Positions 1-64,000 of a stretch of 64,000 nt of DNA are shown one piece after another; position 1 is the stretch's first letter; every line of letters starts with the position of its first letter. The position numbers and the translations under genes were made by a program. Origin of the DNA: Bacteriovorax sp. BAL6_X (GTDB lineage Bacteria > Bdellovibrionota > Bacteriovoracia > Bacteriovoracales > Bacteriovoracaceae); the NCBI RefSeq assembly GCF_000443995.1, contig NZ_AUMC01000010.1, positions 496,001 through 560,000 on the forward strand, written 5' to 3'. The notes beneath the pieces were generated by a model. The model saw only the letters and a list, made by a program, of their open reading frames with translations. It was not told the origin of the DNA and made no database searches.

Positions 1-1467
1 ATTAGAACAGGACACCTTACTAGCTTTCTTAAATCTAAAAGAGATATTTCAAGTGAAGGAGCCTATTCTCAAGCAGAAGACCTCATGCACGATCTTATTC
101 ATGGTAGTGAATCCATGTTTGAAATGGAGATGTTCTTTCTTTTGCGTAGTAACTCACTAGAAGAGCTAAATTCTATGAGCGAGGCCTTTGTTAGTGAAAT
201 GCTTTCACGTGGAATCAAGGTCTTCGCAGAAGGACAGTCTCTAAGGCATTTCAAATCAGGTCTTACTTCTATCTTTAACGAGCTTATTCCTGGAGTTAAG
301 TCTCGTCTTGGTCTTAGAACGCTACCAAATAAAACAAGTCATCTTCGCTACCTCTTACCTGTAGAGAGAAGCTTTCTTATGGATGAAGGAATGGAGCTTC
401 ATGATAACTCTGGGAGGCCAATATACTTTGATCCTTTTACAGACGCTATTAAAAATAGAAATATGCTCGTAACTGGCATAAGTGGTGGTGGGAAGTCTGT
501 TTTCGTAAATAAGATTGTCCATCACCTTATTGAGGATCACCCAACTGTAATCCTTGATAAGGGAGGCTCTTTTCGTAAGCTCACAAAGTATTACGGAGGA
601 AGCAATTTAGAGCATGAATTTAATCCTTTCCAATTTAAAGACCCGATGTATCTACGCGAGATTATTCTCTCTGTTGTTGATGTAGAAAGGTTTGGAAAGC
701 TAGAAAAAGGAAAGCTTTTAAGGGCCATTAAAGAGACCCTACCTAAAAGCGAATCCTTTTTTGGTCTTATAGATAATCTAAAAGAAGATTTCCCTGAAAT
801 TGATCTCTATTTTGAAGATTTCAAAGATTATATCTGTGATGATCATATAGATACAAAGAGTATTCTATATGTTGACGTAGAAAACTATCCAAAGAGTGTT
901 ATTGCGCCAATTATCATCTTTATCTTGGAATACTTTAAAAATATTCCAGAAAAAGAAAAGATTCTCGTCTTTGATGAGTGTTGGAGCTTTCTTGGGGATC
1001 ACAGCTCATATATTGATGAATGTTTTAGGACATTTAGGAAAACAGGTGCTTTTCCTATCGCTATTTCCCAATCTTTAAAAGACTTTTCTAGTCTTGGAGA
1101 TGATCTAGCTAATTCAATAACAAATAACTGCTATTTTAAAGTCTTCTTTCCTCAAGAGATGGAAGAAAGGCACGACATCAATTCTTTTGATGTCGAAAAT
1201 ATTGGAGCCCTAGAGTTTCAAAAGGGAGTCTTCTCAGAGTGCTATCTGAAATCCACAGATAATCGTTTTAGAAAGATCATTAGAAACTACTTAACTCCCT
1301 TGGAGTTGGAGCTATTTCATACAGAAGCAGGCAAAGACAAGAAGCTTGAAAGCTTTCTTTCTAAGTTTGAAGAGTTCTTTGATTCAAGTAAAGAGGCCAT
1401 TGAGGCCTATGTGAGGTTACGACATGAAAATTTTCAAAATAACAATGTCATTTATTTTGATATTTAG
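1..1467 (+). CDS. VirB4/TraC-type conjugation ATPase (5' end outside the window)
   Basis: The frame is open from base 1, so the start codon and the N-terminal part lie outside; about 488 residues of the C-terminal, ATP-binding half are present (whole VirB4/TraC proteins are usually about 800). A Walker A motif GISGGGKS sits near residue 158 of the fragment and a Walker B stretch ILVFDECW near residue 321, followed by a sensor-like region (AISQSLKDF). These are the features of the VirB4/TraC motor that energises pilus assembly and substrate transfer at the inner membrane. It heads a tightly packed T4SS operon, and its 3' end overlaps the next gene by 44 bases. TraC versus classical VirB4 cannot be settled from this fragment. 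Confidence 0.88.
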   Translation: MRTGHLTSFLKSKRDISSEGAYSQAEDLMHDLIHGSESMFEMEMFFLLRSNSLEELNSMSEAFVSEMLSRGIKVFAEGQSLRHFKSGLTSIFNELIPGVKSRLGLRTLPNKTSHLRYLLPVERSFLMDEGMELHDNSGRPIYFDPFTDAIKNRNMLVTGISGGGKSVFVNKIVHHLIEDHPTVILDKGGSFRKLTKYYGGSNLEHEFNPFQFKDPMYLREIILSVVDVERFGKLEKGKLLRAIKETLPKSESFFGLIDNLKEDFPEIDLYFEDFKDYICDDHIDTKSILYVDVENYPKSVIAPIIIFILEYFKNIPEKEKILVFDECWSFLGDHSSYIDECFRTFRKTGAFPIAISQSLKDFSSLGDDLANSITNNCYFKVFFPQEMEERHDINSFDVENIGALEFQKGVFSECYLKSTDNRFRKIIRNYLTPLELELFHTEAGKDKKLESFLSKFEEFFDSSKEAIEAYVRLRHENFQNNNVIYFDI

Positions 1468-2122
1468 CATGAGAATAAACGCAAGTACGTTCTTTATGCC
1501 AGACAGTGATACAGCGGCCCTTGTGATGCTTGTCTCTAATACGGCGTCAACCGTTTCAAACACTCTTAAAATCCTAGAGGTCGCTAAGAAAACAAGTGAT
1601 CAGATAGATAAATATAATTTTATCGCAATGAGGCGTTATTTCATTGCTCGTCGAATCGAACAACACGTTGTCGATATCGCAGAAGCTAACAAGATGAAAC
1701 CTAAGAATCTTCAAGAGCTAAACCAAGTAATGCTTAGGCTTAAGATGAATCTACAAGGCTTAAAGAGCAATATCGACTTTATGGCAAAAGACGTTTTGGA
1801 AGCTCAAGACTTTACTGATCGGTACTGGGAGAAAGTCGTAAATTCAATGGCCGATGAACGAGAAGCTCATAATCAAGAGTTAATAAGTGCAAGCGAAGGT
1901 TCAATTAGTAAACATACGCAAAACACTGCCATGAATACGGCCCTTAATGGGAAAGTTCTATCTAAAATTAGACGAGACAACCTTGAATACCAAAAGGTTG
2001 ATCTTGGTATGAAGAAAAGCCAGACGGTCGAAAAACTTCGCCGTGAAGAATTTTATAAGAACTGGATTGGAGTTGATGGCAAAAAACAAAACGAAGCACT
2101 AACAAAAGGTGGCAAGCTATGA
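1424..2122 (+). CDS. Secreted coiled T4SS protein at the VirB5/TrbJ position
   Basis: A 232-residue protein with an N-terminal signal-like segment (about residues 1-20, ending near INAS). The rest is mostly helical and charged, rich in Lys, Glu and Gln, with no catalytic motif. Its position between the VirB4-like ATPase and the VirB6-like membrane protein, plus the helical periplasmic character, fits VirB5/TrbJ pilus-tip or periplasmic proteins, but sequence similarity is not obvious and this role is inferred from gene order. The gene starts inside the ATPase gene and its stop overlaps the next start (ATGA), which suggests translational coupling. Confidence 0.62.
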   Translation: MKIFKITMSFILIFSMRINASTFFMPDSDTAALVMLVSNTASTVSNTLKILEVAKKTSDQIDKYNFIAMRRYFIARRIEQHVVDIAEANKMKPKNLQELNQVMLRLKMNLQGLKSNIDFMAKDVLEAQDFTDRYWEKVVNSMADEREAHNQELISASEGSISKHTQNTAMNTALNGKVLSKIRRDNLEYQKVDLGMKKSQTVEKLRREEFYKNWIGVDGKKQNEALTKGGKL

Positions 2123-3495
2123 CTAGCATCATGCGTGACCTTCTTTTGGTTCAAAGCTTCAATCTAAGCACGCTTATTGAAGAATATAGGCTTTTCTTTT
2201 TAAGCCTTCTTCCAAGTGTATTTATATTGGCCGTAATCATTGAATACTTTGATCGCTTAGAGCCATTTACGTTGGTGAAGAGAGCTTTTATATCAATTCT
2301 GATTTTAACGACGGTTACAAGTGTTTATGAAAGCTCAATAGCATCATCTATGGATACAGCCGATCAAGTCCTGAGAGAGCAGAAACAGGGGAATATCCTT
2401 TTAATGGATTTCTTTGATGGTTTTAAGTATTGGGACGCAATTACGGAGGATAAGAAAAAGGACTTCTTCAAAGATCGAAACGCATTTACAGGTGCTCTAG
2501 CATTTTTGAAGTACCACATGTTTGATTCATTCGTTAATGATGGTTTCACTATAACGATTTATTTCATCACAAAGCTTTGTTTTGTGATTTTAAAAGTTGT
2601 GTATTCTCTCGTTTACTATCTTGGATATGGGCTCATTGGAATTCCATGCCTAATCTATCTATTTCCATCTATGGGAAATGTCCTTAGAGGGGCAATTCTA
2701 AGCTATTTGTGGTGCTTAATTATCCCTCACGTCCTTGTCTTTATCATCTCAATGATTGGAACAGAGATTAATAAGGGTTATGTCTCAGGGCATATCATTG
2801 GTGGCTCTATGATGGGAACGACACTACTTTTTATCCTGACTTTATTTATCGCTTTTACTCCACTCATTGGGGCCATGATTTTAACTGGAAGCGGTATCTC
2901 ACAGGCCGGTGGAATTATCGCAAGTATAGGGGCCAATTACGTGATGAATCTACCAAAGAACACCGTCAATAATGCAGCAATGATGGCAACAGGAGGCCCA
3001 CTTGGCCCAAAGGCTACATTTGCTAAAGGAATGGCCAAAGGTGGCTATCAATTTGCCAAGAAGGCTAAGATTGCAGGCATGAATAAATTTACATCAAGTG
3101 GAGGTAGTTCTCGTCCAGCACCTAATCAAGCAGAACGAATTAAGCCAACAGGTCTTGGGCATACGCATATAAAGGGTCATATCCCACCTCATGTGAACGA
3201 TTCTGATTATGTGACTCTTAAAAATTCTAATAAGTCATCAGGAGTTGACTTTATTTCAGCTCCAACAAGGAAGAACCCTGCTTATAAGTCTCAGCAGGCT
3301 CATCATATTAATCCAACACAAGCGACTAACCAGCAAAGTAATAAAAGGAGTGTAAGCAATGGAACAGTACAAAAGCATGGCAAAGTCCATCGACCACATC
3401 AAAAGACCTCTAATATATATCGCTCTAATAAGCGCGCTAACTCACGTCCTCATTCTAGGAACAGGAATATTAATCAACCACAGAGAAGACAATAA
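2119..3495 (+). CDS. VirB6/TrbL-like polytopic inner-membrane T4SS protein
   Basis: A 458-residue protein with several hydrophobic segments between about residues 20 and 290 (for example the stretches around LPSVFILAVI, FVILKVVYSLVYYLGYGLIGIP and LLFILTLFIAFTPLIGAMIL). A Gly/Ala-rich segment and then a hydrophilic, Asn/Gln/Arg/His-rich tail of about 150 residues follow. This layout is typical of VirB6/TrbL/TraG-N channel components. It starts at an ATGA overlap with the preceding gene. The last 137 bases overlap the next gene, so the tail is dual-coded. Confidence 0.72.
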   Translation: MTSIMRDLLLVQSFNLSTLIEEYRLFFLSLLPSVFILAVIIEYFDRLEPFTLVKRAFISILILTTVTSVYESSIASSMDTADQVLREQKQGNILLMDFFDGFKYWDAITEDKKKDFFKDRNAFTGALAFLKYHMFDSFVNDGFTITIYFITKLCFVILKVVYSLVYYLGYGLIGIPCLIYLFPSMGNVLRGAILSYLWCLIIPHVLVFIISMIGTEINKGYVSGHIIGGSMMGTTLLFILTLFIAFTPLIGAMILTGSGISQAGGIIASIGANYVMNLPKNTVNNAAMMATGGPLGPKATFAKGMAKGGYQFAKKAKIAGMNKFTSSGGSSRPAPNQAERIKPTGLGHTHIKGHIPPHVNDSDYVTLKNSNKSSGVDFISAPTRKNPAYKSQQAHHINPTQATNQQSNKRSVSNGTVQKHGKVHRPHQKTSNIYRSNKRANSRPHSRNRNINQPQRRQ

Positions 3496-3802
3496 GAGGT
3501 TTAGTGCTATGGAAGCGTGTTACATGGGCATGAAAGAGTTGTTTGAGAATAGTCCTACGGAGAAGCTTTTTAACAAGTCTGTTTTAAAGGACGTTAAAGA
3601 GCATACCTTTGAGATTGAAGGAATTGGACTCATAAAGCAATTAAGTGGCTTTCGTTGTGATGTTGTGGCCAAAGATAGCAAAGGTCATCGTAGTTTTAGA
3701 ATTGCCTTGGAGAAAAATGCAAGCTTTCCCCATTTCTACAAGATTGCAGATGTAAAAGAGCAAAGACTGGCTTCTCGTTATCAATGGGAGGACTCACTAT
3801 GA
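3359..3802 (+). CDS. Single-pass inner-membrane T4SS protein at the VirB8 position
   Basis: A 147-residue protein: a short cytoplasmic N-terminus, one membrane helix (about residues 17-38, PLIYIALISALTHVLILGTGILI) and a periplasmic domain of about 105 residues with two cysteines (in EACYMG and FRCDVV). An AAAGGAG-like ribosome-binding site 8-9 bases upstream supports the ATG at 3359, although it lies 137 bases inside the upstream VirB6-like gene. The topology and position between VirB6- and VirB9-like proteins suggest a short VirB8/TraE analogue, but the periplasmic domain is shorter than usual and no family motif was recognised. Confidence 0.6.
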   Translation: MEQYKSMAKSIDHIKRPLIYIALISALTHVLILGTGILINHREDNKRFSAMEACYMGMKELFENSPTEKLFNKSVLKDVKEHTFEIEGIGLIKQLSGFRCDVVAKDSKGHRSFRIALEKNASFPHFYKIADVKEQRLASRYQWEDSL

Positions 3803-4281
3803 TCTATTACATCATTACAGGACATATATTTACAATTTTCCTTTCCATGTCACACCTTACTAGCGTGAACTTTCCAAACAAAGTTCAAGACTATGTAGGA
3901 GGCCAAGAGGGAGACTTTAAGATTTATGAGCTAAATAACGGAAAAAGTCTTGTCTATGAGCCAAAGCAGAAAGGCTTTAGCCGAAACTTCATAACGTTTC
4001 TCAAAGAGGAAAAATATCATTTCAATCTGAAATACAGCGAGAACTTTTCAAACAAAGACGTTGAGATTCGTAAGGCAGAGAGATGCACTTACTTTACTCT
4101 CTTAAAAGAAACAAAGGACTATCAGCTCTTTGAGTGTCCTAAGTCTTTATTCTTTGTAAATAAGTCTAAGAGACCAGTTAAGGTCAATGAGCTAACAATT
4201 AAAACTAAGAGCTACCTATCTAAAGGGCCTCCAATCTATTTAGATGGAAAGATGATCTACTACCAAGGGCGTGCTCTATGA
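3799..4281 (+). CDS. VirB9/TraK-like periplasmic T4SS core protein
   Basis: A 160-residue protein with a signal peptide, then SVNFPNKVQDY, a KSLVYEPKQKGFSRNFITF stretch and a YHFNLKYSE strand. This order matches the N-terminal domain of VirB9/TrbG/TraK: a fitness-critical strand, a 'P....R.N..V' turn and a 'Y.F.L' strand. It is short and may hold only the N-terminal domain. The ATG at 3799 has GGGAGG 7 bases upstream and overlaps the previous stop as ATGA. An in-frame ATG at 3784 exists but would place the ribosome-binding site inside the gene. It overlaps the next gene by 4 bases. Confidence 0.65.
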   Translation: MIYYIITGHIFTIFLSMSHLTSVNFPNKVQDYVGGQEGDFKIYELNNGKSLVYEPKQKGFSRNFITFLKEEKYHFNLKYSENFSNKDVEIRKAERCTYFTLLKETKDYQLFECPKSLFFVNKSKRPVKVNELTIKTKSYLSKGPPIYLDGKMIYYQGRAL

Positions 4282-5059
4282 AGTGGTTAATTGTCTTATT
4301 TCTTCTAAATTCAAACGCTCAAGCGGGATTTAGTGAGATCCCTGCTTCAAATCGTTATCAGTATAAGAAGCCAGTTTCTAAGAAGGTGAAAAAAGAACAG
4401 TTGGGAAGAGTAAAAAGAATCAGCTTGATAAGCATACTAAGAGCTTACTTGAAAAGGATCAGGCCATCCTTGACCTATTAAAAAAGTCTGAGAAGCGAGT
4501 CATCGTCAGAAAGAAGGAAGAGAAAATCACAGCTCTTACTCGTGTACGTGGGATTATTCTAAATTCAGTTCTGGCCATGAATGTTAAGCCATCTAAGTTT
4601 ATCGTGAGAATAAATAGTGAAAGCTCGGATTTAAACGGAGCAGAACTTCGCTGTCTTGGCTTTAGCTTTGAGAAACGAGTACCTAGTCAATGTGACCTAT
4701 TGGTTATGGATGGTGAAGAATATGACGTTGATGTGGATATCTGGGACTTAGACGGTGCCGAAGGAATCATTGCTGATTACTACTACTCAGGAGAAGAGAA
4801 GACCTTTCTGACTTCTTCGTTCGCATCATTTCTAGGAGCTACCTTTGATGTGGCCAAAGGTGGAGTGAGTTCTCCTTTTGGGACATTCAATCAAAATACG
4901 GCCAAGAATAAGATCATGGACGGTCTAAGCAGTATTGCAACTAATGCCAAGAACAAGATTATCGAGTCGGGAGAGAAGAATTTAACGATCTCCTATGTGA
5001 ACTCTGGAAAAGAGGTACTTGTCTTTTTTAATAAGTCTTTAAAGCTAGGTGGAGAATAA
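4278..5059 (+). CDS. VirB10/TraB-like T4SS protein interrupted by a -1 frame change
   Basis: Two frames together make one protein. Frame 1 starts at 4278 (ATGA overlap) with a signal peptide (MKWLIVLFLLNSNAQA) and a Lys-rich linker, then drifts into unrelated sequence and stops at 4481. A second frame (-1) is open from 4382 to 5059. It encodes a coiled segment (SLLEKDQAILDLLKKSEKR) and a VirB10/TraB-like domain: TRVRGIILNSVLAMN, a GAELRCLGF strand, a C..LL strand, DVDIWDLDGAEGI, and a hydrophobic antenna-like SSFASFLGA region. The -1 frame has no ATG, GTG or TTG before 4577. A run of six A at 4389-4394 is the likely slip or error point. It could be programmed frameshifting, a real mutation or a sequence error. 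Confidence 0.66.
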
Positions 5060-5060
5060 A

Positions 5061-5618
5061 ATGAAACGAATATTATTAGGAATTTTAATTTTGAGCGTGA
5101 CCTCATGTTCAACAATGAAGAAAACCCTTATCTATAGTTCCTTGGCCGGTGGAGCAACAGGGGCCACGGCAGGAGCAATGCTAAGCCCTAACAAGGAAAG
5201 TCGTGGTGCAAACGCAGCCGTTTTTGGACTTATTGGAGCAGGACTCGCGGCTCTTGCTGGCTATGCACTTTATAAGGATGATCCTCGAAACTATAAGCTC
5301 GATCAAATGCTTATGGATAAGAAGAAAACGAATATCCCGTATGATCCAAATGCAATTGAGATAGGACTCGGAAATCTCAATATAGACGCCAATCTTAGCA
5401 AGGAAGAAGCTTATAAGGTTCCAGTTAAGGAGCTACCTGAAAAGCTTAAGGGCAAAGTAAACAGACAATTTCTAATCAAATATCAATCCAAAGAGCGTTA
5501 CGTAAAAAAAGGGAACAAAACTTTCTATATTCCAGCATTTGATGTTTACGAGCACGCTTACGGTGAAACACCTGATTCTATTAATAGCAATCCGGAAGGA
5601 GAAAACAATGAGCAATAA
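5061..5618 (+). CDS. TraV/VirB7-like lipoprotein with glycine-zipper segments
   Basis: A 185-residue protein with a clear lipoprotein signal (MKRILLGILILSVTSC; lipobox LSVTSC), so it should be anchored in the outer membrane. Two small-residue hydrophobic segments follow (GGATGATAGAML and FGLIGAGLAALAGYAL), of the glycine-zipper type, then a soluble domain. The ATG at 5061 is preferred over a GTG at 5049 because GGTGGAG lies 7 bases before it. Placed directly after the VirB10-like gene, it fits the TraV/VirB7 role of holding the outer-membrane core complex together. This assignment comes from the lipobox and position only. Confidence 0.66.
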   Translation: MKRILLGILILSVTSCSTMKKTLIYSSLAGGATGATAGAMLSPNKESRGANAAVFGLIGAGLAALAGYALYKDDPRNYKLDQMLMDKKKTNIPYDPNAIEIGLGNLNIDANLSKEEAYKVPVKELPEKLKGKVNRQFLIKYQSKERYVKKGNKTFYIPAFDVYEHAYGETPDSINSNPEGENNEQ

Positions 5619-7128
5619 AAAGCAATCAGGAGACTTTGGGCTTGGAGAGGCCTTAGTACCTGTAATTGATCTAATGTCAGAGATTCTTTTAAAGCTGAGC
5701 CAATTAATGGCCACAGGACTTGTACTTGGAATGGATAAGTATGTCTTTAAAAGAAATAATAAGAATACCATTAAGAAGATTGAAAGAGATGATCTTAAAA
5801 ATGACAGACGCACCTTGCTTGATGAAGCCATCGGTTATTCCGTAACTTCCAAAAGAATTATTATGGGCAGTGAGATTAATAAGTCAGCTCATACGGCAGT
5901 CGTTGGGGCCAGTGGTTCAGGAAAAACCGTTCTTCTTGATGCTCTTATGTTTGAAGATATGAGACAAGGAAAGCCCGTGGTCTTTATTGATCCAAAGGGC
6001 GATAACGGCTCTCTTTTAAACTTTATTAATCTTTGTAAGCTAACAGGACGGGACTTTTATGTCTTTTCTGAATACTGGAATGGCGAGGGAACTAGTGCCT
6101 TAAATCCTGTTAAGGATGGATCAAGTACAAATATAGCAGACCGTATTTTTAAGTCCTTTACTTGGAGTGAAGAGCATTACGCCCAGATTTGTCGTGATGC
6201 CATCGAGGATGCGGTTTCAATCCTTAAAAGCAAAGATGAGTTAGTTAATCTTGAAAGTATCTACAACAAGCTTATCGAAATAAGTGACCCTAAGAATAAA
6301 GAAGAAAGTCTTTATAAGCGAGATGATATTCAAGGGATTTTATCAAGGCTTAAGAAGCTTATGAGATCTGACTTTGGACAGAAGCTTAATAGGGCAGATG
6401 GGCTTAGCTTTTCTGATATCAGAAAGAGTAGTAAATGCGTCTATATCGGATTATCGGTTCTTGGCTTTGCAGAAATTGCCAGGTCTCTTGGGAAAGTGAT
6501 TTTAGGAGACATCTCATATTCAGCTTATAAAACCTATCGAGATATAACTCCCGTTAATGAGGGGCAGCTTAATAAGATGGGGCTTTATATTGATGAGCTT
6601 TCGGCTATTATTACAGATGAGTTTATCGAAATTCTAAATAAGGTAAGAGGGGCAAAGATGGAGCTTACTTTTGCCTTTCAGTCGCCAAGTGATATTGCAA
6701 AATATGACCCTGAGCTTTGTACTCAAGTCTTAGAGAATACTTCTAATTGGTTTCTTTTCAAACAGAGAATAAAAGACGGCGCAGGGTTATTTGCTGAGTC
6801 TATCGGAACGATGGAGTCAAAGAAGCAGACAATGCGAGTACAAGATGGGGAAGAGCAGGCCCAAGGATCACAGAGAACTGTTGAGGAGTTAATTGTTCAT
6901 TCCAATATCTTAAAGAATTTAAATGTGGGGCAATGTGTATTTTTAAGGCATTACCCAACAAAAGTTGATCTTCTTAACGTGAAGTATATCGACCCTAAGA
7001 TCGTCTGGGATAATGTCAAATTTATAAATAAGGAGGTAGTTATCGAAAAAGATAGTCCTAAGGAATCCAAAAAGAACAAACCTTATTCAATAAAAAAACG
7101 TAGGCCTTTGTTAGTAGAGGGTAGGTGA
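5608..7128 (+). CDS. VirD4/TraD/TraG-type coupling ATPase
   Basis: A 506-residue protein that should bring the transfer DNA to the secretion channel. It has a Walker A GASGSGKT (about residue 101), a following VFIDPKGDNGSL strand, a Walker B GLYIDELSAI (about residue 328) and the AFQSPSDI sensor. These are the features of the TraD/VirD4 coupling family. A weakly hydrophobic N-terminal segment (about residues 13-45) is the only candidate membrane anchor, shorter than the usual two-helix anchor. The ATG at 5608 has GGAAGGAG 7 bases upstream; a start at 5539 would lie deep in the lipoprotein gene. It overlaps the lipoprotein gene by 11 bases and touches the next gene. Confidence 0.88.
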   Translation: MSNKKQSGDFGLGEALVPVIDLMSEILLKLSQLMATGLVLGMDKYVFKRNNKNTIKKIERDDLKNDRRTLLDEAIGYSVTSKRIIMGSEINKSAHTAVVGASGSGKTVLLDALMFEDMRQGKPVVFIDPKGDNGSLLNFINLCKLTGRDFYVFSEYWNGEGTSALNPVKDGSSTNIADRIFKSFTWSEEHYAQICRDAIEDAVSILKSKDELVNLESIYNKLIEISDPKNKEESLYKRDDIQGILSRLKKLMRSDFGQKLNRADGLSFSDIRKSSKCVYIGLSVLGFAEIARSLGKVILGDISYSAYKTYRDITPVNEGQLNKMGLYIDELSAIITDEFIEILNKVRGAKMELTFAFQSPSDIAKYDPELCTQVLENTSNWFLFKQRIKDGAGLFAESIGTMESKKQTMRVQDGEEQAQGSQRTVEELIVHSNILKNLNVGQCVFLRHYPTKVDLLNVKYIDPKIVWDNVKFINKEVVIEKDSPKESKKNKPYSIKKRRPLLVEGR

Positions 7129-7838
7129 TGAAAGCTAGTTTTATTCCCCAAGGGGTTTATGAGGACATCATCAATATTGTCGGCCAATGGAAAGTCGTAG
7201 ACATGAAGAGTCTAAGTGAGATGTGCAACTACGATGTTGGATATCATAACCTTTTAAAGAAAGTCCGAAAGCTTGAAACGCATGGACTTATCAAAGGCGT
7301 TCTTCTCGGGAGAAAGAATAAGCATATTTATTTAACAGATAAGGGCCTTAAGTTTACTGGCCATGATTACACCTATGAGATTTGTGATGAGAATTTAACT
7401 CATGATCTGATTGTAAGTCGAGTTCTAAAAGAATTATTAAAGAACGACTCATTTATGAATGGAAGAATGTTTCATCAAATATCAGGAGATCAGCTCTTAC
7501 CAGATGCTGAGGCTAGCGTGCGTAAGGGAAGAGATATATTCAGACTTGCATTAGAGGTTGAGCTTACTCAGAAGTCACAAAATAGAGTTAAAGAAAAGTA
7601 CCGTCGTTATGCAACAGGAAGTGTCTTTACCTATGGCGTCTTTATCACCAATAAGGAGACTTTATTTAAGACTTATCGACGCTTCTTAGAGGAGATGAAG
7701 CAAGATATTCAAGAGGCCATAGTTCTAATTCTAGATAAGCAAATGACGGCAACCAAGTTTAATTATGAAAAGTCAGAGTGCTTCTATCTTAGACGAACAT
7801 TAAGCTTTAAGAGTCTTTTTGGTGATGAGAAGAGTTAA
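7128..7838 (+). CDS. Replication-relaxation (Replic_Relax) family protein
   Basis: A 236-residue protein. The first 85 residues look like a winged helix (LSEMCNYDVGYHNLLKKVRKLETHGLIKG...IYLTDKG). An HDLIVSRVLKELL helix, a PDAEAS motif and LALEVELTQKSQNRVKEKYRRYA follow. This order is that of the Replic_Relax (PF13814) family, found in mobile elements next to coupling proteins and linked to replication initiation or DNA processing. The ATG at 7128 shares one base with the coupling-protein stop; a GTG at 7125 is an alternative start. No canonical relaxase is visible between here and the integrase, so this protein and the repeats behind it are the best candidates for DNA-processing functions. 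Confidence 0.7.
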   Translation: MKASFIPQGVYEDIINIVGQWKVVDMKSLSEMCNYDVGYHNLLKKVRKLETHGLIKGVLLGRKNKHIYLTDKGLKFTGHDYTYEICDENLTHDLIVSRVLKELLKNDSFMNGRMFHQISGDQLLPDAEASVRKGRDIFRLALEVELTQKSQNRVKEKYRRYATGSVFTYGVFITNKETLFKTYRRFLEEMKQDIQEAIVLILDKQMTATKFNYEKSECFYLRRTLSFKSLFGDEKS

Positions 7839-7863
7839 TTTAGAGTCAAATGAAGTTAAACAA

Positions 7864-8003
7864 AATTCGCCCCTGCCATTTTTCTAAATGATTTCGGGCC
7901 ATTATCGAGATGATTTTTGACCTCCCTCCCTCTACCAGTTCGTGAAGGAGGTCAAAAAGTCCCTCTCTATGTCCCTAGAAAAAGAAAATGGCAGGGGCGA
8001 ATT
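7864..8003. repeat. Nested inverted repeats; candidate oriT or partition site
   Basis: The gap between the Replic_Relax gene and the AT-hook gene holds two concentric perfect inverted repeats. The outer arms are 19 bases (7864-7882, AATTCGCCCCTGCCATTTT, and its complement at 7985-8003). The inner arms are 12 bases (7914-7925, TTTTTGACCTCC, and its complement at 7947-7958) around a 21-base spacer. A C-rich tract (CCTCCCTCCCTC) runs from the inner arm into its loop. The placement inside a conjugative element, next to a DNA-processing gene and ahead of AT-hook and SSB genes, suggests oriT or a replication/partition site. A transcript could also fold into a terminator-like hairpin. The function is inferred. 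Confidence 0.6.
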
Positions 8004-8025
8004 AGAAAACAAGGAGTGATTAGTA

Positions 8026-8430
8026 ATGAATATGAATGGTGTTGAAAAAGAAGAAAGCTTAGGTGCTAGTGCGAAGCCTGTGCCTCCTAAGAAGCGCGGA
8101 AGAAAGCCTAAACATACAAAGACCGAATTCCAAATAAATCCTGACCAGACAAAGTTTTTTGTCGATCTATCAAAAGATAAGGAAAGTCTTAGCAAGGTAT
8201 TTGATCTTCTTGTAGCTACTAATAAAAAAGACTACGGCAAAGAAATTACTTTCAAAGACTTGGCCTTATTTGGAATTGACAAGATTTCATCAAAGGACAT
8301 TGAGAAGGTCCAAGAAGGTAGCCTAAGTAAAAGAGAATTACTGGAAAGGGCTTGGGAAGAATTCAATAAGAAGAATAAGCAAAGCTTATCCTTTGATGAT
8401 TTCTTACTTAAGAAGGTTGGAATTAATTAA
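8026..8430 (+). CDS. AT-hook DNA-binding accessory protein of the conjugative element
   Basis: A 134-residue basic protein. Residues about 21-31 read PPKKRGRKPKH, an AT-hook (RGRP-like) that binds the minor groove of AT-rich DNA. The rest is helical and charged, ending in SLSFDDFLLKKVGIN, and was not recognised. It starts at 8026 (AAGGAG about 10 bases upstream; a second ATG lies at 8032), 23 bases after the outer inverted repeat, so it may bind that site. Its position before the SSB, Xis and Int genes suggests a relaxosome or replication accessory role, which is inference. Confidence 0.55.
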   Translation: MNMNGVEKEESLGASAKPVPPKKRGRKPKHTKTEFQINPDQTKFFVDLSKDKESLSKVFDLLVATNKKDYGKEITFKDLALFGIDKISSKDIEKVQEGSLSKRELLERAWEEFNKKNKQSLSFDDFLLKKVGIN

Positions 8431-8448
8431 GAGAAGGAGAATTAAAGA

Positions 8449-8754
8449 ATGGAAATTATATACGAAACATTTATGGGAAGGCTAGGTAAGAATCCTGAAC
8501 TTAAGTATACAGCTAAGCATGAACCAGTGTGTAAGTTATCTGTTGCTATTGATGTTAAAAATCAAGATAAGCCTGATTGGAAAAGAGTTATTGTCTGGGG
8601 AGAGCAAGCTGAGAGCTGTAAATTATATTTAAAAAAAGGGAAAGAGGTTTTTGTGCAGGGCCGTATGAGAGTACGCGAATTTAAGGATCAAAATGGAGAA
8701 TTAAGAAGCATTACTGAATGGAATGCAAGACTTGTTGGATTTCCAAATACTTAA
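8449..8754 (+). CDS. ssb: Short single-stranded DNA-binding protein (OB fold)
   Basis: A 101-residue SSB-family protein. It shows the OB-fold core in order: a first strand with GRLGKNPELKYTAKHEPVCKLSVAID, then DWKRVIVWGEQAESCKLYLKKGKEVFVQGRMRVREFKDQNG. The last two parts match the canonical 'W...V.W...AE....YL.KG..V.V.G' signature. The long acidic C-terminal tail of chromosomal SSB is missing, as often in plasmid and phage versions. A strong site (GAGAAGGAG) precedes the start. In a conjugative element it would coat single-stranded transfer DNA. Confidence 0.82.
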   Translation: MEIIYETFMGRLGKNPELKYTAKHEPVCKLSVAIDVKNQDKPDWKRVIVWGEQAESCKLYLKKGKEVFVQGRMRVREFKDQNGELRSITEWNARLVGFPNT

Positions 8755-8770
8755 AAAAGATGGAGGCTAA

Positions 8771-9049
8771 TTGCACAAAATGAAGATAGAAAATGTAACA
8801 GACATTCCTAGGACTACACGGTATAGTAGTCATGTTGGAGATATTGAAAATAATCCAACGGTGCTCTTTGACAATTTAAAATGGATGACGACTAACGAAG
8901 CAGCGACTTACTTAAGAAAGTCTACTAATGCAATTAGGACAGCAGTATGTCGAGGACATATTAAAGCTAGAAAATTCAGAAGAAGACTTTACTTTAAACG
9001 GAGCGAACTTGATCGACTTATTGAAACCTCAACAACCATAGGAGGTTAA
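8771..9049 (+). CDS. Excisionase-like MerR/HTH_17 DNA-binding protein
   Basis: A small protein whose C-terminal 55 residues (WMTTNEAATYLRKSTNAIRTAVCRGHIKARKFRRRLYFKRSELDRLI) form the helix-turn-helix of excisionase/AlpA-type proteins: T..EAA.YL..S...I......G.I...K.....F....L. Ending just 1 base before the integrase, it most likely works as recombination directionality factor or regulator of the integrase. The start is uncertain. A TTG at 8771 has GGAGG only 4 bases upstream, while the ATG at 8780 is 13 bases from it. Confidence 0.75.
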   Translation: MHKMKIENVTDIPRTTRYSSHVGDIENNPTVLFDNLKWMTTNEAATYLRKSTNAIRTAVCRGHIKARKFRRRLYFKRSELDRLIETSTTIGG

Positions 9050-9050
9050 T

Positions 9051-10184
9051 ATGGCAATCAGGTGTTATGAAAAGGACGGGAAAAAACTTTATCAGGTCTA
9101 TGTAAATGCGAGAAGCAAAACAGACCGAAAGTTAAGAGTCCAAAAAACAGTTTCCGACTTAAAGTCGCTATCATTAGCAAGACGAGAAGAGAATAGAATA
9201 AACCAAGAGCTTGGTAAGAAACTTACTGAGCTAGAAGGCTTATGTGATACATGGGAGTCTGTGATTGATAAATGGGAACATGAAGCCAGAAGTGGTTTTC
9301 TTGGAACATACAATCCTGCAACAATTATGGATCATGTGGCCAGTCTAAGAAATTGGACAAAAAGCTGGCTTAAAACACCAGCATCTGAACTCGGTAAAGC
9401 AAATGGCCGTGATCTTGTAAAAAGAATGACCAATGCGGAGAAGTCTATCAGCTTCATTAAGAAAGTTAAAAACACAGTAAACTTAGTTTATAACTTTGGT
9501 ATTGAAGAAGGACTTATTAAGGGAGTACACCAGTCTCCGGTTTATGGAATTAAATTACACCATAAAAAAGAGAAGGTTCCAGATATTCTAACTTTAGAAG
9601 AGATAAAACAATTTCTTTATGAAGCAAGAAGACAAGAGCACCCTTGGTATCCAATTTGGGCAACAGCACTTTTAACAGGTATGCGCAGTGGAGAGCTTTA
9701 CGCTCTCGAATGGAATGATGTTGATTTTGAAAATGAGATTGTTCGAGTTTCAAAGTCTTTTAACAAAAGAACTAATGAGATCAAGAGTACAAAAGCTGGT
9801 TATTGGCGTAATGTACCAATGTCACCAGAACTCAAAGAGCTTTTTATTTCTTTAAAGTCATCGTCTAAAGATAAATTTGTTTTACCAAGATTCAACGATT
9901 GGAGAAGGGGAGATCAATCAAAAATATTAAAAATGTTCTTGATTGGTAACGGCCTTCCCAAAATTAAATTTCATGCTTTAAGAGCTTGTTTTGCAACTCA
10001 GCTCTTAGCAAAAGGAACACCTGCTGCAATCGTGATGAAAATCTGTGGTTGGAGAGATTTGAAAACCATGGAGCTTTATATTCGGGTAGCCGGTGTGGAC
10101 GAGAAAGGTGCGACTGATTGTCTTAGTATTCTGCCTTCTGAGGTAGATGTCGCAGATAATGTAGTTAGTCTTTTTCACAGCTAA
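9051..10184 (+). CDS. int: Tyrosine site-specific integrase
   Basis: A 377-residue phage-type integrase. An N-terminal arm-binding region, a SAM-like core-binding domain (about residues 75-165) and a C-terminal catalytic domain are present. The catalytic residues can be placed: R213 (TGMRSGEL), K248 (STKAGYWR), H308 and R311 (FHALRACFAT), W334 in place of the second His (GWRDL), and nucleophile Y343 (ELYIR). A consensus site (AGGAGG) precedes the ATG. The excisionase-like gene directly upstream and a strong terminator directly downstream indicate the end of the integrative element; the attachment site is expected nearby but was not identified. Confidence 0.93.
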   Translation: MAIRCYEKDGKKLYQVYVNARSKTDRKLRVQKTVSDLKSLSLARREENRINQELGKKLTELEGLCDTWESVIDKWEHEARSGFLGTYNPATIMDHVASLRNWTKSWLKTPASELGKANGRDLVKRMTNAEKSISFIKKVKNTVNLVYNFGIEEGLIKGVHQSPVYGIKLHHKKEKVPDILTLEEIKQFLYEARRQEHPWYPIWATALLTGMRSGELYALEWNDVDFENEIVRVSKSFNKRTNEIKSTKAGYWRNVPMSPELKELFISLKSSSKDKFVLPRFNDWRRGDQSKILKMFLIGNGLPKIKFHALRACFATQLLAKGTPAAIVMKICGWRDLKTMELYIRVAGVDEKGATDCLSILPSEVDVADNVVSLFHS

Positions 10185-10190
10185 TTTATA

Positions 10191-10221
10191 GACTGGCAAA
10201 GATTTTTTCGCTTTGTCAGTC
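10191..10221 (+). terminator. Rho-independent terminator of the integrase operon
   Basis: The arms GACTGGCAAAG (10191-10201) and CTTTGTCAGTC (10211-10221) pair with one mismatch around a 9-base T-rich loop, and are followed by ACTTTTTC. The hairpin begins 7 bases after the integrase stop. Confidence 0.75.
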
Positions 10222-10349
10222 ACTTTTTCAATTTTAAAGAATTAACGTGTTTGTTTTATTGAAATATCTAATTGTTGAGATGTAATCTAATTTATCATCG
10301 ATGATTTATATGTTAATATTATATATATTTATATTATTTAGGAGGAACA

Positions 10350-10934
10350 ATGTCTAAAAGTCTTGATACGAAGTCAATGATTTTGTGCATGATAGCAATT
10401 GATGGTGATACTATCACTGGTGAATTGGGGGGGATTACTCGACTTCAAAAACTATTGTTCTTGTTAGAAAACGAACTATCAAATGGTGAAAGGTTTGAAG
10501 AACTTGAATTTACTGCATATAAAGCAGGGCCATATTCATCAAGAATTTATGATGAGCTTGAATTTTTAGAAAATCTTGGCTTTATTGACTCAGAAATTGT
10601 AGGCGAAACGACAACAGAAGAATCAGTAGAGGTGGATGCTTTAAACTTTGAAGATTTGATGGGGGAAGAATCCTCTGCAAAAGATGACGTTGGGTATGCT
10701 GATGCTTATGTCGAGCGAAGTTTTAAAATTACAAAAAAAGGAATGTCCAAAGTTCAAGAAATTTTAAACTCTGGTGAATACACACCATCTCTTGAAGGAA
10801 TAAGAAAAATCAAGTCTAAGTTTGGTAAGTACTCATTATCTGATTTGTTATATTATGTTTATACGAAATACCCTGAAATGACTGTAGAATCTGAAATTAA
10901 AGATCAGGTCTTATCAAAGCGAAGAAGGGCATAA
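10350..10934 (+). CDS. Panacea/YwgA-like winged-helix protein, first gene of a possible defence or TA cassette
   Basis: A 194-residue acidic protein. Near the N-terminus it has GGITRLQKLLFLLENEL, then FTAYKAGPYSSRIYDELEFLENLGFI and, near the end, FKITKKGMSKV and IKSKFGKYSLSDLLYYVYTKYPEMT. The 'LQKLLF', 'GPY' and 'YSLSDLLYYVYTKYP' pattern resembles YwgA and the Panacea (DUF4065) domain, a known antitoxin/chaperone domain of PanAT toxin-antitoxin pairs. An AGGAGG site precedes the ATG. The next gene starts 2 bases after its stop and encodes a membrane protein, a partner type known for Panacea antitoxins. Homology is judged by pattern only. Confidence 0.6.
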   Translation: MSKSLDTKSMILCMIAIDGDTITGELGGITRLQKLLFLLENELSNGERFEELEFTAYKAGPYSSRIYDELEFLENLGFIDSEIVGETTTEESVEVDALNFEDLMGEESSAKDDVGYADAYVERSFKITKKGMSKVQEILNSGEYTPSLEGIRKIKSKFGKYSLSDLLYYVYTKYPEMTVESEIKDQVLSKRRRA

Positions 10935-10936
10935 GA

Positions 10937-11569
10937 ATGGAGAAAATTGCTCTATTTCATGGAGTTATAGCAACAATTAGTATTGGATATTTTTTTAAGG
11001 TTAAAGGTTTAGATTCTAGTTTCTTAACTGAAAGCTTTGATAATATTGTAGATATAAAAAATCGTATAACTTCTGAAATAACAGAAGAGATAGTAAGGTT
11101 AGCTACTCCTATTCCTGATGTATATGTTACAGGTGGGGAAGTTAATGAAGTAAGTTATTATGAAGGTGTATCAAATCCGCTAAAAGGCGATAGCTTTAAA
11201 AACTGGTTAGATGATTATCTAGAGAAGGAAATATCCTTCATAGACTATTACGCTAAGTTTAAAAAACTCTTTTCAAAATGGAAGAAGTATAAGAACTTGC
11301 TCATGAACTTCTCAATTTTTTTGACTATTATAGAATTAATAAATATGGCAACCTGTTTTTACTTAAGTCAGTTCTGTTTCAAGTTAAATAATGGAGAAGT
11401 GAAACTTCTAGCAGAACCTTTCTTGTGCTCATCAAATACAAAAATAATTATATTTGTATCAGGTGCTTTTACATTAGTTTTGATTTTTATTGGATTATTT
11501 CTGATTATGAGTCTTAATCGTGTTGAGTCTAAAGTTTTAGACTTTAAAGGGACTTATAATGGCTTATAG
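10937..11569 (+). CDS. Unknown two-TM membrane protein of the TGT-like cassette
   Basis: I do not recognise this 210-residue protein. It has a weakly hydrophobic N-terminus, a soluble middle (about residues 30-115, with many acidic and aromatic residues) and two strong membrane segments (about residues 120-145, LLMNFSIFLTIIELINMATCFYL, and 175-200, IIIFVSGAFTLVLIFIGLFLIM). It starts 2 bases after the Panacea/YwgA-like gene and overlaps the nuclease gene by 11 bases, so the four genes are likely one transcription unit. A membrane effector or toxin is plausible in this context, but that is inference. Confidence 0.6.
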   Translation: MEKIALFHGVIATISIGYFFKVKGLDSSFLTESFDNIVDIKNRITSEITEEIVRLATPIPDVYVTGGEVNEVSYYEGVSNPLKGDSFKNWLDDYLEKEISFIDYYAKFKKLFSKWKKYKNLLMNFSIFLTIIELINMATCFYLSQFCFKLNNGEVKLLAEPFLCSSNTKIIIFVSGAFTLVLIFIGLFLIMSLNRVESKVLDFKGTYNGL

Positions 11570-11957
11570 ATGGGAAGTAGATTTATATAAGCCTCTTAAA
11601 CGTTATCTTGGTAATAGAAGCTTTCGAATAATTGAAGAAGAGGTAGACTTTTTTGAAAGAAGAATTGATTTATTTTGCTTCTCAAGAAAGTTAGATAAAT
11701 CTATTGCAGTAGAAGCAAAATTAAAAGATTGGAAAAAAGCATTAAGACAAGCACTTTTGTATCAACTATGTTCAGACTTTGTATATGTTGCAATGCCAGC
11801 TGATGTTTTTAAAGTTATAAACAAGGATACATTCTTTAATCATGGTGTTGGATTCCTTGCACTGTATGAAAGTGGTGCATGTCGAGAGTTAATTCCTGCC
11901 AGGCCTTCATCGGTGTTGACAGAAGTTTATCGTACCGAGTTAATAAATTTCCTTTAG
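11559..11957 (+). CDS. PD-(D/E)XK-type nuclease-like protein
   Basis: A 132-residue protein with a compact restriction-nuclease-like pattern: an early acidic E6 (WEVDLYKPLKRYL), D37 in ERRIDLFCF, E52-x-K54 in IAVEAKLKDWKKALRQALLYQLC, and Q64 on the following helix. This D...ExK...Q spacing is the core of the PD-(D/E)XK fold found in restriction enzymes and many defence proteins. At 132 residues it is a minimal domain without target-recognition region. It overlaps the preceding membrane-protein gene by 11 bases, and its stop lies inside the site used by the next gene. Target and activity are unknown. Confidence 0.65.
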   Translation: MAYRWEVDLYKPLKRYLGNRSFRIIEEEVDFFERRIDLFCFSRKLDKSIAVEAKLKDWKKALRQALLYQLCSDFVYVAMPADVFKVINKDTFFNHGVGFLALYESGACRELIPARPSSVLTEVYRTELINFL

Positions 11958-11965
11958 GAGTTTTT

Positions 11966-13291
11966 TTGAAGTTATTACTTAGATATGGAAGTCATTCAGA
12001 AAAAGATTATTTTGAAAAAATGTTAAAGTTTTTTGATGGTGTGACATTCGCATCAAATTTATTGGAGTCAACTCCTTCTGCGACAGTTAGTCTAATTGCT
12101 AAATTTTCAAGTGATAAATACAATGTTCCATATATTATTGACCCGATGACTTATTCTTTTGGTGAGTTTTTTGACATAAAAAATGGCGAAATAAGTGATG
12201 ATTTGAGCTGGCTAATGTCTAAAACAAAAAAATACGGACTTGACTTTAAAAGGTCGTATAGGGCTCTCGGAGAAAACTTAGGCGGAGCTTTTTTAGAGTC
12301 AATTCAAAATAAAAGATCTATTTCTCTGGGGGATTTACAAAATGAAGCAACTCGAAAAGATATATGTAAATCTACAGTTAATTATCAGAAAAATAGGATA
12401 ATAAATATTTTAAAAAAAGATGAAGAGTATGCTCAGTATGCAGAAGAAATGTCATCACCGATACATATTTTAGCACCTTATTTCTTCATACAACCTGGGC
12501 GAGAGAATGAGTGGATTGATGTCATTAGGGGAATTGCAGAGGAATCTTCAAAGTTTGAAGAAGATAACTTATATATTAAATTATGTTTTGATAAGTCTTT
12601 GTTAGATGACAATGAAAAAATTTCTCTATTAGGGGAACTACGCTCTTTAAGTAAAGTTAAAGGTTTTTGGATTTGGGCAAGTGACTTTAATGAAACCGAG
12701 GCAAGCGAACGACAATTAAGTGGAATGAGAAGTTTAGTTGAAGCCTTAAGCAGTGAAGGAAAAGAAGTCTTCAATAGACATGGGGGCTACTTCTCGATGA
12801 TGCTAACAAAGCTTGGGCTATCTGGGGTGTCCACGGCCGTGGGCTATGGAGAACAGAAAGATGCTATGCCTGTTGTGGGAGTCGCAACGCCTGTTGTTAA
12901 TTATTATTTCCCTCTACTTCATAAAAAAATGGGAATTCCAGATGTCCAAAGATCATTTTATGATTTAGGGATCAATAGCTCTACTGATTTTTTTAGACTA
13001 ATTTGTGGTTGTGCTATTTGTAGAGGTGTTTTGAGTACTGGATTAGTCGAGTTTAGACAGTTTGGTGAAAAACATCTTGCTACAGAAAAGTCAAGAAGGC
13101 GAACACAGACCCCAGCTGCTGCAAAAAGGGCCCGCTTCCATTATCTGTTATCTAAAGCAAATGAAAAGAAGATTGTTTCAGAAAGTCAATTGAATGACTT
13201 GATTGATAGACTTAAAGAATCTCAAAGAGTTTCGAATTTTGATTATTATCAATTGGATTATATTGATAGATGGTTAAAAGTAATTGATTAG
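11966..13291 (+). CDS. Divergent tRNA-guanine transglycosylase (TGT/DpdA)-like protein
   Basis: About 441 residues, starting at a TTG (11966) with AGGAG 5 bases upstream; an ATG at 11879 would lie far inside the nuclease gene. The C-terminus has C347-x-C349-xx-C352 (CGCAICRG), a Lys/Arg-rich stretch and H392 in ARFHYLLSKANEKKI, followed by a terminal helix. This resembles the TGT zinc site (CxCxxC...H plus helix). The middle has alternating strands and helices compatible with a TIM barrel (YIIDPMTYSFGEFF, GFWIWASDFNE, GVSTAVGYGE). The canonical TGT nucleophile motif was not found. TGT relatives such as DpdA put 7-deazaguanines into DNA; a base-modifying or base-sensing role here is inference. 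Confidence 0.55.
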   Translation: MKLLLRYGSHSEKDYFEKMLKFFDGVTFASNLLESTPSATVSLIAKFSSDKYNVPYIIDPMTYSFGEFFDIKNGEISDDLSWLMSKTKKYGLDFKRSYRALGENLGGAFLESIQNKRSISLGDLQNEATRKDICKSTVNYQKNRIINILKKDEEYAQYAEEMSSPIHILAPYFFIQPGRENEWIDVIRGIAEESSKFEEDNLYIKLCFDKSLLDDNEKISLLGELRSLSKVKGFWIWASDFNETEASERQLSGMRSLVEALSSEGKEVFNRHGGYFSMMLTKLGLSGVSTAVGYGEQKDAMPVVGVATPVVNYYFPLLHKKMGIPDVQRSFYDLGINSSTDFFRLICGCAICRGVLSTGLVEFRQFGEKHLATEKSRRRTQTPAAAKRARFHYLLSKANEKKIVSESQLNDLIDRLKESQRVSNFDYYQLDYIDRWLKVID

Positions 13292-13400
13292 TTGGGAAAT
13301 CTTTAGAGCTGTTTTTGGTATAGATTTACTTAAGTAATTTTATAGTCGTGCTCTTTGTATTTTTATAATAATATTCTATTAAGGTTGGAGAGCTGGAATA

Positions 13401-14498
13401 ATGTCGAATGTGAGGGACGTATTCATATATATTGATAACTCTGTGTTAAAAAAACATAATTATTCTTTCAAGTCTAACTCTTTTAAATCTTTAAAAAATC
13501 ATTTAAATTCAGGAACGATTCAGTCAATAACGAATTCAATACATCAGCTCGAAATAAAAAAGCATATAGGTGAGCAGATCTCAAAAGAGCTGAAGTCGGT
13601 AAAAAAGATGAAGTCTTACCCCGTTCTCTCATCGATTGGTGTGGTAGAAGTAAGTTCTGGATTTATTGATTGTTCACATCCTGATTTAGTAGAAATGAAG
13701 TTAAAAGAATTTAACGACTTTTTTGATAGTAAGACTTTAAAATACGGTAGTCTTGATGGTGATGAAGTTACAGAATTATTCATCGATAGAAAAGCCCCGT
13801 TTAGTAGTCAGAAAGCAGACGAATTTAAAGATGTTTTTCAGTTGAAATCGATTGAGAACTTTATAAGTGAAGCAATATCTACTCAGTTAACAATTTTTCC
13901 AGAATTGAAGAATGAAGTTGAGCAGCCAATAGTTGCTATAATTACTAAAGACAATGGAATGAGAGACTATGTCGAACGATCAAACTTGATTAGTCATGTT
14001 TTCGAGGATATCCCCAATTTTCTAGACTACTACATTAAGACTTTGTTTGGTGTTGATCACTTCGCAAAATATGAATATTATGCACGAAAGCTATCTGAAA
14101 AAAACGATCATTGGTTAGATGAAAACTTTATATTTGATGAATATGTGTTTTTGGATGATTTTGAAGCTGAAGTAATTTGCACTTCATTAATTGACTGCGA
14201 TATAGAGGAGATAAATTTACAAGGTTTTGATGAAGAATATGGAAAGTTTATTGAATATTCAATAGAAGTGTCAGGTAGTATTGAGGTTGATGTTAATAAG
14301 CCTGAGTTTAGAATTTGGGACCCTGAGGCTAAAGAGTATCAATATTCTGGCTCAGAAGACTTTTCTGAAGAAGTAAGTTTTGAGTGTACCTATACGTTAA
14401 CTCTGTATACTTCTGATGGTGGAATCTCTTTTGAAAATTATGACGTTGAGATTGATGAAATCTTTTGTGATGATATTGTAATTTCTTGGGATGATTAA
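13401..14498 (+). CDS. DUF4935-type PIN-domain protein with acidic C-terminal extension
   Basis: A 365-residue protein. The first 215 residues fit a PIN nuclease: D12 in VFIYIDNSVL, then FKSNSFKSLKNHLNSG, E52 in HQLEIKKH, APFSSQKADEFKDVFQLKSI with the conserved FKD acid, and AIITKDNGMRDY with the last acid. The order and 'K..EFKD' match DUF4935. The remaining 150 residues are very acidic and beta-rich and were not recognised. Its own ATG lies 109 bases behind the TGT-like gene, so it may be a separate unit. PIN proteins cut RNA and occur as toxins or abortive-infection effectors; no antitoxin gene follows it. Confidence 0.62.
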   Translation: MSNVRDVFIYIDNSVLKKHNYSFKSNSFKSLKNHLNSGTIQSITNSIHQLEIKKHIGEQISKELKSVKKMKSYPVLSSIGVVEVSSGFIDCSHPDLVEMKLKEFNDFFDSKTLKYGSLDGDEVTELFIDRKAPFSSQKADEFKDVFQLKSIENFISEAISTQLTIFPELKNEVEQPIVAIITKDNGMRDYVERSNLISHVFEDIPNFLDYYIKTLFGVDHFAKYEYYARKLSEKNDHWLDENFIFDEYVFLDDFEAEVICTSLIDCDIEEINLQGFDEEYGKFIEYSIEVSGSIEVDVNKPEFRIWDPEAKEYQYSGSEDFSEEVSFECTYTLTLYTSDGGISFENYDVEIDEIFCDDIVISWDD

Positions 14499-14719
14499 TT
14501 TCAATTATATAAAAAAAGTTGGGACGTTTAAGTATGGCCCTACAAAGAAATTGGGATCATGGTATTCCAATTCGAAATAATCTTTTGATATGTTCTATCT
14601 CTTCAAATCTTGTATCATTTTTAGTTTATTGTTATCCTATTTATTGATTTTGGCTTATCTTGGCTTTGCACCTAGGTAAGTCATTGAATTAATTATCTTG
14701 TGGCCGAATCCACCATATT

Positions 14720-15301
14720 ATGAATTATATGAATAACTACTATTACAAAAACTCTCAAACATTCATAGATAATACACTTGAAATAGACATGGAGTCTTTA
14801 TATGGCCCATTTCTAGGATGCGTAAAACTGGGCGGCACAATCTTAGACATCGGCTGCGGGCCAGGGCGTGATTTGAAGTATTTCACAGAGCATGGATATA
14901 AGGCGCAAGCTGTAGAGCCAAGTCACAAGCTTGCGCAATTTGCACGAGAGCATAGTGGATGCGTTGTGCACGAGGGCTTGCTTCAAGATGTGGAATTTGA
15001 AGGTGAGAAGTTTGATGGTATCTGGGCGTGTGCATCTCTTCTTCATGTGCCAACGAATGAGCTTTCAAGTGTGTTCAAAAAAATTGCAACAATTATGCAT
15101 GATGGGGCCGTATTCTACTGCTCTTTCAAACACGGAGAGTTTGAAGGAGAGCGAGGTGGGCGCTTCTTCAATGACCAGACTCTCGATTCAATTAAGGAAT
15201 TCTTGCCTTCTAATTTTACGATTAGTAAGGATTGGGTAACTGAGGATAAGAGGCCTGATCGTGATGAGAGGTGGCTTAATTTACTTCTCACTAAGAACTA
15301 G
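14720..15301 (+). CDS. Class I SAM-dependent methyltransferase
   Basis: A 193-residue methyltransferase of the Tam/UbiE type. The SAM-binding motif I is ILDIGCGPGRDLKYF, followed by AVEPSHKL (acidic loop, motif II), a WACASLLHVP motif IV-like stretch and FYCSFKHG. The substrate is unknown; such enzymes often act on small molecules. Two in-frame ATG codons (14720 and 14729) are possible and no clear ribosome-binding site precedes either. It stands alone, with a 221-base gap upstream in which I see no gene. Confidence 0.82.
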   Translation: MNYMNNYYYKNSQTFIDNTLEIDMESLYGPFLGCVKLGGTILDIGCGPGRDLKYFTEHGYKAQAVEPSHKLAQFAREHSGCVVHEGLLQDVEFEGEKFDGIWACASLLHVPTNELSSVFKKIATIMHDGAVFYCSFKHGEFEGERGGRFFNDQTLDSIKEFLPSNFTISKDWVTEDKRPDRDERWLNLLLTKN

Positions 15302-15438
15302 AATCGTATAGAACTAGATTTTTTAAGTATTTACCACTTAAACCATAATGTTTTCATAAGTGATTAATTTTATTCAACTTCTTCCTTGAAATGTCGATTA
15401 ATAATTAAGTTTTAAAACAATCTTATTAAGGGGGATTA

Positions 15439-15615
15439 ATGGAAGCATTAACAGCTTTAGGCTTATTTCTTTTTGTTACAATATTTTCGATTCTTATTAC
15501 AAGATGGCTTGGTGCATGGATGTTAAGAATTAATGAGGTCATCGTGCTGCTTAGAAGAATTGATTCCAAACTTACAGATGAGTCGAAAAATAGTTTTATT
15601 AAAAGTGATGTATAA
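15439..15615 (+). CDS. Small single-TM protein (58 residues)
   Basis: A 58-residue frame with AAGGGGG 4 bases before its ATG. Residues about 4-29 are hydrophobic (ALTALGLFLFVTIFSILITRWLGAWML) and the rest is charged. The stop is directly followed by the ATG of the next gene, so the two are probably co-translated. Function unknown. Confidence 0.5.
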   Translation: MEALTALGLFLFVTIFSILITRWLGAWMLRINEVIVLLRRIDSKLTDESKNSFIKSDV

Positions 15616-15888
15616 ATGAAGATAAAATCTTTCTTTATAGTTACTCTCTTCTTCATGTCTTTTGTCTCTTTTGCTAATTCTGAGCTGGATAAAGTTAAAG
15701 AAGCAATGATTCGTCAATCAATTATGCAGTATTCAGGTAATTGTCCTTGCCCATACAACACAATGAGAAATGGTCGCCGATGTGGAGAACGTAGTGCGTA
15801 TTCTAGGCCAGGTGGAGCGAGCCCGCTTTGTTATAAAAGTGATATTCCTGACAGTACGGCGAAACAATTTATAAATAAATTAAAATAG
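15616..15888 (+). CDS. Secreted Cys-rich small protein with CPCPY motif
   Basis: A 90-residue protein with a signal peptide (MKIKSFFIVTLFFMSFVSFA). The mature part carries YSGNCPCPYNTMRNGRRCGERSAYSRPGG followed by PLCY. I recognise this Cys-rich pattern from short hypothetical secreted proteins in phages and many Proteobacteria, but no function is known to me. Four cysteines could form disulphides in the periplasm. It starts directly after the stop of the small membrane protein. Confidence 0.65.
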   Translation: MKIKSFFIVTLFFMSFVSFANSELDKVKEAMIRQSIMQYSGNCPCPYNTMRNGRRCGERSAYSRPGGASPLCYKSDIPDSTAKQFINKLK

Positions 15889-15921
15889 AGAGTATATTAT
15901 TGACTACTCAGGAGAAACATA

Positions 15922-16449
15922 ATGAGAAAAGTTGAATCCCCTTTTCGTCAAGTTGAAAATACAGATCTTACAAAAGTGAAAACTCTGATTGTAGGGCTAA
16001 ATCCTGGAAAAGATGAGGAAAGGATGGACCTTGAAACATCTGGAAGGAATCGCTTTGTCGGGGTTGCAGGTAAGAACTTGCGAGAAAAAGACTATTACGA
16101 AGGTATGTGGAATAAATTTGGTGTTGGAGAAGAAGTGTTTGTATGGAACTTATTTGATACATATTCTTCGACAGAGAAAGAGTTGAAAGAATTTTCTAAG
16201 AGAGATCTAGAGAATGCATTCTTTAGCGATTACGGATTAGGTACAATCATGAAGAGGTTAGTAAATCTAGAAAATATTGTTGTATTGGGTTTACATGCGC
16301 AAAATTTCTTTGTTGGACAAAGAAGGGTTGATAAGTTTTCGAATTGGAAGAGTATTTACTTTTTAAGACACCCTTCATTTATTCATACTGATAAAGAAGC
16401 AAAACAAAAAATTGAAAAAGCTTTAGAAAATCCGTACTTGTCTAGATGA
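15922..16449 (+). CDS. Uracil-DNA-glycosylase-superfamily-like protein
   Basis: A 175-residue protein with TLIVGLNPGKDEERMD near residue 22, a FVWNLFDTYSS segment, NIVVLGLHAQNFF and a terminal YFLRHPSFIH. The first 'LIVGLNPG' loop and the terminal 'HPS' loop are arranged as in the UDG superfamily, where they hold the catalytic and base-flipping loops. Catalytic residues cannot be assigned with certainty, so it may be an inactive or nucleotide-binding relative. An AGGAGAAA site precedes the ATG. Its stop overlaps a possible 35-codon frame. Confidence 0.5.
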   Translation: MRKVESPFRQVENTDLTKVKTLIVGLNPGKDEERMDLETSGRNRFVGVAGKNLREKDYYEGMWNKFGVGEEVFVWNLFDTYSSTEKELKEFSKRDLENAFFSDYGLGTIMKRLVNLENIVVLGLHAQNFFVGQRRVDKFSNWKSIYFLRHPSFIHTDKEAKQKIEKALENPYLSR

Positions 16450-16553
16450 ATTATACTAGTTTAGTAATTTTGATTATTACAGTTCAGGTATTGTACTTAT
16501 TCTTGTTCGGCTGTCAAAACTATCCAAGATGTAAATTTACTCGGAGTTTTTGA
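16446..16553 (+). CDS. Possible 35-residue membrane peptide
   Basis: An ATGA overlap with the UDG-like gene opens a 35-codon frame with one hydrophobic helix (SLVILIITVQVLYLFLFG) followed by CQNYPRC. The overlap and the hydrophobic content make translation possible, but there is no clear ribosome-binding site and chance cannot be excluded. Confidence 0.25.
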   Translation: MNYTSLVILIITVQVLYLFLFGCQNYPRCKFTRSF

Positions 16554-16583
16554 ATTAATTATGAAAAAGAATAGGTCTGGTTT

Positions 16584-16877
16584 ATGATGAAAAATAAAAG
16601 AGTATGCCTCAATTGCAAGAAAGAAATGATACTTCCTTATTTCTTAAACAAGCTTGAAACTTCTTGTGAAGAATGTGGGAAAGAGTATTCCTTTAAAAAT
16701 GTACATTCAAAAAAGACATGGGGATATTTCTTAATTCTTTCTATATGTTATCTCTCTCTTCAATTCATATTCAAAAATAAAAACATTAATAGTATCCTCT
16801 TCTTTATATACTTCTCTGCTATTATATTGATTAATAATTTTATGAAAGAAGTCGTCCAGATTGAAAAGAGTGAATAA
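16584..16877 (+). CDS. Zinc-ribbon membrane protein
   Basis: A 97-residue protein. The N-terminus has two CxxC pairs (CLNCKKE and CEECGKEY) of zinc-ribbon type, followed by two hydrophobic segments (about residues 48-65, YFLILSICYLSLQFIF, and 70-88, ILFFIYFSAIILINNF). The ATG at 16584 or 16587 may be used. The gene lies among short accessory proteins 3 bases ahead of the next gene; the role is unknown. Confidence 0.55.
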   Translation: MMKNKRVCLNCKKEMILPYFLNKLETSCEECGKEYSFKNVHSKKTWGYFLILSICYLSLQFIFKNKNINSILFFIYFSAIILINNFMKEVVQIEKSE

Positions 16878-16880
16878 ATC

Positions 16881-17171
16881 ATGGATATTGAAAAAACAAC
16901 AAAACATGCACAAGCTCGATTTTTCTCTCGCTATGGCCGTGAAATCTCTGTTGAGGAGCTAAGGCATATTCAAGATATGCTTAGGCACCAACTTGGTGAT
17001 ACGCAATATATTGGCCGTGTTAAGAGAGGAGAAGAGGATTCATACTTAAGCTGCTATCATGGTACTTATGATGAAATCGAGTTCTTTGCATTATGTGATC
17101 CCGAAACATTAGTGATTGTGACCTTCTTAAAAGAGGATCAAATCAATCACTTTGAAGAGGTGGAACTTTAA
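16881..17171 (+). CDS. Hypothetical protein with toxin-like pattern (DUF4258/RelE-like possible)
   Basis: A 96-residue soluble protein: KHAQARFFSRYGREISVEELRHIQDMLRHQ, then strands around YIGRVKRGEEDSYLSCYHGTYDEIEFFALCDPETLVIVTFL. The order helix, 'H...R...R.....I....', then paired strands ending in a 'VVTF' strand recalls DUF4258/BrnT-like ribonuclease toxins, but I could not confirm it. No antitoxin-like gene lies next to it. It follows the zinc-ribbon gene by 3 bases. Confidence 0.45.
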   Translation: MDIEKTTKHAQARFFSRYGREISVEELRHIQDMLRHQLGDTQYIGRVKRGEEDSYLSCYHGTYDEIEFFALCDPETLVIVTFLKEDQINHFEEVEL

Positions 17172-17271
17172 GATGATGATATTGAGATTCATCCAAAAAA
17201 GTGTTTAGCTCGGAATCTCTTCTTGAGTTGCTCGATTAAGTTATTTGTTCTTATTATCCGATAAGTTATGT

Positions 17272-17748
17272 ATGAAATACATAATCCTCACACTTCTAAT
17301 CTCATTTTTCCAACTAACAACACTTGCAACATCAGAATGCACCCACGATGCCAATAACTTCCGCTGTGTAAAGTACGTAAAGAACTACGACGCGGACACG
17401 GTGACGTTTGATATTCCAAATGTGCATCCGCTGATTGGAAGTCGAATTAATGTGCGAGTGAGTGGAGTGGATACGCCGGAGATTCGAACGAAGAATGCGT
17501 GCGAGAAGAGTAAGGGGCGAGATGCGAAGAAGATTGTGACGAATCTTTTAAAGCACGCCAAACGCATTGATCTAGAGAATGTACAAAGAGGTAAGTATTT
17601 TCGCGTGGTGGCCGATGTGAAAATTGATGGCCAGTCGTTGTCATACTATCTTCTAAAAAATGGCCTTGCCTATGCTTATGATGGTGGGACTAAGAAGAAG
17701 GTTGATTGGTGTAAGACAAATCGTGAGATAGCTTCAGAATATAAATAA
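17272..17748 (+). CDS. Secreted thermonuclease (SNase family)
   Basis: A 158-residue protein with a signal peptide (MKYIILTLLISFFQLTTLATS). The SNase domain shows NYDADTVTF, INVRVSGVDTPEIR (Arg, Asp and Glu of the catalytic site), CEKSKGRDAKKIV, and RGKYFRVVADVKIDG with the second catalytic Arg, then LSYYLLKNGLAYAYDGG. It should degrade DNA and RNA in the periplasm or outside. The ATG at 17272 is chosen because it starts the signal peptide; an upstream TTG at 17245 adds 9 residues without need. Confidence 0.85.
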   Translation: MKYIILTLLISFFQLTTLATSECTHDANNFRCVKYVKNYDADTVTFDIPNVHPLIGSRINVRVSGVDTPEIRTKNACEKSKGRDAKKIVTNLLKHAKRIDLENVQRGKYFRVVADVKIDGQSLSYYLLKNGLAYAYDGGTKKKVDWCKTNREIASEYK

Positions 17749-17783
17749 TTGTTACAAAAAGGTACGTGATACTTTAGAGAAAG

Positions 17784-18599
17784 ATGAAAGAATATCTAAG
17801 AAAGTGGGATCTTAAGTTAGTTGATCTTGTTGCACAGACGACAACGGCAAATCTCTATCTTGTAAACTCACAATTTGGTGATGCTATTTTAAAAGTGTTC
17901 ACAGATATTGGCCGAGTGGATGAAGGAGGAGGGACTCTTTTTCTTAAGAATATGCAGGGCAGAAGTTGTGCCAAATTATATGCTTCAGATGAAGGGGCCC
18001 AGCTTCTTGAGTTTCTTCCAGGAAGAAATCTCAACGAGTTTTCAAAGTCTGCTCAAGAAGACAAGGCGACAGATGTCTTTGTCCAGGTTATTAAAAAGAT
18101 TCAAAGTTCTTCTTATAATGGCCTGCCTTCTTATGAATTTCTTTTTAAAGAATTTGATAAAGTTACATTTCCGACTCATCTTAATGAGCAATTAGCTTTT
18201 GGCAAAAGCCTTTCGAAAAAACTTCTTGAGACACAAACACAAACAGTGCTTTTACATGGTGATCTTCATCACGAAAATATCATGCAAAATGAAGCAGGTG
18301 AGTATGTCTGCTTAGATCCAAAAGGCATGGCAGGCGATCCTGCATATGAAATTGGAGCAATCCTTAAGAATCCTTGGGGCCTGCCTAAGATCTCACAAAA
18401 TTTAGAATTATTTAATCAACGAGTTGAGTGTTTTGTTACTGAATTAGGGCTTGATCGGGAGCGCGTCGTAGGGTTTGCTTATGTGCATTTTTGTTTGAGC
18501 CTTCTGTGGGCCGTAGAAGACGGCTACGCCTATCAGCACCAAGAGTCTTTGATCAATATGATATTTGAACGTGTTGCGGCCCGAAAAGTATCCAGGTGA
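17784..18599 (+). CDS. Aminoglycoside phosphotransferase APH(6)-like kinase
   Basis: A 271-residue protein-kinase-like phosphotransferase. The catalytic loop HGDLHHENIM starts at H158 with D160, and the metal-binding segment YVCLDPKGMAGDPAYEIGAILKNP follows. The 'DPKG..GDPAYEIGA' pattern is that of the APH(6) streptomycin kinase group, and LLEFLPGRNLNEF gives the hinge. The real substrate could be an aminoglycoside or another small molecule. The last codons lie in a short dispersed repeat (18580-18596), so the C-terminus may have been altered by that repeat. Confidence 0.78.
   Translation: MKEYLRKWDLKLVDLVAQTTTANLYLVNSQFGDAILKVFTDIGRVDEGGGTLFLKNMQGRSCAKLYASDEGAQLLEFLPGRNLNEFSKSAQEDKATDVFVQVIKKIQSSSYNGLPSYEFLFKEFDKVTFPTHLNEQLAFGKSLSKKLLETQTQTVLLHGDLHHENIMQNEAGEYVCLDPKGMAGDPAYEIGAILKNPWGLPKISQNLELFNQRVECFVTELGLDRERVVGFAYVHFCLSLLWAVEDGYAYQHQESLINMIFERVAARKVSR
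18580..18596 (+). repeat. Dispersed short repeat, copy 1
   Basis: CCCGAAAAGTATCCAGG is identical to 21207-21223 and is related to the longer copies at 20522 and 40150. This copy forms the last codons of the APH-like gene, and its flanking bases differ after CCAGG. Confidence 0.55.
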
Positions 18600-18738
18600 C
18601 CTTCCTAAACATGATTAGAGATAGTAGAATAAGTAAATAATGAATAAGAAATTAAAATATCACTTTAATTCAGAGATAGAGAAGGCTAAGGCGTTTATTA
18701 ATGAATGATGAAGATTCTAAATTAGGTTAAAAATAATT

Positions 18739-18933
18739 ATGGAAGGAAATGTTAGAGACCATATTGAAAGAGGCGAGCGAGTTCGCATCGTTTTAAAGAA
18801 AGATCAGCGCACAGGTGAGTTAACGGAAGGTATCGTAGAAGATATCCTCACGAAGTCTGATTACCACCCACACGGTATCAAGGTTCGTCTTGAAAGTGGT
18901 GATGTGGGACGAGTTAAGGAAATCCTAGATTAA
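18739..18933 (+). CDS. ywbE: YwbE family protein (DUF2196)
   Basis: A 64-residue protein matching YwbE almost throughout: GERVRIVLKKDQRTGELTEGIVEDILTKSDYHPHGIKVRLESGDVGRVKEI. The family is small, widespread and of unknown biochemical function; the beta-rich pattern suggests an RNA- or nucleotide-associated fold. Its stop shares one base with the start of the following Nudix gene, so the two are likely coupled. Confidence 0.88.
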   Translation: MEGNVRDHIERGERVRIVLKKDQRTGELTEGIVEDILTKSDYHPHGIKVRLESGDVGRVKEILD

Positions 18934-19460
18934 TGAGAATGATAAAGAGTACAATTCATCCCGATATTGGGCCAAGAGAGTCCATTGAAGAAAAGAGTGT
19001 TTTTAAGCGCCTTGCCACAAGGGCGATTGTTCTAAGTGGTGAGATGATTCTCATGCTCTACACTGAAAGGTATGACGACTACAGTCTTCCTGGTGGGGGA
19101 GTTGATAGCGGTGAAGATATCAAGGATGGAATGATTCGCGAGCTGCAAGAAGAAACTGGCGCGCAAAATATCCGTGAGGTCAAAGAATTTGGAATCTATG
19201 AAGAATTTAGGCCTTGGTATAAACCGGACTTTGATATCATGCATATGATTTCATACTGCTTTACATGCTTTGCTGATGAGGAGTTGGGTCAGACCAATCT
19301 TGAACACTACGAAGTGAGTAATGGCATGACACCGAAGTGGATTAATATTCACGATGCAATCACTCACAACGAAAAAACCATGGCCTCAAGTGAGAAGAAG
19401 GGGATGTCCATTGAGCGTGAGACATATCTTTTGAAGCTTATTCGTGAGGAATTTCTTTAG
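18933..19460 (+). CDS. Nudix hydrolase
   Basis: A 175-residue protein with a complete Nudix box, GGGVDSGEDIKDGMIRELQEETGA (G-x5-E-x7-RELQEETG). An N-terminal RAIVLSGEMILMLYTER strand and a C-terminal WINIHDAI motif complete the alpha-beta-alpha sandwich. It hydrolyses a nucleoside diphosphate linked to another group; the substrate cannot be told from sequence. It is translationally coupled to YwbE by a one-base stop/start overlap. Confidence 0.88.
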   Translation: MRMIKSTIHPDIGPRESIEEKSVFKRLATRAIVLSGEMILMLYTERYDDYSLPGGGVDSGEDIKDGMIRELQEETGAQNIREVKEFGIYEEFRPWYKPDFDIMHMISYCFTCFADEELGQTNLEHYEVSNGMTPKWINIHDAITHNEKTMASSEKKGMSIERETYLLKLIREEFL

Positions 19461-19480
19461 TCTATTGGATTTTATAAGTA

Positions 19481-19494
19481 CCTGTAATTACAGG
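19481..19494. promoter_or_regulatory. 14-bp palindrome upstream of fic
   Basis: CCTGTAATTACAGG is a perfect palindrome about 50 bases before the fic start and may be an operator or the base of a terminator for the Nudix gene; no T-run follows. Confidence 0.35.
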
Positions 19495-19519
19495 CGAGGA
19501 AATTCTTAAGTATGTTTTG

Positions 19520-19539
19520 ATAGTATCATATGATACTAT
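19520..19539. promoter_or_regulatory. 20-bp perfect palindrome, putative operator of the fic gene
   Basis: ATAGTATCATATGATACTAT is self-complementary over 20 bases and ends 6 bases before the fic ATG. The Fic protein has a winged-helix-like C-terminus, so autoregulation is a simple explanation. It also covers the place where a ribosome-binding site would be expected. Confidence 0.6.
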
Positions 19540-19545
19540 TGATAA

Positions 19546-20511
19546 ATGAGACCTCCATTTCAAATCACATCTAAAATTATGAGTTTAGTCGCAGATATCT
19601 CGAGACTAGTGGGTGGGCTAGAGGCCACAACTCTTACGATTCCAAATCCAAAATTAAGAAAGAAGAATAAGATTCGTACTGTTAAGTCTACCTTAGCAAT
19701 AGAGGGGAATACTTTCACAGAAGAGCAGATCTCTGCGATTCTTGAAGGTAAGCGCGTGCTTGGAAGTGAAAAGGAATTGCAAGAAGTTCATAATGCTATT
19801 GAGCTTTATGAATCGATTGATGATTTCAATTCAAATAAGGCAGAGGACTTTTTGAAAGCACATAAGACCTTGATGAAGGGCCTTGTTGCAACGGCAGGTA
19901 AGTGGCGTACAAGAAATGTGGGAGTACTTGCGGGAACGAAAGTAAAACACCTCGCGCCTAAACCTATGCTCGTTCCTGAACTTATGGAAAAACTATTTAA
20001 ATGGTTAAGCTCTGAAAAAGAATTGCATCCTTTAATCTTGAGTTCCATTGTTCATTACGAAATTGAATTCATTCACCCATTCGAAGATGGAAATGGAAGG
20101 ATGGGGCGATTTTGGCAAGCACTCATTTTGACCGAAAATGACAACTTCTTTCGTTACGTTCCGGTGGAGAGTTTGATTGAAAAAAATCAGCAAGCATACT
20201 ACCAAGCTTTAGAGGACTCGGATAAAGCGGGTGATAGCACGATCTTTATCGAGTTTATTCTGGGAATCATAAAGCTGACCCTAGAAGAGATGTCGAAAGA
20301 AATCGTCGGTGTGACAAATACTTATGCTGATCGTATTCAAAGAGCGAAAGATATTTTTGGAGATAAGTTCTTTTCACGTAAAGAGTATATGGAAGAGTTC
20401 AAAACGATCTCATCTGCGACCGCAAGTCGTGACTTAAAAGACGCTGTTGATGAAGATGTTGTTGAAAAAGTAGGGGAGAGGAATCAGACAAAGTATCGGT
20501 TCGTTGTTTGA
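19546..20511 (+). CDS. Fic-domain AMPylator with winged-helix C-terminus
   Basis: A 321-residue protein. The N-terminus has the inhibitory-type helix motif STLAIEGNT (class II self-inhibition). The active-site motif starting at H177 is HPFEDGNGRMGR, the complete HxFxxGNGRxxR signature, so AMP-transfer activity is expected. The last 55 residues (KFFSRKEYMEEFKTISSATASRDLKDAVDEDVVEKVGERNQTKYRF) look like a winged helix. That architecture, plus the palindrome at its start, suggests it binds its own promoter. No classical ribosome-binding site is visible before the ATG. Target protein unknown. Confidence 0.88.
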   Translation: MRPPFQITSKIMSLVADISRLVGGLEATTLTIPNPKLRKKNKIRTVKSTLAIEGNTFTEEQISAILEGKRVLGSEKELQEVHNAIELYESIDDFNSNKAEDFLKAHKTLMKGLVATAGKWRTRNVGVLAGTKVKHLAPKPMLVPELMEKLFKWLSSEKELHPLILSSIVHYEIEFIHPFEDGNGRMGRFWQALILTENDNFFRYVPVESLIEKNQQAYYQALEDSDKAGDSTIFIEFILGIIKLTLEEMSKEIVGVTNTYADRIQRAKDIFGDKFFSRKEYMEEFKTISSATASRDLKDAVDEDVVEKVGERNQTKYRFVV

Positions 20512-20521
20512 TTTGTACACC

Positions 20522-20546
20522 GTTTACGTAAAAGTCTGCTGGAACC
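20522..20546 (+). repeat. Dispersed short repeat, copy 2
   Basis: A 25-base element (GTTTACGTAAAAGTCTGCTG plus GAACC) shares 23 of 25 bases with 40150-40174. Its second half, AAAAGT..T.C.GGAACCCT, also matches the 21207 copy at 16 of 19 positions. It contains the palindrome TTTACGTAAA. It lies directly after the fic stop. Confidence 0.55.
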
Positions 20547-20567
20547 CTTCTTGAAAGAGGATTGAGG

Positions 20568-21188
20568 ATGAATACGAAGAATATTCTAATTGTATTTGGT
20601 GCGTTTATATTCATTATTGTTGCAGGGGCCATAGGGTACGGACAATATAAGGAATACGTTGATTCAAAGCTACTCTCAAAAGAAATCTTTATCGATAAAG
20701 ATGGAAATGGTCTGGCCGATTACTCAGAAGCTCCGCTTAAGGAATTACTAAGTGTTTCACAGAGGATGGAGATTGGGGATGATGCAAAGAAGATTATTAG
20801 AACGGGCCTAAACAAAGTAATCCCTGCAATTGAAGACCTCTATACTAGTGATGAATTAGAGACGAATGCTGAGTCGGTGAAAACCATGAGATGTTTCTAT
20901 CGTGAGCTAAGCTATTATCATAAGGAATATCAGCTTGATATGTATCAGCTTATGCCACTTGTGAAGTACTGGGATCAAATTCAATATCCTAATGGTGCAT
21001 CAAAATCATTCCTGCAAAAGAAGATTGGCCGAATTGGTGTGAAATCAAAAATCAATAATAAGTACTGCTTTAATAATGGGTTTGCTACTACTGTGAGGCC
21101 TGAGCCGAAAGGCTTTGGATTTGGCATTTTGAAAAAGGGCGCCGGGGCCGTTGGTGGCGCTTTAATGATCTTTGGTGGTGATAAGTGA
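20568..21188 (+). CDS. Membrane-anchored protein with EF-hand-like loop
   Basis: A 206-residue protein with an N-terminal membrane anchor (about residues 5-25, NILIVFGAFIFIIVAGAIGYG) and then DKDGNGLADYSEA, an EF-hand or dockerin-like calcium loop (DxDxNGxxDxxE). The middle is helical with two cysteines, and the end is Gly-rich. The ATG at 20568 is favoured by GAAAGAGG 7 bases upstream over the TTG at 20562. I do not recognise a family. Confidence 0.55.
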   Translation: MNTKNILIVFGAFIFIIVAGAIGYGQYKEYVDSKLLSKEIFIDKDGNGLADYSEAPLKELLSVSQRMEIGDDAKKIIRTGLNKVIPAIEDLYTSDELETNAESVKTMRCFYRELSYYHKEYQLDMYQLMPLVKYWDQIQYPNGASKSFLQKKIGRIGVKSKINNKYCFNNGFATTVRPEPKGFGFGILKKGAGAVGGALMIFGGDK

Positions 21189-21206
21189 GCCTCTTTTGCT
21201 ACGCAT

Positions 21207-21231
21207 CCCGAAAAGTATCCAGGAACCCTAA
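21207..21231 (+). repeat. Dispersed short repeat, copy 3
   Basis: CCCGAAAAGTATCCAGG (21207-21223) is identical to 18580-18596 and is followed by AACCCTAA, which continues the similarity to the 20522 copy. It lies in the intergenic region behind the anchored EF-hand-like protein. Confidence 0.55.
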
Positions 21232-21407
21232 AAAGCATTGTTCAGCATGACTTTAAGTAAGTTATTGAAATGATAAGAGATACTTGGCTTTTCATAGTAA
21301 AACTTAAAGAAAGTGAATTTTATTAATTAGATTCATCTATCCTTGCGTCATCTTAGTGATTATAACTGCCTCAACAAAAACGAAATAAAATAATCAGGAG
21401 GTAATAG

Positions 21408-21734
21408 ATGAAAAAGACAATGATGATTTTACTTAGTGGCCTAATTCTCTCACTAAATACTTTTGCGACAGTAGAGGCCAAAAATTCAAGACTTGATAAG
21501 ATTGTAACTCAACTTGAGGTTTTTATTGGTAATGATAGTGAGCTGATGGCCGAGCCTGAAATTGGCTTAATCTATGAAGAGAGCTTAGAAAACTTAGATG
21601 ATAGAAAAATTATTCTTTCTAATATCCTCGAACTAGATGAAAAATTTGAAGTAACAATGGATGAAGATACTGCTAATAAGTTGGCAATTTTCTCAGCACT
21701 ACTTCATGAAGTTATGTTAGCAACTAGACCTTAA
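21408..21734 (+). CDS. Small secreted protein
   Basis: A 108-residue protein with a signal peptide (MKKTMMILLSGLILSLNTFA) and an acidic, helical mature part (LDKIVTQLEVFIGNDSELMAEPEIG...). No cysteines and no known motif. A consensus site (CAGGAGG) precedes the ATG. Its stop directly abuts the stop of the convergent TIGR02147 gene, with no spacer. Confidence 0.6.
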   Translation: MKKTMMILLSGLILSLNTFATVEAKNSRLDKIVTQLEVFIGNDSELMAEPEIGLIYEESLENLDDRKIILSNILELDEKFEVTMDEDTANKLAIFSALLHEVMLATRP

Positions 21735-22538
21735 CTAAACTTTAAAGAGATCCATGGTGTAACAGAAGACATCCTCTTGGTTTGTCTTCTTCACCACTTC
21801 TCGAATTTCTTCAATGGCCTTTACCATTATGCCATTTACTTTTGGTAGGTCTTCTTTGGAGAGAGTGATAACAGAAGAGTAATGAAGCTCGTCTTCAGTT
21901 GTTCGATCCATGCTTTCCATCCCACGCAAACGCCAGTTAGAGTGGTGTCTTGCGATCATTGGAGAGTTCTTTCCAAGATGAAAACTTTTAGAGGTTAGCT
22001 TTATTTTATCCCCATCATTAATGATTAATCCTGCATCTAAAAGAAAGTCGATAACCTTGGCCACTGTCTCTGTAGTAATTGAAAATGTTGCAGCGATTTC
22101 TTCTCTGTCATATTGTTTTGTAATTGAAAGATAAGCGTGGATCGCAAGATAGTGCCAGCTAGAGTAGTACTCATACTGTTGCTCTTTTGTTAGCTCTTTC
22201 TTATCAATAAAACGTTTACTCAGATCCTTTGAGTCTTTTATCAGCTGCTCCATTTTATCTTTATAGTAATCACTTAATCTCTTATTTCCCGCGCGTTGGT
22301 AATTAACAAGGGTGAGATAAAACTCTGTCTGCTTATTAGATAGAGATAGAAAGTCGGCCGTCAAAAGGGCCTGCTCCAAGCTAAAGTGAGCATCTTTATT
22401 TAGGACCTGAGAGATATAGGCCGTTTGGCAGGCAAGCTTCTCTGCAAGTCTAGACCTAGTCCCTCGAACCTTCTTAGCAAGCTCATCAAGAGCATCAATG
22501 GTGAATTTCTTATAATTTTGATACCTGTAAATATCCAT
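21735..22538 (-). CDS. TIGR02147/DUF4423 family transcriptional regulator
   Basis: A 267-residue protein. The N-terminal 70 residues carry an XRE-like helix-turn-helix (RGTRSRLAEKLACQTAYISQVLNKDAHFSLEQALLTADFL). The C-terminal part has the repeated helical pattern of TIGR02147: YYSSWHYLAIHAYLS, REEIAATFSITTETVAKVIDFLLDAGLI, NWRLRGMESMD and YSSVITLSKEDL. This family is frequent in Bdellovibrionota and Fibrobacter, which supports the inferred origin of the window. Targets unknown; no operator is visible in front of it. Confidence 0.85.
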   Translation of the reverse strand: MDIYRYQNYKKFTIDALDELAKKVRGTRSRLAEKLACQTAYISQVLNKDAHFSLEQALLTADFLSLSNKQTEFYLTLVNYQRAGNKRLSDYYKDKMEQLIKDSKDLSKRFIDKKELTKEQQYEYYSSWHYLAIHAYLSITKQYDREEIAATFSITTETVAKVIDFLLDAGLIINDGDKIKLTSKSFHLGKNSPMIARHHSNWRLRGMESMDRTTEDELHYSSVITLSKEDLPKVNGIMVKAIEEIREVVKKTNQEDVFCYTMDLFKV

Positions 22539-22700
22539 AAGTGACCGTTATTATTTATGTTTCCCTGTTGTTCGTAGTGTTAGTTAATATTTTAGCATGT
22601 TTTTAGTTAACTTAAGCTTCAATATGTATTTATTAAAGACAGGGTCTATAAATTAAACACTTTGCCCTTTGTTGCATTGTTTTTCGCATATATTGGAAAA

Positions 22701-24008
22701 ATGAGGACTAAGAAACTTATTTCACTATTTGGACTATGCTTATGCTTGAATCAGCAGGCCTTTGGAGTGGAGTTGAAGCGTAAACTTCAAGTTGATTTAT
22801 CAAAGTATAAAACACTTCTTGATATTAAGAAGATTCATCCTAATCATCTTAATAAAGACAAGCCTCAGCAATTAGACTTAAATTCATTTTTAAAGAAGAA
22901 TATCCAAGACAATTCAGATGACGGTGGTTTTGAGAGTTCCGGCGGTGGAACTATTGTTAAAACTGGAGTCGGAGCTCCTATCTTATTAGACTTTGCTATT
23001 TATGATCAAGAGTTCGTTGATGAGTTTCATTATTCAAAAGGTTCTTCTGTTAAACTTAAGAATTATGCGAGCATCTTGGGTTACGAGAGGTTTTCATTTG
23101 ATCGATTTGAAGAAATGGAAGTATATCCTCTTTTAAAAGAGAGAATAGAAATTTGGCAGGAAAGTAGTCCTGTGATCACTCATGCTATTAAAGCAGCTTT
23201 AAAGGGTGCTGATTGGAGGTTTACTCCACATCGAGTAAGAAGCTTTTATGAAGGTGAACTTTTTGAAGGAGCAGTTTTTTATTCAGGTGGTAAAGGTGCT
23301 TGGATCTCGGCGCCTGTTTGGAATCGCGTTGGTGATTTCACAAAGGTTGGCCTTCTTATTCATGAGGCCTTAAGGCATATGAGTATAAGCTATGGTGATA
23401 AATTAAGCGAAGATACGATCCACGACTTAACTTATCGAATTGTGCTAACAAACCCTGTTGCTGGTGAGAGTCTTGATTCTCGAAGCTACTATCATAGGGA
23501 CTCAATTACGGCCCTCCACTTTAGGAGTCAGGATGAGCTCTCTCAAAGTAAGGCCAAATTAAGATCTCTTGCCTTAGATGAAAGGCTGAAAAACAGGCCC
23601 GAGTTACTTTCAATAGTTCAAGAAAGTATCGATAGTATTACAGATCCTGAGGCCCTAGGTGAAAGAATTGATAAACTTGATCGCCTTTACGAAATAACTT
23701 TTGATTCAAATGAAGCGAAGCTCTTATTAGAACTTTCAAATGCGATACATGAAGTAGTTGTCAGTCACTTTCGTGAGAAGGCATCAACTCCTGCTTTAGA
23801 GTTTATAGATACGATACGCTCTCTCGATTCAATTATGAGTTTAGGTTCAATTGGGGAGAGTATGATCATTGATTACCTTGAAAGTGGAGAGAACCCTTTT
23901 GGAATTCATGAATTAAAAGAGCGCCAGCAATTTCAACGAGAAATAAAGAAGCTCAAAGTATATCATCAGGGACTTCTTGAAAGAGGTGCCTTAATCGAAG
24001 CATACTAA
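22701..24008 (+). CDS. Secreted protein with HEAxRH motif, possible metallopeptidase-like
   Basis: A 435-residue protein with a signal peptide (MRTKKLISLFGLCLCLNQQAFG). A Gly-rich GGGFESSGGGTIVKTG-like segment follows it. At H221 it reads GLLIHEALRHMSISYGDK, an HExxxH that resembles zinc-peptidase helices but lacks the exact HExxH spacing. The C-terminal half is helical. The ATG at 22701 is chosen because the signal peptide begins there. I recognise this type from Bdellovibrio-group secreted proteins, but no function is known. Confidence 0.6.
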   Translation: MRTKKLISLFGLCLCLNQQAFGVELKRKLQVDLSKYKTLLDIKKIHPNHLNKDKPQQLDLNSFLKKNIQDNSDDGGFESSGGGTIVKTGVGAPILLDFAIYDQEFVDEFHYSKGSSVKLKNYASILGYERFSFDRFEEMEVYPLLKERIEIWQESSPVITHAIKAALKGADWRFTPHRVRSFYEGELFEGAVFYSGGKGAWISAPVWNRVGDFTKVGLLIHEALRHMSISYGDKLSEDTIHDLTYRIVLTNPVAGESLDSRSYYHRDSITALHFRSQDELSQSKAKLRSLALDERLKNRPELLSIVQESIDSITDPEALGERIDKLDRLYEITFDSNEAKLLLELSNAIHEVVVSHFREKASTPALEFIDTIRSLDSIMSLGSIGESMIIDYLESGENPFGIHELKERQQFQREIKKLKVYHQGLLERGALIEAY

Positions 24009-24148
24009 TCTAAAATACTTATACATCCGTTCGCTTGTAATTTTGATAGACTTTATAGATAAGTAAGTGTGCTACGTCGGTTTGTTCCTTGGCCAACACT
24101 GGTGGAAGTAAGGTTTCAACCTTTAAGAAAATGGAGATTACGCAAGAC

Positions 24149-25018
24149 TTATTTCTCAAGGTGTTTAGATGCTTTTAATATTGTCTTAATTAACATTTTT
24201 ACATGGTCTTGCAAATATTCCCAATGATGAAGATAAAGTGGAATATTAAAATCCATACTAGGGTTCATTTGTATAAGCTTTTGAGATTTTAACTCTTTTT
24301 CAATATCCATATATGGTAATAGGCCATATCCAAATCCACTAGTCACAGCTTTCTTAAAACTCGAAACAGAAGGGAGATTATTGATTCTTGTGAAGCTATC
24401 AATTCCAAAATTATCCTTTAAGTATTTATGTTGAACCTTATCGTATTTATCAAAAACAACTAATGGAGCATTAGCGAGAGTCGTTTTATTGACTCCATCC
24501 TTGAAGAACTCTTTGTAGAATCCTTTTGAACATACAAGTGAGTACTTCATACTCCCTAAGAAGATCGAATTATGACTAGGAAGTGACTTTTCTGACGAGC
24601 TAATACACATATCGACTTGGCCACTTTTTAAATAGTTAAGTGTGTTATCCTGATCATCAGCAATTATTTGTAATGTTATCTTGCTTGCGAGATCTTTATT
24701 TCCCAAAGCCTCCAAAAAGTAGAGGTCAAGACTATCCCTATTGATGGCCAATTTAATAATAGGTCGTATTTGTTTATTATGAATGATTTCAGCTTCTAGG
24801 CTCATAACTTTTCTTAATAAATTTAAATACTCCTCTCCTGACTTTGTTGCTGTATAAGGGGCCATTCTAACGAGTAGTTTACTTCCCACATATGATTCAA
24901 AGCTTTGTATTCTCTGAGAGACAGCTGGTTGGGATATTCCTAATGCTTTTGATGCTAGTTCAAAACTTTGAAGTTCAATAACTAGTTGTAAAGCTCTAAG
25001 TGCTTGATAGTCTATCAT
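24149..25018 (-). CDS. LysR-family regulator, ArgP-like, of the divergent lysE gene
   Basis: A 289-residue LysR protein. The N-terminal winged helix is YQALRALQLVIELQSFELASKALGISQPAVSQRIQSFESYVGSKLLVR, followed by an effector-binding domain of about 200 residues with a GYGLLPYMDIEKEL stretch. The helix-turn-helix pattern is close to ArgP/IciA, which controls the lysine/arginine exporter ArgO. It lies divergent from a LysE-type exporter with a single operator-like site between them, a textbook arrangement of regulator and exporter. An AAGGAAA site precedes the ATG. Confidence 0.86.
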   Translation of the reverse strand: MIDYQALRALQLVIELQSFELASKALGISQPAVSQRIQSFESYVGSKLLVRMAPYTATKSGEEYLNLLRKVMSLEAEIIHNKQIRPIIKLAINRDSLDLYFLEALGNKDLASKITLQIIADDQDNTLNYLKSGQVDMCISSSEKSLPSHNSIFLGSMKYSLVCSKGFYKEFFKDGVNKTTLANAPLVVFDKYDKVQHKYLKDNFGIDSFTRINNLPSVSSFKKAVTSGFGYGLLPYMDIEKELKSQKLIQMNPSMDFNIPLYLHHWEYLQDHVKMLIKTILKASKHLEK

Positions 25019-25032
25019 AAGATTTCCTTATT

Positions 25033-25051
25033 ATTGATAATAATTATCAAT
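25033..25051. promoter_or_regulatory. LysR-type operator between argP-like and lysE-like genes
   Basis: The palindrome ATTGATAA-TAA-TTATCAAT lies 15 bases before the regulator start and 50 before the exporter start; the arms are perfect over 8 bases. It fits the LysR T-N11-A box (ATTGATAATAATTATCAAT), and positions allow control of both genes. Confidence 0.6.
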
Positions 25052-25100
25052 TTTATTTATATCATAAATTGGAATAATATATAAGTCAGTAGGAGTTATT

Positions 25101-25736
25101 ATGTTTGCTATTTTTTCACAAGGATTTTTATTACAAGCTAGTCTAATCCTAGCATTAGGAGCTCAGAATCTATTTGTGATAGATGTGGGTTTAAAAAAGA
25201 ATAATCATATATTGGCAGCTACCATTTGTTCGATTTGTGATGTCGCTTTAATTCTACTTGGTGTCTTGGGTGTATCAGCACTACTTGTTAAAACTCCAAT
25301 TTTTAAAGTTGGAGTCGGTGGAGTGGGAGCATTGTTCTTACTTTACTATTCATATTTAAAACTTAAGGAGTCATTCTTTGGTATTGAAATGAAAAAAGAT
25401 GGCAAAACGGAAAGGTTATCAAAAAAGCTAATTATTTTAACTACATTAAGTTTTACGTTGTTGAATCCACATGTCTATATTGATACTTTTTTTCTCGTTG
25501 GAGGTTACTCTACGAAATTTGAGTCAATAAAAGATAAGCTAACTTTTGGATTTGGAGCAGGTCTATTTTCAATGCTTTGGTTTTATTTTTTAGCATACTT
25601 CTCATCAAGGTTTTCAACATTTTTAACGAAAGAAAAAAATTTAAAAAAAGTCTCTTTTTTTACTGGTCTAATACTAGCATATTTAGCTTATATGCTAGGG
25701 TTTGATGCATATAGAGAGCTAATCAATAACTTATAG
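25101..25736 (+). CDS. LysE/ArgO-type amino-acid exporter
   Basis: A 211-residue membrane protein with about six hydrophobic segments. The family signature near the start is SLILALGAQNLFVIDVGLKKNNH, which fits the conserved 'P...L.LGAQN.FVI..GL.....' of LysE/ArgO. FTLLNPHVYIDTFFLVGG is the second conserved loop, as in ArgO (L.WLNPH.YLDT). Expected to export lysine or arginine, under control of the divergent LysR regulator. TAGGAG precedes the ATG. Confidence 0.88.
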   Translation: MFAIFSQGFLLQASLILALGAQNLFVIDVGLKKNNHILAATICSICDVALILLGVLGVSALLVKTPIFKVGVGGVGALFLLYYSYLKLKESFFGIEMKKDGKTERLSKKLIILTTLSFTLLNPHVYIDTFFLVGGYSTKFESIKDKLTFGFGAGLFSMLWFYFLAYFSSRFSTFLTKEKNLKKVSFFTGLILAYLAYMLGFDAYRELINNL

Positions 25737-25745
25737 GAGATTAAT

Positions 25746-26117
25746 ATGAATAATAGTTCCTCATGGATTATTCTTATTTTGGCCGGATTATTAGAGATTT
25801 GCTGGGCCGTTGGACTAAAGTATAGTAGTGGTTTTACAAAACTAATTCCTTCGTTATTTACAGTGTTTACTTTAATTGGAAGTATGTTGCTATTAGCGAA
25901 GGCCACTCAAGTTCTGCCCATTGGAACTGCTTATGGTGTTTGGGTTGGTATTGGTGCACTTGGGGCGGCCATTCTTGGAGTCGTGTTATTTAAAGAAGAA
26001 ATTACATTATATAGATTTATCTTCTTAGCACTTTTACTAATCTCGATTATCGGTTTGAAAATTACATCATCACCTCAAACTGATGTCACTAGTCTTGAGG
26101 AAAATATTCATGTTTAG
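25746..26117 (+). CDS. SMR-family transporter, SugE/Gdx-like
   Basis: A 123-residue protein with four hydrophobic helices. It starts SSSWIILILAGLLEICWAVGLKYSSGFTKLIPS; the Glu in the first helix (LLEICWA) is the essential proton/substrate carboxylate of SMR pumps. The later AKATQVLPIGTAYGVWVGIGALGAAILGVVLFKE is typical of SugE/Gdx guanidinium exporters. It is downstream of lysE by 9 bases and overlaps the PaiB-like gene by 8 bases, suggesting an operon. Confidence 0.85.
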   Translation: MNNSSSWIILILAGLLEICWAVGLKYSSGFTKLIPSLFTVFTLIGSMLLLAKATQVLPIGTAYGVWVGIGALGAAILGVVLFKEEITLYRFIFLALLLISIIGLKITSSPQTDVTSLEENIHV

Positions 26118-26709
26118 ACCTAAGCATTTTAAAGAAGATGAAAGGGAGAAGCTCTTAACATTAATTGATAATTACCCACTAGGACTAATTGTTACAGATG
26201 ACTTTGAAGCTAATCTTGTTCCTATGACCATTTCAGTTGAGTCAGGAGATTTATACTTAAATTGTCATGTTGCTAAAATAAACACCCAGTTGAAAAGTAT
26301 TGAAAGAAAAAATAACCTTCTTATTGTATTTAGAGGACCTGAGGGCTACGTTACTCCAAACGTTTATGAGACTAAGAAGAAACATGGAAAAGCTGTACCA
26401 ACTTGGAATTACTCAATGGTGCAAGCTCAAGGAACAGCTTCGATTATAAATGAAAGAGAATGGATTTTAGATCAAATAAATGAGTTAACTAATAAAATGG
26501 AATCTAAAGAAAGTAACCCATGGAAAGTTACTGATGCACCAAGTGAATATATAGAATCAATGTTAAAGGCTGTTGTAGGCATTAGGTTAAAAGTTGAAAA
26601 ATTAGAAGGTGTCTTTAAGCTTAGTCAGAACCAACCTGTTGAAAATCGTTTGGGTATTAGAAAATACTTTAAAGATCGAGGAAATACTTCGATGTCAAAA
26701 CTAATATAG
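26110..26709 (+). CDS. PaiB-like FMN-binding negative regulator
   Basis: A 199-residue protein: MFRPKHFKEDE, a short 'LGLIVT' strand, LNCHVAKINTQLKS (family 'H.A..N.Q') and GPEGYVTPNVYETKKKHGKAVPTWNYSMVQAQGTA (family 'GP..Y..P..Y..K......VPTWNY..V...G'). This is PaiB, an FMN-binding split-barrel protein linked to regulation of degradative enzymes in Bacillus. The ATG at 26110 overlaps the SMR stop by 8 bases; an earlier start at 26083 would add 9 residues inside the SMR gene. Confidence 0.85.
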   Translation: MFRPKHFKEDEREKLLTLIDNYPLGLIVTDDFEANLVPMTISVESGDLYLNCHVAKINTQLKSIERKNNLLIVFRGPEGYVTPNVYETKKKHGKAVPTWNYSMVQAQGTASIINEREWILDQINELTNKMESKESNPWKVTDAPSEYIESMLKAVVGIRLKVEKLEGVFKLSQNQPVENRLGIRKYFKDRGNTSMSKLI

Positions 26710-27062
26710 AATATAAGAATATTCATCAGCTGATTTGGAGCCGAATAGTGAGATTGCGCCGGAGAATTAAGATGCAATGCTAGAGGGGGATCTGGAAAAG
26801 AGACTATTGCATATTTAGAACAAGAACAGAGTTTAAATCAAGATGATCTTCGCGCGGGGACGAATTAGTTCAAATTGAATTAAGGTGTTAGCACAGGAGT
26901 GTTAATGATCTATACACTCACAATTTTTTTCAACACTTTATCTAGCCGACAATCCATAACTAGCTGATTATCCACGCCTCAAGAGCCTACTTCTTAGTAA
27001 AAACTGGCTTTACTCTTGCATTATCTATTTACTGATACAATTCTTTTTAAAGTTTGGGGATT
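26710..27062. other. 353-base intergenic region without recognised gene
   Basis: No frame with a credible start and site was seen. One short frame contains GGSGKET, which recalls a P-loop, but the reading frame is closed within about 32 codons. No palindromic operator or hairpin terminator was clear. The region may carry the promoter of the papain-like protease gene. Confidence 0.4.
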
Positions 27063-28682
27063 ATGAAGCGCTCATTATTTTTATTCACAATTTTTGTCAT
27101 GCAGTCATCTGTGTGCAATTTAGTAAAAGCGAGTGGGCACGTAATACCGTCCACTCTGGATTTAAGAAGTATTCAGTCTTCAGTTAAAAATCAAGGAAAT
27201 CGAGGGGCGTGTACATTCTTTAGTGCTACCTCTTTATTAGAAAGCGAAATAATCAAACAGCAAAATATTGAGATAAATATCTCAGAACAATTTATGATTT
27301 ACACTACCAAGAACTATGATGGTTATGGAGCATTGGAAGAAGGCTCAAGTGTTATTAGGAATCTTTATGCAGCAAAAAAGTATGGGATTACTTTTGAACA
27401 GGATCTTCCTTATCAACAAAGCTGGTTCTCACCAGGTATGCCATGTTCAGAGGACTCAGCTGGCACTTCATCTGGTTATGAATGCTACCACCATAATAGC
27501 AGTGTCGATAAAAATAGAATTATCTCATTAGGCAATAATTTAGAAATCATTGATATAGACGATAATATAAATCAAAGATCAGATCTAATTATTTCATACC
27601 TCTCTAAAAATAAAAGGCCAGTATCTGTTAATATCGTAATTAACGATGACATAATGCTTAGTTCGAAAAATGGAGATATCAAATATAATTCGAAGCTAAG
27701 AGATGAGTGCAATACTTATAGTATGTGTTTTGCTCACTCCATCGTCATCACAGGTTATAACCTTAAAGATAAAACTTTTAAGTTTAAAAATAGCTATGGA
27801 AACAGCTGGGGAAGTAATGGATATGGAACAATTGCTTTTGAGTATATTAATAAACTCTATGGGGCCCCTCAAATTATGGCCGTCGAGCTAAAGAAAAAAT
27901 GGAAGCTTATTAAGCCGAAATTGCCTGTTACTATATCTCCTAAGGTATCAGTGAAATCAGATATTGACTTTGATGGTAGAGATATAAATGTAAAAGTCAA
28001 TGGTAGGGTAGAGTACTTACCAAAATCGCAATTTAAAATTCAGTTTTCAGTTGTAAGGATTGCTGATGCTGGTGAACCAAAAATAGTTTCACTAGATAAT
28101 AACTTTATTAACTTGTATCAATATGCAACAACCGATGACTTTGGAATCCTTGTTTTAGATGAGATTAAAAAAGTAAGCTTTAAAAATGTAAGACATAAAC
28201 TCACGAAACTAAATGAAGAGCTCTACTTATTTACTCTTATTAATAAAGTAAGTGATAGAGAAGATGAAAATCTTGACTATACCTTTAGTAAACTCACTTT
28301 TCCCGCTTATGTGGAAACATTCAAAGACTGTTCTGAAGCATCAAAAACAGGCCTTAATCCTGACAAACAACAATGTTTTGATAAGTTTAAGGGCAGCTAC
28401 ACACTACAAGAGTGTCTATCTCATGCAACGGGGTTTGATATTATCTATATGGATAAGATTGCTAGTTGTTTTAAAGAGCTTAAGGGGCAATCTAACTTTG
28501 GACAATGTAGTAGCTTCATCAGATCAATTCCTGAGAGCATGGACAAGTATACTCAACTCGAAAACTGTAAAGATATCTATGAGGGCGAATACACTATATA
28601 CGAGTGTAATCATTCTGCAAGATTAATATCTGATGCATACTATAGAGAAAAACAGCTAACGAGATGTGAATTAGGGTTTTAA
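27063..28682 (+). CDS. Secreted papain-like (C1A) cysteine protease with Cys-rich tail
   Basis: A 539-residue protein with a signal peptide (MKRSLFLFTIFVMQSSVCNLVKA). The catalytic residues are in family positions: Q44 (VKNQGNRG), C50 (GACTFF), H225 (CFAHSIVITGYN) and N243 (FKNSYGNSWGSNGYG), which is a complete C1A set. A beta-rich middle and a C-terminal region of about 130 residues with many cysteines follow; this tail is not recognised. It is probably exported to act on host or prey proteins. A TTG at 27054 is an alternative start. Nothing ties it to a neighbour. Confidence 0.85.
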   Translation: MKRSLFLFTIFVMQSSVCNLVKASGHVIPSTLDLRSIQSSVKNQGNRGACTFFSATSLLESEIIKQQNIEINISEQFMIYTTKNYDGYGALEEGSSVIRNLYAAKKYGITFEQDLPYQQSWFSPGMPCSEDSAGTSSGYECYHHNSSVDKNRIISLGNNLEIIDIDDNINQRSDLIISYLSKNKRPVSVNIVINDDIMLSSKNGDIKYNSKLRDECNTYSMCFAHSIVITGYNLKDKTFKFKNSYGNSWGSNGYGTIAFEYINKLYGAPQIMAVELKKKWKLIKPKLPVTISPKVSVKSDIDFDGRDINVKVNGRVEYLPKSQFKIQFSVVRIADAGEPKIVSLDNNFINLYQYATTDDFGILVLDEIKKVSFKNVRHKLTKLNEELYLFTLINKVSDREDENLDYTFSKLTFPAYVETFKDCSEASKTGLNPDKQQCFDKFKGSYTLQECLSHATGFDIIYMDKIASCFKELKGQSNFGQCSSFIRSIPESMDKYTQLENCKDIYEGEYTIYECNHSARLISDAYYREKQLTRCELGF

Positions 28683-28810
28683 GATGACCGCATAAAAGAA
28701 ATCTCGATTAATGAAAGTCGATTGAAGAAGTAGAGTTTCTATAACTACTAGATATTTTTTTATTAATTCTTTCTTTCGAAAATTCATCATAATGTACTAA
28801 TATATACCTA

Positions 28811-28826
28811 CTGACAGCTCTGTCAG
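28811..28826. promoter_or_regulatory. 16-base inverted repeat upstream of the redoxin gene
   Basis: CTGACAG-CT-CTGTCAG has perfect 7-base arms and lies 88 bases upstream of the redoxin ATG. The shape is typical of TetR-family operators. No TetR-family gene lies next to it, so the regulator would act from elsewhere. Confidence 0.4.
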
Positions 28827-28913
28827 ACCTTGCCTCTAATGGCCTTTTGTATGATCATTTAAATATTATTAGTTTTTAAAAAAACAATCGTCTGTTTTAC
28901 ATTGAGGTATTAG

Positions 28914-29375
28914 ATGAAGGCCAAAGCCTTAGTTGTAGACAAGTGGGTGAATTGTAAAGATGGCCATGAGTTAGATGTAGAAGGTCCTGGGATAAAAATA
29001 ATTCATGCCTTTCAAATGCTATGCCCTGGCTGTGTTTATCGTGGAATTCCTCAGTGTATTGAATTATATAAAAAATATAATTCTGAAAATGTCATAGTCG
29101 TAGGACTTCACACTGTTTTTGAAAACCATCATGCAATGACTCCTGATTGTTTGGATGTTTTTATCAAGGAATGGAGACTTCCATTTCCAATAGGGATAGA
29201 TAAGCGAATAGAGGGGAATAAGATTCCTGAAACGATGAAAGCTTATCAACTTCAGGGGACGCCAAGCCTAATTATTATTGACCACTTAGGAGAAATTCAA
29301 CTCCAGCATTTTGGTTATATTGAGCAAGAGAAATTAGAAACATTTATCGATCATCTTATAAATAATATGACATAA
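28914..29375 (+). CDS. Thioredoxin-fold redoxin (CPGC)
   Basis: A 153-residue protein with thioredoxin fold: IHAFQMLCPGCVYRGIPQCIELYKKY carries C37 and C40 in a CPGC active site, and GTPSLIIIDHLGEIQLQHFGYI is the cis-Pro strand with its following hairpin. It resembles AhpC/TSA-type redoxins and thiol-disulphide oxidoreductases. There is no signal peptide, so it is cytoplasmic. It is 16 bases upstream of the AhpD-like gene, so both probably serve peroxide reduction or thiol repair. Confidence 0.8.
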   Translation: MKAKALVVDKWVNCKDGHELDVEGPGIKIIHAFQMLCPGCVYRGIPQCIELYKKYNSENVIVVGLHTVFENHHAMTPDCLDVFIKEWRLPFPIGIDKRIEGNKIPETMKAYQLQGTPSLIIIDHLGEIQLQHFGYIEQEKLETFIDHLINNMT

Positions 29376-29391
29376 CTAATAAGGAGGAATT

Positions 29392-29928
29392 ATGTCTCGA
29401 ATTGAAATAAAAGAACCTTCTCAAACATCAGGAAGTCATGCCGAAATCTTCTCTCAAATAAATGATGCTTTTGGTACAGTTCCAAATATGTTTAAGGTAA
29501 TAGGTAATTCTGAAGTCGCTCTTGAAAGTATGTGGAATTCTTTTGGAGCATTAGCAAAAGGAAAACTTGGAGCTAAGTTAGGTGAGCAAATTGCTGTGCT
29601 GGTTGCAGATATTAATAGATGTGAATATTGTTTGTCAGCGCATACAGCTCTAGGGAAAAAAGCTGGCGCATCAGAGGATGAAATGAGAGCAGCACAATCT
29701 TGTGAATCAAACGACCCTAGAACTCAGGCGGCCCTTCTTTTTTCAAGAAAGATTGTTCAAAATAGAGGTGCCATTGATAGTAGTGATGTTGATGAGGTAA
29801 AAGCGGCAGGGTTTAATGATGAAGAGGTCGCTGAGATCTTAGCTCATGTTGCGCTCAATATTTTTACAAATTATACTAACGTATCCTTTGCCGTACCATT
29901 GGACTTTCCAAAAGTTAATCTTCGTTAA
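29392..29928 (+). CDS. Carboxymuconolactone decarboxylase/AhpD-family protein
   Basis: A 178-residue protein. The AhpD core has GEQIAVLVADINRCEYCLSAHTALGKKAG with the C77-x-x-C80-xxx-H84 redox motif. FTNYTNVSFAVPLDFP is the C-terminal family segment of peroxidase-related CMD proteins. AhpD-type proteins pass electrons to peroxiredoxins, which fits the neighbouring redoxin gene. AAGGAGG precedes the ATG. Confidence 0.87.
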   Translation: MSRIEIKEPSQTSGSHAEIFSQINDAFGTVPNMFKVIGNSEVALESMWNSFGALAKGKLGAKLGEQIAVLVADINRCEYCLSAHTALGKKAGASEDEMRAAQSCESNDPRTQAALLFSRKIVQNRGAIDSSDVDEVKAAGFNDEEVAEILAHVALNIFTNYTNVSFAVPLDFPKVNLR

Positions 29929-29945
29929 ATTTAATAAAGAATAGG

Positions 29946-29965
29946 CCGAGATTTTCAAATCTCGG
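29946..29965 (+). terminator. Hairpin behind the redoxin/AhpD-like operon
   Basis: CCGAGATTT (29946-29954) pairs perfectly with AAATCTCGG (29957-29965). The bases behind it (TCTCTCTTAAT) are pyrimidine-rich but the T-run is weak. Confidence 0.55.
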
Positions 29966-30133
29966 TCTCTCTTAATATTCGTTATTCTCTTCAAATATAG
30001 ATTGAAATTTACTGAGTTAGCTTAATGTAAGTGTCTAATATTTAGACATTATTAACATATTTTCACTCCCTGACAAAGATGATCAAAATCATATTATAGT
30101 TAATTTAATTAACCATTCAACTCAGGAGAAGAT

Positions 30134-30964
30134 ATGAAAAAGCTATCAGTGGCCCTAGTTCTAACTGCCAATATTTTTGCTAATAATTATCAAATTAGTC
30201 ATTCGCATTTAAATGAGATCACTCAAGATAGTGAAGCTGTTTTTAAGCCTATTGCTATCGAGGAAAGGGCGGTAGATGAAAAGTCTAGGCTTGATGGTGT
30301 TAGAAAGAAAATTGTAATTACATATTCCAATTTAAGATACTCTGATGTTGAAACTGAATATAATGTTAATCGCGAGGATGAAAATCTTTATAACCTTAGC
30401 AATGAAGAAATTAATGAAATGCTTAAGGAGAATACTGTTTTAGAAGATGGTAGAAAAATCTCCATTGAATATTTAGTAACAGATAAATTTAGTATTGAAC
30501 TATCAGATACCTATAGAAAGTATAGTATGAATGGGCGTCATGTTGGGTACACGGAAGGAGGTTTTTTAGAAGAAGACCGTAGCGATGTGTATGAAATAAA
30601 AAATACGACAGAGTTAAATGATATACAGTTAGGTGTTAAATACGCAATTCGTCTGATAGATACGCCAGAGTTCAAACTTGATATTAGCCCTGGAGTGAGT
30701 GCTGGTGTTGTGCACGTGAAGTCTGATTCAAAAACTTATTATAATGGAGAGAAGTACGAAGAAAATCATTATAACGATATTGGAGGCTACTCTTACGGTG
30801 TCTCTCTTGAGGCAAAAGCAATTTTCTGGGACCGTTTCTTTGTTTCGGTTGGTGCTGAAAGTAGAAGTTATGTTATTGCTCCTCAAGAGTATAGCGATGG
30901 GTTCTCTCAGCAGATTGATCAAAGTGGTGTAAATATATTTCTAGGTGTCGGTGTCCGATTCTAA
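30134..30964 (+). CDS. Outer-membrane beta-barrel-like protein
   Basis: A 276-residue protein with a signal peptide (MKKLSVALVLTANIFA). Alternating hydrophobic and polar strands (IVITYSNLRYSDVETEY, KISIEYLVTDKFSIELSDTYRKY, DIQLGVKYAIRL, YGVSLEAKAIF, RFFVSVGAESRSYV, INIFLGVGVRF-like end) and a final Phe fit an 8-10-strand barrel. I do not recognise a named family. GGAGAAG precedes the ATG. Confidence 0.62.
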   Translation: MKKLSVALVLTANIFANNYQISHSHLNEITQDSEAVFKPIAIEERAVDEKSRLDGVRKKIVITYSNLRYSDVETEYNVNREDENLYNLSNEEINEMLKENTVLEDGRKISIEYLVTDKFSIELSDTYRKYSMNGRHVGYTEGGFLEEDRSDVYEIKNTTELNDIQLGVKYAIRLIDTPEFKLDISPGVSAGVVHVKSDSKTYYNGEKYEENHYNDIGGYSYGVSLEAKAIFWDRFFVSVGAESRSYVIAPQEYSDGFSQQIDQSGVNIFLGVGVRF

Positions 30965-31108
30965 TTCTATTTCATACTAGCTCCTATGTTTAATAGGAGC
31001 TAACTTTTTCTACTTTTCTTATCTTTAATTCCAAATACTTTTAATTTATTTGCTCAAATTCTAAACTTTCTTGGCTTTATTTCGATAAGAAGTTAGGAGA
31101 GAGGTTTA

Positions 31109-32653
31109 ATGTTTAATGATATAAAGAATTTTTCTTACATTTTTTTTTTGATAATTTTTATGAGTTGTGATGGGAGTATATTCTTCGAATTTGACCTCAG
31201 AAACTCACCGTCGGCCCTTACTAAAAAGATCTTGTTCGGAGCGAATTCTCTAAGTGGAGGGAGTGAGAGTTTTGGTACGGCAGGACATGATTTATGTAAT
31301 GCCATTACAGTGGATACAGGCGGAAATTTATATTGTGCGGGATTTACTACTGATGCGATAGAACCTGGGGCCCTTGTTGATTCGACAGGAGATGCCTTTG
31401 TTATGAAAATAGGTCCTTCAGGTGATTTAATATGGGTTACACAACTAGACTCCACTAAACCAGAAATTAATAACTCTGAAGAACTTGATGTTTGCCAAGC
31501 TGTTAAAGTCGACAATATGGGAAATGTTTACTGTGGAGGTTATACTCACAGTAACTTTGTTGAACCCAATGGGTCGGGAAGTAGTAAAGATGCGTTTGTA
31601 GCGAAACTCTCAAGTGATGGCTCGATAACCTGGGTCAGGCACTTTGGTCAAAATACTGCATCATCTTCAATTCATATTAACAATCTATCCGGTGAGGATG
31701 GATGTAATGATATCGCTATAGATGGAGCTGGGAATATATATTGTGGAGGTTCCTCAGATGGTAATTTTGCAGAACCTAATGGTGGAAGTTACGATATTAT
31801 AGTTACTAAGCTAGACACAGATGGTGATATTTTGTGGGCCACTCAGCTTGGTAGTACTAGCTTAAGCTCAGGTGAATCATCAGCGAAAGATAGTTGTGAA
31901 AGTTTAGATATTGATAACTCTGGTAATATTTACTGTGGTGGATATACCGAAGGGAATTTAAATGAGGCTATATCTGGATCTTATGATGCTGTCGTAGTTA
32001 AATTTAATAATAGTGGTGCGCTAGACTGGATAACACAATTGGGGAGTGCTACAGGAGTTTCTCGTGGAGATGACTACTCTGCAGGAGAAAATTGTGGTGC
32101 ATTGTCTGTTGCCAAAAATGGCAACTCTATATACTGTGCTGGAGAGACTCAAGGAGCAACTTCCGATATAAATGCTGGCGGATATGATTTATTTGCTTTT
32201 AATATCAATCCTTCTACAGGGAATGTAAATTGGGTTACCCAATTGGGTGATACTCGTGAACAAAGCTTTGCTGGCCACGATTACTCAGGTAATGAAAGCT
32301 GTACTTCTAAAGTCGTAGGTCTAGTAACAAGTGGAATTTCTGACGTTGATACGGATGGTAATTTTTATGTTAGCTGCTCTACAAACGGCAGTACAGTTGA
32401 GAGCTACACTGGGGCCGGAAGCTTATTTATAACTAAGTTCTCTCCAACTGGTAATATAGACTGGGTTACACAATTTGGTGACTCTTACGATGGAACTAGT
32501 GGTTCAGCTATCCCTATGGGACTCAAAGTTTATAATGATAAGTTAGTTGTTTCAGGTCTATCCATTTCTCAAGATTTTCTCGGAGAAACTTCTAATAATA
32601 CAAGTGGCTACGATCCCTTTATATTAATTATGAATACAGATGGTTCGTATTAG
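31109..32653 (+). CDS. SBBP-type beta-propeller lipoprotein
   Basis: A 514-residue lipoprotein (signal ending in LIIFMSC). About seven repeats of an SBBP-like unit follow: a D.C.AI.VD..GN.YC.G.T segment, then DAFV.KL..DG.I.WV.QLG. This repeat type makes beta-propellers in secreted or surface proteins of uncertain function. The Cys in YCGG and DxC positions repeats in most units. GGAGAGAGG precedes the ATG. It is convergent with the OmpA-domain gene. Confidence 0.78.
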   Translation: MFNDIKNFSYIFFLIIFMSCDGSIFFEFDLRNSPSALTKKILFGANSLSGGSESFGTAGHDLCNAITVDTGGNLYCAGFTTDAIEPGALVDSTGDAFVMKIGPSGDLIWVTQLDSTKPEINNSEELDVCQAVKVDNMGNVYCGGYTHSNFVEPNGSGSSKDAFVAKLSSDGSITWVRHFGQNTASSSIHINNLSGEDGCNDIAIDGAGNIYCGGSSDGNFAEPNGGSYDIIVTKLDTDGDILWATQLGSTSLSSGESSAKDSCESLDIDNSGNIYCGGYTEGNLNEAISGSYDAVVVKFNNSGALDWITQLGSATGVSRGDDYSAGENCGALSVAKNGNSIYCAGETQGATSDINAGGYDLFAFNINPSTGNVNWVTQLGDTREQSFAGHDYSGNESCTSKVVGLVTSGISDVDTDGNFYVSCSTNGSTVESYTGAGSLFITKFSPTGNIDWVTQFGDSYDGTSGSAIPMGLKVYNDKLVVSGLSISQDFLGETSNNTSGYDPFILIMNTDGSY

Positions 32654-32667
32654 AGATATATACTTTA

Positions 32668-33231
32668 TCATTCTATCTCTACTTTAACACGTCGGTTTTT
32701 CGAATAGGCCTCTTTATTTGTTCCAAAGGCCGTTGGGTGATCCTCTCCCCAGTTTTCTAATTCGAAATTGGTCTTCACTGATAGCGATTCGAAGCACTTC
32801 TTTATTGCGTTAACTCTTCTTGTAGATAAAGCTTTGTTGTATTCTTTAGAACCCCTAGCATCAGCGTAACCAGTTAATCTAATTGTATTTATTTTTTCTA
32901 TTCTACTAACGATTGAAACGATCTTTATTAGCTCTTCATCAGAAATTTCATCACTGTCAAATTCAAAGTGAACTTCAAACTCTTTTTCGATGTCGATTTT
33001 TTTTGATTTTAATTCAATTGAACTATTTAATCTCTCTTGACATGATTTTCTTATCTTTTCTTTAATTGATGATTGAGGAGGAGTCTCTTGAATGGCCTTA
33101 TCGTCTTTACGCTTACAATATCCTAAAAGTAGGAGGGCCAATAAGATAATAAGAATTATTATATAGTAAATAGACTTTTTGTTCTTATTGTTATTTTTAT
33201 TTGTTGCTAATTTGTCGTTAGATTTTGTCAT
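32668..33231 (-). CDS. Inner-membrane-anchored OmpA-like peptidoglycan-binding protein
   Basis: A 187-residue protein with a Lys/Asn-rich N-terminus, one membrane helix (about residues 22-43, IYYIIILIILLALLLLGYC) and an OmpA-like C-terminal domain: EVHFEFDSDEISDEELIKI, INTIRLTGYADARGSKEYNKALSTRRVNAIKKCF and NRRVKVEIE. The domain binds peptidoglycan. The gene follows the barrel gene by 9 bases, so the pair probably forms an envelope unit. Confidence 0.82.
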   Translation of the reverse strand: MTKSNDKLATNKNNNKNKKSIYYIIILIILLALLLLGYCKRKDDKAIQETPPQSSIKEKIRKSCQERLNSSIELKSKKIDIEKEFEVHFEFDSDEISDEELIKIVSIVSRIEKINTIRLTGYADARGSKEYNKALSTRRVNAIKKCFESLSVKTNFELENWGEDHPTAFGTNKEAYSKNRRVKVEIE

Positions 33232-33240
33232 CGCTCTTTC

Positions 33241-34581
33241 CTAGAATACAAAAATGTCTGCGCTTAATCGATATGACCAATTATCATAATCATTTTGAAA
33301 AAAAGAAATATAACCAACTGAAGCATCGAGCTCAAGCGCTTCGAAAATATAGAAGCTCGCTCCTAGATACAGCTCTCCAGAAAAACGATTTGGAGTATCG
33401 ACGCTAGCGTCTTTTAGCAACTGTATATCATCAGCAGGTCGAATTAAGTCAGCATTCATTGCTGCTACAATATAACCTTTAAAATTAAATTTTGATGTTA
33501 TTTCAAAAATTCTATTAAACTCATTTGATAATGTTAGCGATGAATATCTATAGTTATCACTTCCTATCTTAATATTTACACTAGTTGAAGTATCTGGGTC
33601 TGTTCCACTATATGTATAACTATCGTTCTCAATGTGCGCAAAATAAAAAGTTGCCTTAGGTACTAGTGTTAAGTCGTTCCAATAGAATTGTGTCGTTAAG
33701 TTAGATGATAGAAAATACCTAGTACTGTCGAATTCACCATTTAGCCAATCAAGATTAGAATTTACATTTGCTTTTCCAAGGCCAATCCAAAAATCAAAAA
33801 ACCATCTATCTTGAAACAGTATAGAAGCGTATGGGCCAATATTCCAGCCATCGCTGTCAGCAAGCGCAGCACCACTGAACGCATTATCTTTTAAATCTTC
33901 TAACGATAGGGCCATACCTGCATATACTTCATTCTTAAGTTCAGTATCCGCTCCAATAAGAAGTGATTTCTGAGATGTCATTCTGCCGCGATCTTGATCA
34001 GTATCTGTCGACTCAAGAAGTCTAGTATCTGCCCATAGTCTAAGGCCATGCGTATCTGTTTTTAGAACTCTATCTGAATCAATTTGATTTCTTCCTAGAT
34101 AGTTTTGTAAAACTCTTCTAGAGATTGAACGGCCATGATAATTACTTGTCTTTAAAAGTTCTTGTTGTGATGCCACAACTATTTCGCCTAGGCCTCCATT
34201 TCCTCCACCTGAACCACCACCTACAGGAATTGTGATTCCACCTTCTTGTGATTTCGTATCTATCGCACAAGGTGCATTCCCACTATTCTCGTAGAAAATA
34301 TGATCACCGTCACTGCCAGTTGATACTTTATTTGAAATTTTAATTTTAAAACTATTTGAATTAAGCTGAAAATCATTTGAGTATGATGCATCCTGTGACT
34401 CAAGTCTAAAGTCACTTGATGCTTTAAAGTTATTAAAAACAAACCATACAGATGAGCTATTATCACTAGTTTTTCCAATGTAACTTAAACCGCCGAAAAT
34501 TCCACAGTCTCCATTTCCTGCGAAAATTGGACTAGCGCTTAATAGATATAAAAGAAATATAAGTTTTAAATGAGAATTCAT
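33241..34581 (-). CDS. Autotransporter-type outer-membrane barrel protein
   Basis: A 446-residue protein with a signal peptide (MNSHLKLIFLLYLLSASPIFAG). A short passenger region of about 140 residues has a Gly-rich linker (GGGSGGGNGGLGEIV). The last 280 residues show regular amphipathic strands of an autotransporter-like beta domain (DTHGLRLWADTRLLES, LIGADTELKNEVYAGMALSLE, FFDFWIGLGKANVNSNLD, ... ASVGYISFF...YRLSADIFVF) ending in Phe. The start at 34581 has GAGGT upstream; earlier codons up to 34620 are unlikely. The passenger was not recognised. Confidence 0.68.
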   Translation of the reverse strand: MNSHLKLIFLLYLLSASPIFAGNGDCGIFGGLSYIGKTSDNSSSVWFVFNNFKASSDFRLESQDASYSNDFQLNSNSFKIKISNKVSTGSDGDHIFYENSGNAPCAIDTKSQEGGITIPVGGGSGGGNGGLGEIVVASQQELLKTSNYHGRSISRRVLQNYLGRNQIDSDRVLKTDTHGLRLWADTRLLESTDTDQDRGRMTSQKSLLIGADTELKNEVYAGMALSLEDLKDNAFSGAALADSDGWNIGPYASILFQDRWFFDFWIGLGKANVNSNLDWLNGEFDSTRYFLSSNLTTQFYWNDLTLVPKATFYFAHIENDSYTYSGTDPDTSTSVNIKIGSDNYRYSSLTLSNEFNRIFEITSKFNFKGYIVAAMNADLIRPADDIQLLKDASVDTPNRFSGELYLGASFYIFEALELDASVGYISFFQNDYDNWSYRLSADIFVF

Positions 34582-34736
34582 AATTACCTCGTCTACTATG
34601 AACGATAACAGAGTAAACACATGTGGTAAATAAAAAATCTTGTTTTGGCGCCGCTTGCCTTATCAGCTTTGTACTAGCTCTTAAAGAGAAGATTTACTTC
34701 TTATCATTTATTCTTTGTTGGTAAATTTTTACTTAA

Positions 34737-34895
34737 TTATGCTATAGGTGGATTTTCTTTCGGTTTTTCTGGCTCTTTTATAGGTGGTTCATTTGGCACT
34801 TCTGGTGGTGCTTTTAAAGGAGTTCTCGTTGGTGCTTTTGGTGGCACAGGAGCCTCTTCTGGTACTTCTTTTGGAACTTTTGGTTTGTTATTCAT
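34737..34895 (-). CDS. Small proline-rich peptide (52 residues)
   Basis: A 52-residue frame starting at 34895 with GGAGG upstream (an earlier start at 34943 lacks that support). After MNNKPKVPKEVPEEAPVPPK, it is a run of Pro alternating with Lys, Glu, Thr and Ala: no hydrophobic core, likely unfolded. It lies divergently upstream of an amidoligase gene and could be its substrate, which is speculation. Confidence 0.5.
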   Translation of the reverse strand: MNNKPKVPKEVPEEAPVPPKAPTRTPLKAPPEVPNEPPIKEPEKPKENPPIA

Positions 34896-35029
34896 GATTA
34901 CCTCCATCCCTTTATCATACGATAATTTTAGAATTAATTCCAATTTGTTAAGTCACTAGGATTACTCATTAGTTTAAAGCTTAACTTGGTCATAAAGTTT
35001 TAAAACTTATGTATGTTATTATTCTGTGA

Positions 35030-35998
35030 ATGAAGACAAAAAATTATAAAAACAAAAATCGCAGAGTAGGTTTTGAGATAGAGTTCCAAGGTTTAACTCC
35101 TGAGAAAACGGCAGTGTTAATAGCTGATAACATTGGTGGTGATGTCGATAAGGTTAGCGATGCTTGCTTTAAAATACACACAGAACACGGAGTCTTTCAA
35201 GTCGAAATTGATGCGAAATTCTTGAAGGAATTAGCAGCATCTTCTGAGAGGAATACTAAAGTGAAAAAAATTGATTTTGAGGGTGTCCTTAAAGATATCT
35301 TAGAACCAATTACACAAGAATTAGTTCCAACTGAGATTGTTTCTCCGCCAATCGAAGAAGACAACTTTGATGTGATTAGGAAAATTGAAGAAGTACTTCA
35401 TAGTGCAGGGGCAAGGGGGACGAATGAGTCATCTTATTTTGCCTTTGCAATGCAATTTAATCCAGAGATAACTTCGAAAGAAAGTGCCTATCTCTTAAGT
35501 ATACTCCGTTCTTATATTCTACTTAGCACGTGGCTGCATTCACAAATTGATATAGGCCTAACAAGAGAGTTAACGGGTTATGTTGATGACTTTCCAAATG
35601 ACTATGCTGAACTGGTTCTTGATCATACGTACAAACCAGACCTTTCAAAGCTTATTGATGATTATTTGGAATATAACCCAACACGAAATAGAGGATTGGA
35701 TTTCTTACCACTTTTTCTCTTTTTAGATGAGGATCGTGTACGAAACGTCGTTACTGATGAGCGTATAAAACCGAGGCCTACTTTTCATTACCGCTTGCCT
35801 AGTTGCCAACTGGGGCTAGAGTCCTGGAATATATTTGTAGAATGGAAGCGTTGGCGTCTTTTAGAGAAAGTTGCAAGTGATAAGAAGATGATTAGTAAGA
35901 TGTCTAAGTCTTTTATCGATCTCTATAATGATAGTTCTCTTAATTTTGAAAAGAAATGGCTTAGGCTCTCTAATCACTATATCGAGGACTTTCGTTAA
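35030..35998 (+). CDS. Amidoligase-family enzyme
   Basis: A 322-residue protein with NRRVGFEIEFQGLTPEKTAVLIADNIGG at its start; 'RVGFEIEF' is the strand with catalytic acids of the amidoligase (PF12224) family, related to glutamine synthetase and gamma-glutamylcysteine ligase. Further family segments are FQVEIDAKFLKEL and, near the end, RPTFHYRLPSCQLG...WNIFVEW. It would form a peptide-like amide using ATP. A glutamine-amidotransferase gene follows with a one-base overlap, a pair reported for this family. Substrate unknown. Confidence 0.84.
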   Translation: MKTKNYKNKNRRVGFEIEFQGLTPEKTAVLIADNIGGDVDKVSDACFKIHTEHGVFQVEIDAKFLKELAASSERNTKVKKIDFEGVLKDILEPITQELVPTEIVSPPIEEDNFDVIRKIEEVLHSAGARGTNESSYFAFAMQFNPEITSKESAYLLSILRSYILLSTWLHSQIDIGLTRELTGYVDDFPNDYAELVLDHTYKPDLSKLIDDYLEYNPTRNRGLDFLPLFLFLDEDRVRNVVTDERIKPRPTFHYRLPSCQLGLESWNIFVEWKRWRLLEKVASDKKMISKMSKSFIDLYNDSSLNFEKKWLRLSNHYIEDFR

Positions 35999-36687
35999 TG
36001 AGACCCCTTATTGGCGTAACTAAATCATATGGTTTTTCTGGTCTTATTCAAAATTTAGCGATTAGGTTGTGCTTATATTTTTCTAAGGCAAGATCTATCA
36101 ATCTTACATCAAAGTATCCTCAGTTTGATGTCGATATTCATGGCCTTGTTATTTCTGGAGGTACGGACTTATACCCAGGAATCTATAAAAGTAAAGATAT
36201 CAAAGAAAATTACAAGTATGACCACGAAAGGGATGAACTCGAACTTGCCTGGCTTACTCAGGCCAAGAGAAAAAAACTTCCTATCTTTTGTATTTGCCGT
36301 GGGGCCCAACTTTTAAATATATTTATGGGGGGAACCCTTCATACAGATGTATCAAAAATATATGAACAGGCAAATTACCCAAATAGCTTATGGGGAAAGA
36401 TCTTTTATCGTAAGAAGATAAATATTAAACCAGATACACGCCTAAGTGATATCTTTAAACAGAATGAATCTGAAGTGAATAGTCTACATAGTCAATCTAT
36501 CGATAAGGTTGGATATGGACTTGAGGTTAGTGCTGTTGAGAATAATGGGGTTATTCAAGCTGTAGAAAATGAGGGGGCATGTTTTATTATGGGCCTACAA
36601 TTTCATCCTGAATTTCTTTTTTACCGCAAGGATATTAGAAATCTATTTCACAAATTCGTGATGGAATCTAAAAACAATGTCCATTGA
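35998..36687 (+). CDS. Class I glutamine amidotransferase / peptidase C26-like
   Basis: A 229-residue GATase of the PuuD/C26 type. DIHGLVISGGTDLYPGIY is the oxyanion strand, LPIFCICRGAQLLNIFMGGTLHTD has the nucleophile Cys (elbow CRGAQ), and IMGLQFHPEFLF holds the catalytic His and Glu. It starts at TAATG, sharing one base with the amidoligase stop. It could hydrolyse the gamma-glutamyl bond made by its neighbour, or deliver ammonia. Confidence 0.87.
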   Translation: MRPLIGVTKSYGFSGLIQNLAIRLCLYFSKARSINLTSKYPQFDVDIHGLVISGGTDLYPGIYKSKDIKENYKYDHERDELELAWLTQAKRKKLPIFCICRGAQLLNIFMGGTLHTDVSKIYEQANYPNSLWGKIFYRKKINIKPDTRLSDIFKQNESEVNSLHSQSIDKVGYGLEVSAVENNGVIQAVENEGACFIMGLQFHPEFLFYRKDIRNLFHKFVMESKNNVH

Positions 36688-37042
36688 ATATGAGACATAT
36701 CTGCTGAATCTTGTCTGAGTTTATTTGATTCATTAAAGATAGTAGCTTGGAGCTTTTTGTAATAAATTGAAATATTTATATTTTCGAATATATCACAGAT
36801 TTTCTACTTTCTTGTAACTATTAAGTTAAAGTTGGAAACCTTAATGAGGTAAAGTTTTTCTTAATTTGGTATTTGTGTCTTTTGGAGCTTTACCCTTTTA
36901 ACAATCTAAAAACGAATGCTTTCTGCCGTATACCTTTAGTTACTCTAAAGAAATCACTTTTTTGATCACTCGAAGTGAAATTGACAATAGTATTTAGAAA
37001 AAAGTAATGAGTCTCCAACCGTTAAATATACAGGAGATTTCT
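36688..37042. other. 355-base intergenic region without recognised gene
   Basis: Very AT-rich sequence with no credible frame or strong hairpin. It probably holds the promoter of the Cys-rich secreted protein and perhaps a weak terminator for the amidotransferase gene, but neither could be pinned down. Confidence 0.35.
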
Positions 37043-37360
37043 ATGAGAAAGTTTATGATGCTTTTTGCATTTATTATTGTTGGTTCTTTATCTAATGTTC
37101 AGGCTTATGTTAATGCTAATGCTCAATGTTGGGTAAATGGTGGAGGCCAAGCCGTTTGTCAGGTTTGTAATAATTATTATAATAGACCGATTTATTGTAA
37201 TATGAATATGCGTGGAATGACGGCAAATGGTTTTTGGTTAAATGGATTTCAAAATGGTGTTGTTTATCCAGGTCAATGTATAAATGGATTTGTAAGAGCA
37301 AATAATCCATATGTCGATCCATTAATCGATGCGAATGTTAACTTTAACTGTCGATTCTAG
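37043..37360 (+). CDS. Small Cys-rich secreted protein
   Basis: A 105-residue protein with a signal peptide (MRKFMMLFAFIIVGSLSNVQA). The mature part has six cysteines (CWVN, VCQVCNNYY, YCNMN, QCING, NCRF) and is rich in Asn, Gly and Tyr, as in small secreted beta proteins. AGGAGA 7 bases upstream supports the ATG at 37043 over 37007. The ankyrin protein follows 14 bases behind, probably in one operon. Confidence 0.6.
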   Translation: MRKFMMLFAFIIVGSLSNVQAYVNANAQCWVNGGGQAVCQVCNNYYNRPIYCNMNMRGMTANGFWLNGFQNGVVYPGQCINGFVRANNPYVDPLIDANVNFNCRF

Positions 37361-37374
37361 ACATTGGAATTACT

Positions 37375-38793
37375 TTGAAAAACATAATACTATTCGCCTT
37401 ATTCATTCTATCTATCAATACATACTCAGCAGTCGATTATAACGAGATTAAAAGAATTGTCGTTAGTGAGAATGCTCAGGAGTTAGACTTCTATCTTTCA
37501 GAAGTTGAATATAGAAGAGAGAGAATTGATTTTAACCGAGAGCTTAATGATAATGGTGATACCCTTCTCACTTTAGCTGTATGGAATAAGAAACACCTGT
37601 TTTTAAGAGTTATTGATAGGTATTCATTTTTAGCAACTTCTAAAATTGATTACAACAAGCTAACAAAGAGTGGTAGTAGCGCTGTTAACCTTGCTGTATA
37701 CAGTGGTTGTATTAAATGTCTAAGGTATTTAAAGGTCGCTAAGGCGTCGTTTACAAATATTGGACCTTCAAGATTAGATGCTCTTCATACTGCCGTTTAT
37801 ACACCGAAGGTAAGCTCTAAAGAACGCTTAGAGCTTGTCGAGTACCTCATTGATAATGATCTTGCAAATATGAGATATCGTGCTGCCGATGGTGGAAATG
37901 CATTACTTTCAACTTTGTCTCGCGATGAAGATGTGTCACAAGAAATAGCACTTCTTTTGTTAGAGAACCTGATGAACCCTAATGTTAGAAATGAGCATAA
38001 AGATACTCCTCTACATTGGGCCGCTTCAAAAGGTTATACACAAGTTGCTCGTGAGTTAATTTACGCAGGAGCCTTTGTTGATATTAAAAACAACTCTGGT
38101 TCAACACCTTTATCTCTTGCTGTCTTTAGCAATAAACCAGGTATAGTAAGACTTTTAGTAGAGGAAGGCGATGCTGATGTTGACTTGATCAGTGGAGATA
38201 ATATCATCCCTATCATGATGGCCGCTAACAATAATTCTAGAGAAATGGTTGAATTATTGTCTCATCGAAGTGATTGGGGGAATTCTGCTAATAAAGTTTT
38301 AGAACAAAAAGAAGAGACAGTTTCTTTAATTCTAGAGCTTGTAAAGTTAAGCAATTCTGCATTTGAAAACACTCTAGGTTCAGATCTATGGGATATTGGA
38401 ATTGTCGATGACTATATTAGTGACCAGAAGTTTAATTCAAGTCCTAAGATGGGCCTTAAAGTGAAGGACGCCAAGTCGAGAGAAATTTGTGGTTATAGCA
38501 GTACAATTTATCTCGATTTCAGAAGGGCACGACCTTTTGAAGAAGTTTCAGTATCATCTCATGTTGGGATTATTGGCCTAAAATTTACTGACGAAAGTAT
38601 CACTTATACTGGTACACAGGGAATACCTAGGAAGTTAAGCTTTATAATGCCGTTTAAAAGTGTAGAGGAAAAGAATAAGTGGGTTCAAACATTTGATAGA
38701 ATTCACTATTTATTCAAGAAAAATGAGAATTTTGGAAATGGGCCGTTTGAGATGCCATCTCGTTACAGTTCTGATTGTTTAAGCTTACCATAG
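37375..38793 (+). CDS. Secreted ankyrin-repeat protein
   Basis: A 472-residue protein starting at TTG with a signal peptide (MKNIILFALFILSINTYSA). Several ankyrin repeats follow (NGDTLLTLAVWNKKHLFLRVI, SGSSAVNLAVYSGCIKCLRYL, HKDTPLHWAASKGYTQVARELIYAGA, SGSTPLSLAVFSNKPGIVRLLVEEG and a degenerate one). The C-terminal 150 residues are a separate domain, possibly beta-rich. Ankyrin repeats mediate protein binding, here outside the cytoplasm. It follows a Cys-rich secreted gene and is closed by a strong terminator. Confidence 0.8.
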   Translation: MKNIILFALFILSINTYSAVDYNEIKRIVVSENAQELDFYLSEVEYRRERIDFNRELNDNGDTLLTLAVWNKKHLFLRVIDRYSFLATSKIDYNKLTKSGSSAVNLAVYSGCIKCLRYLKVAKASFTNIGPSRLDALHTAVYTPKVSSKERLELVEYLIDNDLANMRYRAADGGNALLSTLSRDEDVSQEIALLLLENLMNPNVRNEHKDTPLHWAASKGYTQVARELIYAGAFVDIKNNSGSTPLSLAVFSNKPGIVRLLVEEGDADVDLISGDNIIPIMMAANNNSREMVELLSHRSDWGNSANKVLEQKEETVSLILELVKLSNSAFENTLGSDLWDIGIVDDYISDQKFNSSPKMGLKVKDAKSREICGYSSTIYLDFRRARPFEEVSVSSHVGIIGLKFTDESITYTGTQGIPRKLSFIMPFKSVEEKNKWVQTFDRIHYLFKKNENFGNGPFEMPSRYSSDCLSLP

Positions 38794-38816
38794 CTAGTCA
38801 TTAATTAAATATATGA

Positions 38817-38858
38817 TAGTCCAACTATTAAATTTCTTATAACAGTTGGACTATTTTT
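38817..38858 (+). terminator. Terminator behind the ankyrin gene
   Basis: TAGTCCAACT (38817-38826) pairs with AGTTGGACTA (38844-38853), a perfect 10-base stem that can extend by one pair, followed by TTTTT. The 17-base loop is long, but the stem and T-run are clear. Confidence 0.7.
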
Positions 38859-38887
38859 AATTAGAGAGTTACTTGCGCGACTTCACG

Positions 38888-40042
38888 TTATAAATCATAT
38901 CTGAAAAGCCATACTTGAATTACATGTGGTGAGGGCTCTTGTGTAAAAACTGGGTTATGGCCTTCATATTTTTTTATTAAATTTCCGAATACGTCATAGT
39001 AAGTGGTTTCACCAATTTCATAATGATAGAATAGGGCGCCATTTCTAGCGATATTTGATGTGACCATATCTGTTTCCACTGTTGTTCCATCATGATTGTA
39101 GACAGTGCATATGCTCTTGTCTTCGTCACACTTAAATAAGTTCTCATAACCATCTAAGTAGAGTAAGCCCTCAGTAAAATATTGTTTACCATTTCTAAAG
39201 TAAATCGAATAATTCGTTGTTGAGCTAATTAGTTTTGTTGCGCCAACTTCTTTTATCCAAATATGATTGTTCTTGTTAGATAAAACTGTATTTGCTAATT
39301 CTGAAGTTCTATCAATAATTAGAGTTTCATTAGTCACAATATTTCGAATATATGCTTCGTACTTTGTATGCCAAGTAATTAGATCACCACCTAGGGTAAT
39401 ATAATTACTTGTTTCTTTCTTGAAGTGCTGACGGTCCAGTTCCATATAGAATTCAGTCAAATTACGCTTTCTTAATATTCCTTCCTCGAAGGTGATCTGC
39501 TCAATTTCAACTCTTTCTTTTGTTCTCTTGATTCCTTGATCTGAGGCAGACTTAACAATACTTGAGAATGTGAATACAAAGAGCTTTTTATTTTGAAATC
39601 GCACATAAGTTCTAACAGAATGATCTTGTGATAAATCATTTAGTTGGATTCCCATACTATTCATTCTGTCATCAACAGCTTCAAATGATTTAAACTCTCT
39701 CTTGTAAACAATTTTATTCTTTGTATTTGCAATGATTAATTGTTTGTTATTATTTTTATTTTCACAGACAACTGCTATACCATGTTTGAAGCCAAAAACT
39801 GGCGAAGTAGCACTGGTGCGATTACCGATTTGAAGTACAGGAGGGTTTCCGTATCTACTTCTTGTATCAAAAATCGCGTAGTAATCTGATAAATTTGGGC
39901 ACTCGTTCTTTATATTGATATAGGCTGTATTTTTATTAATTAAGGGCTCATATAAGTCAAATATTTCACTCGCTCTAGTAATTGTATTAAAAAGACTGGC
40001 AATTATAAGTAATTGTAAATAGATAGATTTTGCTGATTTCAT
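38888..40042 (-). CDS. Secreted protein of unknown function, beta-rich
   Basis: A 384-residue protein with a signal peptide (MKSAKSIYLQLLIIASLFNTITRA). The mature part is beta-rich with repeating short strand-turn units (for example YAIFDTRSRYGNPPVLQIG, LIIANTKNKIVYKREF, IYFRNGKQYFTEGLLYLDGYENLFKCDED), reminiscent of a beta-propeller. No catalytic motif was found. It is convergent with the ankyrin gene, on the other side of a terminator. Confidence 0.58.
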   Translation of the reverse strand: MKSAKSIYLQLLIIASLFNTITRASEIFDLYEPLINKNTAYINIKNECPNLSDYYAIFDTRSRYGNPPVLQIGNRTSATSPVFGFKHGIAVVCENKNNNKQLIIANTKNKIVYKREFKSFEAVDDRMNSMGIQLNDLSQDHSVRTYVRFQNKKLFVFTFSSIVKSASDQGIKRTKERVEIEQITFEEGILRKRNLTEFYMELDRQHFKKETSNYITLGGDLITWHTKYEAYIRNIVTNETLIIDRTSELANTVLSNKNNHIWIKEVGATKLISSTTNYSIYFRNGKQYFTEGLLYLDGYENLFKCDEDKSICTVYNHDGTTVETDMVTSNIARNGALFYHYEIGETTYYDVFGNLIKKYEGHNPVFTQEPSPHVIQVWLFRYDL

Positions 40043-40149
40043 TTCTTGAGATTAGCATAGTTAAATTTAGTTTAGTGGTAACGTGAAGAATATATATTGT
40101 GTGTATAAAAATATGACTGAAAAGGGGGATTTTATCGTTATAACGCAGT

Positions 40150-40174
40150 GTTTACGTAAAGGTCTGCTGGAATC
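40150..40174 (+). repeat. Dispersed short repeat, copy 4
   Basis: A 25-base element (GTTTACGTAAAGGTCTGCTG plus GAATC) matches 20522-20546 at 23 of 25 positions. It lies in the intergenic space between two minus-strand genes. Confidence 0.55.
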
Positions 40175-40180
40175 TTATAA

Positions 40181-40209
40181 AACCATGCTCCATTAAAAGG
40201 AGCATGGTT
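40181..40209 (-). terminator. Terminator of the OPT transporter gene
   Basis: AACCATGCTCC (40181-40191) pairs perfectly with GGAGCATGGTT (40199-40209) around a 7-base loop. Read on the minus strand it lies 8 bases behind the OPT stop and continues into TTTTATAAG. Confidence 0.7.
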
Positions 40210-40217
40210 ATTTAAGT

Positions 40218-42050
40218 TTATTTTTCGATAGATGAAGTTTTAGCGTAGTTAATTGCAGTCGTAAGAAGAAGACTAACAAAGAAGAGTACGCTTAGGCTTG
40301 TTTGGTAGTTGAAGCCTTCAACTCCAGCAATTTCCATTCCTGCAATAGCAAGGATACCAAATAGAAGTGCAAAGAGAGCATCTCCTGTAATTAGTCCAGC
40401 AGCAGTTAGGATTCCGCGATGAGTGATTTTTGTCACAGACTTAGTACCAGAAAGTCTAGCAAGAGAGCCTAATAGAATTCCTGTTCCAATATATGAAGGT
40501 AGATAGATTCCAACTGCAAATGCAAGTGAGCTTAAAATAACACCTTTACGTTTTCCGATGATTTCAACAATAACTGCTATAAGGCCAAGACCTGTACCAG
40601 CAAGCACAGGCATTAGTGGAATATCGCTTTGAATAAAGAGTGATTTAAGAACTGTGGCAAAGAAAGCGGCTTGCGGTGCCGGTAGTGCTTCACTTCCAAG
40701 AGTTCCCGTTTCGTGAGCAACATAAACTGCTAGAGGAACTGAAATTGCTCCACCTAAAAGTCCTACAATTTGACCAACAAATGAGCTGGAAACTTTTAGG
40801 CCATTAAATTGCATTGTTTTATAATCTTGTGATGAATCATTAGATGCACAAATGGCAACACAAGCAGCAACAATAATTGGAACTAAGAAGTAAACACCTT
40901 GAATCCCTTCAAGTCCAATAGCAAGACCAACTAAACTTAGAACTAGCATTCCCATGAATACAGTACCTGAAACTGGGGAAGCTGATGAACCAACTTGAAG
41001 TGATAAAAGAGCACCGAGACCACTTAGGAAAAAGATAAGAAGTAGTGCAACGATACCAAGTGCAACAAGTCCTACCAGTGTCGCTCCTGAATATATCATC
41101 ATTCCAATTAGTAAGAACGCACCAAAACCGATCGATGAAAGAAGTTGCTTTCTAACTCTGGTAGGGATTTCTAATTGCTCAGCATTAAAGTCTGCTTTCT
41201 TATTTGCTAGAGCTTTGCGAGTTTTTCTTCCTTCAATAATATATGCAATTAATGAGTAAACTACGGCAACAACCATGGCCGCACCACCAACCCAACGAAA
41301 AGTTGTCCCTGGCATACTTTGGGACGCGGACACTCCCTTAACAACGGCGTTTAGAAGTCCTCCAAAGAAGATTAGGATGGCCGTAGGAACAGTAAGAAGT
41401 GCTCCAATTCCAAAGTATAGTGGGTTAATTGGAAGAGGAAGTTTTGTTTCAACGCCACTAAGAGTGAACTTAAGATCATAGATACTTGCTTTTAAAACTT
41501 TTATTTGGCTTAGGAAGGCCATCACAAATCCAAGTGCTAGACCTGGGATAAGTGAGAACTTTAAAGGTGGACGTGCTTGTGGATTTTCTGCAGCCGTTTG
41601 AATAAGACGGTCACAGGCAACGGCCTCAGGAGCTGGAAGTTTTGGATCTGTTAAAAACCTTTGAGTTGCAAGGCCGACAAAACCCCAGCCTAGGAAACAT
41701 CCGGCAGAAGAAGCTAGAATCAGTGAAAGAATATCGACTGGTGGAACAGGCTGTCCAAGTTCCGCCGCTAAGATTTGAACGATTGGTGCAACGAAAGCGA
41801 CACCTGCTGTTACTGCAACTCCTGCTGAACCCGTGACTTGGGCCATGGCCAGGAAACCTTTCATATCACTTTTAAAAAAACTACCCATTGCAACCCAACC
41901 AAATAGAACTACAAGGGGGCTGATCCCAGGGGTAATACCTGCTTTTAGTGCTGAAAAAACAAATGCTGAACCGAGTACAAAGGAGATGATAAAGCCAAAG
42001 GCTATCCCTGCTTTTTTAGATTTTAACGATGGTTCGATAGCATTACTCAT
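40218..42050 (-). CDS. OPT-family oligopeptide transporter
   Basis: A 610-residue protein with about 14-16 hydrophobic segments. It begins AGIAFGFIISFVLGSAFVFSALKAGITPGISPLVV, and later LPAPEAVACDRLIQTAAEN is the conserved 'P.P.a.a...li' loop of OPT/YSL transporters; the family end signature is also seen (LIKAGLITGDALFALLFG-like region). It moves peptides or metal chelates into the cell. GGAGGGA precedes the start. It is divergent from the 42127 gene. Confidence 0.87.
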   Translation of the reverse strand: MSNAIEPSLKSKKAGIAFGFIISFVLGSAFVFSALKAGITPGISPLVVLFGWVAMGSFFKSDMKGFLAMAQVTGSAGVAVTAGVAFVAPIVQILAAELGQPVPPVDILSLILASSAGCFLGWGFVGLATQRFLTDPKLPAPEAVACDRLIQTAAENPQARPPLKFSLIPGLALGFVMAFLSQIKVLKASIYDLKFTLSGVETKLPLPINPLYFGIGALLTVPTAILIFFGGLLNAVVKGVSASQSMPGTTFRWVGGAAMVVAVVYSLIAYIIEGRKTRKALANKKADFNAEQLEIPTRVRKQLLSSIGFGAFLLIGMMIYSGATLVGLVALGIVALLLIFFLSGLGALLSLQVGSSASPVSGTVFMGMLVLSLVGLAIGLEGIQGVYFLVPIIVAACVAICASNDSSQDYKTMQFNGLKVSSSFVGQIVGLLGGAISVPLAVYVAHETGTLGSEALPAPQAAFFATVLKSLFIQSDIPLMPVLAGTGLGLIAVIVEIIGKRKGVILSSLAFAVGIYLPSYIGTGILLGSLARLSGTKSVTKITHRGILTAAGLITGDALFALLFGILAIAGMEIAGVEGFNYQTSLSVLFFVSLLLTTAINYAKTSSIEK

Positions 42051-42126
42051 TTAGTCCCTCCAATTATTATTTAGTTATAATTATAGAATCTCTTTACTGC
42101 TTAGATTTAGCAAGTATTATGTATGT

Positions 42127-42618
42127 ATGACGAAAATTGATAAAGAAAAGCTTACGGAAGAAATGAATTCAAAGAATCGTGAATGGTTAATTGAGTCTGG
42201 TGGTGTTTCAGCTCTTTTCATTCATAATCTCGAAAACTTTGCTTATCGCTACCTTGAAACATCAACAGATAAAGGCATTAAGTGTGTTGTTGATGGGGAT
42301 GTATTTCGAGTGCTATCTTGTGAGCCGTCAATTTTAGAGGCCCTGAAGTGGGATAACCCAGAACTCAAAAAGTCACTAATTGATTTATGTAAAAGGTATC
42401 CAGGAAAGGCATCTCAAGAGCTTAGAATTAATTTGTGCATAGAAACGATGATGTTAGGGGAGCAAAAGAATGAATGCTCTGCTCAGATAACGTGCTTAAT
42501 CCCAAGTGGTGAGAGCACTATTCTCTTTGAAAAGAAGACAACGATGAGCTTCGATGATCCAATTGAGCTTCGAAACAGGCATGCGGCCCTCCTAGAAGAG
42601 GTCTGTTCTATCTTTTAG
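42127..42618 (+). CDS. Hypothetical cytoplasmic protein
   Basis: I do not recognise this 163-residue protein. It has no signal or membrane segment, is helical at both ends and carries several Cys (CVVDGD, LSCEPS, LCKRY, LCIETM). The sequence looks compact and conserved in style, with good codon use like its neighbours. It is divergently transcribed from the OPT transporter with 76 bases between starts, so they could share a promoter region. Confidence 0.55.
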   Translation: MTKIDKEKLTEEMNSKNREWLIESGGVSALFIHNLENFAYRYLETSTDKGIKCVVDGDVFRVLSCEPSILEALKWDNPELKKSLIDLCKRYPGKASQELRINLCIETMMLGEQKNECSAQITCLIPSGESTILFEKKTTMSFDDPIELRNRHAALLEEVCSIF

Positions 42619-42752
42619 AAATAGAATTAATTGACACACTTGTAAATCTATAGTGAATTAATTATTTCGCTGAATTAAAATAATATTTTTCAAATTAAAG
42701 ATAATCCTAGTAAAATACTTAACAAAGTTAAATATTAACAAGGTTATATTTT

Positions 42753-43193
42753 ATCAAAGATTCTTTATCTAGAAAATTCATCGAGGTTATTCCGTCATCG
42801 ATGGGAATGATTAGGTCATACATTAAAAGTGAAAGTGAAGCTGAAATTAGCTTTCCAAAGTATCGTATACTGGCAAGAGTAAATGATGGTGTATGTACGT
42901 GTAGTGATTTAGCTGATGTTATTCATGTTTCTTGTGCTGCCATTTCAAAGCTTGTGGATGCATTAGTAAATGACAAGTATATTTCGCGTGAGACCTGTAA
43001 GACAGATCGAAGAATTACTTTTTTAAAGATTACAGCAAAGGGCAAGAAGAAGTTTGAGAAGGTCAGAAGTGGCGCCAGTAGTAGGTTTTCAAGTAATTTA
43101 GAAAACCTTTCCACAGCTGAAGTTTCACAGTTAACAAATGCTCTCGAAGTAATAGAAAACTTTGTTCTAAAATTACAGGAGGACCAATCTTGA
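42753..43193 (+). CDS. MarR-family regulator of the efflux operon, likely ATC start
   Basis: The winged-helix core is typical MarR: KYRILARVNDGVCTCSDLADVIHVSCAAISKLVDALVNDKYISRETCKTDRRITFLKITAKGKKKF. The first helix of the family lies upstream of the only standard start (ATG 42801): frame codons from 42753 read xKDSLSRKFIEVIPSSMGMIRSYIKSE, close to the MarR N-terminus, and no ATG, GTG or TTG lies between the stop at 42729 and 42801. AAGG at 42740-42743 is 9 bases before ATC 42753. If the standard start is used, the first helix is lost. Its stop overlaps the next start. Confidence 0.7.
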   Translation: MKDSLSRKFIEVIPSSMGMIRSYIKSESEAEISFPKYRILARVNDGVCTCSDLADVIHVSCAAISKLVDALVNDKYISRETCKTDRRITFLKITAKGKKKFEKVRSGASSRFSSNLENLSTAEVSQLTNALEVIENFVLKLQEDQS

Positions 43194-44416
43194 ATTACTA
43201 TAAAATTGCATTTTTAATTGTTACTTTTACGCCTTTTATTTGCAGCGCTTCTGTTGAAGAGCTTTATTTAAAATCTTTAAAGAAGTCTAAGCAAGTCGAG
43301 GTCTTTAAACTTACAGAGAAAAAAACTGTTTCTGACCTAGAGACCGTTGAGTCAAGCCTCTACCCAAGCTTAGATGCAGTATATGCTAATACTTATCGTG
43401 ATGAATATCCCGAAAGCTCAAAAAATAAAGAGATTGATTCTGAAGTCTATCTATCATTAAGACAAAAGCTATTTCAAGGTGGAGCCGAATTCGCTCTATA
43501 CGACTATAATAAAATTGTCCCTAAACAGGCCAAGGCATTAACAGATAAAAGTCTTGCTGAGTATTATTCTCAATTTTCGACATTGTTTTTTCAAATGTCT
43601 TCGGCAATAGAAGAAAAAGAAAGGGTAGAAGCTCTTCTTAAAAACTTAAAAAAGAGAGTTAGCATAGTAAGGCAAAGAGCAAAGATTGGGCGAGATCGTA
43701 AAGCCGATTTATATGCTCTTGAATCTCAGCTCCATCGTCTAGAGGCCGGACTCGTTCAAAGCAAAGCGCAAGTCAAAACATCAATGACTGACTTTATGAA
43801 CTTTTCAGGTCTTGATGATGTTAAAGAAGTAAAAGATAGTATCGACCCTTTAAAATTGATTCTTTCTAAAAATGTTGATCTAGAAAATACACCAGACCTT
43901 AAAAGCTTAAAATATGATTATGAAGCTTCTGTTGCTGAAGCTAAAATTGAAAAGGCCGCTTATTATCCTCAAGTAGATTTAAGCGCTGATTACAATATTG
44001 ATAAGAATGATATTGGAGAGCGTGATTGGAGAGTTAGCTTGAATGTTACTCTGAATCTATTAGACTTCGGTGAAAGAAAGTCAAAAGTAACAAGTCGAAG
44101 AATTGTTTCGCAAATTAATAAAGCCCAAATTGATTATAATAGAAGAAACACTGTTAATCGTTGGAGTGCTTTTGTTAAAAACTTTGACTATAAGAAAAAT
44201 GAATTACAAACACTAAGAAAAGCTTTGTATCGAAGTAGAGCATCATATCAAGAACAGTTAAAAGATCTTAATAAAGGACTAGTGACTCAAATTGAAGTTA
44301 TTAGATCTTTAGACGATGTAATTGACCTAGAAAAGCTAGCAATTAGATCATCTCTTGAAGTTAAGTCTTTATATTATCAGGCAAATGCTTACTTAGGTAA
44401 TATTCCTAAAAATTAA
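43190..44416 (+). CDS. TolC-family outer-membrane efflux protein
   Basis: A 408-residue protein starting at TTG with AGGAGG 7 bases upstream, with a signal peptide (MNYYKIAFLIVTFTPFICSA). The two-fold coiled-coil repeat of TolC is visible (about residues 115-195 and 320-400), each with long heptads and the R-KADLYALESQLHRLEAGL-like segment. It should form the outer-membrane duct for the RND pump that follows. Between the two genes no adaptor gene is present. Confidence 0.82.
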   Translation: MNYYKIAFLIVTFTPFICSASVEELYLKSLKKSKQVEVFKLTEKKTVSDLETVESSLYPSLDAVYANTYRDEYPESSKNKEIDSEVYLSLRQKLFQGGAEFALYDYNKIVPKQAKALTDKSLAEYYSQFSTLFFQMSSAIEEKERVEALLKNLKKRVSIVRQRAKIGRDRKADLYALESQLHRLEAGLVQSKAQVKTSMTDFMNFSGLDDVKEVKDSIDPLKLILSKNVDLENTPDLKSLKYDYEASVAEAKIEKAAYYPQVDLSADYNIDKNDIGERDWRVSLNVTLNLLDFGERKSKVTSRRIVSQINKAQIDYNRRNTVNRWSAFVKNFDYKKNELQTLRKALYRSRASYQEQLKDLNKGLVTQIEVIRSLDDVIDLEKLAIRSSLEVKSLYYQANAYLGNIPKN

Positions 44417-44430
44417 GAAGGTTATATATT

Positions 44431-47400
44431 ATGAGTTTATCATCTCTATCAATTAAAAATCCTGTTTTCGCATGGATGTTAATGTTTTCGCTAATCCTGT
44501 TTGGTATACTAGGATTTAGAGAACTTGGAATTAATGAAAACCCTGATGTCGATTATCCATCGATTTCTATAGCGTATGAATACGAAGGTGCAACACCAGA
44601 GGTCGTAGAAAAAGATGTTTTAGAGCCTGCTGAATCGGTTCTTGTCTCAATGCAAGGGATTAAAGATATGACGTCAACAGCTGGGCGTGGCCAAGGTCGT
44701 ATCAATCTTGAGTTTACACTTGATAAGGATATCGACTTTGCGCTTCAGGAAGTTCAAACTCTCTTAGGACGAGCTCAAAGACAATTACCAGATATTGTTG
44801 AAACTCCTACTGTAACAAAGTCAAATGCGGCGGATGATCCAATACTTTATCTTGCACTTGTTTCTGATACTCTTTCTGAAAGAGAGCTAAATATTCTATT
44901 TAAAGATGGTGTTATTGATCAGATCACAACAATCGAAGGTGTTTCTGAAGTTCGCGCTTTTGGAGCACGCGAACCAATGATGAGAGTTGATGTTATTGCA
45001 GAGAAGCTCGATTCATTTCAACTAACCCTATCTGATATTGTACAAACACTTCAAAGAGAGAGTGTGGAGCTTCCAGCTGGTAAGTTTGAAACTCTAAAGG
45101 ACGAGAAAAGCTTACGTGTCTTAGGTGAAGGACGTACTGTTGATGATTTTAAGAATATGATTATCAGTCGACGTGGTGGGCGAGCAAATTATGTTCCAAT
45201 TCGACTATCAGAAGTTGCAAATATCTATGCAGGTGTTGAAAATCGTACAAGAATTTCACGTGTGAACCAAAAACCTTCTCTTTCAATGCCTATTTATAAG
45301 CAAAGAGGAGTGAATGCTGTTGATGTTGCTGATCGTGTGAAAGCACGAGTCAAAGAGATTTCTGAAAATCTTCCGGATGGTACAAGTCTTACGGTAAACT
45401 TTGATCGTACTTCTTTCATTCGATTATCAATTGGAGAGCTTCTACAAAACTTAGTTCTCTCAGTTTTATTAACTTCTTTAGTATGTTGGTTATTTCTAAA
45501 CTCTATGTCGGCAACAATTAATATAGTTCTGGCAATCCCAACTGCTATTATTGGTACTTTTTCTTTTATGTATTTAATGGGCTTCTCATTAAATACATTC
45601 TCACTTTTGGGTCTGACTTTAGCTATTGGAATTGTTGTTGATGATGCCATTGTTATGCTTGAAAATATTGTCCGATATGCAAAGAAGGGACATGATAAAG
45701 TACAGGCGTCTTTTAAGGGAAGTAAGGAAATTGCATTTGCGGTTCTTGCTACGACTGCAGTTCTTATCGCAATCTTTGCTCCGATTACTCTTATGCCTGG
45801 AATAGAAGGGCGATTCTTTAAGGAATTTGCCTTAACAATCTGTATTGCTGTTTCTCTATCTTCTCTAGAGGCCCTTACTCTTGCACCGATGAGATGTTCA
45901 CAATTTCTAAACGTTACATCTAAAGGGATCTTTATTCACCACTGGGTTAATAGTGCAGTAGACTTTGGAAATAAAATCTATATGGGAGTTTTAAAATTCT
46001 CACTTGGACATCGTTTAAAAGTTATTCTTATTTCTACGGTTGTTATCTTAGCTTCATTTATGTCGCTAAATCACATTGATAAAGAATTTGCACCAGAATC
46101 AGATCGAAGCTTCATGTTTGTTATCTTCATTGCTCCAGATGGAGCAAGTTTAGATTATACAAATGAGAAAGTTAAAGAGTATGAAGCAATCGTTTCTAAG
46201 AACGAAAATATCGAAAGAATGATTGTTGCTGTTGGTGGTGGACGTGGAGCCTCTTCTGGTAACCGAGGTTTTGGGGTTATCATCCTTAAAGACCGTGATA
46301 AAAGAGAGCTGACACAATTTCAGATAGCTTCCCAATTAAGAAAAGATCTATCTGTTATCAAAGGACTTCATATTATTGTTAGAGATAGAATGGGGTCTGC
46401 AATTGGTGGCCGAAGAGGAAGTCCAATTGAGTTTACAATTACTGGCCCAGATGCGGAAATCCAAGCTCAACTATATGAGCAATTAGCGAAAGGGATGAAA
46501 GAATCTGATCTAATGGTTGGAATTCGCTCCGATGATATTGGTGAACTTCCTGAAGTTCACATCATTCCAGATCGTCTTAAGGCCCAACAACGTGGGGTTG
46601 AAGTTAATACTATTGCTACAGCTTTAAATGTTGGTGTTGCTGGGGCGCCTGCAACAAAGTATACAGAACGAGGAAGACGTTATGACGTCTTTGTTCAGCT
46701 AGCAGAAGAAGATCGTACTAGAGAGAATATCTCATCACTTCTTCTACAAAATAACCGTGGAGAGTTTGTTACATTAAGTGAAGTTGTAAAGATTGAAGAT
46801 GCCTTTGGGCCACAGACGATTTACCGTGAAAATCGTTCAAGAGGTGTTCGAGTCGATGCTAACTTAAAAGAAGGTGTCGCTCAGAGTAAGGCCATCGATT
46901 ATATCAAAGAATTAGGAGAGAAGGTTTTACCTAAAGGTTACTACCTTAAATTCTCAAAAGACCTAAATGAGTCATTATTTAGCGTTCTTATGATTATGGT
47001 TCTTGGTCTTGTTATTGCCTACATGGTTTTAGCAAGTCAGTTCAATTCTTTCTCTGACCCAATTACTGTTTTCTTGGCCGTACCATTTGGACTAGCGGGG
47101 TCTTTCATTGCTCTATGGCTATCTGGTAGTACCTTAAATATCTACTCGATGATTGGGATTCTCTTAACGATGGGTATTGTTAAGAAGACATCAATTCTTA
47201 TCGTTGAATTCTCAAATCAATTACGTGATGAAGGAAAGGAATTAGCTGACGCTATCTTAGAAGCATGTAAAACAAGATTTAGACCGATTATTATGACAAC
47301 TTTTACAACTCTTGCATCGGCGGTTCCTGCAGCTGTTATTATTGGTGCTGGTTCTGAAACGAGAAGACCTATGGCCCTAGTTATTATCGGTGGGGTATTC

Positions 47401-47487
47401 CTTTCAACGATCTTTACCTTAGTTGTTGTACCTTGTTTCTATTCTTTAATTGCAAGGCCTAGAAGAAAGATTTTAGAAGAAGTTTAG
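44431..47487 (+). CDS. RND multidrug efflux pump (HAE1 family)
   Basis: A 1018-residue RND pump. It starts MSLSSLSIKNPVFAWMLMFSLILFGILGFRELG. The relay motif GIVVDDAIVMLENIV holds D404 and D405. Two repeats of six membrane helices frame two large periplasmic loops (about residues 30-330 and 545-850). The end is MALVIIGGVFLSTIFTLVVVPCFYSLIARP. It lies 14 bases downstream of TolC and should pump drugs or other compounds using proton flow. A MarR regulator starts the operon. Confidence 0.93.
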   Translation: MSLSSLSIKNPVFAWMLMFSLILFGILGFRELGINENPDVDYPSISIAYEYEGATPEVVEKDVLEPAESVLVSMQGIKDMTSTAGRGQGRINLEFTLDKDIDFALQEVQTLLGRAQRQLPDIVETPTVTKSNAADDPILYLALVSDTLSERELNILFKDGVIDQITTIEGVSEVRAFGAREPMMRVDVIAEKLDSFQLTLSDIVQTLQRESVELPAGKFETLKDEKSLRVLGEGRTVDDFKNMIISRRGGRANYVPIRLSEVANIYAGVENRTRISRVNQKPSLSMPIYKQRGVNAVDVADRVKARVKEISENLPDGTSLTVNFDRTSFIRLSIGELLQNLVLSVLLTSLVCWLFLNSMSATINIVLAIPTAIIGTFSFMYLMGFSLNTFSLLGLTLAIGIVVDDAIVMLENIVRYAKKGHDKVQASFKGSKEIAFAVLATTAVLIAIFAPITLMPGIEGRFFKEFALTICIAVSLSSLEALTLAPMRCSQFLNVTSKGIFIHHWVNSAVDFGNKIYMGVLKFSLGHRLKVILISTVVILASFMSLNHIDKEFAPESDRSFMFVIFIAPDGASLDYTNEKVKEYEAIVSKNENIERMIVAVGGGRGASSGNRGFGVIILKDRDKRELTQFQIASQLRKDLSVIKGLHIIVRDRMGSAIGGRRGSPIEFTITGPDAEIQAQLYEQLAKGMKESDLMVGIRSDDIGELPEVHIIPDRLKAQQRGVEVNTIATALNVGVAGAPATKYTERGRRYDVFVQLAEEDRTRENISSLLLQNNRGEFVTLSEVVKIEDAFGPQTIYRENRSRGVRVDANLKEGVAQSKAIDYIKELGEKVLPKGYYLKFSKDLNESLFSVLMIMVLGLVIAYMVLASQFNSFSDPITVFLAVPFGLAGSFIALWLSGSTLNIYSMIGILLTMGIVKKTSILIVEFSNQLRDEGKELADAILEACKTRFRPIIMTTFTTLASAVPAAVIIGAGSETRRPMALVIIGGVFLSTIFTLVVVPCFYSLIARPRRKILEEV

Positions 47488-47494
47488 GATTTGT

Positions 47495-47512
47495 GCCCAT
47501 CTGATGGTGGGC
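47495..47512. terminator. Possible bidirectional terminator between RND and endA-like genes
   Basis: GCCCATC (47495-47501) pairs with GGTGGGC (47506-47512) with one wobble, between the ends of two convergent genes. T-runs next to it are short. Confidence 0.4.
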
Positions 47513-47527
47513 CCAATCTTTTGAAGT

Positions 47528-48190
47528 CTAGAAGTTTGAAATTTCATTAACCCAATCAGGGTTTAAAATAAACGGATTGATATTTCCTTGAAGAGATTTG
47601 ATAATCTCATTTCTCTCTAGTTCTCGCTCATCTACTGGATCCAGTTTATTCCAAGCTCTGAGAGTTTCCTCTTGATCCTTATCAATTGAAAAATCATAGC
47701 GAACAGCAAAGTAGAACATTGCTCGCGCAACATTTCCTTTGTGGCCATTTTGTGGCTCAAAGCAATCCTGAGCATAATCATCAAAGCCTTGAATACTTCC
47801 ATCCATTTGCCAGTAATTGTAAGCAGCATTACAAAAAGGAAGATTTGCTCTCTTACTATTAGACTCTTTACTCGTTAGAAAGAGGTGGTGCATATCACTA
47901 TTGGCAGGAAGCTCTTTTGCTCCCTTTGACTGAGGCCATGTGTGTTCAATATTGATTTTGAAATTCTTCTCTTTTTGCTGATATCTCTTCTTACACTGGC
48001 TAGGTGTGTAGACACTACAAATAACACCATCAACATTGTCCACCATCGAAAACATCACTTTTTTAACTTCTTTGTACTCAAGGGCCACGTGGTTCTTCTT
48101 TGCGATTTGGGCAATATCAAAACGTGTGATGGCATTTGCTTGAGTTGATAGACATAAGATGATTAGGAAATTTGTAATAAGATTTTTCAT
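47528..48190 (-). CDS. Secreted endonuclease I (EndA family)
   Basis: A 220-residue protein with a signal peptide (MKNLITNFLIILCLSTQANA). NINIEHTWPQSKG (here FKINIEHTWPQSKG) contains the catalytic beta-beta-alpha His, NSDMHHLFLTSKESNSKRANLPF the family follow-up, and GHKGNVARAMFYFAVRYDF the metal-binding helix with Asn. These are the marks of EndA/NucM endonuclease I, which degrades DNA in the periplasm or outside. Four cysteines may form disulphides. It is convergent with the RND gene. Confidence 0.9.
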   Translation of the reverse strand: MKNLITNFLIILCLSTQANAITRFDIAQIAKKNHVALEYKEVKKVMFSMVDNVDGVICSVYTPSQCKKRYQQKEKNFKINIEHTWPQSKGAKELPANSDMHHLFLTSKESNSKRANLPFCNAAYNYWQMDGSIQGFDDYAQDCFEPQNGHKGNVARAMFYFAVRYDFSIDKDQEETLRAWNKLDPVDERELERNEIIKSLQGNINPFILNPDWVNEISNF

Positions 48191-48307
48191 AGGTAATCAA
48201 TATGTTATGCAAGATATATTGTCCAAGAACAGTGTAAAATTGTACTCGTATATGCAGGTGCTAAGTTGTTGAAATTACATAAATATTTTACTTTTATAAA
48301 TATCTAA

Positions 48308-48374
48308 TTTGATGAATGTCAAAATAAATATTGATCTTTTCTTTTTTTAGTTTACTTTGACGGATATCAAAATA
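48308..48374. promoter_or_regulatory. Two operator-like sites in front of the ArsR operon
   Basis: Two similar 19-base elements start with TTTGA and end with TCAAAATA: 48308-48326 (TTTGATGAATGTCAAAATA) and 48356-48374 (TTTGACGGATATCAAAATA). Each has TTTGA/TCAAA half-sites around a 6-base centre and they lie 48 bases apart, the second 14 bases before the first gene. The ArsR-type protein encoded two genes later is the likely ligand. Confidence 0.6.
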
Positions 48375-48388
48375 GATCGAGGGGTATT

Positions 48389-48709
48389 ATGAACTTTTTA
48401 GATGAATTAAGAGAGCTTTCAAAACAGGCATCGAATCTCAGTAGAGGAAAAATCGATATCAATATTGAAAGAAAAATTAGAGAAAATGTTTTTGAAATTA
48501 TGGAAGAGCTTTATGGTAATGCGACTCCGGCCAATTTTATCAAAACGACAAAGCTTATGTATAGAGATTGGTCTCAAAGCTATAGCGAAGATATTAGATT
48601 TGGCCGTGATGAGGATGCAGACAAAGCAATGATTAAGCTTAGTATATTTGAGTGGATAGTATCTCTACCATCTGTTCAAGAAATGCGCTCATCTCTTGGT
48701 GAAGGCTAA
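48389..48709 (+). CDS. Small hypothetical protein of the ArsR operon
   Basis: A 106-residue helical, charged protein (MNFLDELRELSKQASNLSRG...) with no recognised motif, signal or membrane segment. GAGGGG precedes the ATG, and its stop directly abuts the start of the ArsR-type gene. The two operator-like sites in front suggest it is repressed by its neighbour. Confidence 0.5.
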   Translation: MNFLDELRELSKQASNLSRGKIDINIERKIRENVFEIMEELYGNATPANFIKTTKLMYRDWSQSYSEDIRFGRDEDADKAMIKLSIFEWIVSLPSVQEMRSSLGEG

Positions 48710-49246
48710 ATGATGAGTCTTGCAAAAGTATTCAAAGTCTTAGGGGATGAGGCGAGATTGAGTATTATTAGAAGCCTTACAGAGAAAGATCTTTATGCAG
48801 AAGTTCTTGCGGAAAGACTTTCTCTTTCTCCTGGTACGATTACACATCATTTAAAAAAATTAGAGGCCGTAGGACTTATTAAGTCTCGTAAAGAGCAGTA
48901 CTATAAAGTCTTTTCACTTCAAAAGAAGGTATTAGATAAAAATATTTTAAACTCAATTCTTGAAGTCTCAATTTCTAACGAAGATGAAAATGAAGTTCAA
49001 TATGAGCAAAAGATAATTAAATCATTTTTTAAAAATGGAGAACTGAAGTCGATTCCTGTGCAACGAAAAAAGAGGCTTGTTATCTTAAAGCATCTACTAC
49101 AAGAGTTTAAGAAGGGGAGAGACTACACAGAAGCCGAGGTAAACGAAAGACTTGAAAAGTATAATGAAGACTTTTGTACAATTAGACGCGAGTTTATTGC
49201 AGAGAAGCTCATGTCTAGAAAATCTGGTGTTTATAGAGTTGTTTAA
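48710..49246 (+). CDS. ArsR-type regulator fused to DUF2087
   Basis: A 178-residue protein. The N-terminus is an ArsR winged helix (LAKVFKVLGDEARLSIIRSLTEKDLYAEVLAERLSLSPGTITHHLKKLEAVGLIKSRKEQYYKVFSL). The C-terminus is DUF2087: IPVQRKKRLVILKHLLQEFKKGRDYTEAEVNERLEKYNEDFCTIRREFIAEKLMSRKSGVYRVV. DUF2087-ArsR fusions are known, and the ligand is unclear. A second ATG (48713) may be used. It likely binds the two operator-like sites at 48308-48374. Confidence 0.85.
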   Translation: MMSLAKVFKVLGDEARLSIIRSLTEKDLYAEVLAERLSLSPGTITHHLKKLEAVGLIKSRKEQYYKVFSLQKKVLDKNILNSILEVSISNEDENEVQYEQKIIKSFFKNGELKSIPVQRKKRLVILKHLLQEFKKGRDYTEAEVNERLEKYNEDFCTIRREFIAEKLMSRKSGVYRVV

Positions 49247-49361
49247 GTGCGAAATCAAAAAAGTTTTATCAAGAGATTAATGAATGCCGTTAATAATTAA
49301 GTACATTCTTCATTTAAATGGTATAAAATAATTAATCTATTAATAACGAATAAGGATGGCC

Positions 49362-50339
49362 ATGAGTCAACAACAATATATTTTTGTATGCACTAATCCA
49401 GGAAATGAAATTCTTTTAAAAGAAGAGATAAAGATATTTTATCCAGAATTAGTTTTAAGTTTTTCTAAGAAAGGCTTTGTGACATTTAAGAATACAGGTG
49501 TTTCGTATGACTTGAAAACGATTTCACAACTTCAACTAACATTTGCAACACGAAGTGGAATCTTCTACGGGAAATCAACGCCTGAAAATATTGTAAGTGA
49601 TGTGAAGGCATCAGGGCTTGATAGTGAAGATTTCATGATCCATAGCTTTGCAATTGGGTGTGAGACTGACTTCGATGCTCAGGCAGCCTTTGGACGTGAA
49701 ATAAATGAATATAGTGCTGAAGGAAAGATCGTTATTGATTTAGTTAGCTTAGGGCCAAATGAGATTTGGTTTGGAGCTCACTGTGTGGCAAATGGTTGTA
49801 CTCGCTATCCTAATTCTATGGTTGAAATCGAAACTCCTGAAAATGCCGTTTCAAAAGGGTACTTAAAGCTTTTTCAAATTTTGAAACTTTATGCGGTAAA
49901 ATTATTTAAAGGTGACCTATGGCTCGATTTTGGTTGTGCCCCTGGTGGTGCCTCTCAACTTCTATTAGATGAAGGATGCAAGGTTGTTGGAATTGATCCT
50001 GCAAAAATAAGTCCAGCAGTCGCTATTCATAAAAACTTCTCACATATGAAAAGATCAGTTCAGGATCTTTCACATGAAGATCTGCCTGAGGACGTGCGCT
50101 GGATTCATGCCGATATTAATATTAATCCTAAGCAATCAATTAAAGAAGTCCTAAGACTAGCAAAGAAGTATAATCGAACATTAAAGGGAATTATCTTTAC
50201 TGTTCAGGTTGTAAAGATGGAATATATTGAAAATATCGAATCATTTGAAGATCAATTCTATGATTGGGGATTTCACAATATCATTAGTCGACAAATTCCT
50301 TCTCACAAAAAGGAATACGTTATTATAGCGACAAGATAG
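49362..50339 (+). CDS. RlmM-like rRNA ribose methyltransferase
   Basis: A 325-residue protein with an N-terminal THUMP-like part (about residues 1-145) and a C-terminal SAM domain: DLWLDFGCAPGGASQLLLDEGCKVVGIDPAKIS. Later VRWIHADININP and GIIFTVQVVKMEYIENI follow, ending in a short HKKEYVIIA strand. The order is that of RlmM (23S rRNA C2498 2'-O-methyltransferase) and related FtsJ enzymes. AAGGA 6 bases upstream favours 49362 over 49356. The methylated nucleotide cannot be told. Confidence 0.78.
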   Translation: MSQQQYIFVCTNPGNEILLKEEIKIFYPELVLSFSKKGFVTFKNTGVSYDLKTISQLQLTFATRSGIFYGKSTPENIVSDVKASGLDSEDFMIHSFAIGCETDFDAQAAFGREINEYSAEGKIVIDLVSLGPNEIWFGAHCVANGCTRYPNSMVEIETPENAVSKGYLKLFQILKLYAVKLFKGDLWLDFGCAPGGASQLLLDEGCKVVGIDPAKISPAVAIHKNFSHMKRSVQDLSHEDLPEDVRWIHADININPKQSIKEVLRLAKKYNRTLKGIIFTVQVVKMEYIENIESFEDQFYDWGFHNIISRQIPSHKKEYVIIATR

Positions 50340-50355
50340 TTATATAGGTACAAAT

Positions 50356-51252
50356 ATGGAAAAGAAACTTATCCCGTGGGGCGACAAAGAAAAAGATAAT
50401 TGGCGTAAAGAGCAAACAATAAAGAGATCGTACCTAGAAGAAGTGGTAACAAAGATCAAGAAATTAGATAGGCTTTTTGACATCTTTCAATATGGTGCAC
50501 TTCCTTATGATGAAGAAAAGTACCCACTTTATTTAATTAAAAGTAAGAACTTTTCACCAGAGAAAAGAACGATTCTTATAACTGGTGGCGTCCATGGTTA
50601 TGAAACAAGTGGAGTTCACGGGGCCCTTGCTTTTCTTGAAAGAGAAGCTAGTAATTATAAAGAATCATTTAACTTTATCGTTGCTCCATGTATTGGCCCT
50701 TGGGGGTATGAGACAATTAATCGTTGGAATCCAATGACTGTTGATCCAAATCGCTCTTTCTATACAAATGGGCCAGCTCCAGAGTGTAATCTTGTCATGA
50801 AGGCCATAGCAGACTTAGGTGTTGAAGTCTTTGCCCACTTCGATCTTCACGAGACGACAGATACCGACAACACTATTTTTAGGCCGGCCTTAGAAAAGAG
50901 AGATGGTATCCCTCAAGAAGTTTGGGATATTCCTGATGGATTCTATCTTGTTGCAGATAGTGAAAACCCTTGCCCTGACTTCCAAAAGGCGATCATTAAT
51001 TCTGTTCGTAAGGTCACGCATATTGCACCAGCGGATAAGAGTGGCAAGATAATAGGGGCCACCATTGAACAAGAGGGGGTCATTAACTATGCCCTAAAGA
51101 AGCTACATCTTTGTGCATCTTTTTCTAATGCAATATATTCCACAACAACGGAAGTTTATCCAGATAGTCCAAAGGTGAGTGAAGAGGATTGTGTAGATGC
51201 ACAGGTTGCCGCCATTGTTGGTGGCCTTGATCATTTACTAACTCAGAAATGA
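50356..51252 (+). CDS. M14-family zinc peptidase/deacylase (AstE-like possible)
   Basis: A 298-residue protein. TILITGGVHGYETSGVHGALAFLE holds the zinc ligands HxxE of the M14/AstE superfamily, VDPNRSFYT is the substrate-binding loop ('DPNR.F'), and VFAHFDLHETTDTD gives the third zinc ligand. AstE/aspartoacylase and carboxypeptidase-type members share this order; the short length fits the deacylase type. No signal peptide, so cytoplasmic. It lies 16 bases behind the RlmM-like gene, perhaps in one operon. Confidence 0.82.
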   Translation: MEKKLIPWGDKEKDNWRKEQTIKRSYLEEVVTKIKKLDRLFDIFQYGALPYDEEKYPLYLIKSKNFSPEKRTILITGGVHGYETSGVHGALAFLEREASNYKESFNFIVAPCIGPWGYETINRWNPMTVDPNRSFYTNGPAPECNLVMKAIADLGVEVFAHFDLHETTDTDNTIFRPALEKRDGIPQEVWDIPDGFYLVADSENPCPDFQKAIINSVRKVTHIAPADKSGKIIGATIEQEGVINYALKKLHLCASFSNAIYSTTTEVYPDSPKVSEEDCVDAQVAAIVGGLDHLLTQK

Positions 51253-51385
51253 TTATTTAAGTATTTTGACCTAATATTAGTTATCTAGCTTCGTAAAATA
51301 GTTATGAATTAATTTTAAAATTATATTTAACTTTTATAACTAAATGTCGACTAGAGAGGTATGATAACGATATTGGGAGTATATA

Positions 51386-53071
51386 ATTTTAAAAAAGTAC
51401 CTCTTTCTCTTTACCTTTTTATTTGCTCTAAGTTTTAATTCTTCAGCAGAGCGCCTCAATTGTCTCGCTAATGCTGACCTAACTAGAGATAAAATAAGCT
51501 ATTTAAGAACAAGCGTTATTTGTTCGAATTCAATCTCTCTAAATGATTGTCTAAAGTTAATATCTCTACGAGATACAGAATTTGACGACCAGATTAATCA
51601 AGTAGTTATAAGAGATGATTCTGCTCAGGCCTGCTTTCATCCAACTACAGGCTACCCTGTTGCAAGCTCACTTGTAGCACTTCAAAAGTCTTCGTTGCAA
51701 GCGATCTCTAAACAGCTCGCTCCACGAAAGTATGTAAATGATGCTTTCGATTTTTATCAACATATGCAAGCTCATAAGAAACGAGTTGTTGAAATGGGGA
51801 TGAGACTCCTTAATGATTATCCTGATGAGTTTAAAGATGTTGATCCACAAATATTAAGAAGTGTTTTATCTGTTCACGATAATGCTAAAATTAAAACGAG
51901 TAGCCGTTACAATGGACGTCCTTTTTATGAGGTTTTGTATGAAGAAGGTTACGGAAAGAAGCTTGATCGCAAGATAGTGGATGCTTTGAATGCTCAAGAT
52001 GAGGAATTTGTAGAAAAGGTCTTTGATCGCTACAACCTCGATAAATCTTCAAGAGAACAAATATTGCGTATTGAGAAGATCGCTGACTTTGTTGACCGAG
52101 GAATGAGTCCTGTTGCACCAGAAGAGTTTGGGAGAAAAACAACCTTAGCAAGTCAAAGTGACTTTTTTCTTAAGGACAAGGTTGATAGGGATTTAGCAAA
52201 GCATCTCGAGGACAATTATAATGAGATTAATAAAAACCTCGGTTATAAGAAATTAGGTGCTCTTGAAAAGGGAAAGTTAAAGTCTAGACTTGATGTACAG
52301 TTAAAATATGGTGATCTTCTTGATCAAAATAAGGCAGGGGTTCTATCAATAAGTAAGGCCGCGCTATCTTCACAAATTAAGCATAAGGCGAAAAACTTGG
52401 GGAGTCGGGTCGCAGGCATTCTTGCAAATGGTAAATTTATAAAGGGTGTAACTGGTGTCGAACTAATGCTTACTTCAATAAAGACTGGGTGCCAAGAAAT
52501 GGGTTATCATAACTGGGTTAAAGATCCAAATTGTAGGCCATTAATTGGTCTAAGTCCCAAAGTTGTTGAATTTTTAGATGAACCTTGGGACGCTCAAAAA
52601 CAAGAGCTAAGAAATAGTAAGCATATGTGTCATGTTGTTGATGGTATATATGAGGACCTTCAAAGGGACCGATTTATAGGTAAGTCATGCCTTAGAGGTG
52701 GGGATACAAAGATTAATGGGCTAGATGAAAAAAATATTATTGTTGAAAGTAGCGATAATAAGATTGATAAAGTTCAGTTTCTCGATAGAGCATTAGGCCG
52801 TGGAGATAGAGCTGTTCCTATACTTAAAAATTTAGAATTTAATTCTTCAGGTAATATTACAAAGGCTTGTTTTACTACTCTCAACGGAACAAGAATATTG
52901 TGTAAAAATAGATCTGAGATTAACTCTAATAAACTTAAAAGAGCTTATCGGAAAGCGGTTGAGGAGGCTCAAGAGTACTTAAAGAAGAACTCATTTGATA
53001 TTGCTCGCTCTGTTTCATGTTGTCGTGGAATTTCTTCTGATCCGTTATTAGGCGATTTTTGTTCAAAATAA
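51386..53071 (+). CDS. Secreted HD-domain-like protein, likely ATT start
   Basis: A 561-residue frame whose first codons (ATT TTA AAA AAG TAC) lead directly into a signal peptide (LKKYLFLFTFLFALSFNSSA). GGGAG lies 6 bases before ATT 51386, and no ATG, GTG or TTG occurs in frame between the stop at 51365 and the signal peptide. The mature part has an HD-like unit: QHMQAHKKRVVEMGMRLLNDYPDEF, H164-D165 in VLSVHDNAKI and IADFVDRGMSP. The C-terminal region is Cys-containing and unrecognised. It may be a secreted hydrolase of nucleotides. Confidence 0.72.
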   Translation: MLKKYLFLFTFLFALSFNSSAERLNCLANADLTRDKISYLRTSVICSNSISLNDCLKLISLRDTEFDDQINQVVIRDDSAQACFHPTTGYPVASSLVALQKSSLQAISKQLAPRKYVNDAFDFYQHMQAHKKRVVEMGMRLLNDYPDEFKDVDPQILRSVLSVHDNAKIKTSSRYNGRPFYEVLYEEGYGKKLDRKIVDALNAQDEEFVEKVFDRYNLDKSSREQILRIEKIADFVDRGMSPVAPEEFGRKTTLASQSDFFLKDKVDRDLAKHLEDNYNEINKNLGYKKLGALEKGKLKSRLDVQLKYGDLLDQNKAGVLSISKAALSSQIKHKAKNLGSRVAGILANGKFIKGVTGVELMLTSIKTGCQEMGYHNWVKDPNCRPLIGLSPKVVEFLDEPWDAQKQELRNSKHMCHVVDGIYEDLQRDRFIGKSCLRGGDTKINGLDEKNIIVESSDNKIDKVQFLDRALGRGDRAVPILKNLEFNSSGNITKACFTTLNGTRILCKNRSEINSNKLKRAYRKAVEEAQEYLKKNSFDIARSVSCCRGISSDPLLGDFCSK

Positions 53072-53095
53072 GTTGGCCGACAACTTTATATATTC

Positions 53096-53599
53096 TTAAT
53101 ATAGAACTTCTCCTTGATCTAAGAGAACTAAGTAGAGGCGAAGGTCAAATTCAACTTGATGGTAATTAGGCTGCATATATTCGCAAAGTTTATAGAAGGC
53201 CTTATTATGATCCTTTTCCTTAAAGTGGGCAAGCTCGTGCACGACAAGCATTTCAAGCATTTCTCGAGGGGCATCTTTTAGAGTACGAGAGATTCTCATT
53301 TCATGCTTCTTCTTTAATTTTCCACCGTGATTTCTACTTATAAATGTATGGGTACCAAGAGCATCGTTAATAAGGTCTTTTTGCTTCTCATAAATAACCT
53401 TATTTAATTGCCCTACATTGCGCATATACTTATCTATAAGTTCATTGGCATACTTATAAAGTAACTTATCTGATTTGATCTGATGGGGATGAGGATACTT
53501 ATTTAAAAGGTATGAACGAAGATTGCCACTATCAATTAGATCATGAATCTGTTTCTTTAATTGATCAGGATATTGTCTAAAGTATTTTTCAAACCGCAT
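53096..53599 (-). CDS. YgjP/DUF45-type metallopeptidase-like protein
   Basis: A 167-residue protein with LEMLVVHELAHFKEKDHNKAFYKLCEYMQPNYHQVEFDL, the HELAHxxxxxH zinc-peptidase motif of the YgjP/DUF45 type. The N-terminal half is basic and helical. GGAG 5 bases upstream supports the ATG at 53599 over the GTG at 53605. It is convergent with the HD-domain gene; its target is unknown. Confidence 0.8.
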   Translation of the reverse strand: MRFEKYFRQYPDQLKKQIHDLIDSGNLRSYLLNKYPHPHQIKSDKLLYKYANELIDKYMRNVGQLNKVIYEKQKDLINDALGTHTFISRNHGGKLKKKHEMRISRTLKDAPREMLEMLVVHELAHFKEKDHNKAFYKLCEYMQPNYHQVEFDLRLYLVLLDQGEVLY

Positions 53600-53944
53600 G
53601 GCCACTCCAGTAATATTTAGACAGATTTAACTTATTTATCCCTATAATACAATAGATGAAAGCTTCGCTATGACGGTCTAAATTATCCGTGTCATTAATC
53701 AGGTTACAAGAAAATGAAAGAGGATTAAGTGAATGTTGGCCGACGGATTATCTTAAGAATTAACATGATTCATTCTCACATCTTATAATTTTCTTATAGA
53801 GGCCAGATTACTAATATCACAAAAGAGTAAATAAAAACCTAAATTTGTCATTGAATAAATTAATATAATCTATTGTCAATATATATATTATTGCTGTTTA
53901 CAATTCCGGTATAGTTATTAGAGATGTAAACAAAGGAGCATTGC
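53600..53944. other. 345-base intergenic region without recognised gene
   Basis: Very AT-rich, with ATATATAT tracts near 53879-53888 and no credible frame. It probably carries divergent promoters for the metallopeptidase gene and the small membrane protein gene, but no box was assigned with confidence. Confidence 0.35.
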
Positions 53945-54163
53945 ATGAATGCCAATGAAATCATTTTCCTAATTTCATGCCTAGCATTGATTGGGGTATA
54001 TATTGCGATTGAGAAGTTTATAAAGGTTAAATCTTCAAAGAGAGACTATCATATTGATGCCGGTAATAAAAGTGATACAAAAGATCACAGTAGCAAAGTA
54101 AAGACGGATCACTTAGTGGCAATGAAAAAGAAAAATCAGGTATCAACTAAGAAAAGCGCTTAG
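53945..54163 (+). CDS. Small single-TM protein with basic tail
   Basis: A 72-residue protein: one membrane helix (about residues 5-27, EIIFLISCLALIGVYIAIEKFI) and a long Lys/Asp/Ser-rich hydrophilic tail. AAAGGAG precedes the ATG by 7 bases. It lies 105 bases before the Mrp operon; a link to it is possible but unproved. Confidence 0.55.
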   Translation: MNANEIIFLISCLALIGVYIAIEKFIKVKSSKRDYHIDAGNKSDTKDHSSKVKTDHLVAMKKKNQVSTKKSA

Positions 54164-54268
54164 TAAAATTCGATTCATTAATGAGGTCTAACTAAATTAA
54201 GTATGACCTCAAGATTTCCAACACTCACTTAGATAAAGTTAAACTCGTAATTTGTACGAAGGATTGTT

Positions 54269-56398
54269 TTGAAGATACTAATGGAAGGTCTATTTTCTCT
54301 ATCAAGTGTGAATAATCTATTTGGTGTACTTGTTGCCATCATTGGGTTAGGAGTCTTTATCTATAGCTTTTTTTATATGAAGAGCTTTAGCATTAAAGAT
54401 AAAGCTATCTACTATATCTCACTTATTCTCTTCACTATTTCGATGTTTGGAATAATCTACTCTTCAAATCTCTTGTTGTTGTATTTATTTTGGGAAATGA
54501 CGAGTATAACATCCTTCTTCTTGATTGGATTAAAAAATGAGGACTCACAAGTTAGAGAAAAAGCGAAATGGGCACTATATACTACTGTTGGAGGAGGTCT
54601 TTTTCTTCTCTTTGGTATTTTGCTAATTTCACAAATAGGCGTTGACTTAGGTTTATCTTTTTTAGAGTCGTTTAATTTATCAAGTTTAATTAAAACAAAA
54701 GAAATATCTAGTCATGATTACTTTAAAGTTTCTCTTGTCACAATATTTATTGGAATTAGTTCAAAGTCGGCACTCTTTCCATTTTCATACTGGCTTCCTT
54801 TGGCCATGGCCGGTCCAACACCCGTTAGTAGCTTTCTCCATTCTGCAACTATGGTAAAGGCGGGACTCATACTAGGAGTTAAGTTATTTCCTCTTTATGC
54901 TCAAGATCCACTTTGGCAGATACTTTTTATTGGCTCAGGTACTTTAACTGTTTTGCATGGTGGTTTTCAGTGCCTCCTACAAAGTAATTTTAAGACAATG
55001 TTAGCATATTCAACTATCTGTATTCTTGGAATGCTTGCAATTCTTCTTGGAATTGCAAATGAATACTCAATTACAAGCTTTGTCTTGTTAGTTATTGCAC
55101 ACGCTTTTTACAAAGCAAGCCTATTTCAATATGTTGGCTATTTTGCGAAAGCTTTAAAAACAATGGATAGGTATGAGTTAGTAAATGGTGATCGTGTTGG
55201 TATACTGCCTTTTATTGTGGCCCTACTTAGTACGATGAGTATGGTAGGTATTCCACTAAGCGTGGGCTTTTATGCTAAAGAATATATATATTTAACAGCG
55301 ATAAAGTCATACTTGTTATGGATTCTCATCCCTACATTTTTTCTTGGAAACCTCTTTATGGGAATTCAAGCAATTAATCTACTTCGTGTCTCGTGGCCTC
55401 AGATGAGAAGTTATGTGCTAGGTTATAAGGGACTTCTTATCTCACCATTGATTTATTCATTAATTGCGCTGTCTATAGCACTGGCACCAAATATATTGGG
55501 GATAAATTTAATTGCTCAAAATGCTGTAGGTGAGGTAGGGCTTAGCGTTCAAAGTATACATATAAAATCATGGCATGGACTTAAGTTCCCATATGGCAGA
55601 GTCTTAGTTCTAAGTATCATAACGATTTTAGGAAGTGTTTTTGGAAGCATTGTTCTCGATAAGTACTATTTGAAACTCGATGAGTTCTCAAAGAAATATT
55701 CTGACTTTAGCCCATGGTATAGACTTGAGAAGGGACTCTATATAATTTTGGATGTATTTAAACGAATGAATTTGGCATTACAAAATGGTAATTTTGCTCA
55801 CTATATTCGTATCACACTTGGCTTCCTTACTGTTTTGATACTCACTTCTCATCTAGGTATTGCTAATATTGTTTCACCAAAGTTTGATTTTTCAATTTCT
55901 AAGTTCTTAAGTTTGTCGGGTATATTAGCAGGATTGACTTTTGCATACTTAAGTAAATCAAATTTAAAGGCGATTCTATACTTCGTTCTTTCTGGATTCT
56001 TTCTCGTTCTCTTCTTTGGTTATCATAGTGCTGCAGACGTAAGTATGACTCAATTAATGGTTGAAACGCTATCCTTGTTTTTTGTATTTTTTCTTATTAA
56101 GGCCGTTCCCATCGATGGACGTGATTTGAGAATTAATATTAAACCGATTAATTTTGTCATCGCTTTCTTGTACGGAGTTTCTATATTTATTTTTTCCATG
56201 GCGAAGAATCTTAATTTTGATATGACTGCCAGCCGCTACTTTTTTGAAAATTCAAAGCCTTTGGCCAAGGGGGAGAATGTCGTCAATGTGATTCTTGTCG
56301 ATTATCGGGCAATGGATACATTTGGTGAAGTTCTTGTTGTTGCAATTGCGATTGTTGGAGTACTTGCTATCTTTTCAAAGAGAGGTGAGCGTGAATGA
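54269..56398 (+). CDS. mrpA: Mrp antiporter subunit A
   Basis: A 709-residue protein of the NuoL/MrpA family with about 17-20 hydrophobic segments. LLLYLFWEMTSITSFFLIG, SKSALFPFSYWLPLAMAGPTPVSSFLHSATMVKAG and TICILGMLAILLG are the conserved proton-channel segments (helix with Lys and the 'P.S..LHSATMV' loop). The C-terminal part corresponds to the MrpA-specific extension. It begins at a TTG with GAAGGA 5 bases upstream (ATG at 54281 is an alternative). With subunits B to G it forms the Na+/H+ antiporter in the inner membrane. Confidence 0.9.
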   Translation: MKILMEGLFSLSSVNNLFGVLVAIIGLGVFIYSFFYMKSFSIKDKAIYYISLILFTISMFGIIYSSNLLLLYLFWEMTSITSFFLIGLKNEDSQVREKAKWALYTTVGGGLFLLFGILLISQIGVDLGLSFLESFNLSSLIKTKEISSHDYFKVSLVTIFIGISSKSALFPFSYWLPLAMAGPTPVSSFLHSATMVKAGLILGVKLFPLYAQDPLWQILFIGSGTLTVLHGGFQCLLQSNFKTMLAYSTICILGMLAILLGIANEYSITSFVLLVIAHAFYKASLFQYVGYFAKALKTMDRYELVNGDRVGILPFIVALLSTMSMVGIPLSVGFYAKEYIYLTAIKSYLLWILIPTFFLGNLFMGIQAINLLRVSWPQMRSYVLGYKGLLISPLIYSLIALSIALAPNILGINLIAQNAVGEVGLSVQSIHIKSWHGLKFPYGRVLVLSIITILGSVFGSIVLDKYYLKLDEFSKKYSDFSPWYRLEKGLYIILDVFKRMNLALQNGNFAHYIRITLGFLTVLILTSHLGIANIVSPKFDFSISKFLSLSGILAGLTFAYLSKSNLKAILYFVLSGFFLVLFFGYHSAADVSMTQLMVETLSLFFVFFLIKAVPIDGRDLRINIKPINFVIAFLYGVSIFIFSMAKNLNFDMTASRYFFENSKPLAKGENVVNVILVDYRAMDTFGEVLVVAIAIVGVLAIFSKRGERE

Positions 56399-56816
56399 GG
56401 CATTAATACGAGGTAGTTTTAAAGTTGTCTGTCCACTACTTGCTATCTTGTCTTTCTTGTTACTATTAAGAGGTCACGATCTCTCTGGCGGAGGTTTTAT
56501 TGGTGGGCTTGTCTTATCATTATCCATGATACTACACTTCATCTCCCATCAGGACTCTGAGCTTAAGAAATGGATATATACAAATTATACATCCATTATC
56601 GCTATGAGTATTATAGTTCTTATACTTGTATTAATAATGCCGATTGCCTTAGGGATGGCGGGACTTAGCTCTTTGTGGACGAGTATTCCTTTTCCTATCG
56701 CTGGTAAAATTAGCTCTGTCTTAATTTTTGATTCAATCGTTTTTATTATTGTCTCATCAAGCACTACCATGGCCTATGTGAAATTTATTAGTTTCTCAAA
56801 GGAGAATGGTAGTTAA
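56391..56816 (+). CDS. mrpB: Mrp antiporter subunit B
   Basis: A 141-residue membrane protein: ALIRGSFKVVCPLLAILSFLLLLRGHDLSGGGFIGGLVLSLSMILHF is the MrpB/MnhB signature ('G.....G.G.F.gGl'), with about four hydrophobic segments. The GTG at 56391 has a GAGGTGAG-type site and overlaps mrpA by 8 bases; an earlier start at 56295 would lie deep in mrpA. Confidence 0.9.
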   Translation: MNEALIRGSFKVVCPLLAILSFLLLLRGHDLSGGGFIGGLVLSLSMILHFISHQDSELKKWIYTNYTSIIAMSIIVLILVLIMPIALGMAGLSSLWTSIPFPIAGKISSVLIFDSIVFIIVSSSTTMAYVKFISFSKENGS

Positions 56817-57128
56817 ATGACATTTCTAGTTGGTTGTATACTTTTATTTATTGGTTTTCTGTTCTTGTTAAAGAATACTTGGGTTAATAGTATCTTTGCA
56901 ATTATCACATTGGGTAATGGTGCTAATCTTATTATCTTCTCAATTGGTCAGGTCGTTGCACATGGTTATCCTTTCGCCAAAGAAGGTGATAAGTTTGATG
57001 TACATTTTGCTGATCCTCTAACTCAAGCTCTCATTCTAACTGCAATCGTTATCTCGTTTGCAACTTTGTGCTTTGTTATTTCTGTAATTAAAAAAATCAA
57101 TGATTCTAGGCAAGGGGGAAAGGCATAA
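56817..57128 (+). CDS. mrpC: Mrp antiporter subunit C
   Basis: A 103-residue NuoK-like protein with three hydrophobic segments. 'ITLGNGANLIIFSIGQ' and 'DPLTQALILTAIVISFATLCFVI' are typical MrpC/MnhC sequences. It starts directly behind mrpB and overlaps mrpD by one base (TAATG). Confidence 0.92.
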   Translation: MTFLVGCILLFIGFLFLLKNTWVNSIFAIITLGNGANLIIFSIGQVVAHGYPFAKEGDKFDVHFADPLTQALILTAIVISFATLCFVISVIKKINDSRQGGKA

Positions 57129-58603
57129 TGATTCATAAATATTTCTTTATCATTTTTCTAGTTCTGCCACTTCTTTCAGCATCATTTACACTCTTATTTA
57201 AAGAATCTGATAGATTGGGATTATTTTTTTCAAATTTATTTTCACTGTTATACTTTGTGTACTCTGGATTTTGTCTCTTCTCATACACTGAAACTTCAAC
57301 GTTTGTTGCAGGCGATTGGGCGAGTGGAGTTGGAATATCATTAAGCTATGATCTTTTTTCTGGTATTATGATTTTTGTTATAGGAGCGATATATTTTACT
57401 GGTGCGCTCTATGCGTATCCTGGAGTTACCGTTGAGAAAAAAAGCGTTTATCATTTTTTGTATAACACTCTTTTTCTAGGTCTAACTGGAGCATTCCTGA
57501 CACGTGACCTATTTAACTTATTTGTATGGTTTGAAATTACACTTATGAGTAGCTACGTTCTCGTAGTATTGGACTCATCTAGAAAGAGACTTAAAAGTGG
57601 ACTAAGGTACATTCTACTTAACTTTATTAGTGGGCTTATTTTTTTAATTTCAATTGCTCTTATATATAAATTTACCAAAACGTTAGACTATAAAATCTTG
57701 AGTGAGAGGCTAGCGCAGCTATATGTGAATGATGCGGGCCTAGTTCGCTCCCTTGCTCTTTCATTATTTGGCGCCTTTGCGATAAAGTCTGCATTCTTTC
57801 CTTTGTTCTTTTGGCTACCTGAAAGTTATCCGAAAATATCACCCGGTCTCAGTGGGGTCTTAGCAGGACTACTCACGAAGCTAGGGCTCTATGCAATGAT
57901 TAGGGTTTTTGGACAGGTTTTTCCTCCAGATCTACAATTTTTTTGGACTGTTTTAATTCTTGCAATGATTACACTTCTTGTCGGGGTCTGGTTCGCTGTT
58001 GTACAAAATAAATTACGTGAAATCTTAAGTTATCATATAATTAGCCAGGTCGGCTTCATTGGAATAGGAGTGAGTTTTTGTTTACATCCAGATGTCGCCA
58101 TGAAGAAAATTGGATTCGCTTGTGCTTTATTCTATATTTTCCATCACATCATTGTAAAAACAAATCTATTTTTTGTTTCTGGTCTTATTAGAAATTTTGC
58201 ATACACTGAAAAGATAACAAAATTGGGAGGGCTGCTTAAGACTTCTCCAGCAATTGCTTTACTCTTTATGATTCCGGCGGCAAGTTTAATTGGGATACCT
58301 CCATTTTCTGGTTTTTGGGCAAAATTAGGTCTTTTTAAAATAGCGACTGAAAGTCGCCTCATTTGGATCATTATTCCAATGATTATTGGCAGCTTCTTCA
58401 CATTATATAGTATGGTCAAAATTTGGAGTGGAGTCTTTTGGGGGGAATACCATGAGTTTATAGTATCCTTTCCTAAGGTCACAATTATACGTTCATATAT
58501 ATCCTGTATTTTATTATGTATCTTTACCTTGATTATTAGTTTTAATCCTCTTTTGATCTTTAAACTCGCCCAAGAGGTGGGGAAAATTGGGCTAGTGTAT
58601 TAG
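57128..58603 (+). CDS. mrpD: Mrp antiporter subunit D
   Basis: A 491-residue NuoM/NuoN-like protein with about 14 hydrophobic segments. LTRDLFNLFVWFEITLMSSYVLVVL and GAFAIKSAFFPLFFWLPESYPKISPGLSGVLAGLLTKLGLYAMIR are the conserved channel segments, including the Glu and Lys of the proton path. It is a large core subunit of the Mrp complex. Confidence 0.93.
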   Translation: MIHKYFFIIFLVLPLLSASFTLLFKESDRLGLFFSNLFSLLYFVYSGFCLFSYTETSTFVAGDWASGVGISLSYDLFSGIMIFVIGAIYFTGALYAYPGVTVEKKSVYHFLYNTLFLGLTGAFLTRDLFNLFVWFEITLMSSYVLVVLDSSRKRLKSGLRYILLNFISGLIFLISIALIYKFTKTLDYKILSERLAQLYVNDAGLVRSLALSLFGAFAIKSAFFPLFFWLPESYPKISPGLSGVLAGLLTKLGLYAMIRVFGQVFPPDLQFFWTVLILAMITLLVGVWFAVVQNKLREILSYHIISQVGFIGIGVSFCLHPDVAMKKIGFACALFYIFHHIIVKTNLFFVSGLIRNFAYTEKITKLGGLLKTSPAIALLFMIPAASLIGIPPFSGFWAKLGLFKIATESRLIWIIIPMIIGSFFTLYSMVKIWSGVFWGEYHEFIVSFPKVTIIRSYISCILLCIFTLIISFNPLLIFKLAQEVGKIGLVY

Positions 58604-58613
58604 TGAGGTATCA

Positions 58614-58961
58614 ATGAGATTATGGTATATTTTAGAGTTCGTTATTCTCTACTTATGGGATCTTACTTTGGGGGCACTAAGAGTTGCCCAAGATGTTGTT
58701 ACACCTAAGAATTTATCTACCCCTGGCATTATAAAGTTTCCTCTCGAAGTGCATAGCGATTTTGAAATTGCACTACTATCTAATTTAATTACATTTTCTC
58801 CAGGAACAATGGTCATTGATTTAGATTCAGATAAATCACACTTATATATTCATATGATGTTTTTAGAAAATGAGGAAGATGCGATACAGGAGTTTAAAGA
58901 TGTTATTGAAAGTCGTGTGTTAAGGATATTACGAGGAAGTCAAAAGGAGAAATCAAAATGA
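58614..58961 (+). CDS. mrpE: Mrp antiporter subunit E
   Basis: A 115-residue protein with one hydrophobic N-terminal helix and a soluble domain. 'LLSNLITFSPGTMVIDLDSDKSHLYIHMMF' is the MrpE/MnhE signature ('sNlITLTPGT...D'). It overlaps mrpF by four bases. Confidence 0.92.
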   Translation: MRLWYILEFVILYLWDLTLGALRVAQDVVTPKNLSTPGIIKFPLEVHSDFEIALLSNLITFSPGTMVIDLDSDKSHLYIHMMFLENEEDAIQEFKDVIESRVLRILRGSQKEKSK

Positions 58962-59227
58962 GTGTGTTGTTAAAGATTTCAACTGGAATTGTAATTCTAA
59001 CATTTCTTTTACTTACAGTTGAAGCAAAGAGGGAAAAAGAGGTTCTCGTAAAAGTTTTGGCCTTTGACTTAATTGGGACTTCTGGGGTCAGTCTCTTTTT
59101 AATATTATATACATCTTATAGGGATACGTTCTTTCACAATATAGCACAGCTATTTGCGATTGTTGGTTTTGTTACTGCATTCGTCTTTGCAGTTTTTCTA
59201 TCAAATGAGAGTAGGGAGATTAAATGA
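58958..59227 (+). CDS. mrpF: Mrp antiporter subunit F
   Basis: An 89-residue protein with three hydrophobic helices and the MrpF pattern 'VLVKVLAFDLIGTSGVSLFLILY'. Overlaps both neighbours by four bases (ATGA). Confidence 0.9.
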   Translation: MSVLLKISTGIVILTFLLLTVEAKREKEVLVKVLAFDLIGTSGVSLFLILYTSYRDTFFHNIAQLFAIVGFVTAFVFAVFLSNESREIK

Positions 59228-59508
59228 TAAATTTTATTGGAGAAATTTTAATTTTCATAGGTTCTATCTTCGTTTTTTTGGCAGTGGTAGGGTTTGTTAA
59301 AATGCCGGATTTCTATATGAAACTTCAAGCCGCAAGTAAGGCCAGTGCGTTTGGGGCAGCTCTTATTTTACTAGGATCAAGTGTGATCATCTCTGAAGTA
59401 AATATTACCATTACAAATTTATTGCTCTTTATTTTCTTATTAATAACAACTCCAATTGCAACACATGCTATGGCCTATGCATATTCAAAGAAGAATGAAG
59501 TTTCATGA
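59224..59508 (+). CDS. mrpG: Mrp antiporter subunit G
   Basis: A 94-residue protein with three hydrophobic helices. 'VGFVKMPDFYMKLQAASKASAFGAALILLGS' is the MrpG signature ('R.PD.y.RlhAatk..tlG...ll'). It ends the operon and overlaps the convergent minus-strand gene by 6 bases. Confidence 0.92.
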   Translation: MINFIGEILIFIGSIFVFLAVVGFVKMPDFYMKLQAASKASAFGAALILLGSSVIISEVNITITNLLLFIFLLITTPIATHAMAYAYSKKNEVS

Positions 59509-60426
59509 TTTTAATAAACTGCTTAAGTTCTTTATGAAAGCATATGTTAAAATTACTGCGAAGCCACAAAGTGCAATAAGTATAAAAATGTCATTACTCT
59601 TTCTACATTCATCTAGGAGTGGTTGGTACTTTCCAACGTCTTCTAGAAAGTTATTGATAACTTGTTTTTCATCTTGTGAAATTCTTTTTGTGTATAAATT
59701 TTGGATAAGAAAGTAGATTCCGCCTCCAAATAGAAGCGAGAATACTACACCAAAAAGATTTGCAATTTTTGTTTTCTTCTTAAAGTCTCTTGAAGTCTTG
59801 ATATATTTATCGCTTTTGTCAAAATCATCAAGAGCAATGATATCATTATTTGTAATCATTTTTTCCCTTATTGTTTCAAAAATTCCTCGCTGATCGTTTG
59901 AAGCAATTAGATATTTTCTCATGCGGGTTTTAATAACAAGTGCGATTGGAAGAAATGTCAAAAGTGATAGAGTAGGAATAGTGATTTTATATATAGTTTC
60001 AACTTTCAGAAGGCCAATAATAACTAAGGGGATGATGACAAATAAGAGAGAAACATAGGTGAAAATTTTGTAGACATTATCTTTTTGTAAAACTTGATCC
60101 TCTTTGTCTTCAATAAGATAGATTTCAACTTCTTTTCCGATGAAATTATTTAGATAGTTTTGATTTGTACCAAGGAATAACTTCCTTTCACCTTGCTTTA
60201 TATATTCAATAACTGGACGAATCGTTGTTGAGGTTTCATACCTACCATTTGTTCTTCTTCTATTTGTTTCTTCTTTAAAGGCAATGATCTTACCTTTTGT
60301 GAGTTTACCAAATTTTCTGTAATATGAATTAACACTTCTTATAAGAAGATGAAAGAAGAGTCCGAAGATGGCCATCGCCCCTAAGAAGAATAGAGGAATG
60401 AATTTATCAAAGATTTGACTTATCAT
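59503..60426 (-). CDS. DUF3592-like membrane protein
   Basis: A 307-residue membrane protein. An N-terminal helix (about residues 8-28) precedes a DUF3592-like soluble part (GKLTKGKIIAFKEETNRRRTNGRYETSTTIRPVIEYIKQGERKLFLGTNQ...GKEVEIYLIEDKEDQVLQ), then four more hydrophobic segments, of which two are central and two flank a C-terminal loop. The function is unknown. GGAG lies 4 bases before its ATG. Confidence 0.68.
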   Translation of the reverse strand: MISQIFDKFIPLFFLGAMAIFGLFFHLLIRSVNSYYRKFGKLTKGKIIAFKEETNRRRTNGRYETSTTIRPVIEYIKQGERKLFLGTNQNYLNNFIGKEVEIYLIEDKEDQVLQKDNVYKIFTYVSLLFVIIPLVIIGLLKVETIYKITIPTLSLLTFLPIALVIKTRMRKYLIASNDQRGIFETIREKMITNNDIIALDDFDKSDKYIKTSRDFKKKTKIANLFGVVFSLLFGGGIYFLIQNLYTKRISQDEKQVINNFLEDVGKYQPLLDECRKSNDIFILIALCGFAVILTYAFIKNLSSLLKS

Positions 60427-60445
60427 TTCTCCATTATATCACAAT

Positions 60446-61462
60446 TTAGTTCTTGATTGCTTCGAAGGCATCAACAATTCCACCTGACACACTCATACCC
60501 TCTAGATTCTTTAGAGGACGACTTGTCTTTATAAGCCTATCTCGCATACTCCATCTAGTTTCAGGTCCTTGAGTGGCAAGAACCATTGCGGCAATGGCCG
60601 CTACAAGAGGTGTTGAAAAGCTTGTGCCACTTGAGTAACCATATGTATTAGATAGGTGAGTTGTTTGAATCTTTACTCCTGGTGCAAAGAGATGAACAGA
60701 TTTGTCTCCATAATTTGATGACTTCGCTCTTTTTCCACTTTTATCGTTTGAACCGACAACTATGATATTTGAAAACTCGTTTGCATAGGCTCCTGGATAA
60801 CGGTTTGTTGAGTTTTCAACTCCTACATTTCCAGATGAAGCAATGACAAGAATTCCCTTATCATTTAGTTCTCGAAGAATTTTCTTAAACGCTGGAGAAG
60901 TTACTTTAAGTCGAGCTGAAAAACTGATGATGTCTGCACCTCGATCCATTGCGTATCTCATGGCCTCAATTAGGTGTGGAAGCTTTTCTTTTCTCTTTGC
61001 CATTGGCTCTGGTTTGACGATTGGGATGATTTTTATACCTTTTGCGACACCTTTTATGCCAAGGCCATTATTATGTTTAGCTGCGATAACTCCAGCGACT
61101 GCTGTACCGTGTTTTGTTTGAAAATCGTAGTCTCCGGCCAGCTCACCATTTTTCTTATTTGAGTTATAACCAAAATAGTCGTCAATATAGCCGTTATTAT
61201 CATCGTCGATTCCATTATTTGGTATCTCATTCTTATTGATAAGAATACTATCTTTTAAGTCTTCATGACTAATATCAAAGCCTGCATCAATAATTGCAAT
61301 AACTGGTTGATAATTTGTTTCAAGAATTTTCCAAGCTTTCTCGATATTAGCGCCTTTATTCTTAGTATTATATTTTAAATACCACTGATCTTTTTCTAGG
61401 GGATCATTTGCAAGCGCCGTACTTAATGTGAGAAGTGAAAGAAGAGTTGTGATTACCTTCAT
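60446..61462 (-). CDS. Secreted subtilisin-like serine protease (S8)
   Basis: A 338-residue protein with a signal peptide (MKVITTLLSLLTLSTALA). The catalytic triad is D59 (IAIIDAGFD), H118 (KHGTAVAGVIAA) and S281 (SSGTSFSTPLVAAIAA), with oxyanion N212 (ASSGN). Only a short pro-part lies between signal and catalytic domain. AAGGAAAA precedes the ATG. A predator would plausibly use it on prey or host proteins (inference). Confidence 0.92.
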   Translation of the reverse strand: MKVITTLLSLLTLSTALANDPLEKDQWYLKYNTKNKGANIEKAWKILETNYQPVIAIIDAGFDISHEDLKDSILINKNEIPNNGIDDDNNGYIDDYFGYNSNKKNGELAGDYDFQTKHGTAVAGVIAAKHNNGLGIKGVAKGIKIIPIVKPEPMAKRKEKLPHLIEAMRYAMDRGADIISFSARLKVTSPAFKKILRELNDKGILVIASSGNVGVENSTNRYPGAYANEFSNIIVVGSNDKSGKRAKSSNYGDKSVHLFAPGVKIQTTHLSNTYGYSSGTSFSTPLVAAIAAMVLATQGPETRWSMRDRLIKTSRPLKNLEGMSVSGGIVDAFEAIKN

Positions 61463-61692
61463 AGGATAGATTTTCCTTGTCGTTCTAAATTTGTTTACTT
61501 TCGAGTTTTATAGAGTTTTTAGTTACTTAGAGCAAGGTAATGCTATTAAGCCTAAAGTTTTTACATTACTTTCTTATTAATACTTTCAACTTTGAAGAGA
61601 TTTTTTGTATTCAAACTCTTAGGTAATAATTACAAAGAAATAAGAGCATGTTTTTTAAGTATGTTATGGTGCTTGAAATTAAGAGGTACTTC

Positions 61693-62793
61693 ATGAATAC
61701 GCTAAAAATATTGTCTTTTATGGCATTGATTTCAATAACTTCACAAGCCGCTGAGCGATTTGGTGGTATTTACTTTGACTCTTCTATTCCTGCTAATCAG
61801 GTGTTTTCTTTAAAGGAAGATCTTACATATCTCTATCAATCAGATTTTGAGAATTTAGATTCTGACTTTTCTTTATTCTTTGAGCTTGAAGAAGTGAATG
61901 GGCCGACTCTTTATAATTGGATTTTCAATCGTGTAAAATATATTGTTGGCCAAGACTACCGTATACGTGGACGTAACTATGTCACAAAAAGAGGTTATGA
62001 ATTTCCTGCAACACCTCTTCCTGGAAGTTCATCATTTCAAAATACCGATGCCTTTGGTGGTGTGGTCGTTATGTCAAATATTGGTGCAGGACTCTACCTA
62101 AGTGGGAAGAAATCAAAACTTTTAAAAGGTGCTAAAATTAATCGCCAAAAAGTTTTTGCAACTTCTCCAAGAGTAGGAATTTTACAAATTGGTGAAGGGC
62201 TCTTTTTAAATAGTATTCTAATTAATGACGAAATAAACTCAGAAGCCAATAAGATTAAGCGCCTTGGAACTCTTTTTCATGAAGCTAGACATAGTGATGG
62301 GAACTCTGAACATGTTGGCTTTAATCACCATACATGTCCCGAAGGACATACCTTGTATGGGTTTTCTGCCTGTGAGATGTATGGAAACGGTTCTTATCAA
62401 CTAGAGGCCATCGCAACTAAGAACCTATTAGCAAACTGTTTAACTTGTAGTGTAGAAGATAAGACCAAACTAGAAGCATCAATTGCTGATGGCTTTGATC
62501 GCGTGCTTACAGTCTCGCATCGTAAGAGTGAAGAGCAACTACTTCATGAGATGGAATCTTATAAGAAGGTTATCGACTTCTATATCGATTTTATGGTCTT
62601 AAGCCCTTCACAAAATGAATTCTCTCAAAAAGAGCTCGATCGCTTTACGGCAATGTATGAAAAAGCAAAGAGTCAGCTTTTTGAGTTAAGAAATACACCT
62701 GCTCCAAAGATGATGGATTCAACTCCTGAAGGAGACTTTAGTGAATCTAGTATCGAGGAATCTAATATGCTTATAGAGGCATCGGTTAAGTAA
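61693..62793 (+). CDS. Secreted protein with zinc-peptidase HExxH motif
   Basis: A 366-residue protein with a signal peptide (MNTLKILSFMALISITSQA). H196-E197-x-x-H200 occurs in LGTLFHEARHSDGNSEHVGFNHHTCPEGHTLYGFSACEMYGNG, with several later His that could be the third zinc ligand, and Cys residues nearby. The N-terminal part is beta-rich. The ATG at 61693 has AGGTA upstream and starts the signal peptide; an earlier ATG (61648) adds 15 residues. I do not recognise a named peptidase family. It overlaps the next gene by one base. Confidence 0.66.
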   Translation: MNTLKILSFMALISITSQAAERFGGIYFDSSIPANQVFSLKEDLTYLYQSDFENLDSDFSLFFELEEVNGPTLYNWIFNRVKYIVGQDYRIRGRNYVTKRGYEFPATPLPGSSSFQNTDAFGGVVVMSNIGAGLYLSGKKSKLLKGAKINRQKVFATSPRVGILQIGEGLFLNSILINDEINSEANKIKRLGTLFHEARHSDGNSEHVGFNHHTCPEGHTLYGFSACEMYGNGSYQLEAIATKNLLANCLTCSVEDKTKLEASIADGFDRVLTVSHRKSEEQLLHEMESYKKVIDFYIDFMVLSPSQNEFSQKELDRFTAMYEKAKSQLFELRNTPAPKMMDSTPEGDFSESSIEESNMLIEASVK

Positions 62794-63284
62794 TGAAGGT
62801 GCGAATACTCTTTTTAACATTAGCAACTATGGCGTTCTTGCTTTTACTGAACCATCCTGAAAGTCGAGAAGTATCGATGAGTAATGATAAAGTAAATCAA
62901 AGTAAGAAGTTAAATTTTGAACATAGTGGAGACAATGATAAAACGATAGAAGAAGAATTTGACCGAGAGCTTAATATTTTACCAATTAATGAAGACCTTC
63001 AAAAATTAACTGCAGATGAAGTTCACCATACACCTGAGTTAATAAAAGAAGCCGGTGAGCTAATTGGGAAAATTCATGCAAGTGCCCAAGTCGATCATTC
63101 TAAAAGATCAGCAGCAATGAAGTTCTTTAAGAATTGTGCAGAAGATAGAGATGTTGTCCGTCCCATTCGTGCTGTTTGCTTAAAGAAAATATATAAGCTT
63201 ATGCCTGAATGGAGAATTGCTACGGCAATTTCACATGAATTAATACCAGAGAGTGTTTCAGCACTTGCATTTAAACTTCCTTAG
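62793..63284 (+). CDS. Exported hypothetical protein, partner of the HExxH protein
   Basis: A 163-residue protein with an N-terminal anchor or signal (MKVRILFLTLATMAFLLLLNHP) and an acidic, helical domain with two cysteines (KNCAED and AVCLKK). It starts at TAATG, sharing one base with the stop of the HExxH gene, so they are coupled. A chaperone, inhibitor or anchor for that protein is possible but unproved. Confidence 0.55.
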   Translation: MKVRILFLTLATMAFLLLLNHPESREVSMSNDKVNQSKKLNFEHSGDNDKTIEEEFDRELNILPINEDLQKLTADEVHHTPELIKEAGELIGKIHASAQVDHSKRSAAMKFFKNCAEDRDVVRPIRAVCLKKIYKLMPEWRIATAISHELIPESVSALAFKLP

Positions 63285-63602
63285 TTTTTGTTCATCGAAA
63301 GCGCTAGTTGTATTAAGTATTAAGGTTTTGCTTTCTTTGTTCTAGCAAAATCACAACCCTTCGTTATTGCACAGTATTTCCGTTGTTTGCTATTGGTGCG
63401 TTGATGAGCTATACTAGTTAAGTCGAGATTTTCTTTATGGCCAAGTAGCTAGCAATCACTGAAAATAAATATCTTTTTGACTATAGGATTTGTAATAATA
63501 AATGATCCTAGGTTATTTTCGCTATTAGCAACAGTTTGAATAATTAAATTTTAAAATATACTTACACAATCTTGTGTAGCTGAGGCAACAGTCTCTTAAT
63601 AT
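63285..63602. other. 318-base intergenic region upstream of the RRM gene leader
   Basis: AT-rich, no convincing protein gene. A frame of about 42 codons on the minus strand (about 63320-63448) is protein-like but has no start. The region may hold the RRM promoter. Confidence 0.35.
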
Positions 63603-63651
63603 CCTTTACAAGTATTGATTATTGTAAAGGCCGATTTACCTTGGAGGTAAA
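63603..63651 (+). promoter_or_regulatory. Structured leader of the RRM gene, ribosome-binding site in a hairpin
   Basis: Two adjacent hairpins are possible in the leader. CCTTTACAA (63603-63611) pairs with TTGTAAAGG (63622-63630). TTTACC (63635-63640) pairs with GGTAAA (63646-63651), so the GGAGG site (63643-63647) lies in the loop and stem just before the ATG at 63653. This could regulate translation, for example by temperature; the effect is inferred. Confidence 0.45.
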
Positions 63652-63652
63652 A

Positions 63653-63925
63653 ATGAAATCAAATATTTATGTAGGGAATTTATCATACGATATCGAAAAC
63701 TCTGACCTTGAAAAACTATTCGCTGAAGAAGGAAATGTTGTAGCGGTAAACGTTATAAGAGACCAAGACTCAGGTAGAGCTAGAGGTTTTGGTTTTGTTG
63801 AAATGGAAACGATTAGTGATGCTGAGAAAGCGATTAACAATCTTAACGATAAGAATTTTATGGGAAGATCGTTAATTGTGAATATGGCAAAAACATCTAA
63901 AAGAAAATCATACGATCGTTATTAG
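63653..63925 (+). CDS. RRM-type RNA-binding protein
   Basis: A 90-residue protein that is almost one RRM domain. RNP2 is IYVGNLSYDI, RNP1 is RGFGFVEM, and DSGRARGFGFVEMETISDAEKAINNLNDKNFMGRSLIVNMAK completes the fold. It ends with a basic tail (KTSKRKSYDRY). Such short RRM proteins in cyanobacteria and proteobacteria are cold-induced and bind single-stranded RNA. The ATG at 63653 with TTGGAGG upstream is clearly the start. Confidence 0.93.
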   Translation: MKSNIYVGNLSYDIENSDLEKLFAEEGNVVAVNVIRDQDSGRARGFGFVEMETISDAEKAINNLNDKNFMGRSLIVNMAKTSKRKSYDRY

Positions 63926-63934
63926 TTTCTAAAT

Positions 63935-63970
63935 AAATTGGGCGTCAATAATTGGCGCCTTTACAATTTT
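63935..63970 (+). terminator. Weak terminator behind the RRM gene
   Basis: GGCG (63941-63944) pairs with CGCC (63956-63959), and AAATTG (63935-63940) can pair with CAATTT (63964-63969) outside it, leaving a bulge. A T-rich stretch follows. Confidence 0.35.
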
Positions 63971-63984
63971 TCTAGGAGATAAAA

Positions 63985-64000
63985 ATGATTATTGATTTCG
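63985..64000 (+). CDS. Start of a gene cut by the window end
   Basis: The ATG at 63985 has AGGAGA about 5 bases upstream and reads MIIDF before the window ends. Nothing more can be said about its product. Confidence 0.4.

Follow-up and report, generated by a model that had tools for sequence, protein, structure and literature searches.

A highly divergent TGT-fold protein in a conserved four-gene operon, probably a new defence-type module

The window analyzed here, a stretch of 64,000 nucleotides from Bacteriovorax sp. BAL6_X, contains a four-gene operon in which a SocA/Panacea-like gene is followed by genes for a protein with three transmembrane segments (3-TM protein), a small PD-(D/E)XK nuclease-fold protein and a protein resembling tRNA-guanine transglycosylase (TGT), usually with overlapping ends (Table 1). 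The start of the TGT-like gene was assigned to the TTG codon because the alternative in-frame ATG at 11879 would create a 79-nt overlap with the preceding gene and because the N-termini of relatives (IIRYGSHAEK-like) match the TTG start. A scan for promoters and terminators around these genes returned signals at chance level.

Table 1. Features of the operon and its surroundings, and restriction genes found beside the operon in related loci
Feature	Position in window	Strand	Description and evidence
Excisionase-like HTH gene	8771..9049	+	PF12728, TIGR01764; context
Tyrosine integrase gene	9051..10184	+	PF00589 E 3.3e-21; phrog_1 E 2.7e-47; immediately upstream of operon, mobile island context
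SocA/Panacea antitoxin-like gene	10350..10934	+	194 aa, first gene of operon; PF13274 E 2.5e-4
3-TM protein gene	10937..11569	+	210 aa, TM near 4, 121, 166; hydropathy, HMM relatives between Panacea-like and nuclease genes in 25 loci
Small PD-(D/E)XK nuclease-fold gene	11559..11957	+	132 aa; AlphaFold model, PDB matches, alignment
Shine-Dalgarno AGGAG	11956..11960	+	5 nt upstream of TTG start at 11966; sequence
TGT-like gene	11966..13291	+	441 aa, last gene of operon; AlphaFold, PDB realignment, 33 related loci
D59 codon	12140..12142	+	End of barrel strand 3, equivalent of zTGT Asp102, 34/34; strand mapping inferred
T290 codon	12833..12835	+	End of barrel strand 8, TGT nucleophile Asp280 position; inferred from strand order and spacing
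E296 codon	12851..12853	+	32/34 conserved; loop after strand 8, low-confidence region of model
Zinc-site codons C347 (13004), C349 (13010), C352 (13019), H392 (13139)	13004..13141	+	Sequence, 34-sequence alignment
Restriction genes beside operon			Type I methylase/specificity L018; type III L020; type IIG L021, L008; type IV L062; PADLOC

Further upstream, genes for a TrbI-like protein and a TrwB/TraG-type coupling protein (4577-7128) precede an SSB gene and the excisionase-like and integrase genes, a gene content that makes the region resemble an integrative conjugative element. The operon is followed immediately by a gene for a PIN_12 domain protein (13401-14498, E 1.2e-11), which was not seen in the other loci and is possibly a separate RNase-type module. 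Further downstream lie genes for a uracil-DNA-glycosylase superfamily protein (15922-16449, E 3.6e-8; 2.6 kb downstream of the operon), a Staphylococcal-nuclease-like protein (17245-17748) and an aminoglycoside/hydroxyurea-resistance-type kinase (17784-18599; APH_6_hur, E 2.1e-29).

The TGT-like protein had no match in Pfam, NCBIfam, PADLOC or PHROGs, and weak Pfam matches to Flavodoxin_1, DUF7716 and PI4KB were dismissed as chance. PF01702 matched none of the 18 members searched, and in the whole genome it found two other genes only, which are ordinary TGT genes located elsewhere. Similarly, phmmer and profile searches of PDB sequences provided no link to TGT, hhalign against canonical TGTs aligned only the CxCxxC region with 1% probability, and its repetition with DpdA added gave no sequence-level link either, the global mode being useless. 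A local hhalign pairing of 'GVSTAVGYGE' with 'GGLSVGE' of TGT (strand 6) was rejected, since it would need ten strands and the model has eight alternating ones. While sequence methods thus found no family, the structural comparison that had been proposed in an earlier sequence-only reading of this DNA led to TGT. The AlphaFold2 model of the protein, built from an alignment of 18 sequences (mean pLDDT 87.3, pTM 0.89), comprises eight beta/alpha units that form the TIM barrel suspected in that reading. Upon structural realignment over the 1000 top-ranked Foldseek chains from the PDB, the best 50 entries were all TGTs (Z 18.8-21.1, rmsd 3.3-3.9 over about 290-300 residues), with archaeosine TGT 1iq8 at the top (Z 21.1, rmsd 3.4 A, 295 residues), Zymomonas TGT at Z about 19-19.6 and mouse QTRT1 at Z 19.3. 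The Foldseek ranking alone had listed xylanase and dehydroquinase barrels alongside TGT, but realignment of the same candidates placed TGT clearly on top and these barrels were discarded. The description of the protein as a highly divergent TGT relative was therefore borne out by the model: the divergence from TGT sequences is extreme, the modeled fold assignment is firm, and the protein represents a new family with the TGT fold.

Four residues, C347, C349, C352 and H392, the last followed by YLLSKANE, had been singled out as resembling the TGT zinc site, and they are exactly where they were reported to be. In an alignment of 34 sequences the motif CxCxxC...H retains its three cysteines in 33 and its histidine in all, which is consistent with these residues being the predicted zinc ligands of a TGT-type site. 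In the Arthrobacter pSI-1 copy (L006 5362-6591) the three cysteines are lost and the histidine is kept. Active-site positions were mapped by strand order and spacing in the model. The barrel strands of the model span residues 2-7, 25-29, 56-59, 167-169, 202-209, 233-239, 267-270 and 287-291, strand 3 is followed by extra lid strands (68-94), and a hairpin at 313-322 leads up to the zinc site. The aspartate in YIIDPMTYS, for which the sequence-only reading had suggested an overlay with a catalytic residue of TGT, is D59, and its invariance at the end of strand 3 agrees with that suggestion. Moreover, TGT D102-x3-Y106 and D59-x3-Y63 share the same spacing, and the lid strands trail D59 at the same distance at which the strands formed by region 114-138 of TGT (PMC6165067) trail Asp102. 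The model thus supports D59 as the counterpart of Asp102, the general acid/base of TGT.

The ordinary TGT of the same genome has Q185, G212, M242 and D262 at spacings of 27, 30 and 20 residues, their roles being presumably those of the corresponding residues in Zymomonas TGT, and the strand ends D209, S239, N270 and residue 290 of the TGT-like protein are spaced by 30, 31 and 20. Since strand order and spacings correspond, the nucleophile Asp280 of TGT maps to residue 290, which is His in 28 sequences, Tyr in 3 (the three haloarchaeal copies), Thr in the window copy, and Asn and Cys in one sequence each. No Asp or Glu occurs at positions 287-291 in any of the 34 sequences, so that by this mapping the nucleophile Asp, whose region had not been seen in the sequence-only reading, is indeed absent. 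The guanine-recognition residues of TGT are changed as well, and W237 and Y172 (each 32/34) and Y314 (nearly invariant) are conserved. Judged by strand order, one catalytic aspartate of the two appears to be kept, together with the fold and the zinc site, and the other, the nucleophile, to be lost along with the guanine-recognition residues. With a residue other than Asp predicted at the nucleophile position, classical base exchange is unlikely. Almost all relatives carry His-Gly where strand 8 ends; the window copy reads T290-A291 (12833-12838) there, and given this departure it may work less well or differently.

The protein encoded directly upstream was modeled with high confidence (pLDDT 95.9) and has, in the model, the alpha-beta-beta-beta-alpha-beta core with D...ExK of a PD-(D/E)XK nuclease fold. 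Its PDB matches were 3dnx (Z 13.8), PaqCI (Z 10.7), XisH (about 10.7) and NucS/EndoMS (about 10), and its motif E28-D37-E52xK54-Q64 is invariant in 20 sequences. A nuclease-only match on a Priestia plasmid was rejected as a different, lone nuclease outside the four-gene system, and it follows that this nuclease fold family is wider than the system. We propose that the 3-TM protein is a membrane effector. The Panacea-like protein of the window scores 22.4 bits against PF13274, which is below the 25.7-bit cut-off, and 8 of 18 members reach E 0.01 or better. Its relatives are annotated SocA/DUF4065, the Haloarcula members SocA, and one relative, WP_049938427.1 (pNG400), which belongs to one of the loci found here, was named among Panacea proteins in a study that validated nine Panacea-toxin pairs, with membrane toxins neutralized in 3 of the 9 (PMC8832971). 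PADLOC yielded no convincing match for the nuclease-fold protein, none for the 3-TM protein and only partial domain matches for the SocA-like protein.

Related loci were collected by searching plasmids, IMG/VR, GTDB genomes and relatives, and their gene content was determined with HMMs made from the window genes. The final set contains 33 further loci (34 with the window), a few of them near-identical. Carriers include Haloarcula plasmids, an Arthrobacter plasmid, chromosomes of Arthrobacter and other Micrococcales, Bacillaceae, Planctomycetota, Acidobacteriota, a gammaproteobacterial MAG, Sumerlaeota, Chloroflexota and prophages. In IMG/VR a single-sequence scan found 0 matches and profile scans found 3 contigs, and phage records contained no match to the TGT-like protein. 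The distribution is patchy, with 1 of 129 genomes in the organism's own class (the window copy being the only one) and 10 of 347, 2 of 397 and 4 of 345 genomes elsewhere. Every locus whose contig extends far enough (33 of 33) has the nuclease-fold gene along with the TGT-like gene, in one prophage with a SIR2 gene in between and on the opposite strand. A Panacea gene was found in 31 of 34 loci, the exceptions being two contig edges (L014, L055) and L012. When the protein was previously placed outside any tRNA or dpd context, this conserved Panacea / 3-TM (or SIR2) / PD-(D/E)XK / TGT-like operon was overlooked; the part of that statement concerning dpd genes holds among the genes read. L012 (4900-6568) is probably a broken copy, since a transposase-like gene sits within its TM gene and breaks up the operon, and no Panacea gene was seen. 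In a prophage (L036 5962-9734, on the contig of L007) the TGT-like and SIR2 genes lie on the strand opposite to the nuclease and Panacea genes, which means that the two halves can be separate transcription units.

The proposed effector gene is the variable one, a SIR2-like gene taking the place of the TM gene in one clade. A TM gene occurs in 25 loci, a SIR2 gene of one type in 6, and both together in none (Fisher p 2.4e-4 for mutual exclusion in 33 loci, kinship ignored). A SIR2-like gene lies behind the TGT-like gene in Bacillaceae, in one prophage and in one Planctomycete, and there the TM gene is either lacking or outside the visible part of the locus; these SIR2 genes match the PADLOC models Aga_SIR2 / ThsA / PDC-S25. 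In a maximum-likelihood tree the SIR2 copies are nested among the TM copies (clade support 100/99), which suggests that the killer-type gene was swapped and the core left unchanged. Three haloarchaeal loci have neither the TM gene nor the common SIR2 type, and in one of them a different SIR2 gene, matched by PDC-S25 and ThsA in PADLOC, is located downstream.

Plasmids and prophages are among the carriers, and several loci adjoin integrases, with the window copy directly following a tyrosine integrase gene. Restriction-modification genes flank the operon in six loci (Table 1), including L004, where a similar IIG-type gene was recognized by sequence; most flanking genes across the loci are ordinary metabolic genes. 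The core proteins fit no defence system listed in PADLOC 2.0.0, and no description of the four-gene system was found in the literature, although a recent one could be missed, since few subscription journals were covered and this PADLOC is the 2023 version.

In summary, the gene set is probably a new defence-type module of known domain kinds. The observed basis for this is the protein fold, the zinc motif, the operon and its conservation, the exchange of effector-type genes, and the neighboring defence genes and mobile elements. We give roughly even chances to a more specific reading, in which the TGT-like protein is a component of a mobile four-gene module, probably anti-phage, with the TGT-like/nuclease pair recognizing its target and the Panacea protein gating a killer. 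The Panacea protein would act as an antitoxin that keeps the killer silent, the 3-TM membrane protein here and a SIR2-like enzyme in other loci. The constant pair of TGT-fold and PD-(D/E)XK proteins, whose genes overlap or are directly adjacent, would form a physical complex and serve as the recognition unit. As a trigger, a flipped-out purine-like base of foreign nucleic acid might enter the pocket of the TGT barrel, in which D59 is retained; this ligand would perhaps be a modified base of the 7-deazaguanine type, and it might be bound only or its glycosidic bond hydrolyzed. The nuclease could then cut the bound nucleic acid, the event could release the killer, or both. Several observations speak against the four-gene defence reading, namely the sub-threshold Panacea score, the mostly metabolic flanks, the Haloarcula loci without a TM gene, T290/A291 in the window copy and the position of E296 in a low-confidence loop. 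Only tentatively do we go further and suggest, as a possibility on the weaker side, that the barrel without nucleophile is an immune sensor of 7-deazaguanine-type or other modified phage bases, coupled to the PD-(D/E)XK nuclease and to a Panacea-gated exchangeable killer (membrane protein or SIR2 NADase).

The comparison with known systems shows partial similarities in each case. The protein shares with TGTs (PF01702; bacterial TGT, archaeosine TGT, QTRT1/QTRT2) the (beta/alpha)8 barrel, the lid strands after strand 3, the CxCxxC...H zinc domain and the strand-3 Asp, but it differs from them in lacking a sequence match, the nucleophile Asp and the guanine-recognition residues and in a helical insertion, about 60 residues long, ahead of strand 4. 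Dpd islands with DpdA, BRC systems with TGT and GrwAB restriction of 7-deazaguanine phage DNA likewise combine nucleases with a TGT fold or a deazaguanine theme in phage conflict (PMC12839542, PMC12137116); in contrast, the operons read here contain no preQ0 synthesis genes, helicase, DpdB/DpdC, HerA or PglZ. PanAT pairs (Panacea/DUF4065) resemble the operon in its Panacea-type first gene and in membrane proteins as a known partner class, whereas the operon has four genes; the PanAT study left out neighborhoods suggesting operons of more than three genes, and names neither a transglycosylase nor a SIR2 protein as partner in its main text (PMC8832971). The nuclease-fold protein has the core fold and E-D-ExK-Q motif of PD-(D/E)XK nucleases (SPO1766 3dnx, XisH, PaqCI, NucS/EndoMS), but here it is a stand-alone protein of 132 aa paired with the TGT-like gene. 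Brig1 is similar in concept only, providing immunity by removal of a modified phage base, and unlike the operon it is a lone DNA glycosylase gene for which no TGT-like protein was reported (PMC11078745).

The gene set resembles an undescribed prokaryotic conflict module, found in archaea and several bacterial phyla, whose core includes an unlisted TGT-fold family. If the barrel reads modified bases, it would represent a new type of sensor for base modifications, directed against phages whose DNA is disguised by 7-deazaguanines, and if the protein is enzymatic with its changed active site, it would represent new chemistry on a well-studied fold. A Panacea-gated killer working alongside a pair of proteins that recognizes nucleic acid would connect toxin-antitoxin pairs with modification-dependent immunity.

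Other explanations were weighed against the mobile four-gene defence reading. The barrel might be a catalytically dead scaffold that does no more than bind a base or tRNA and pass a signal on to the nuclease or killer, similar to QTRT2, the non-catalytic subunit of eukaryotic TGT, in which the nucleophile Asp is replaced by Glu (PMC6165067). The replacement of the nucleophile by His, Tyr, Thr, Asn or Cys in all 34 sequences and the changed base-recognition residues fit this explanation, but the invariant D59 and the nearly invariant E296, Y172, W237, Y314 and H392 are more than a scaffold needs, and we regard it as unlikely. A plain toxin-antitoxin system, in which the TGT-like protein, the nuclease or both would be toxins acting on host tRNA or DNA, with Panacea as antitoxin and the TM protein as accessory, appears still somewhat less probable: the Panacea gene leads the operon and WP_049938427.1 is a named Panacea protein (PMC8832971), yet the alternation of TM and SIR2 genes beside a constant TGT-like and nuclease pair is better explained by a sensor core with a swappable killer. 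Hardly any weight is left for a metabolic or tRNA-modifying base-exchange enzyme with a new substrate that lies near the integrase by chance, for although the TGT fold and zinc site would suit such an enzyme, the invariant co-occurrence of Panacea and nuclease genes over many phyla and the patchy presence on mobile DNA would not.

A role similar to that of Dpd restriction-modification, in which the TGT-like enzyme would label host DNA as self by inserting a 7-deazaguanine base and the nuclease would cut unmarked DNA, is suggested by the combination of a TGT fold with a nuclease and by the fact that DpdA is a TGT homologue (PMC12839542). However, the nucleophile Asp is lost and neither que nor dpdB/dpdC-type genes were found among the genes read in the loci. 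In line with the earlier statement that the window contains no queC, QueC matches in this genome were located only outside it (at C10:820558, with weak ones on other contigs). Moreover, four Micrococcales carriers possess an ordinary TGT and no QueC match, and judged by gene content they would make no preQ0 by the known route; host-made preQ0 can therefore not be a general requirement. On these grounds the Dpd-type role was set aside as very improbable. In one of the Arthrobacter carriers (L033), whose genome has no QueC match, the ordinary TGT is an elongated variant, which suggests that this carrier salvages a finished base.
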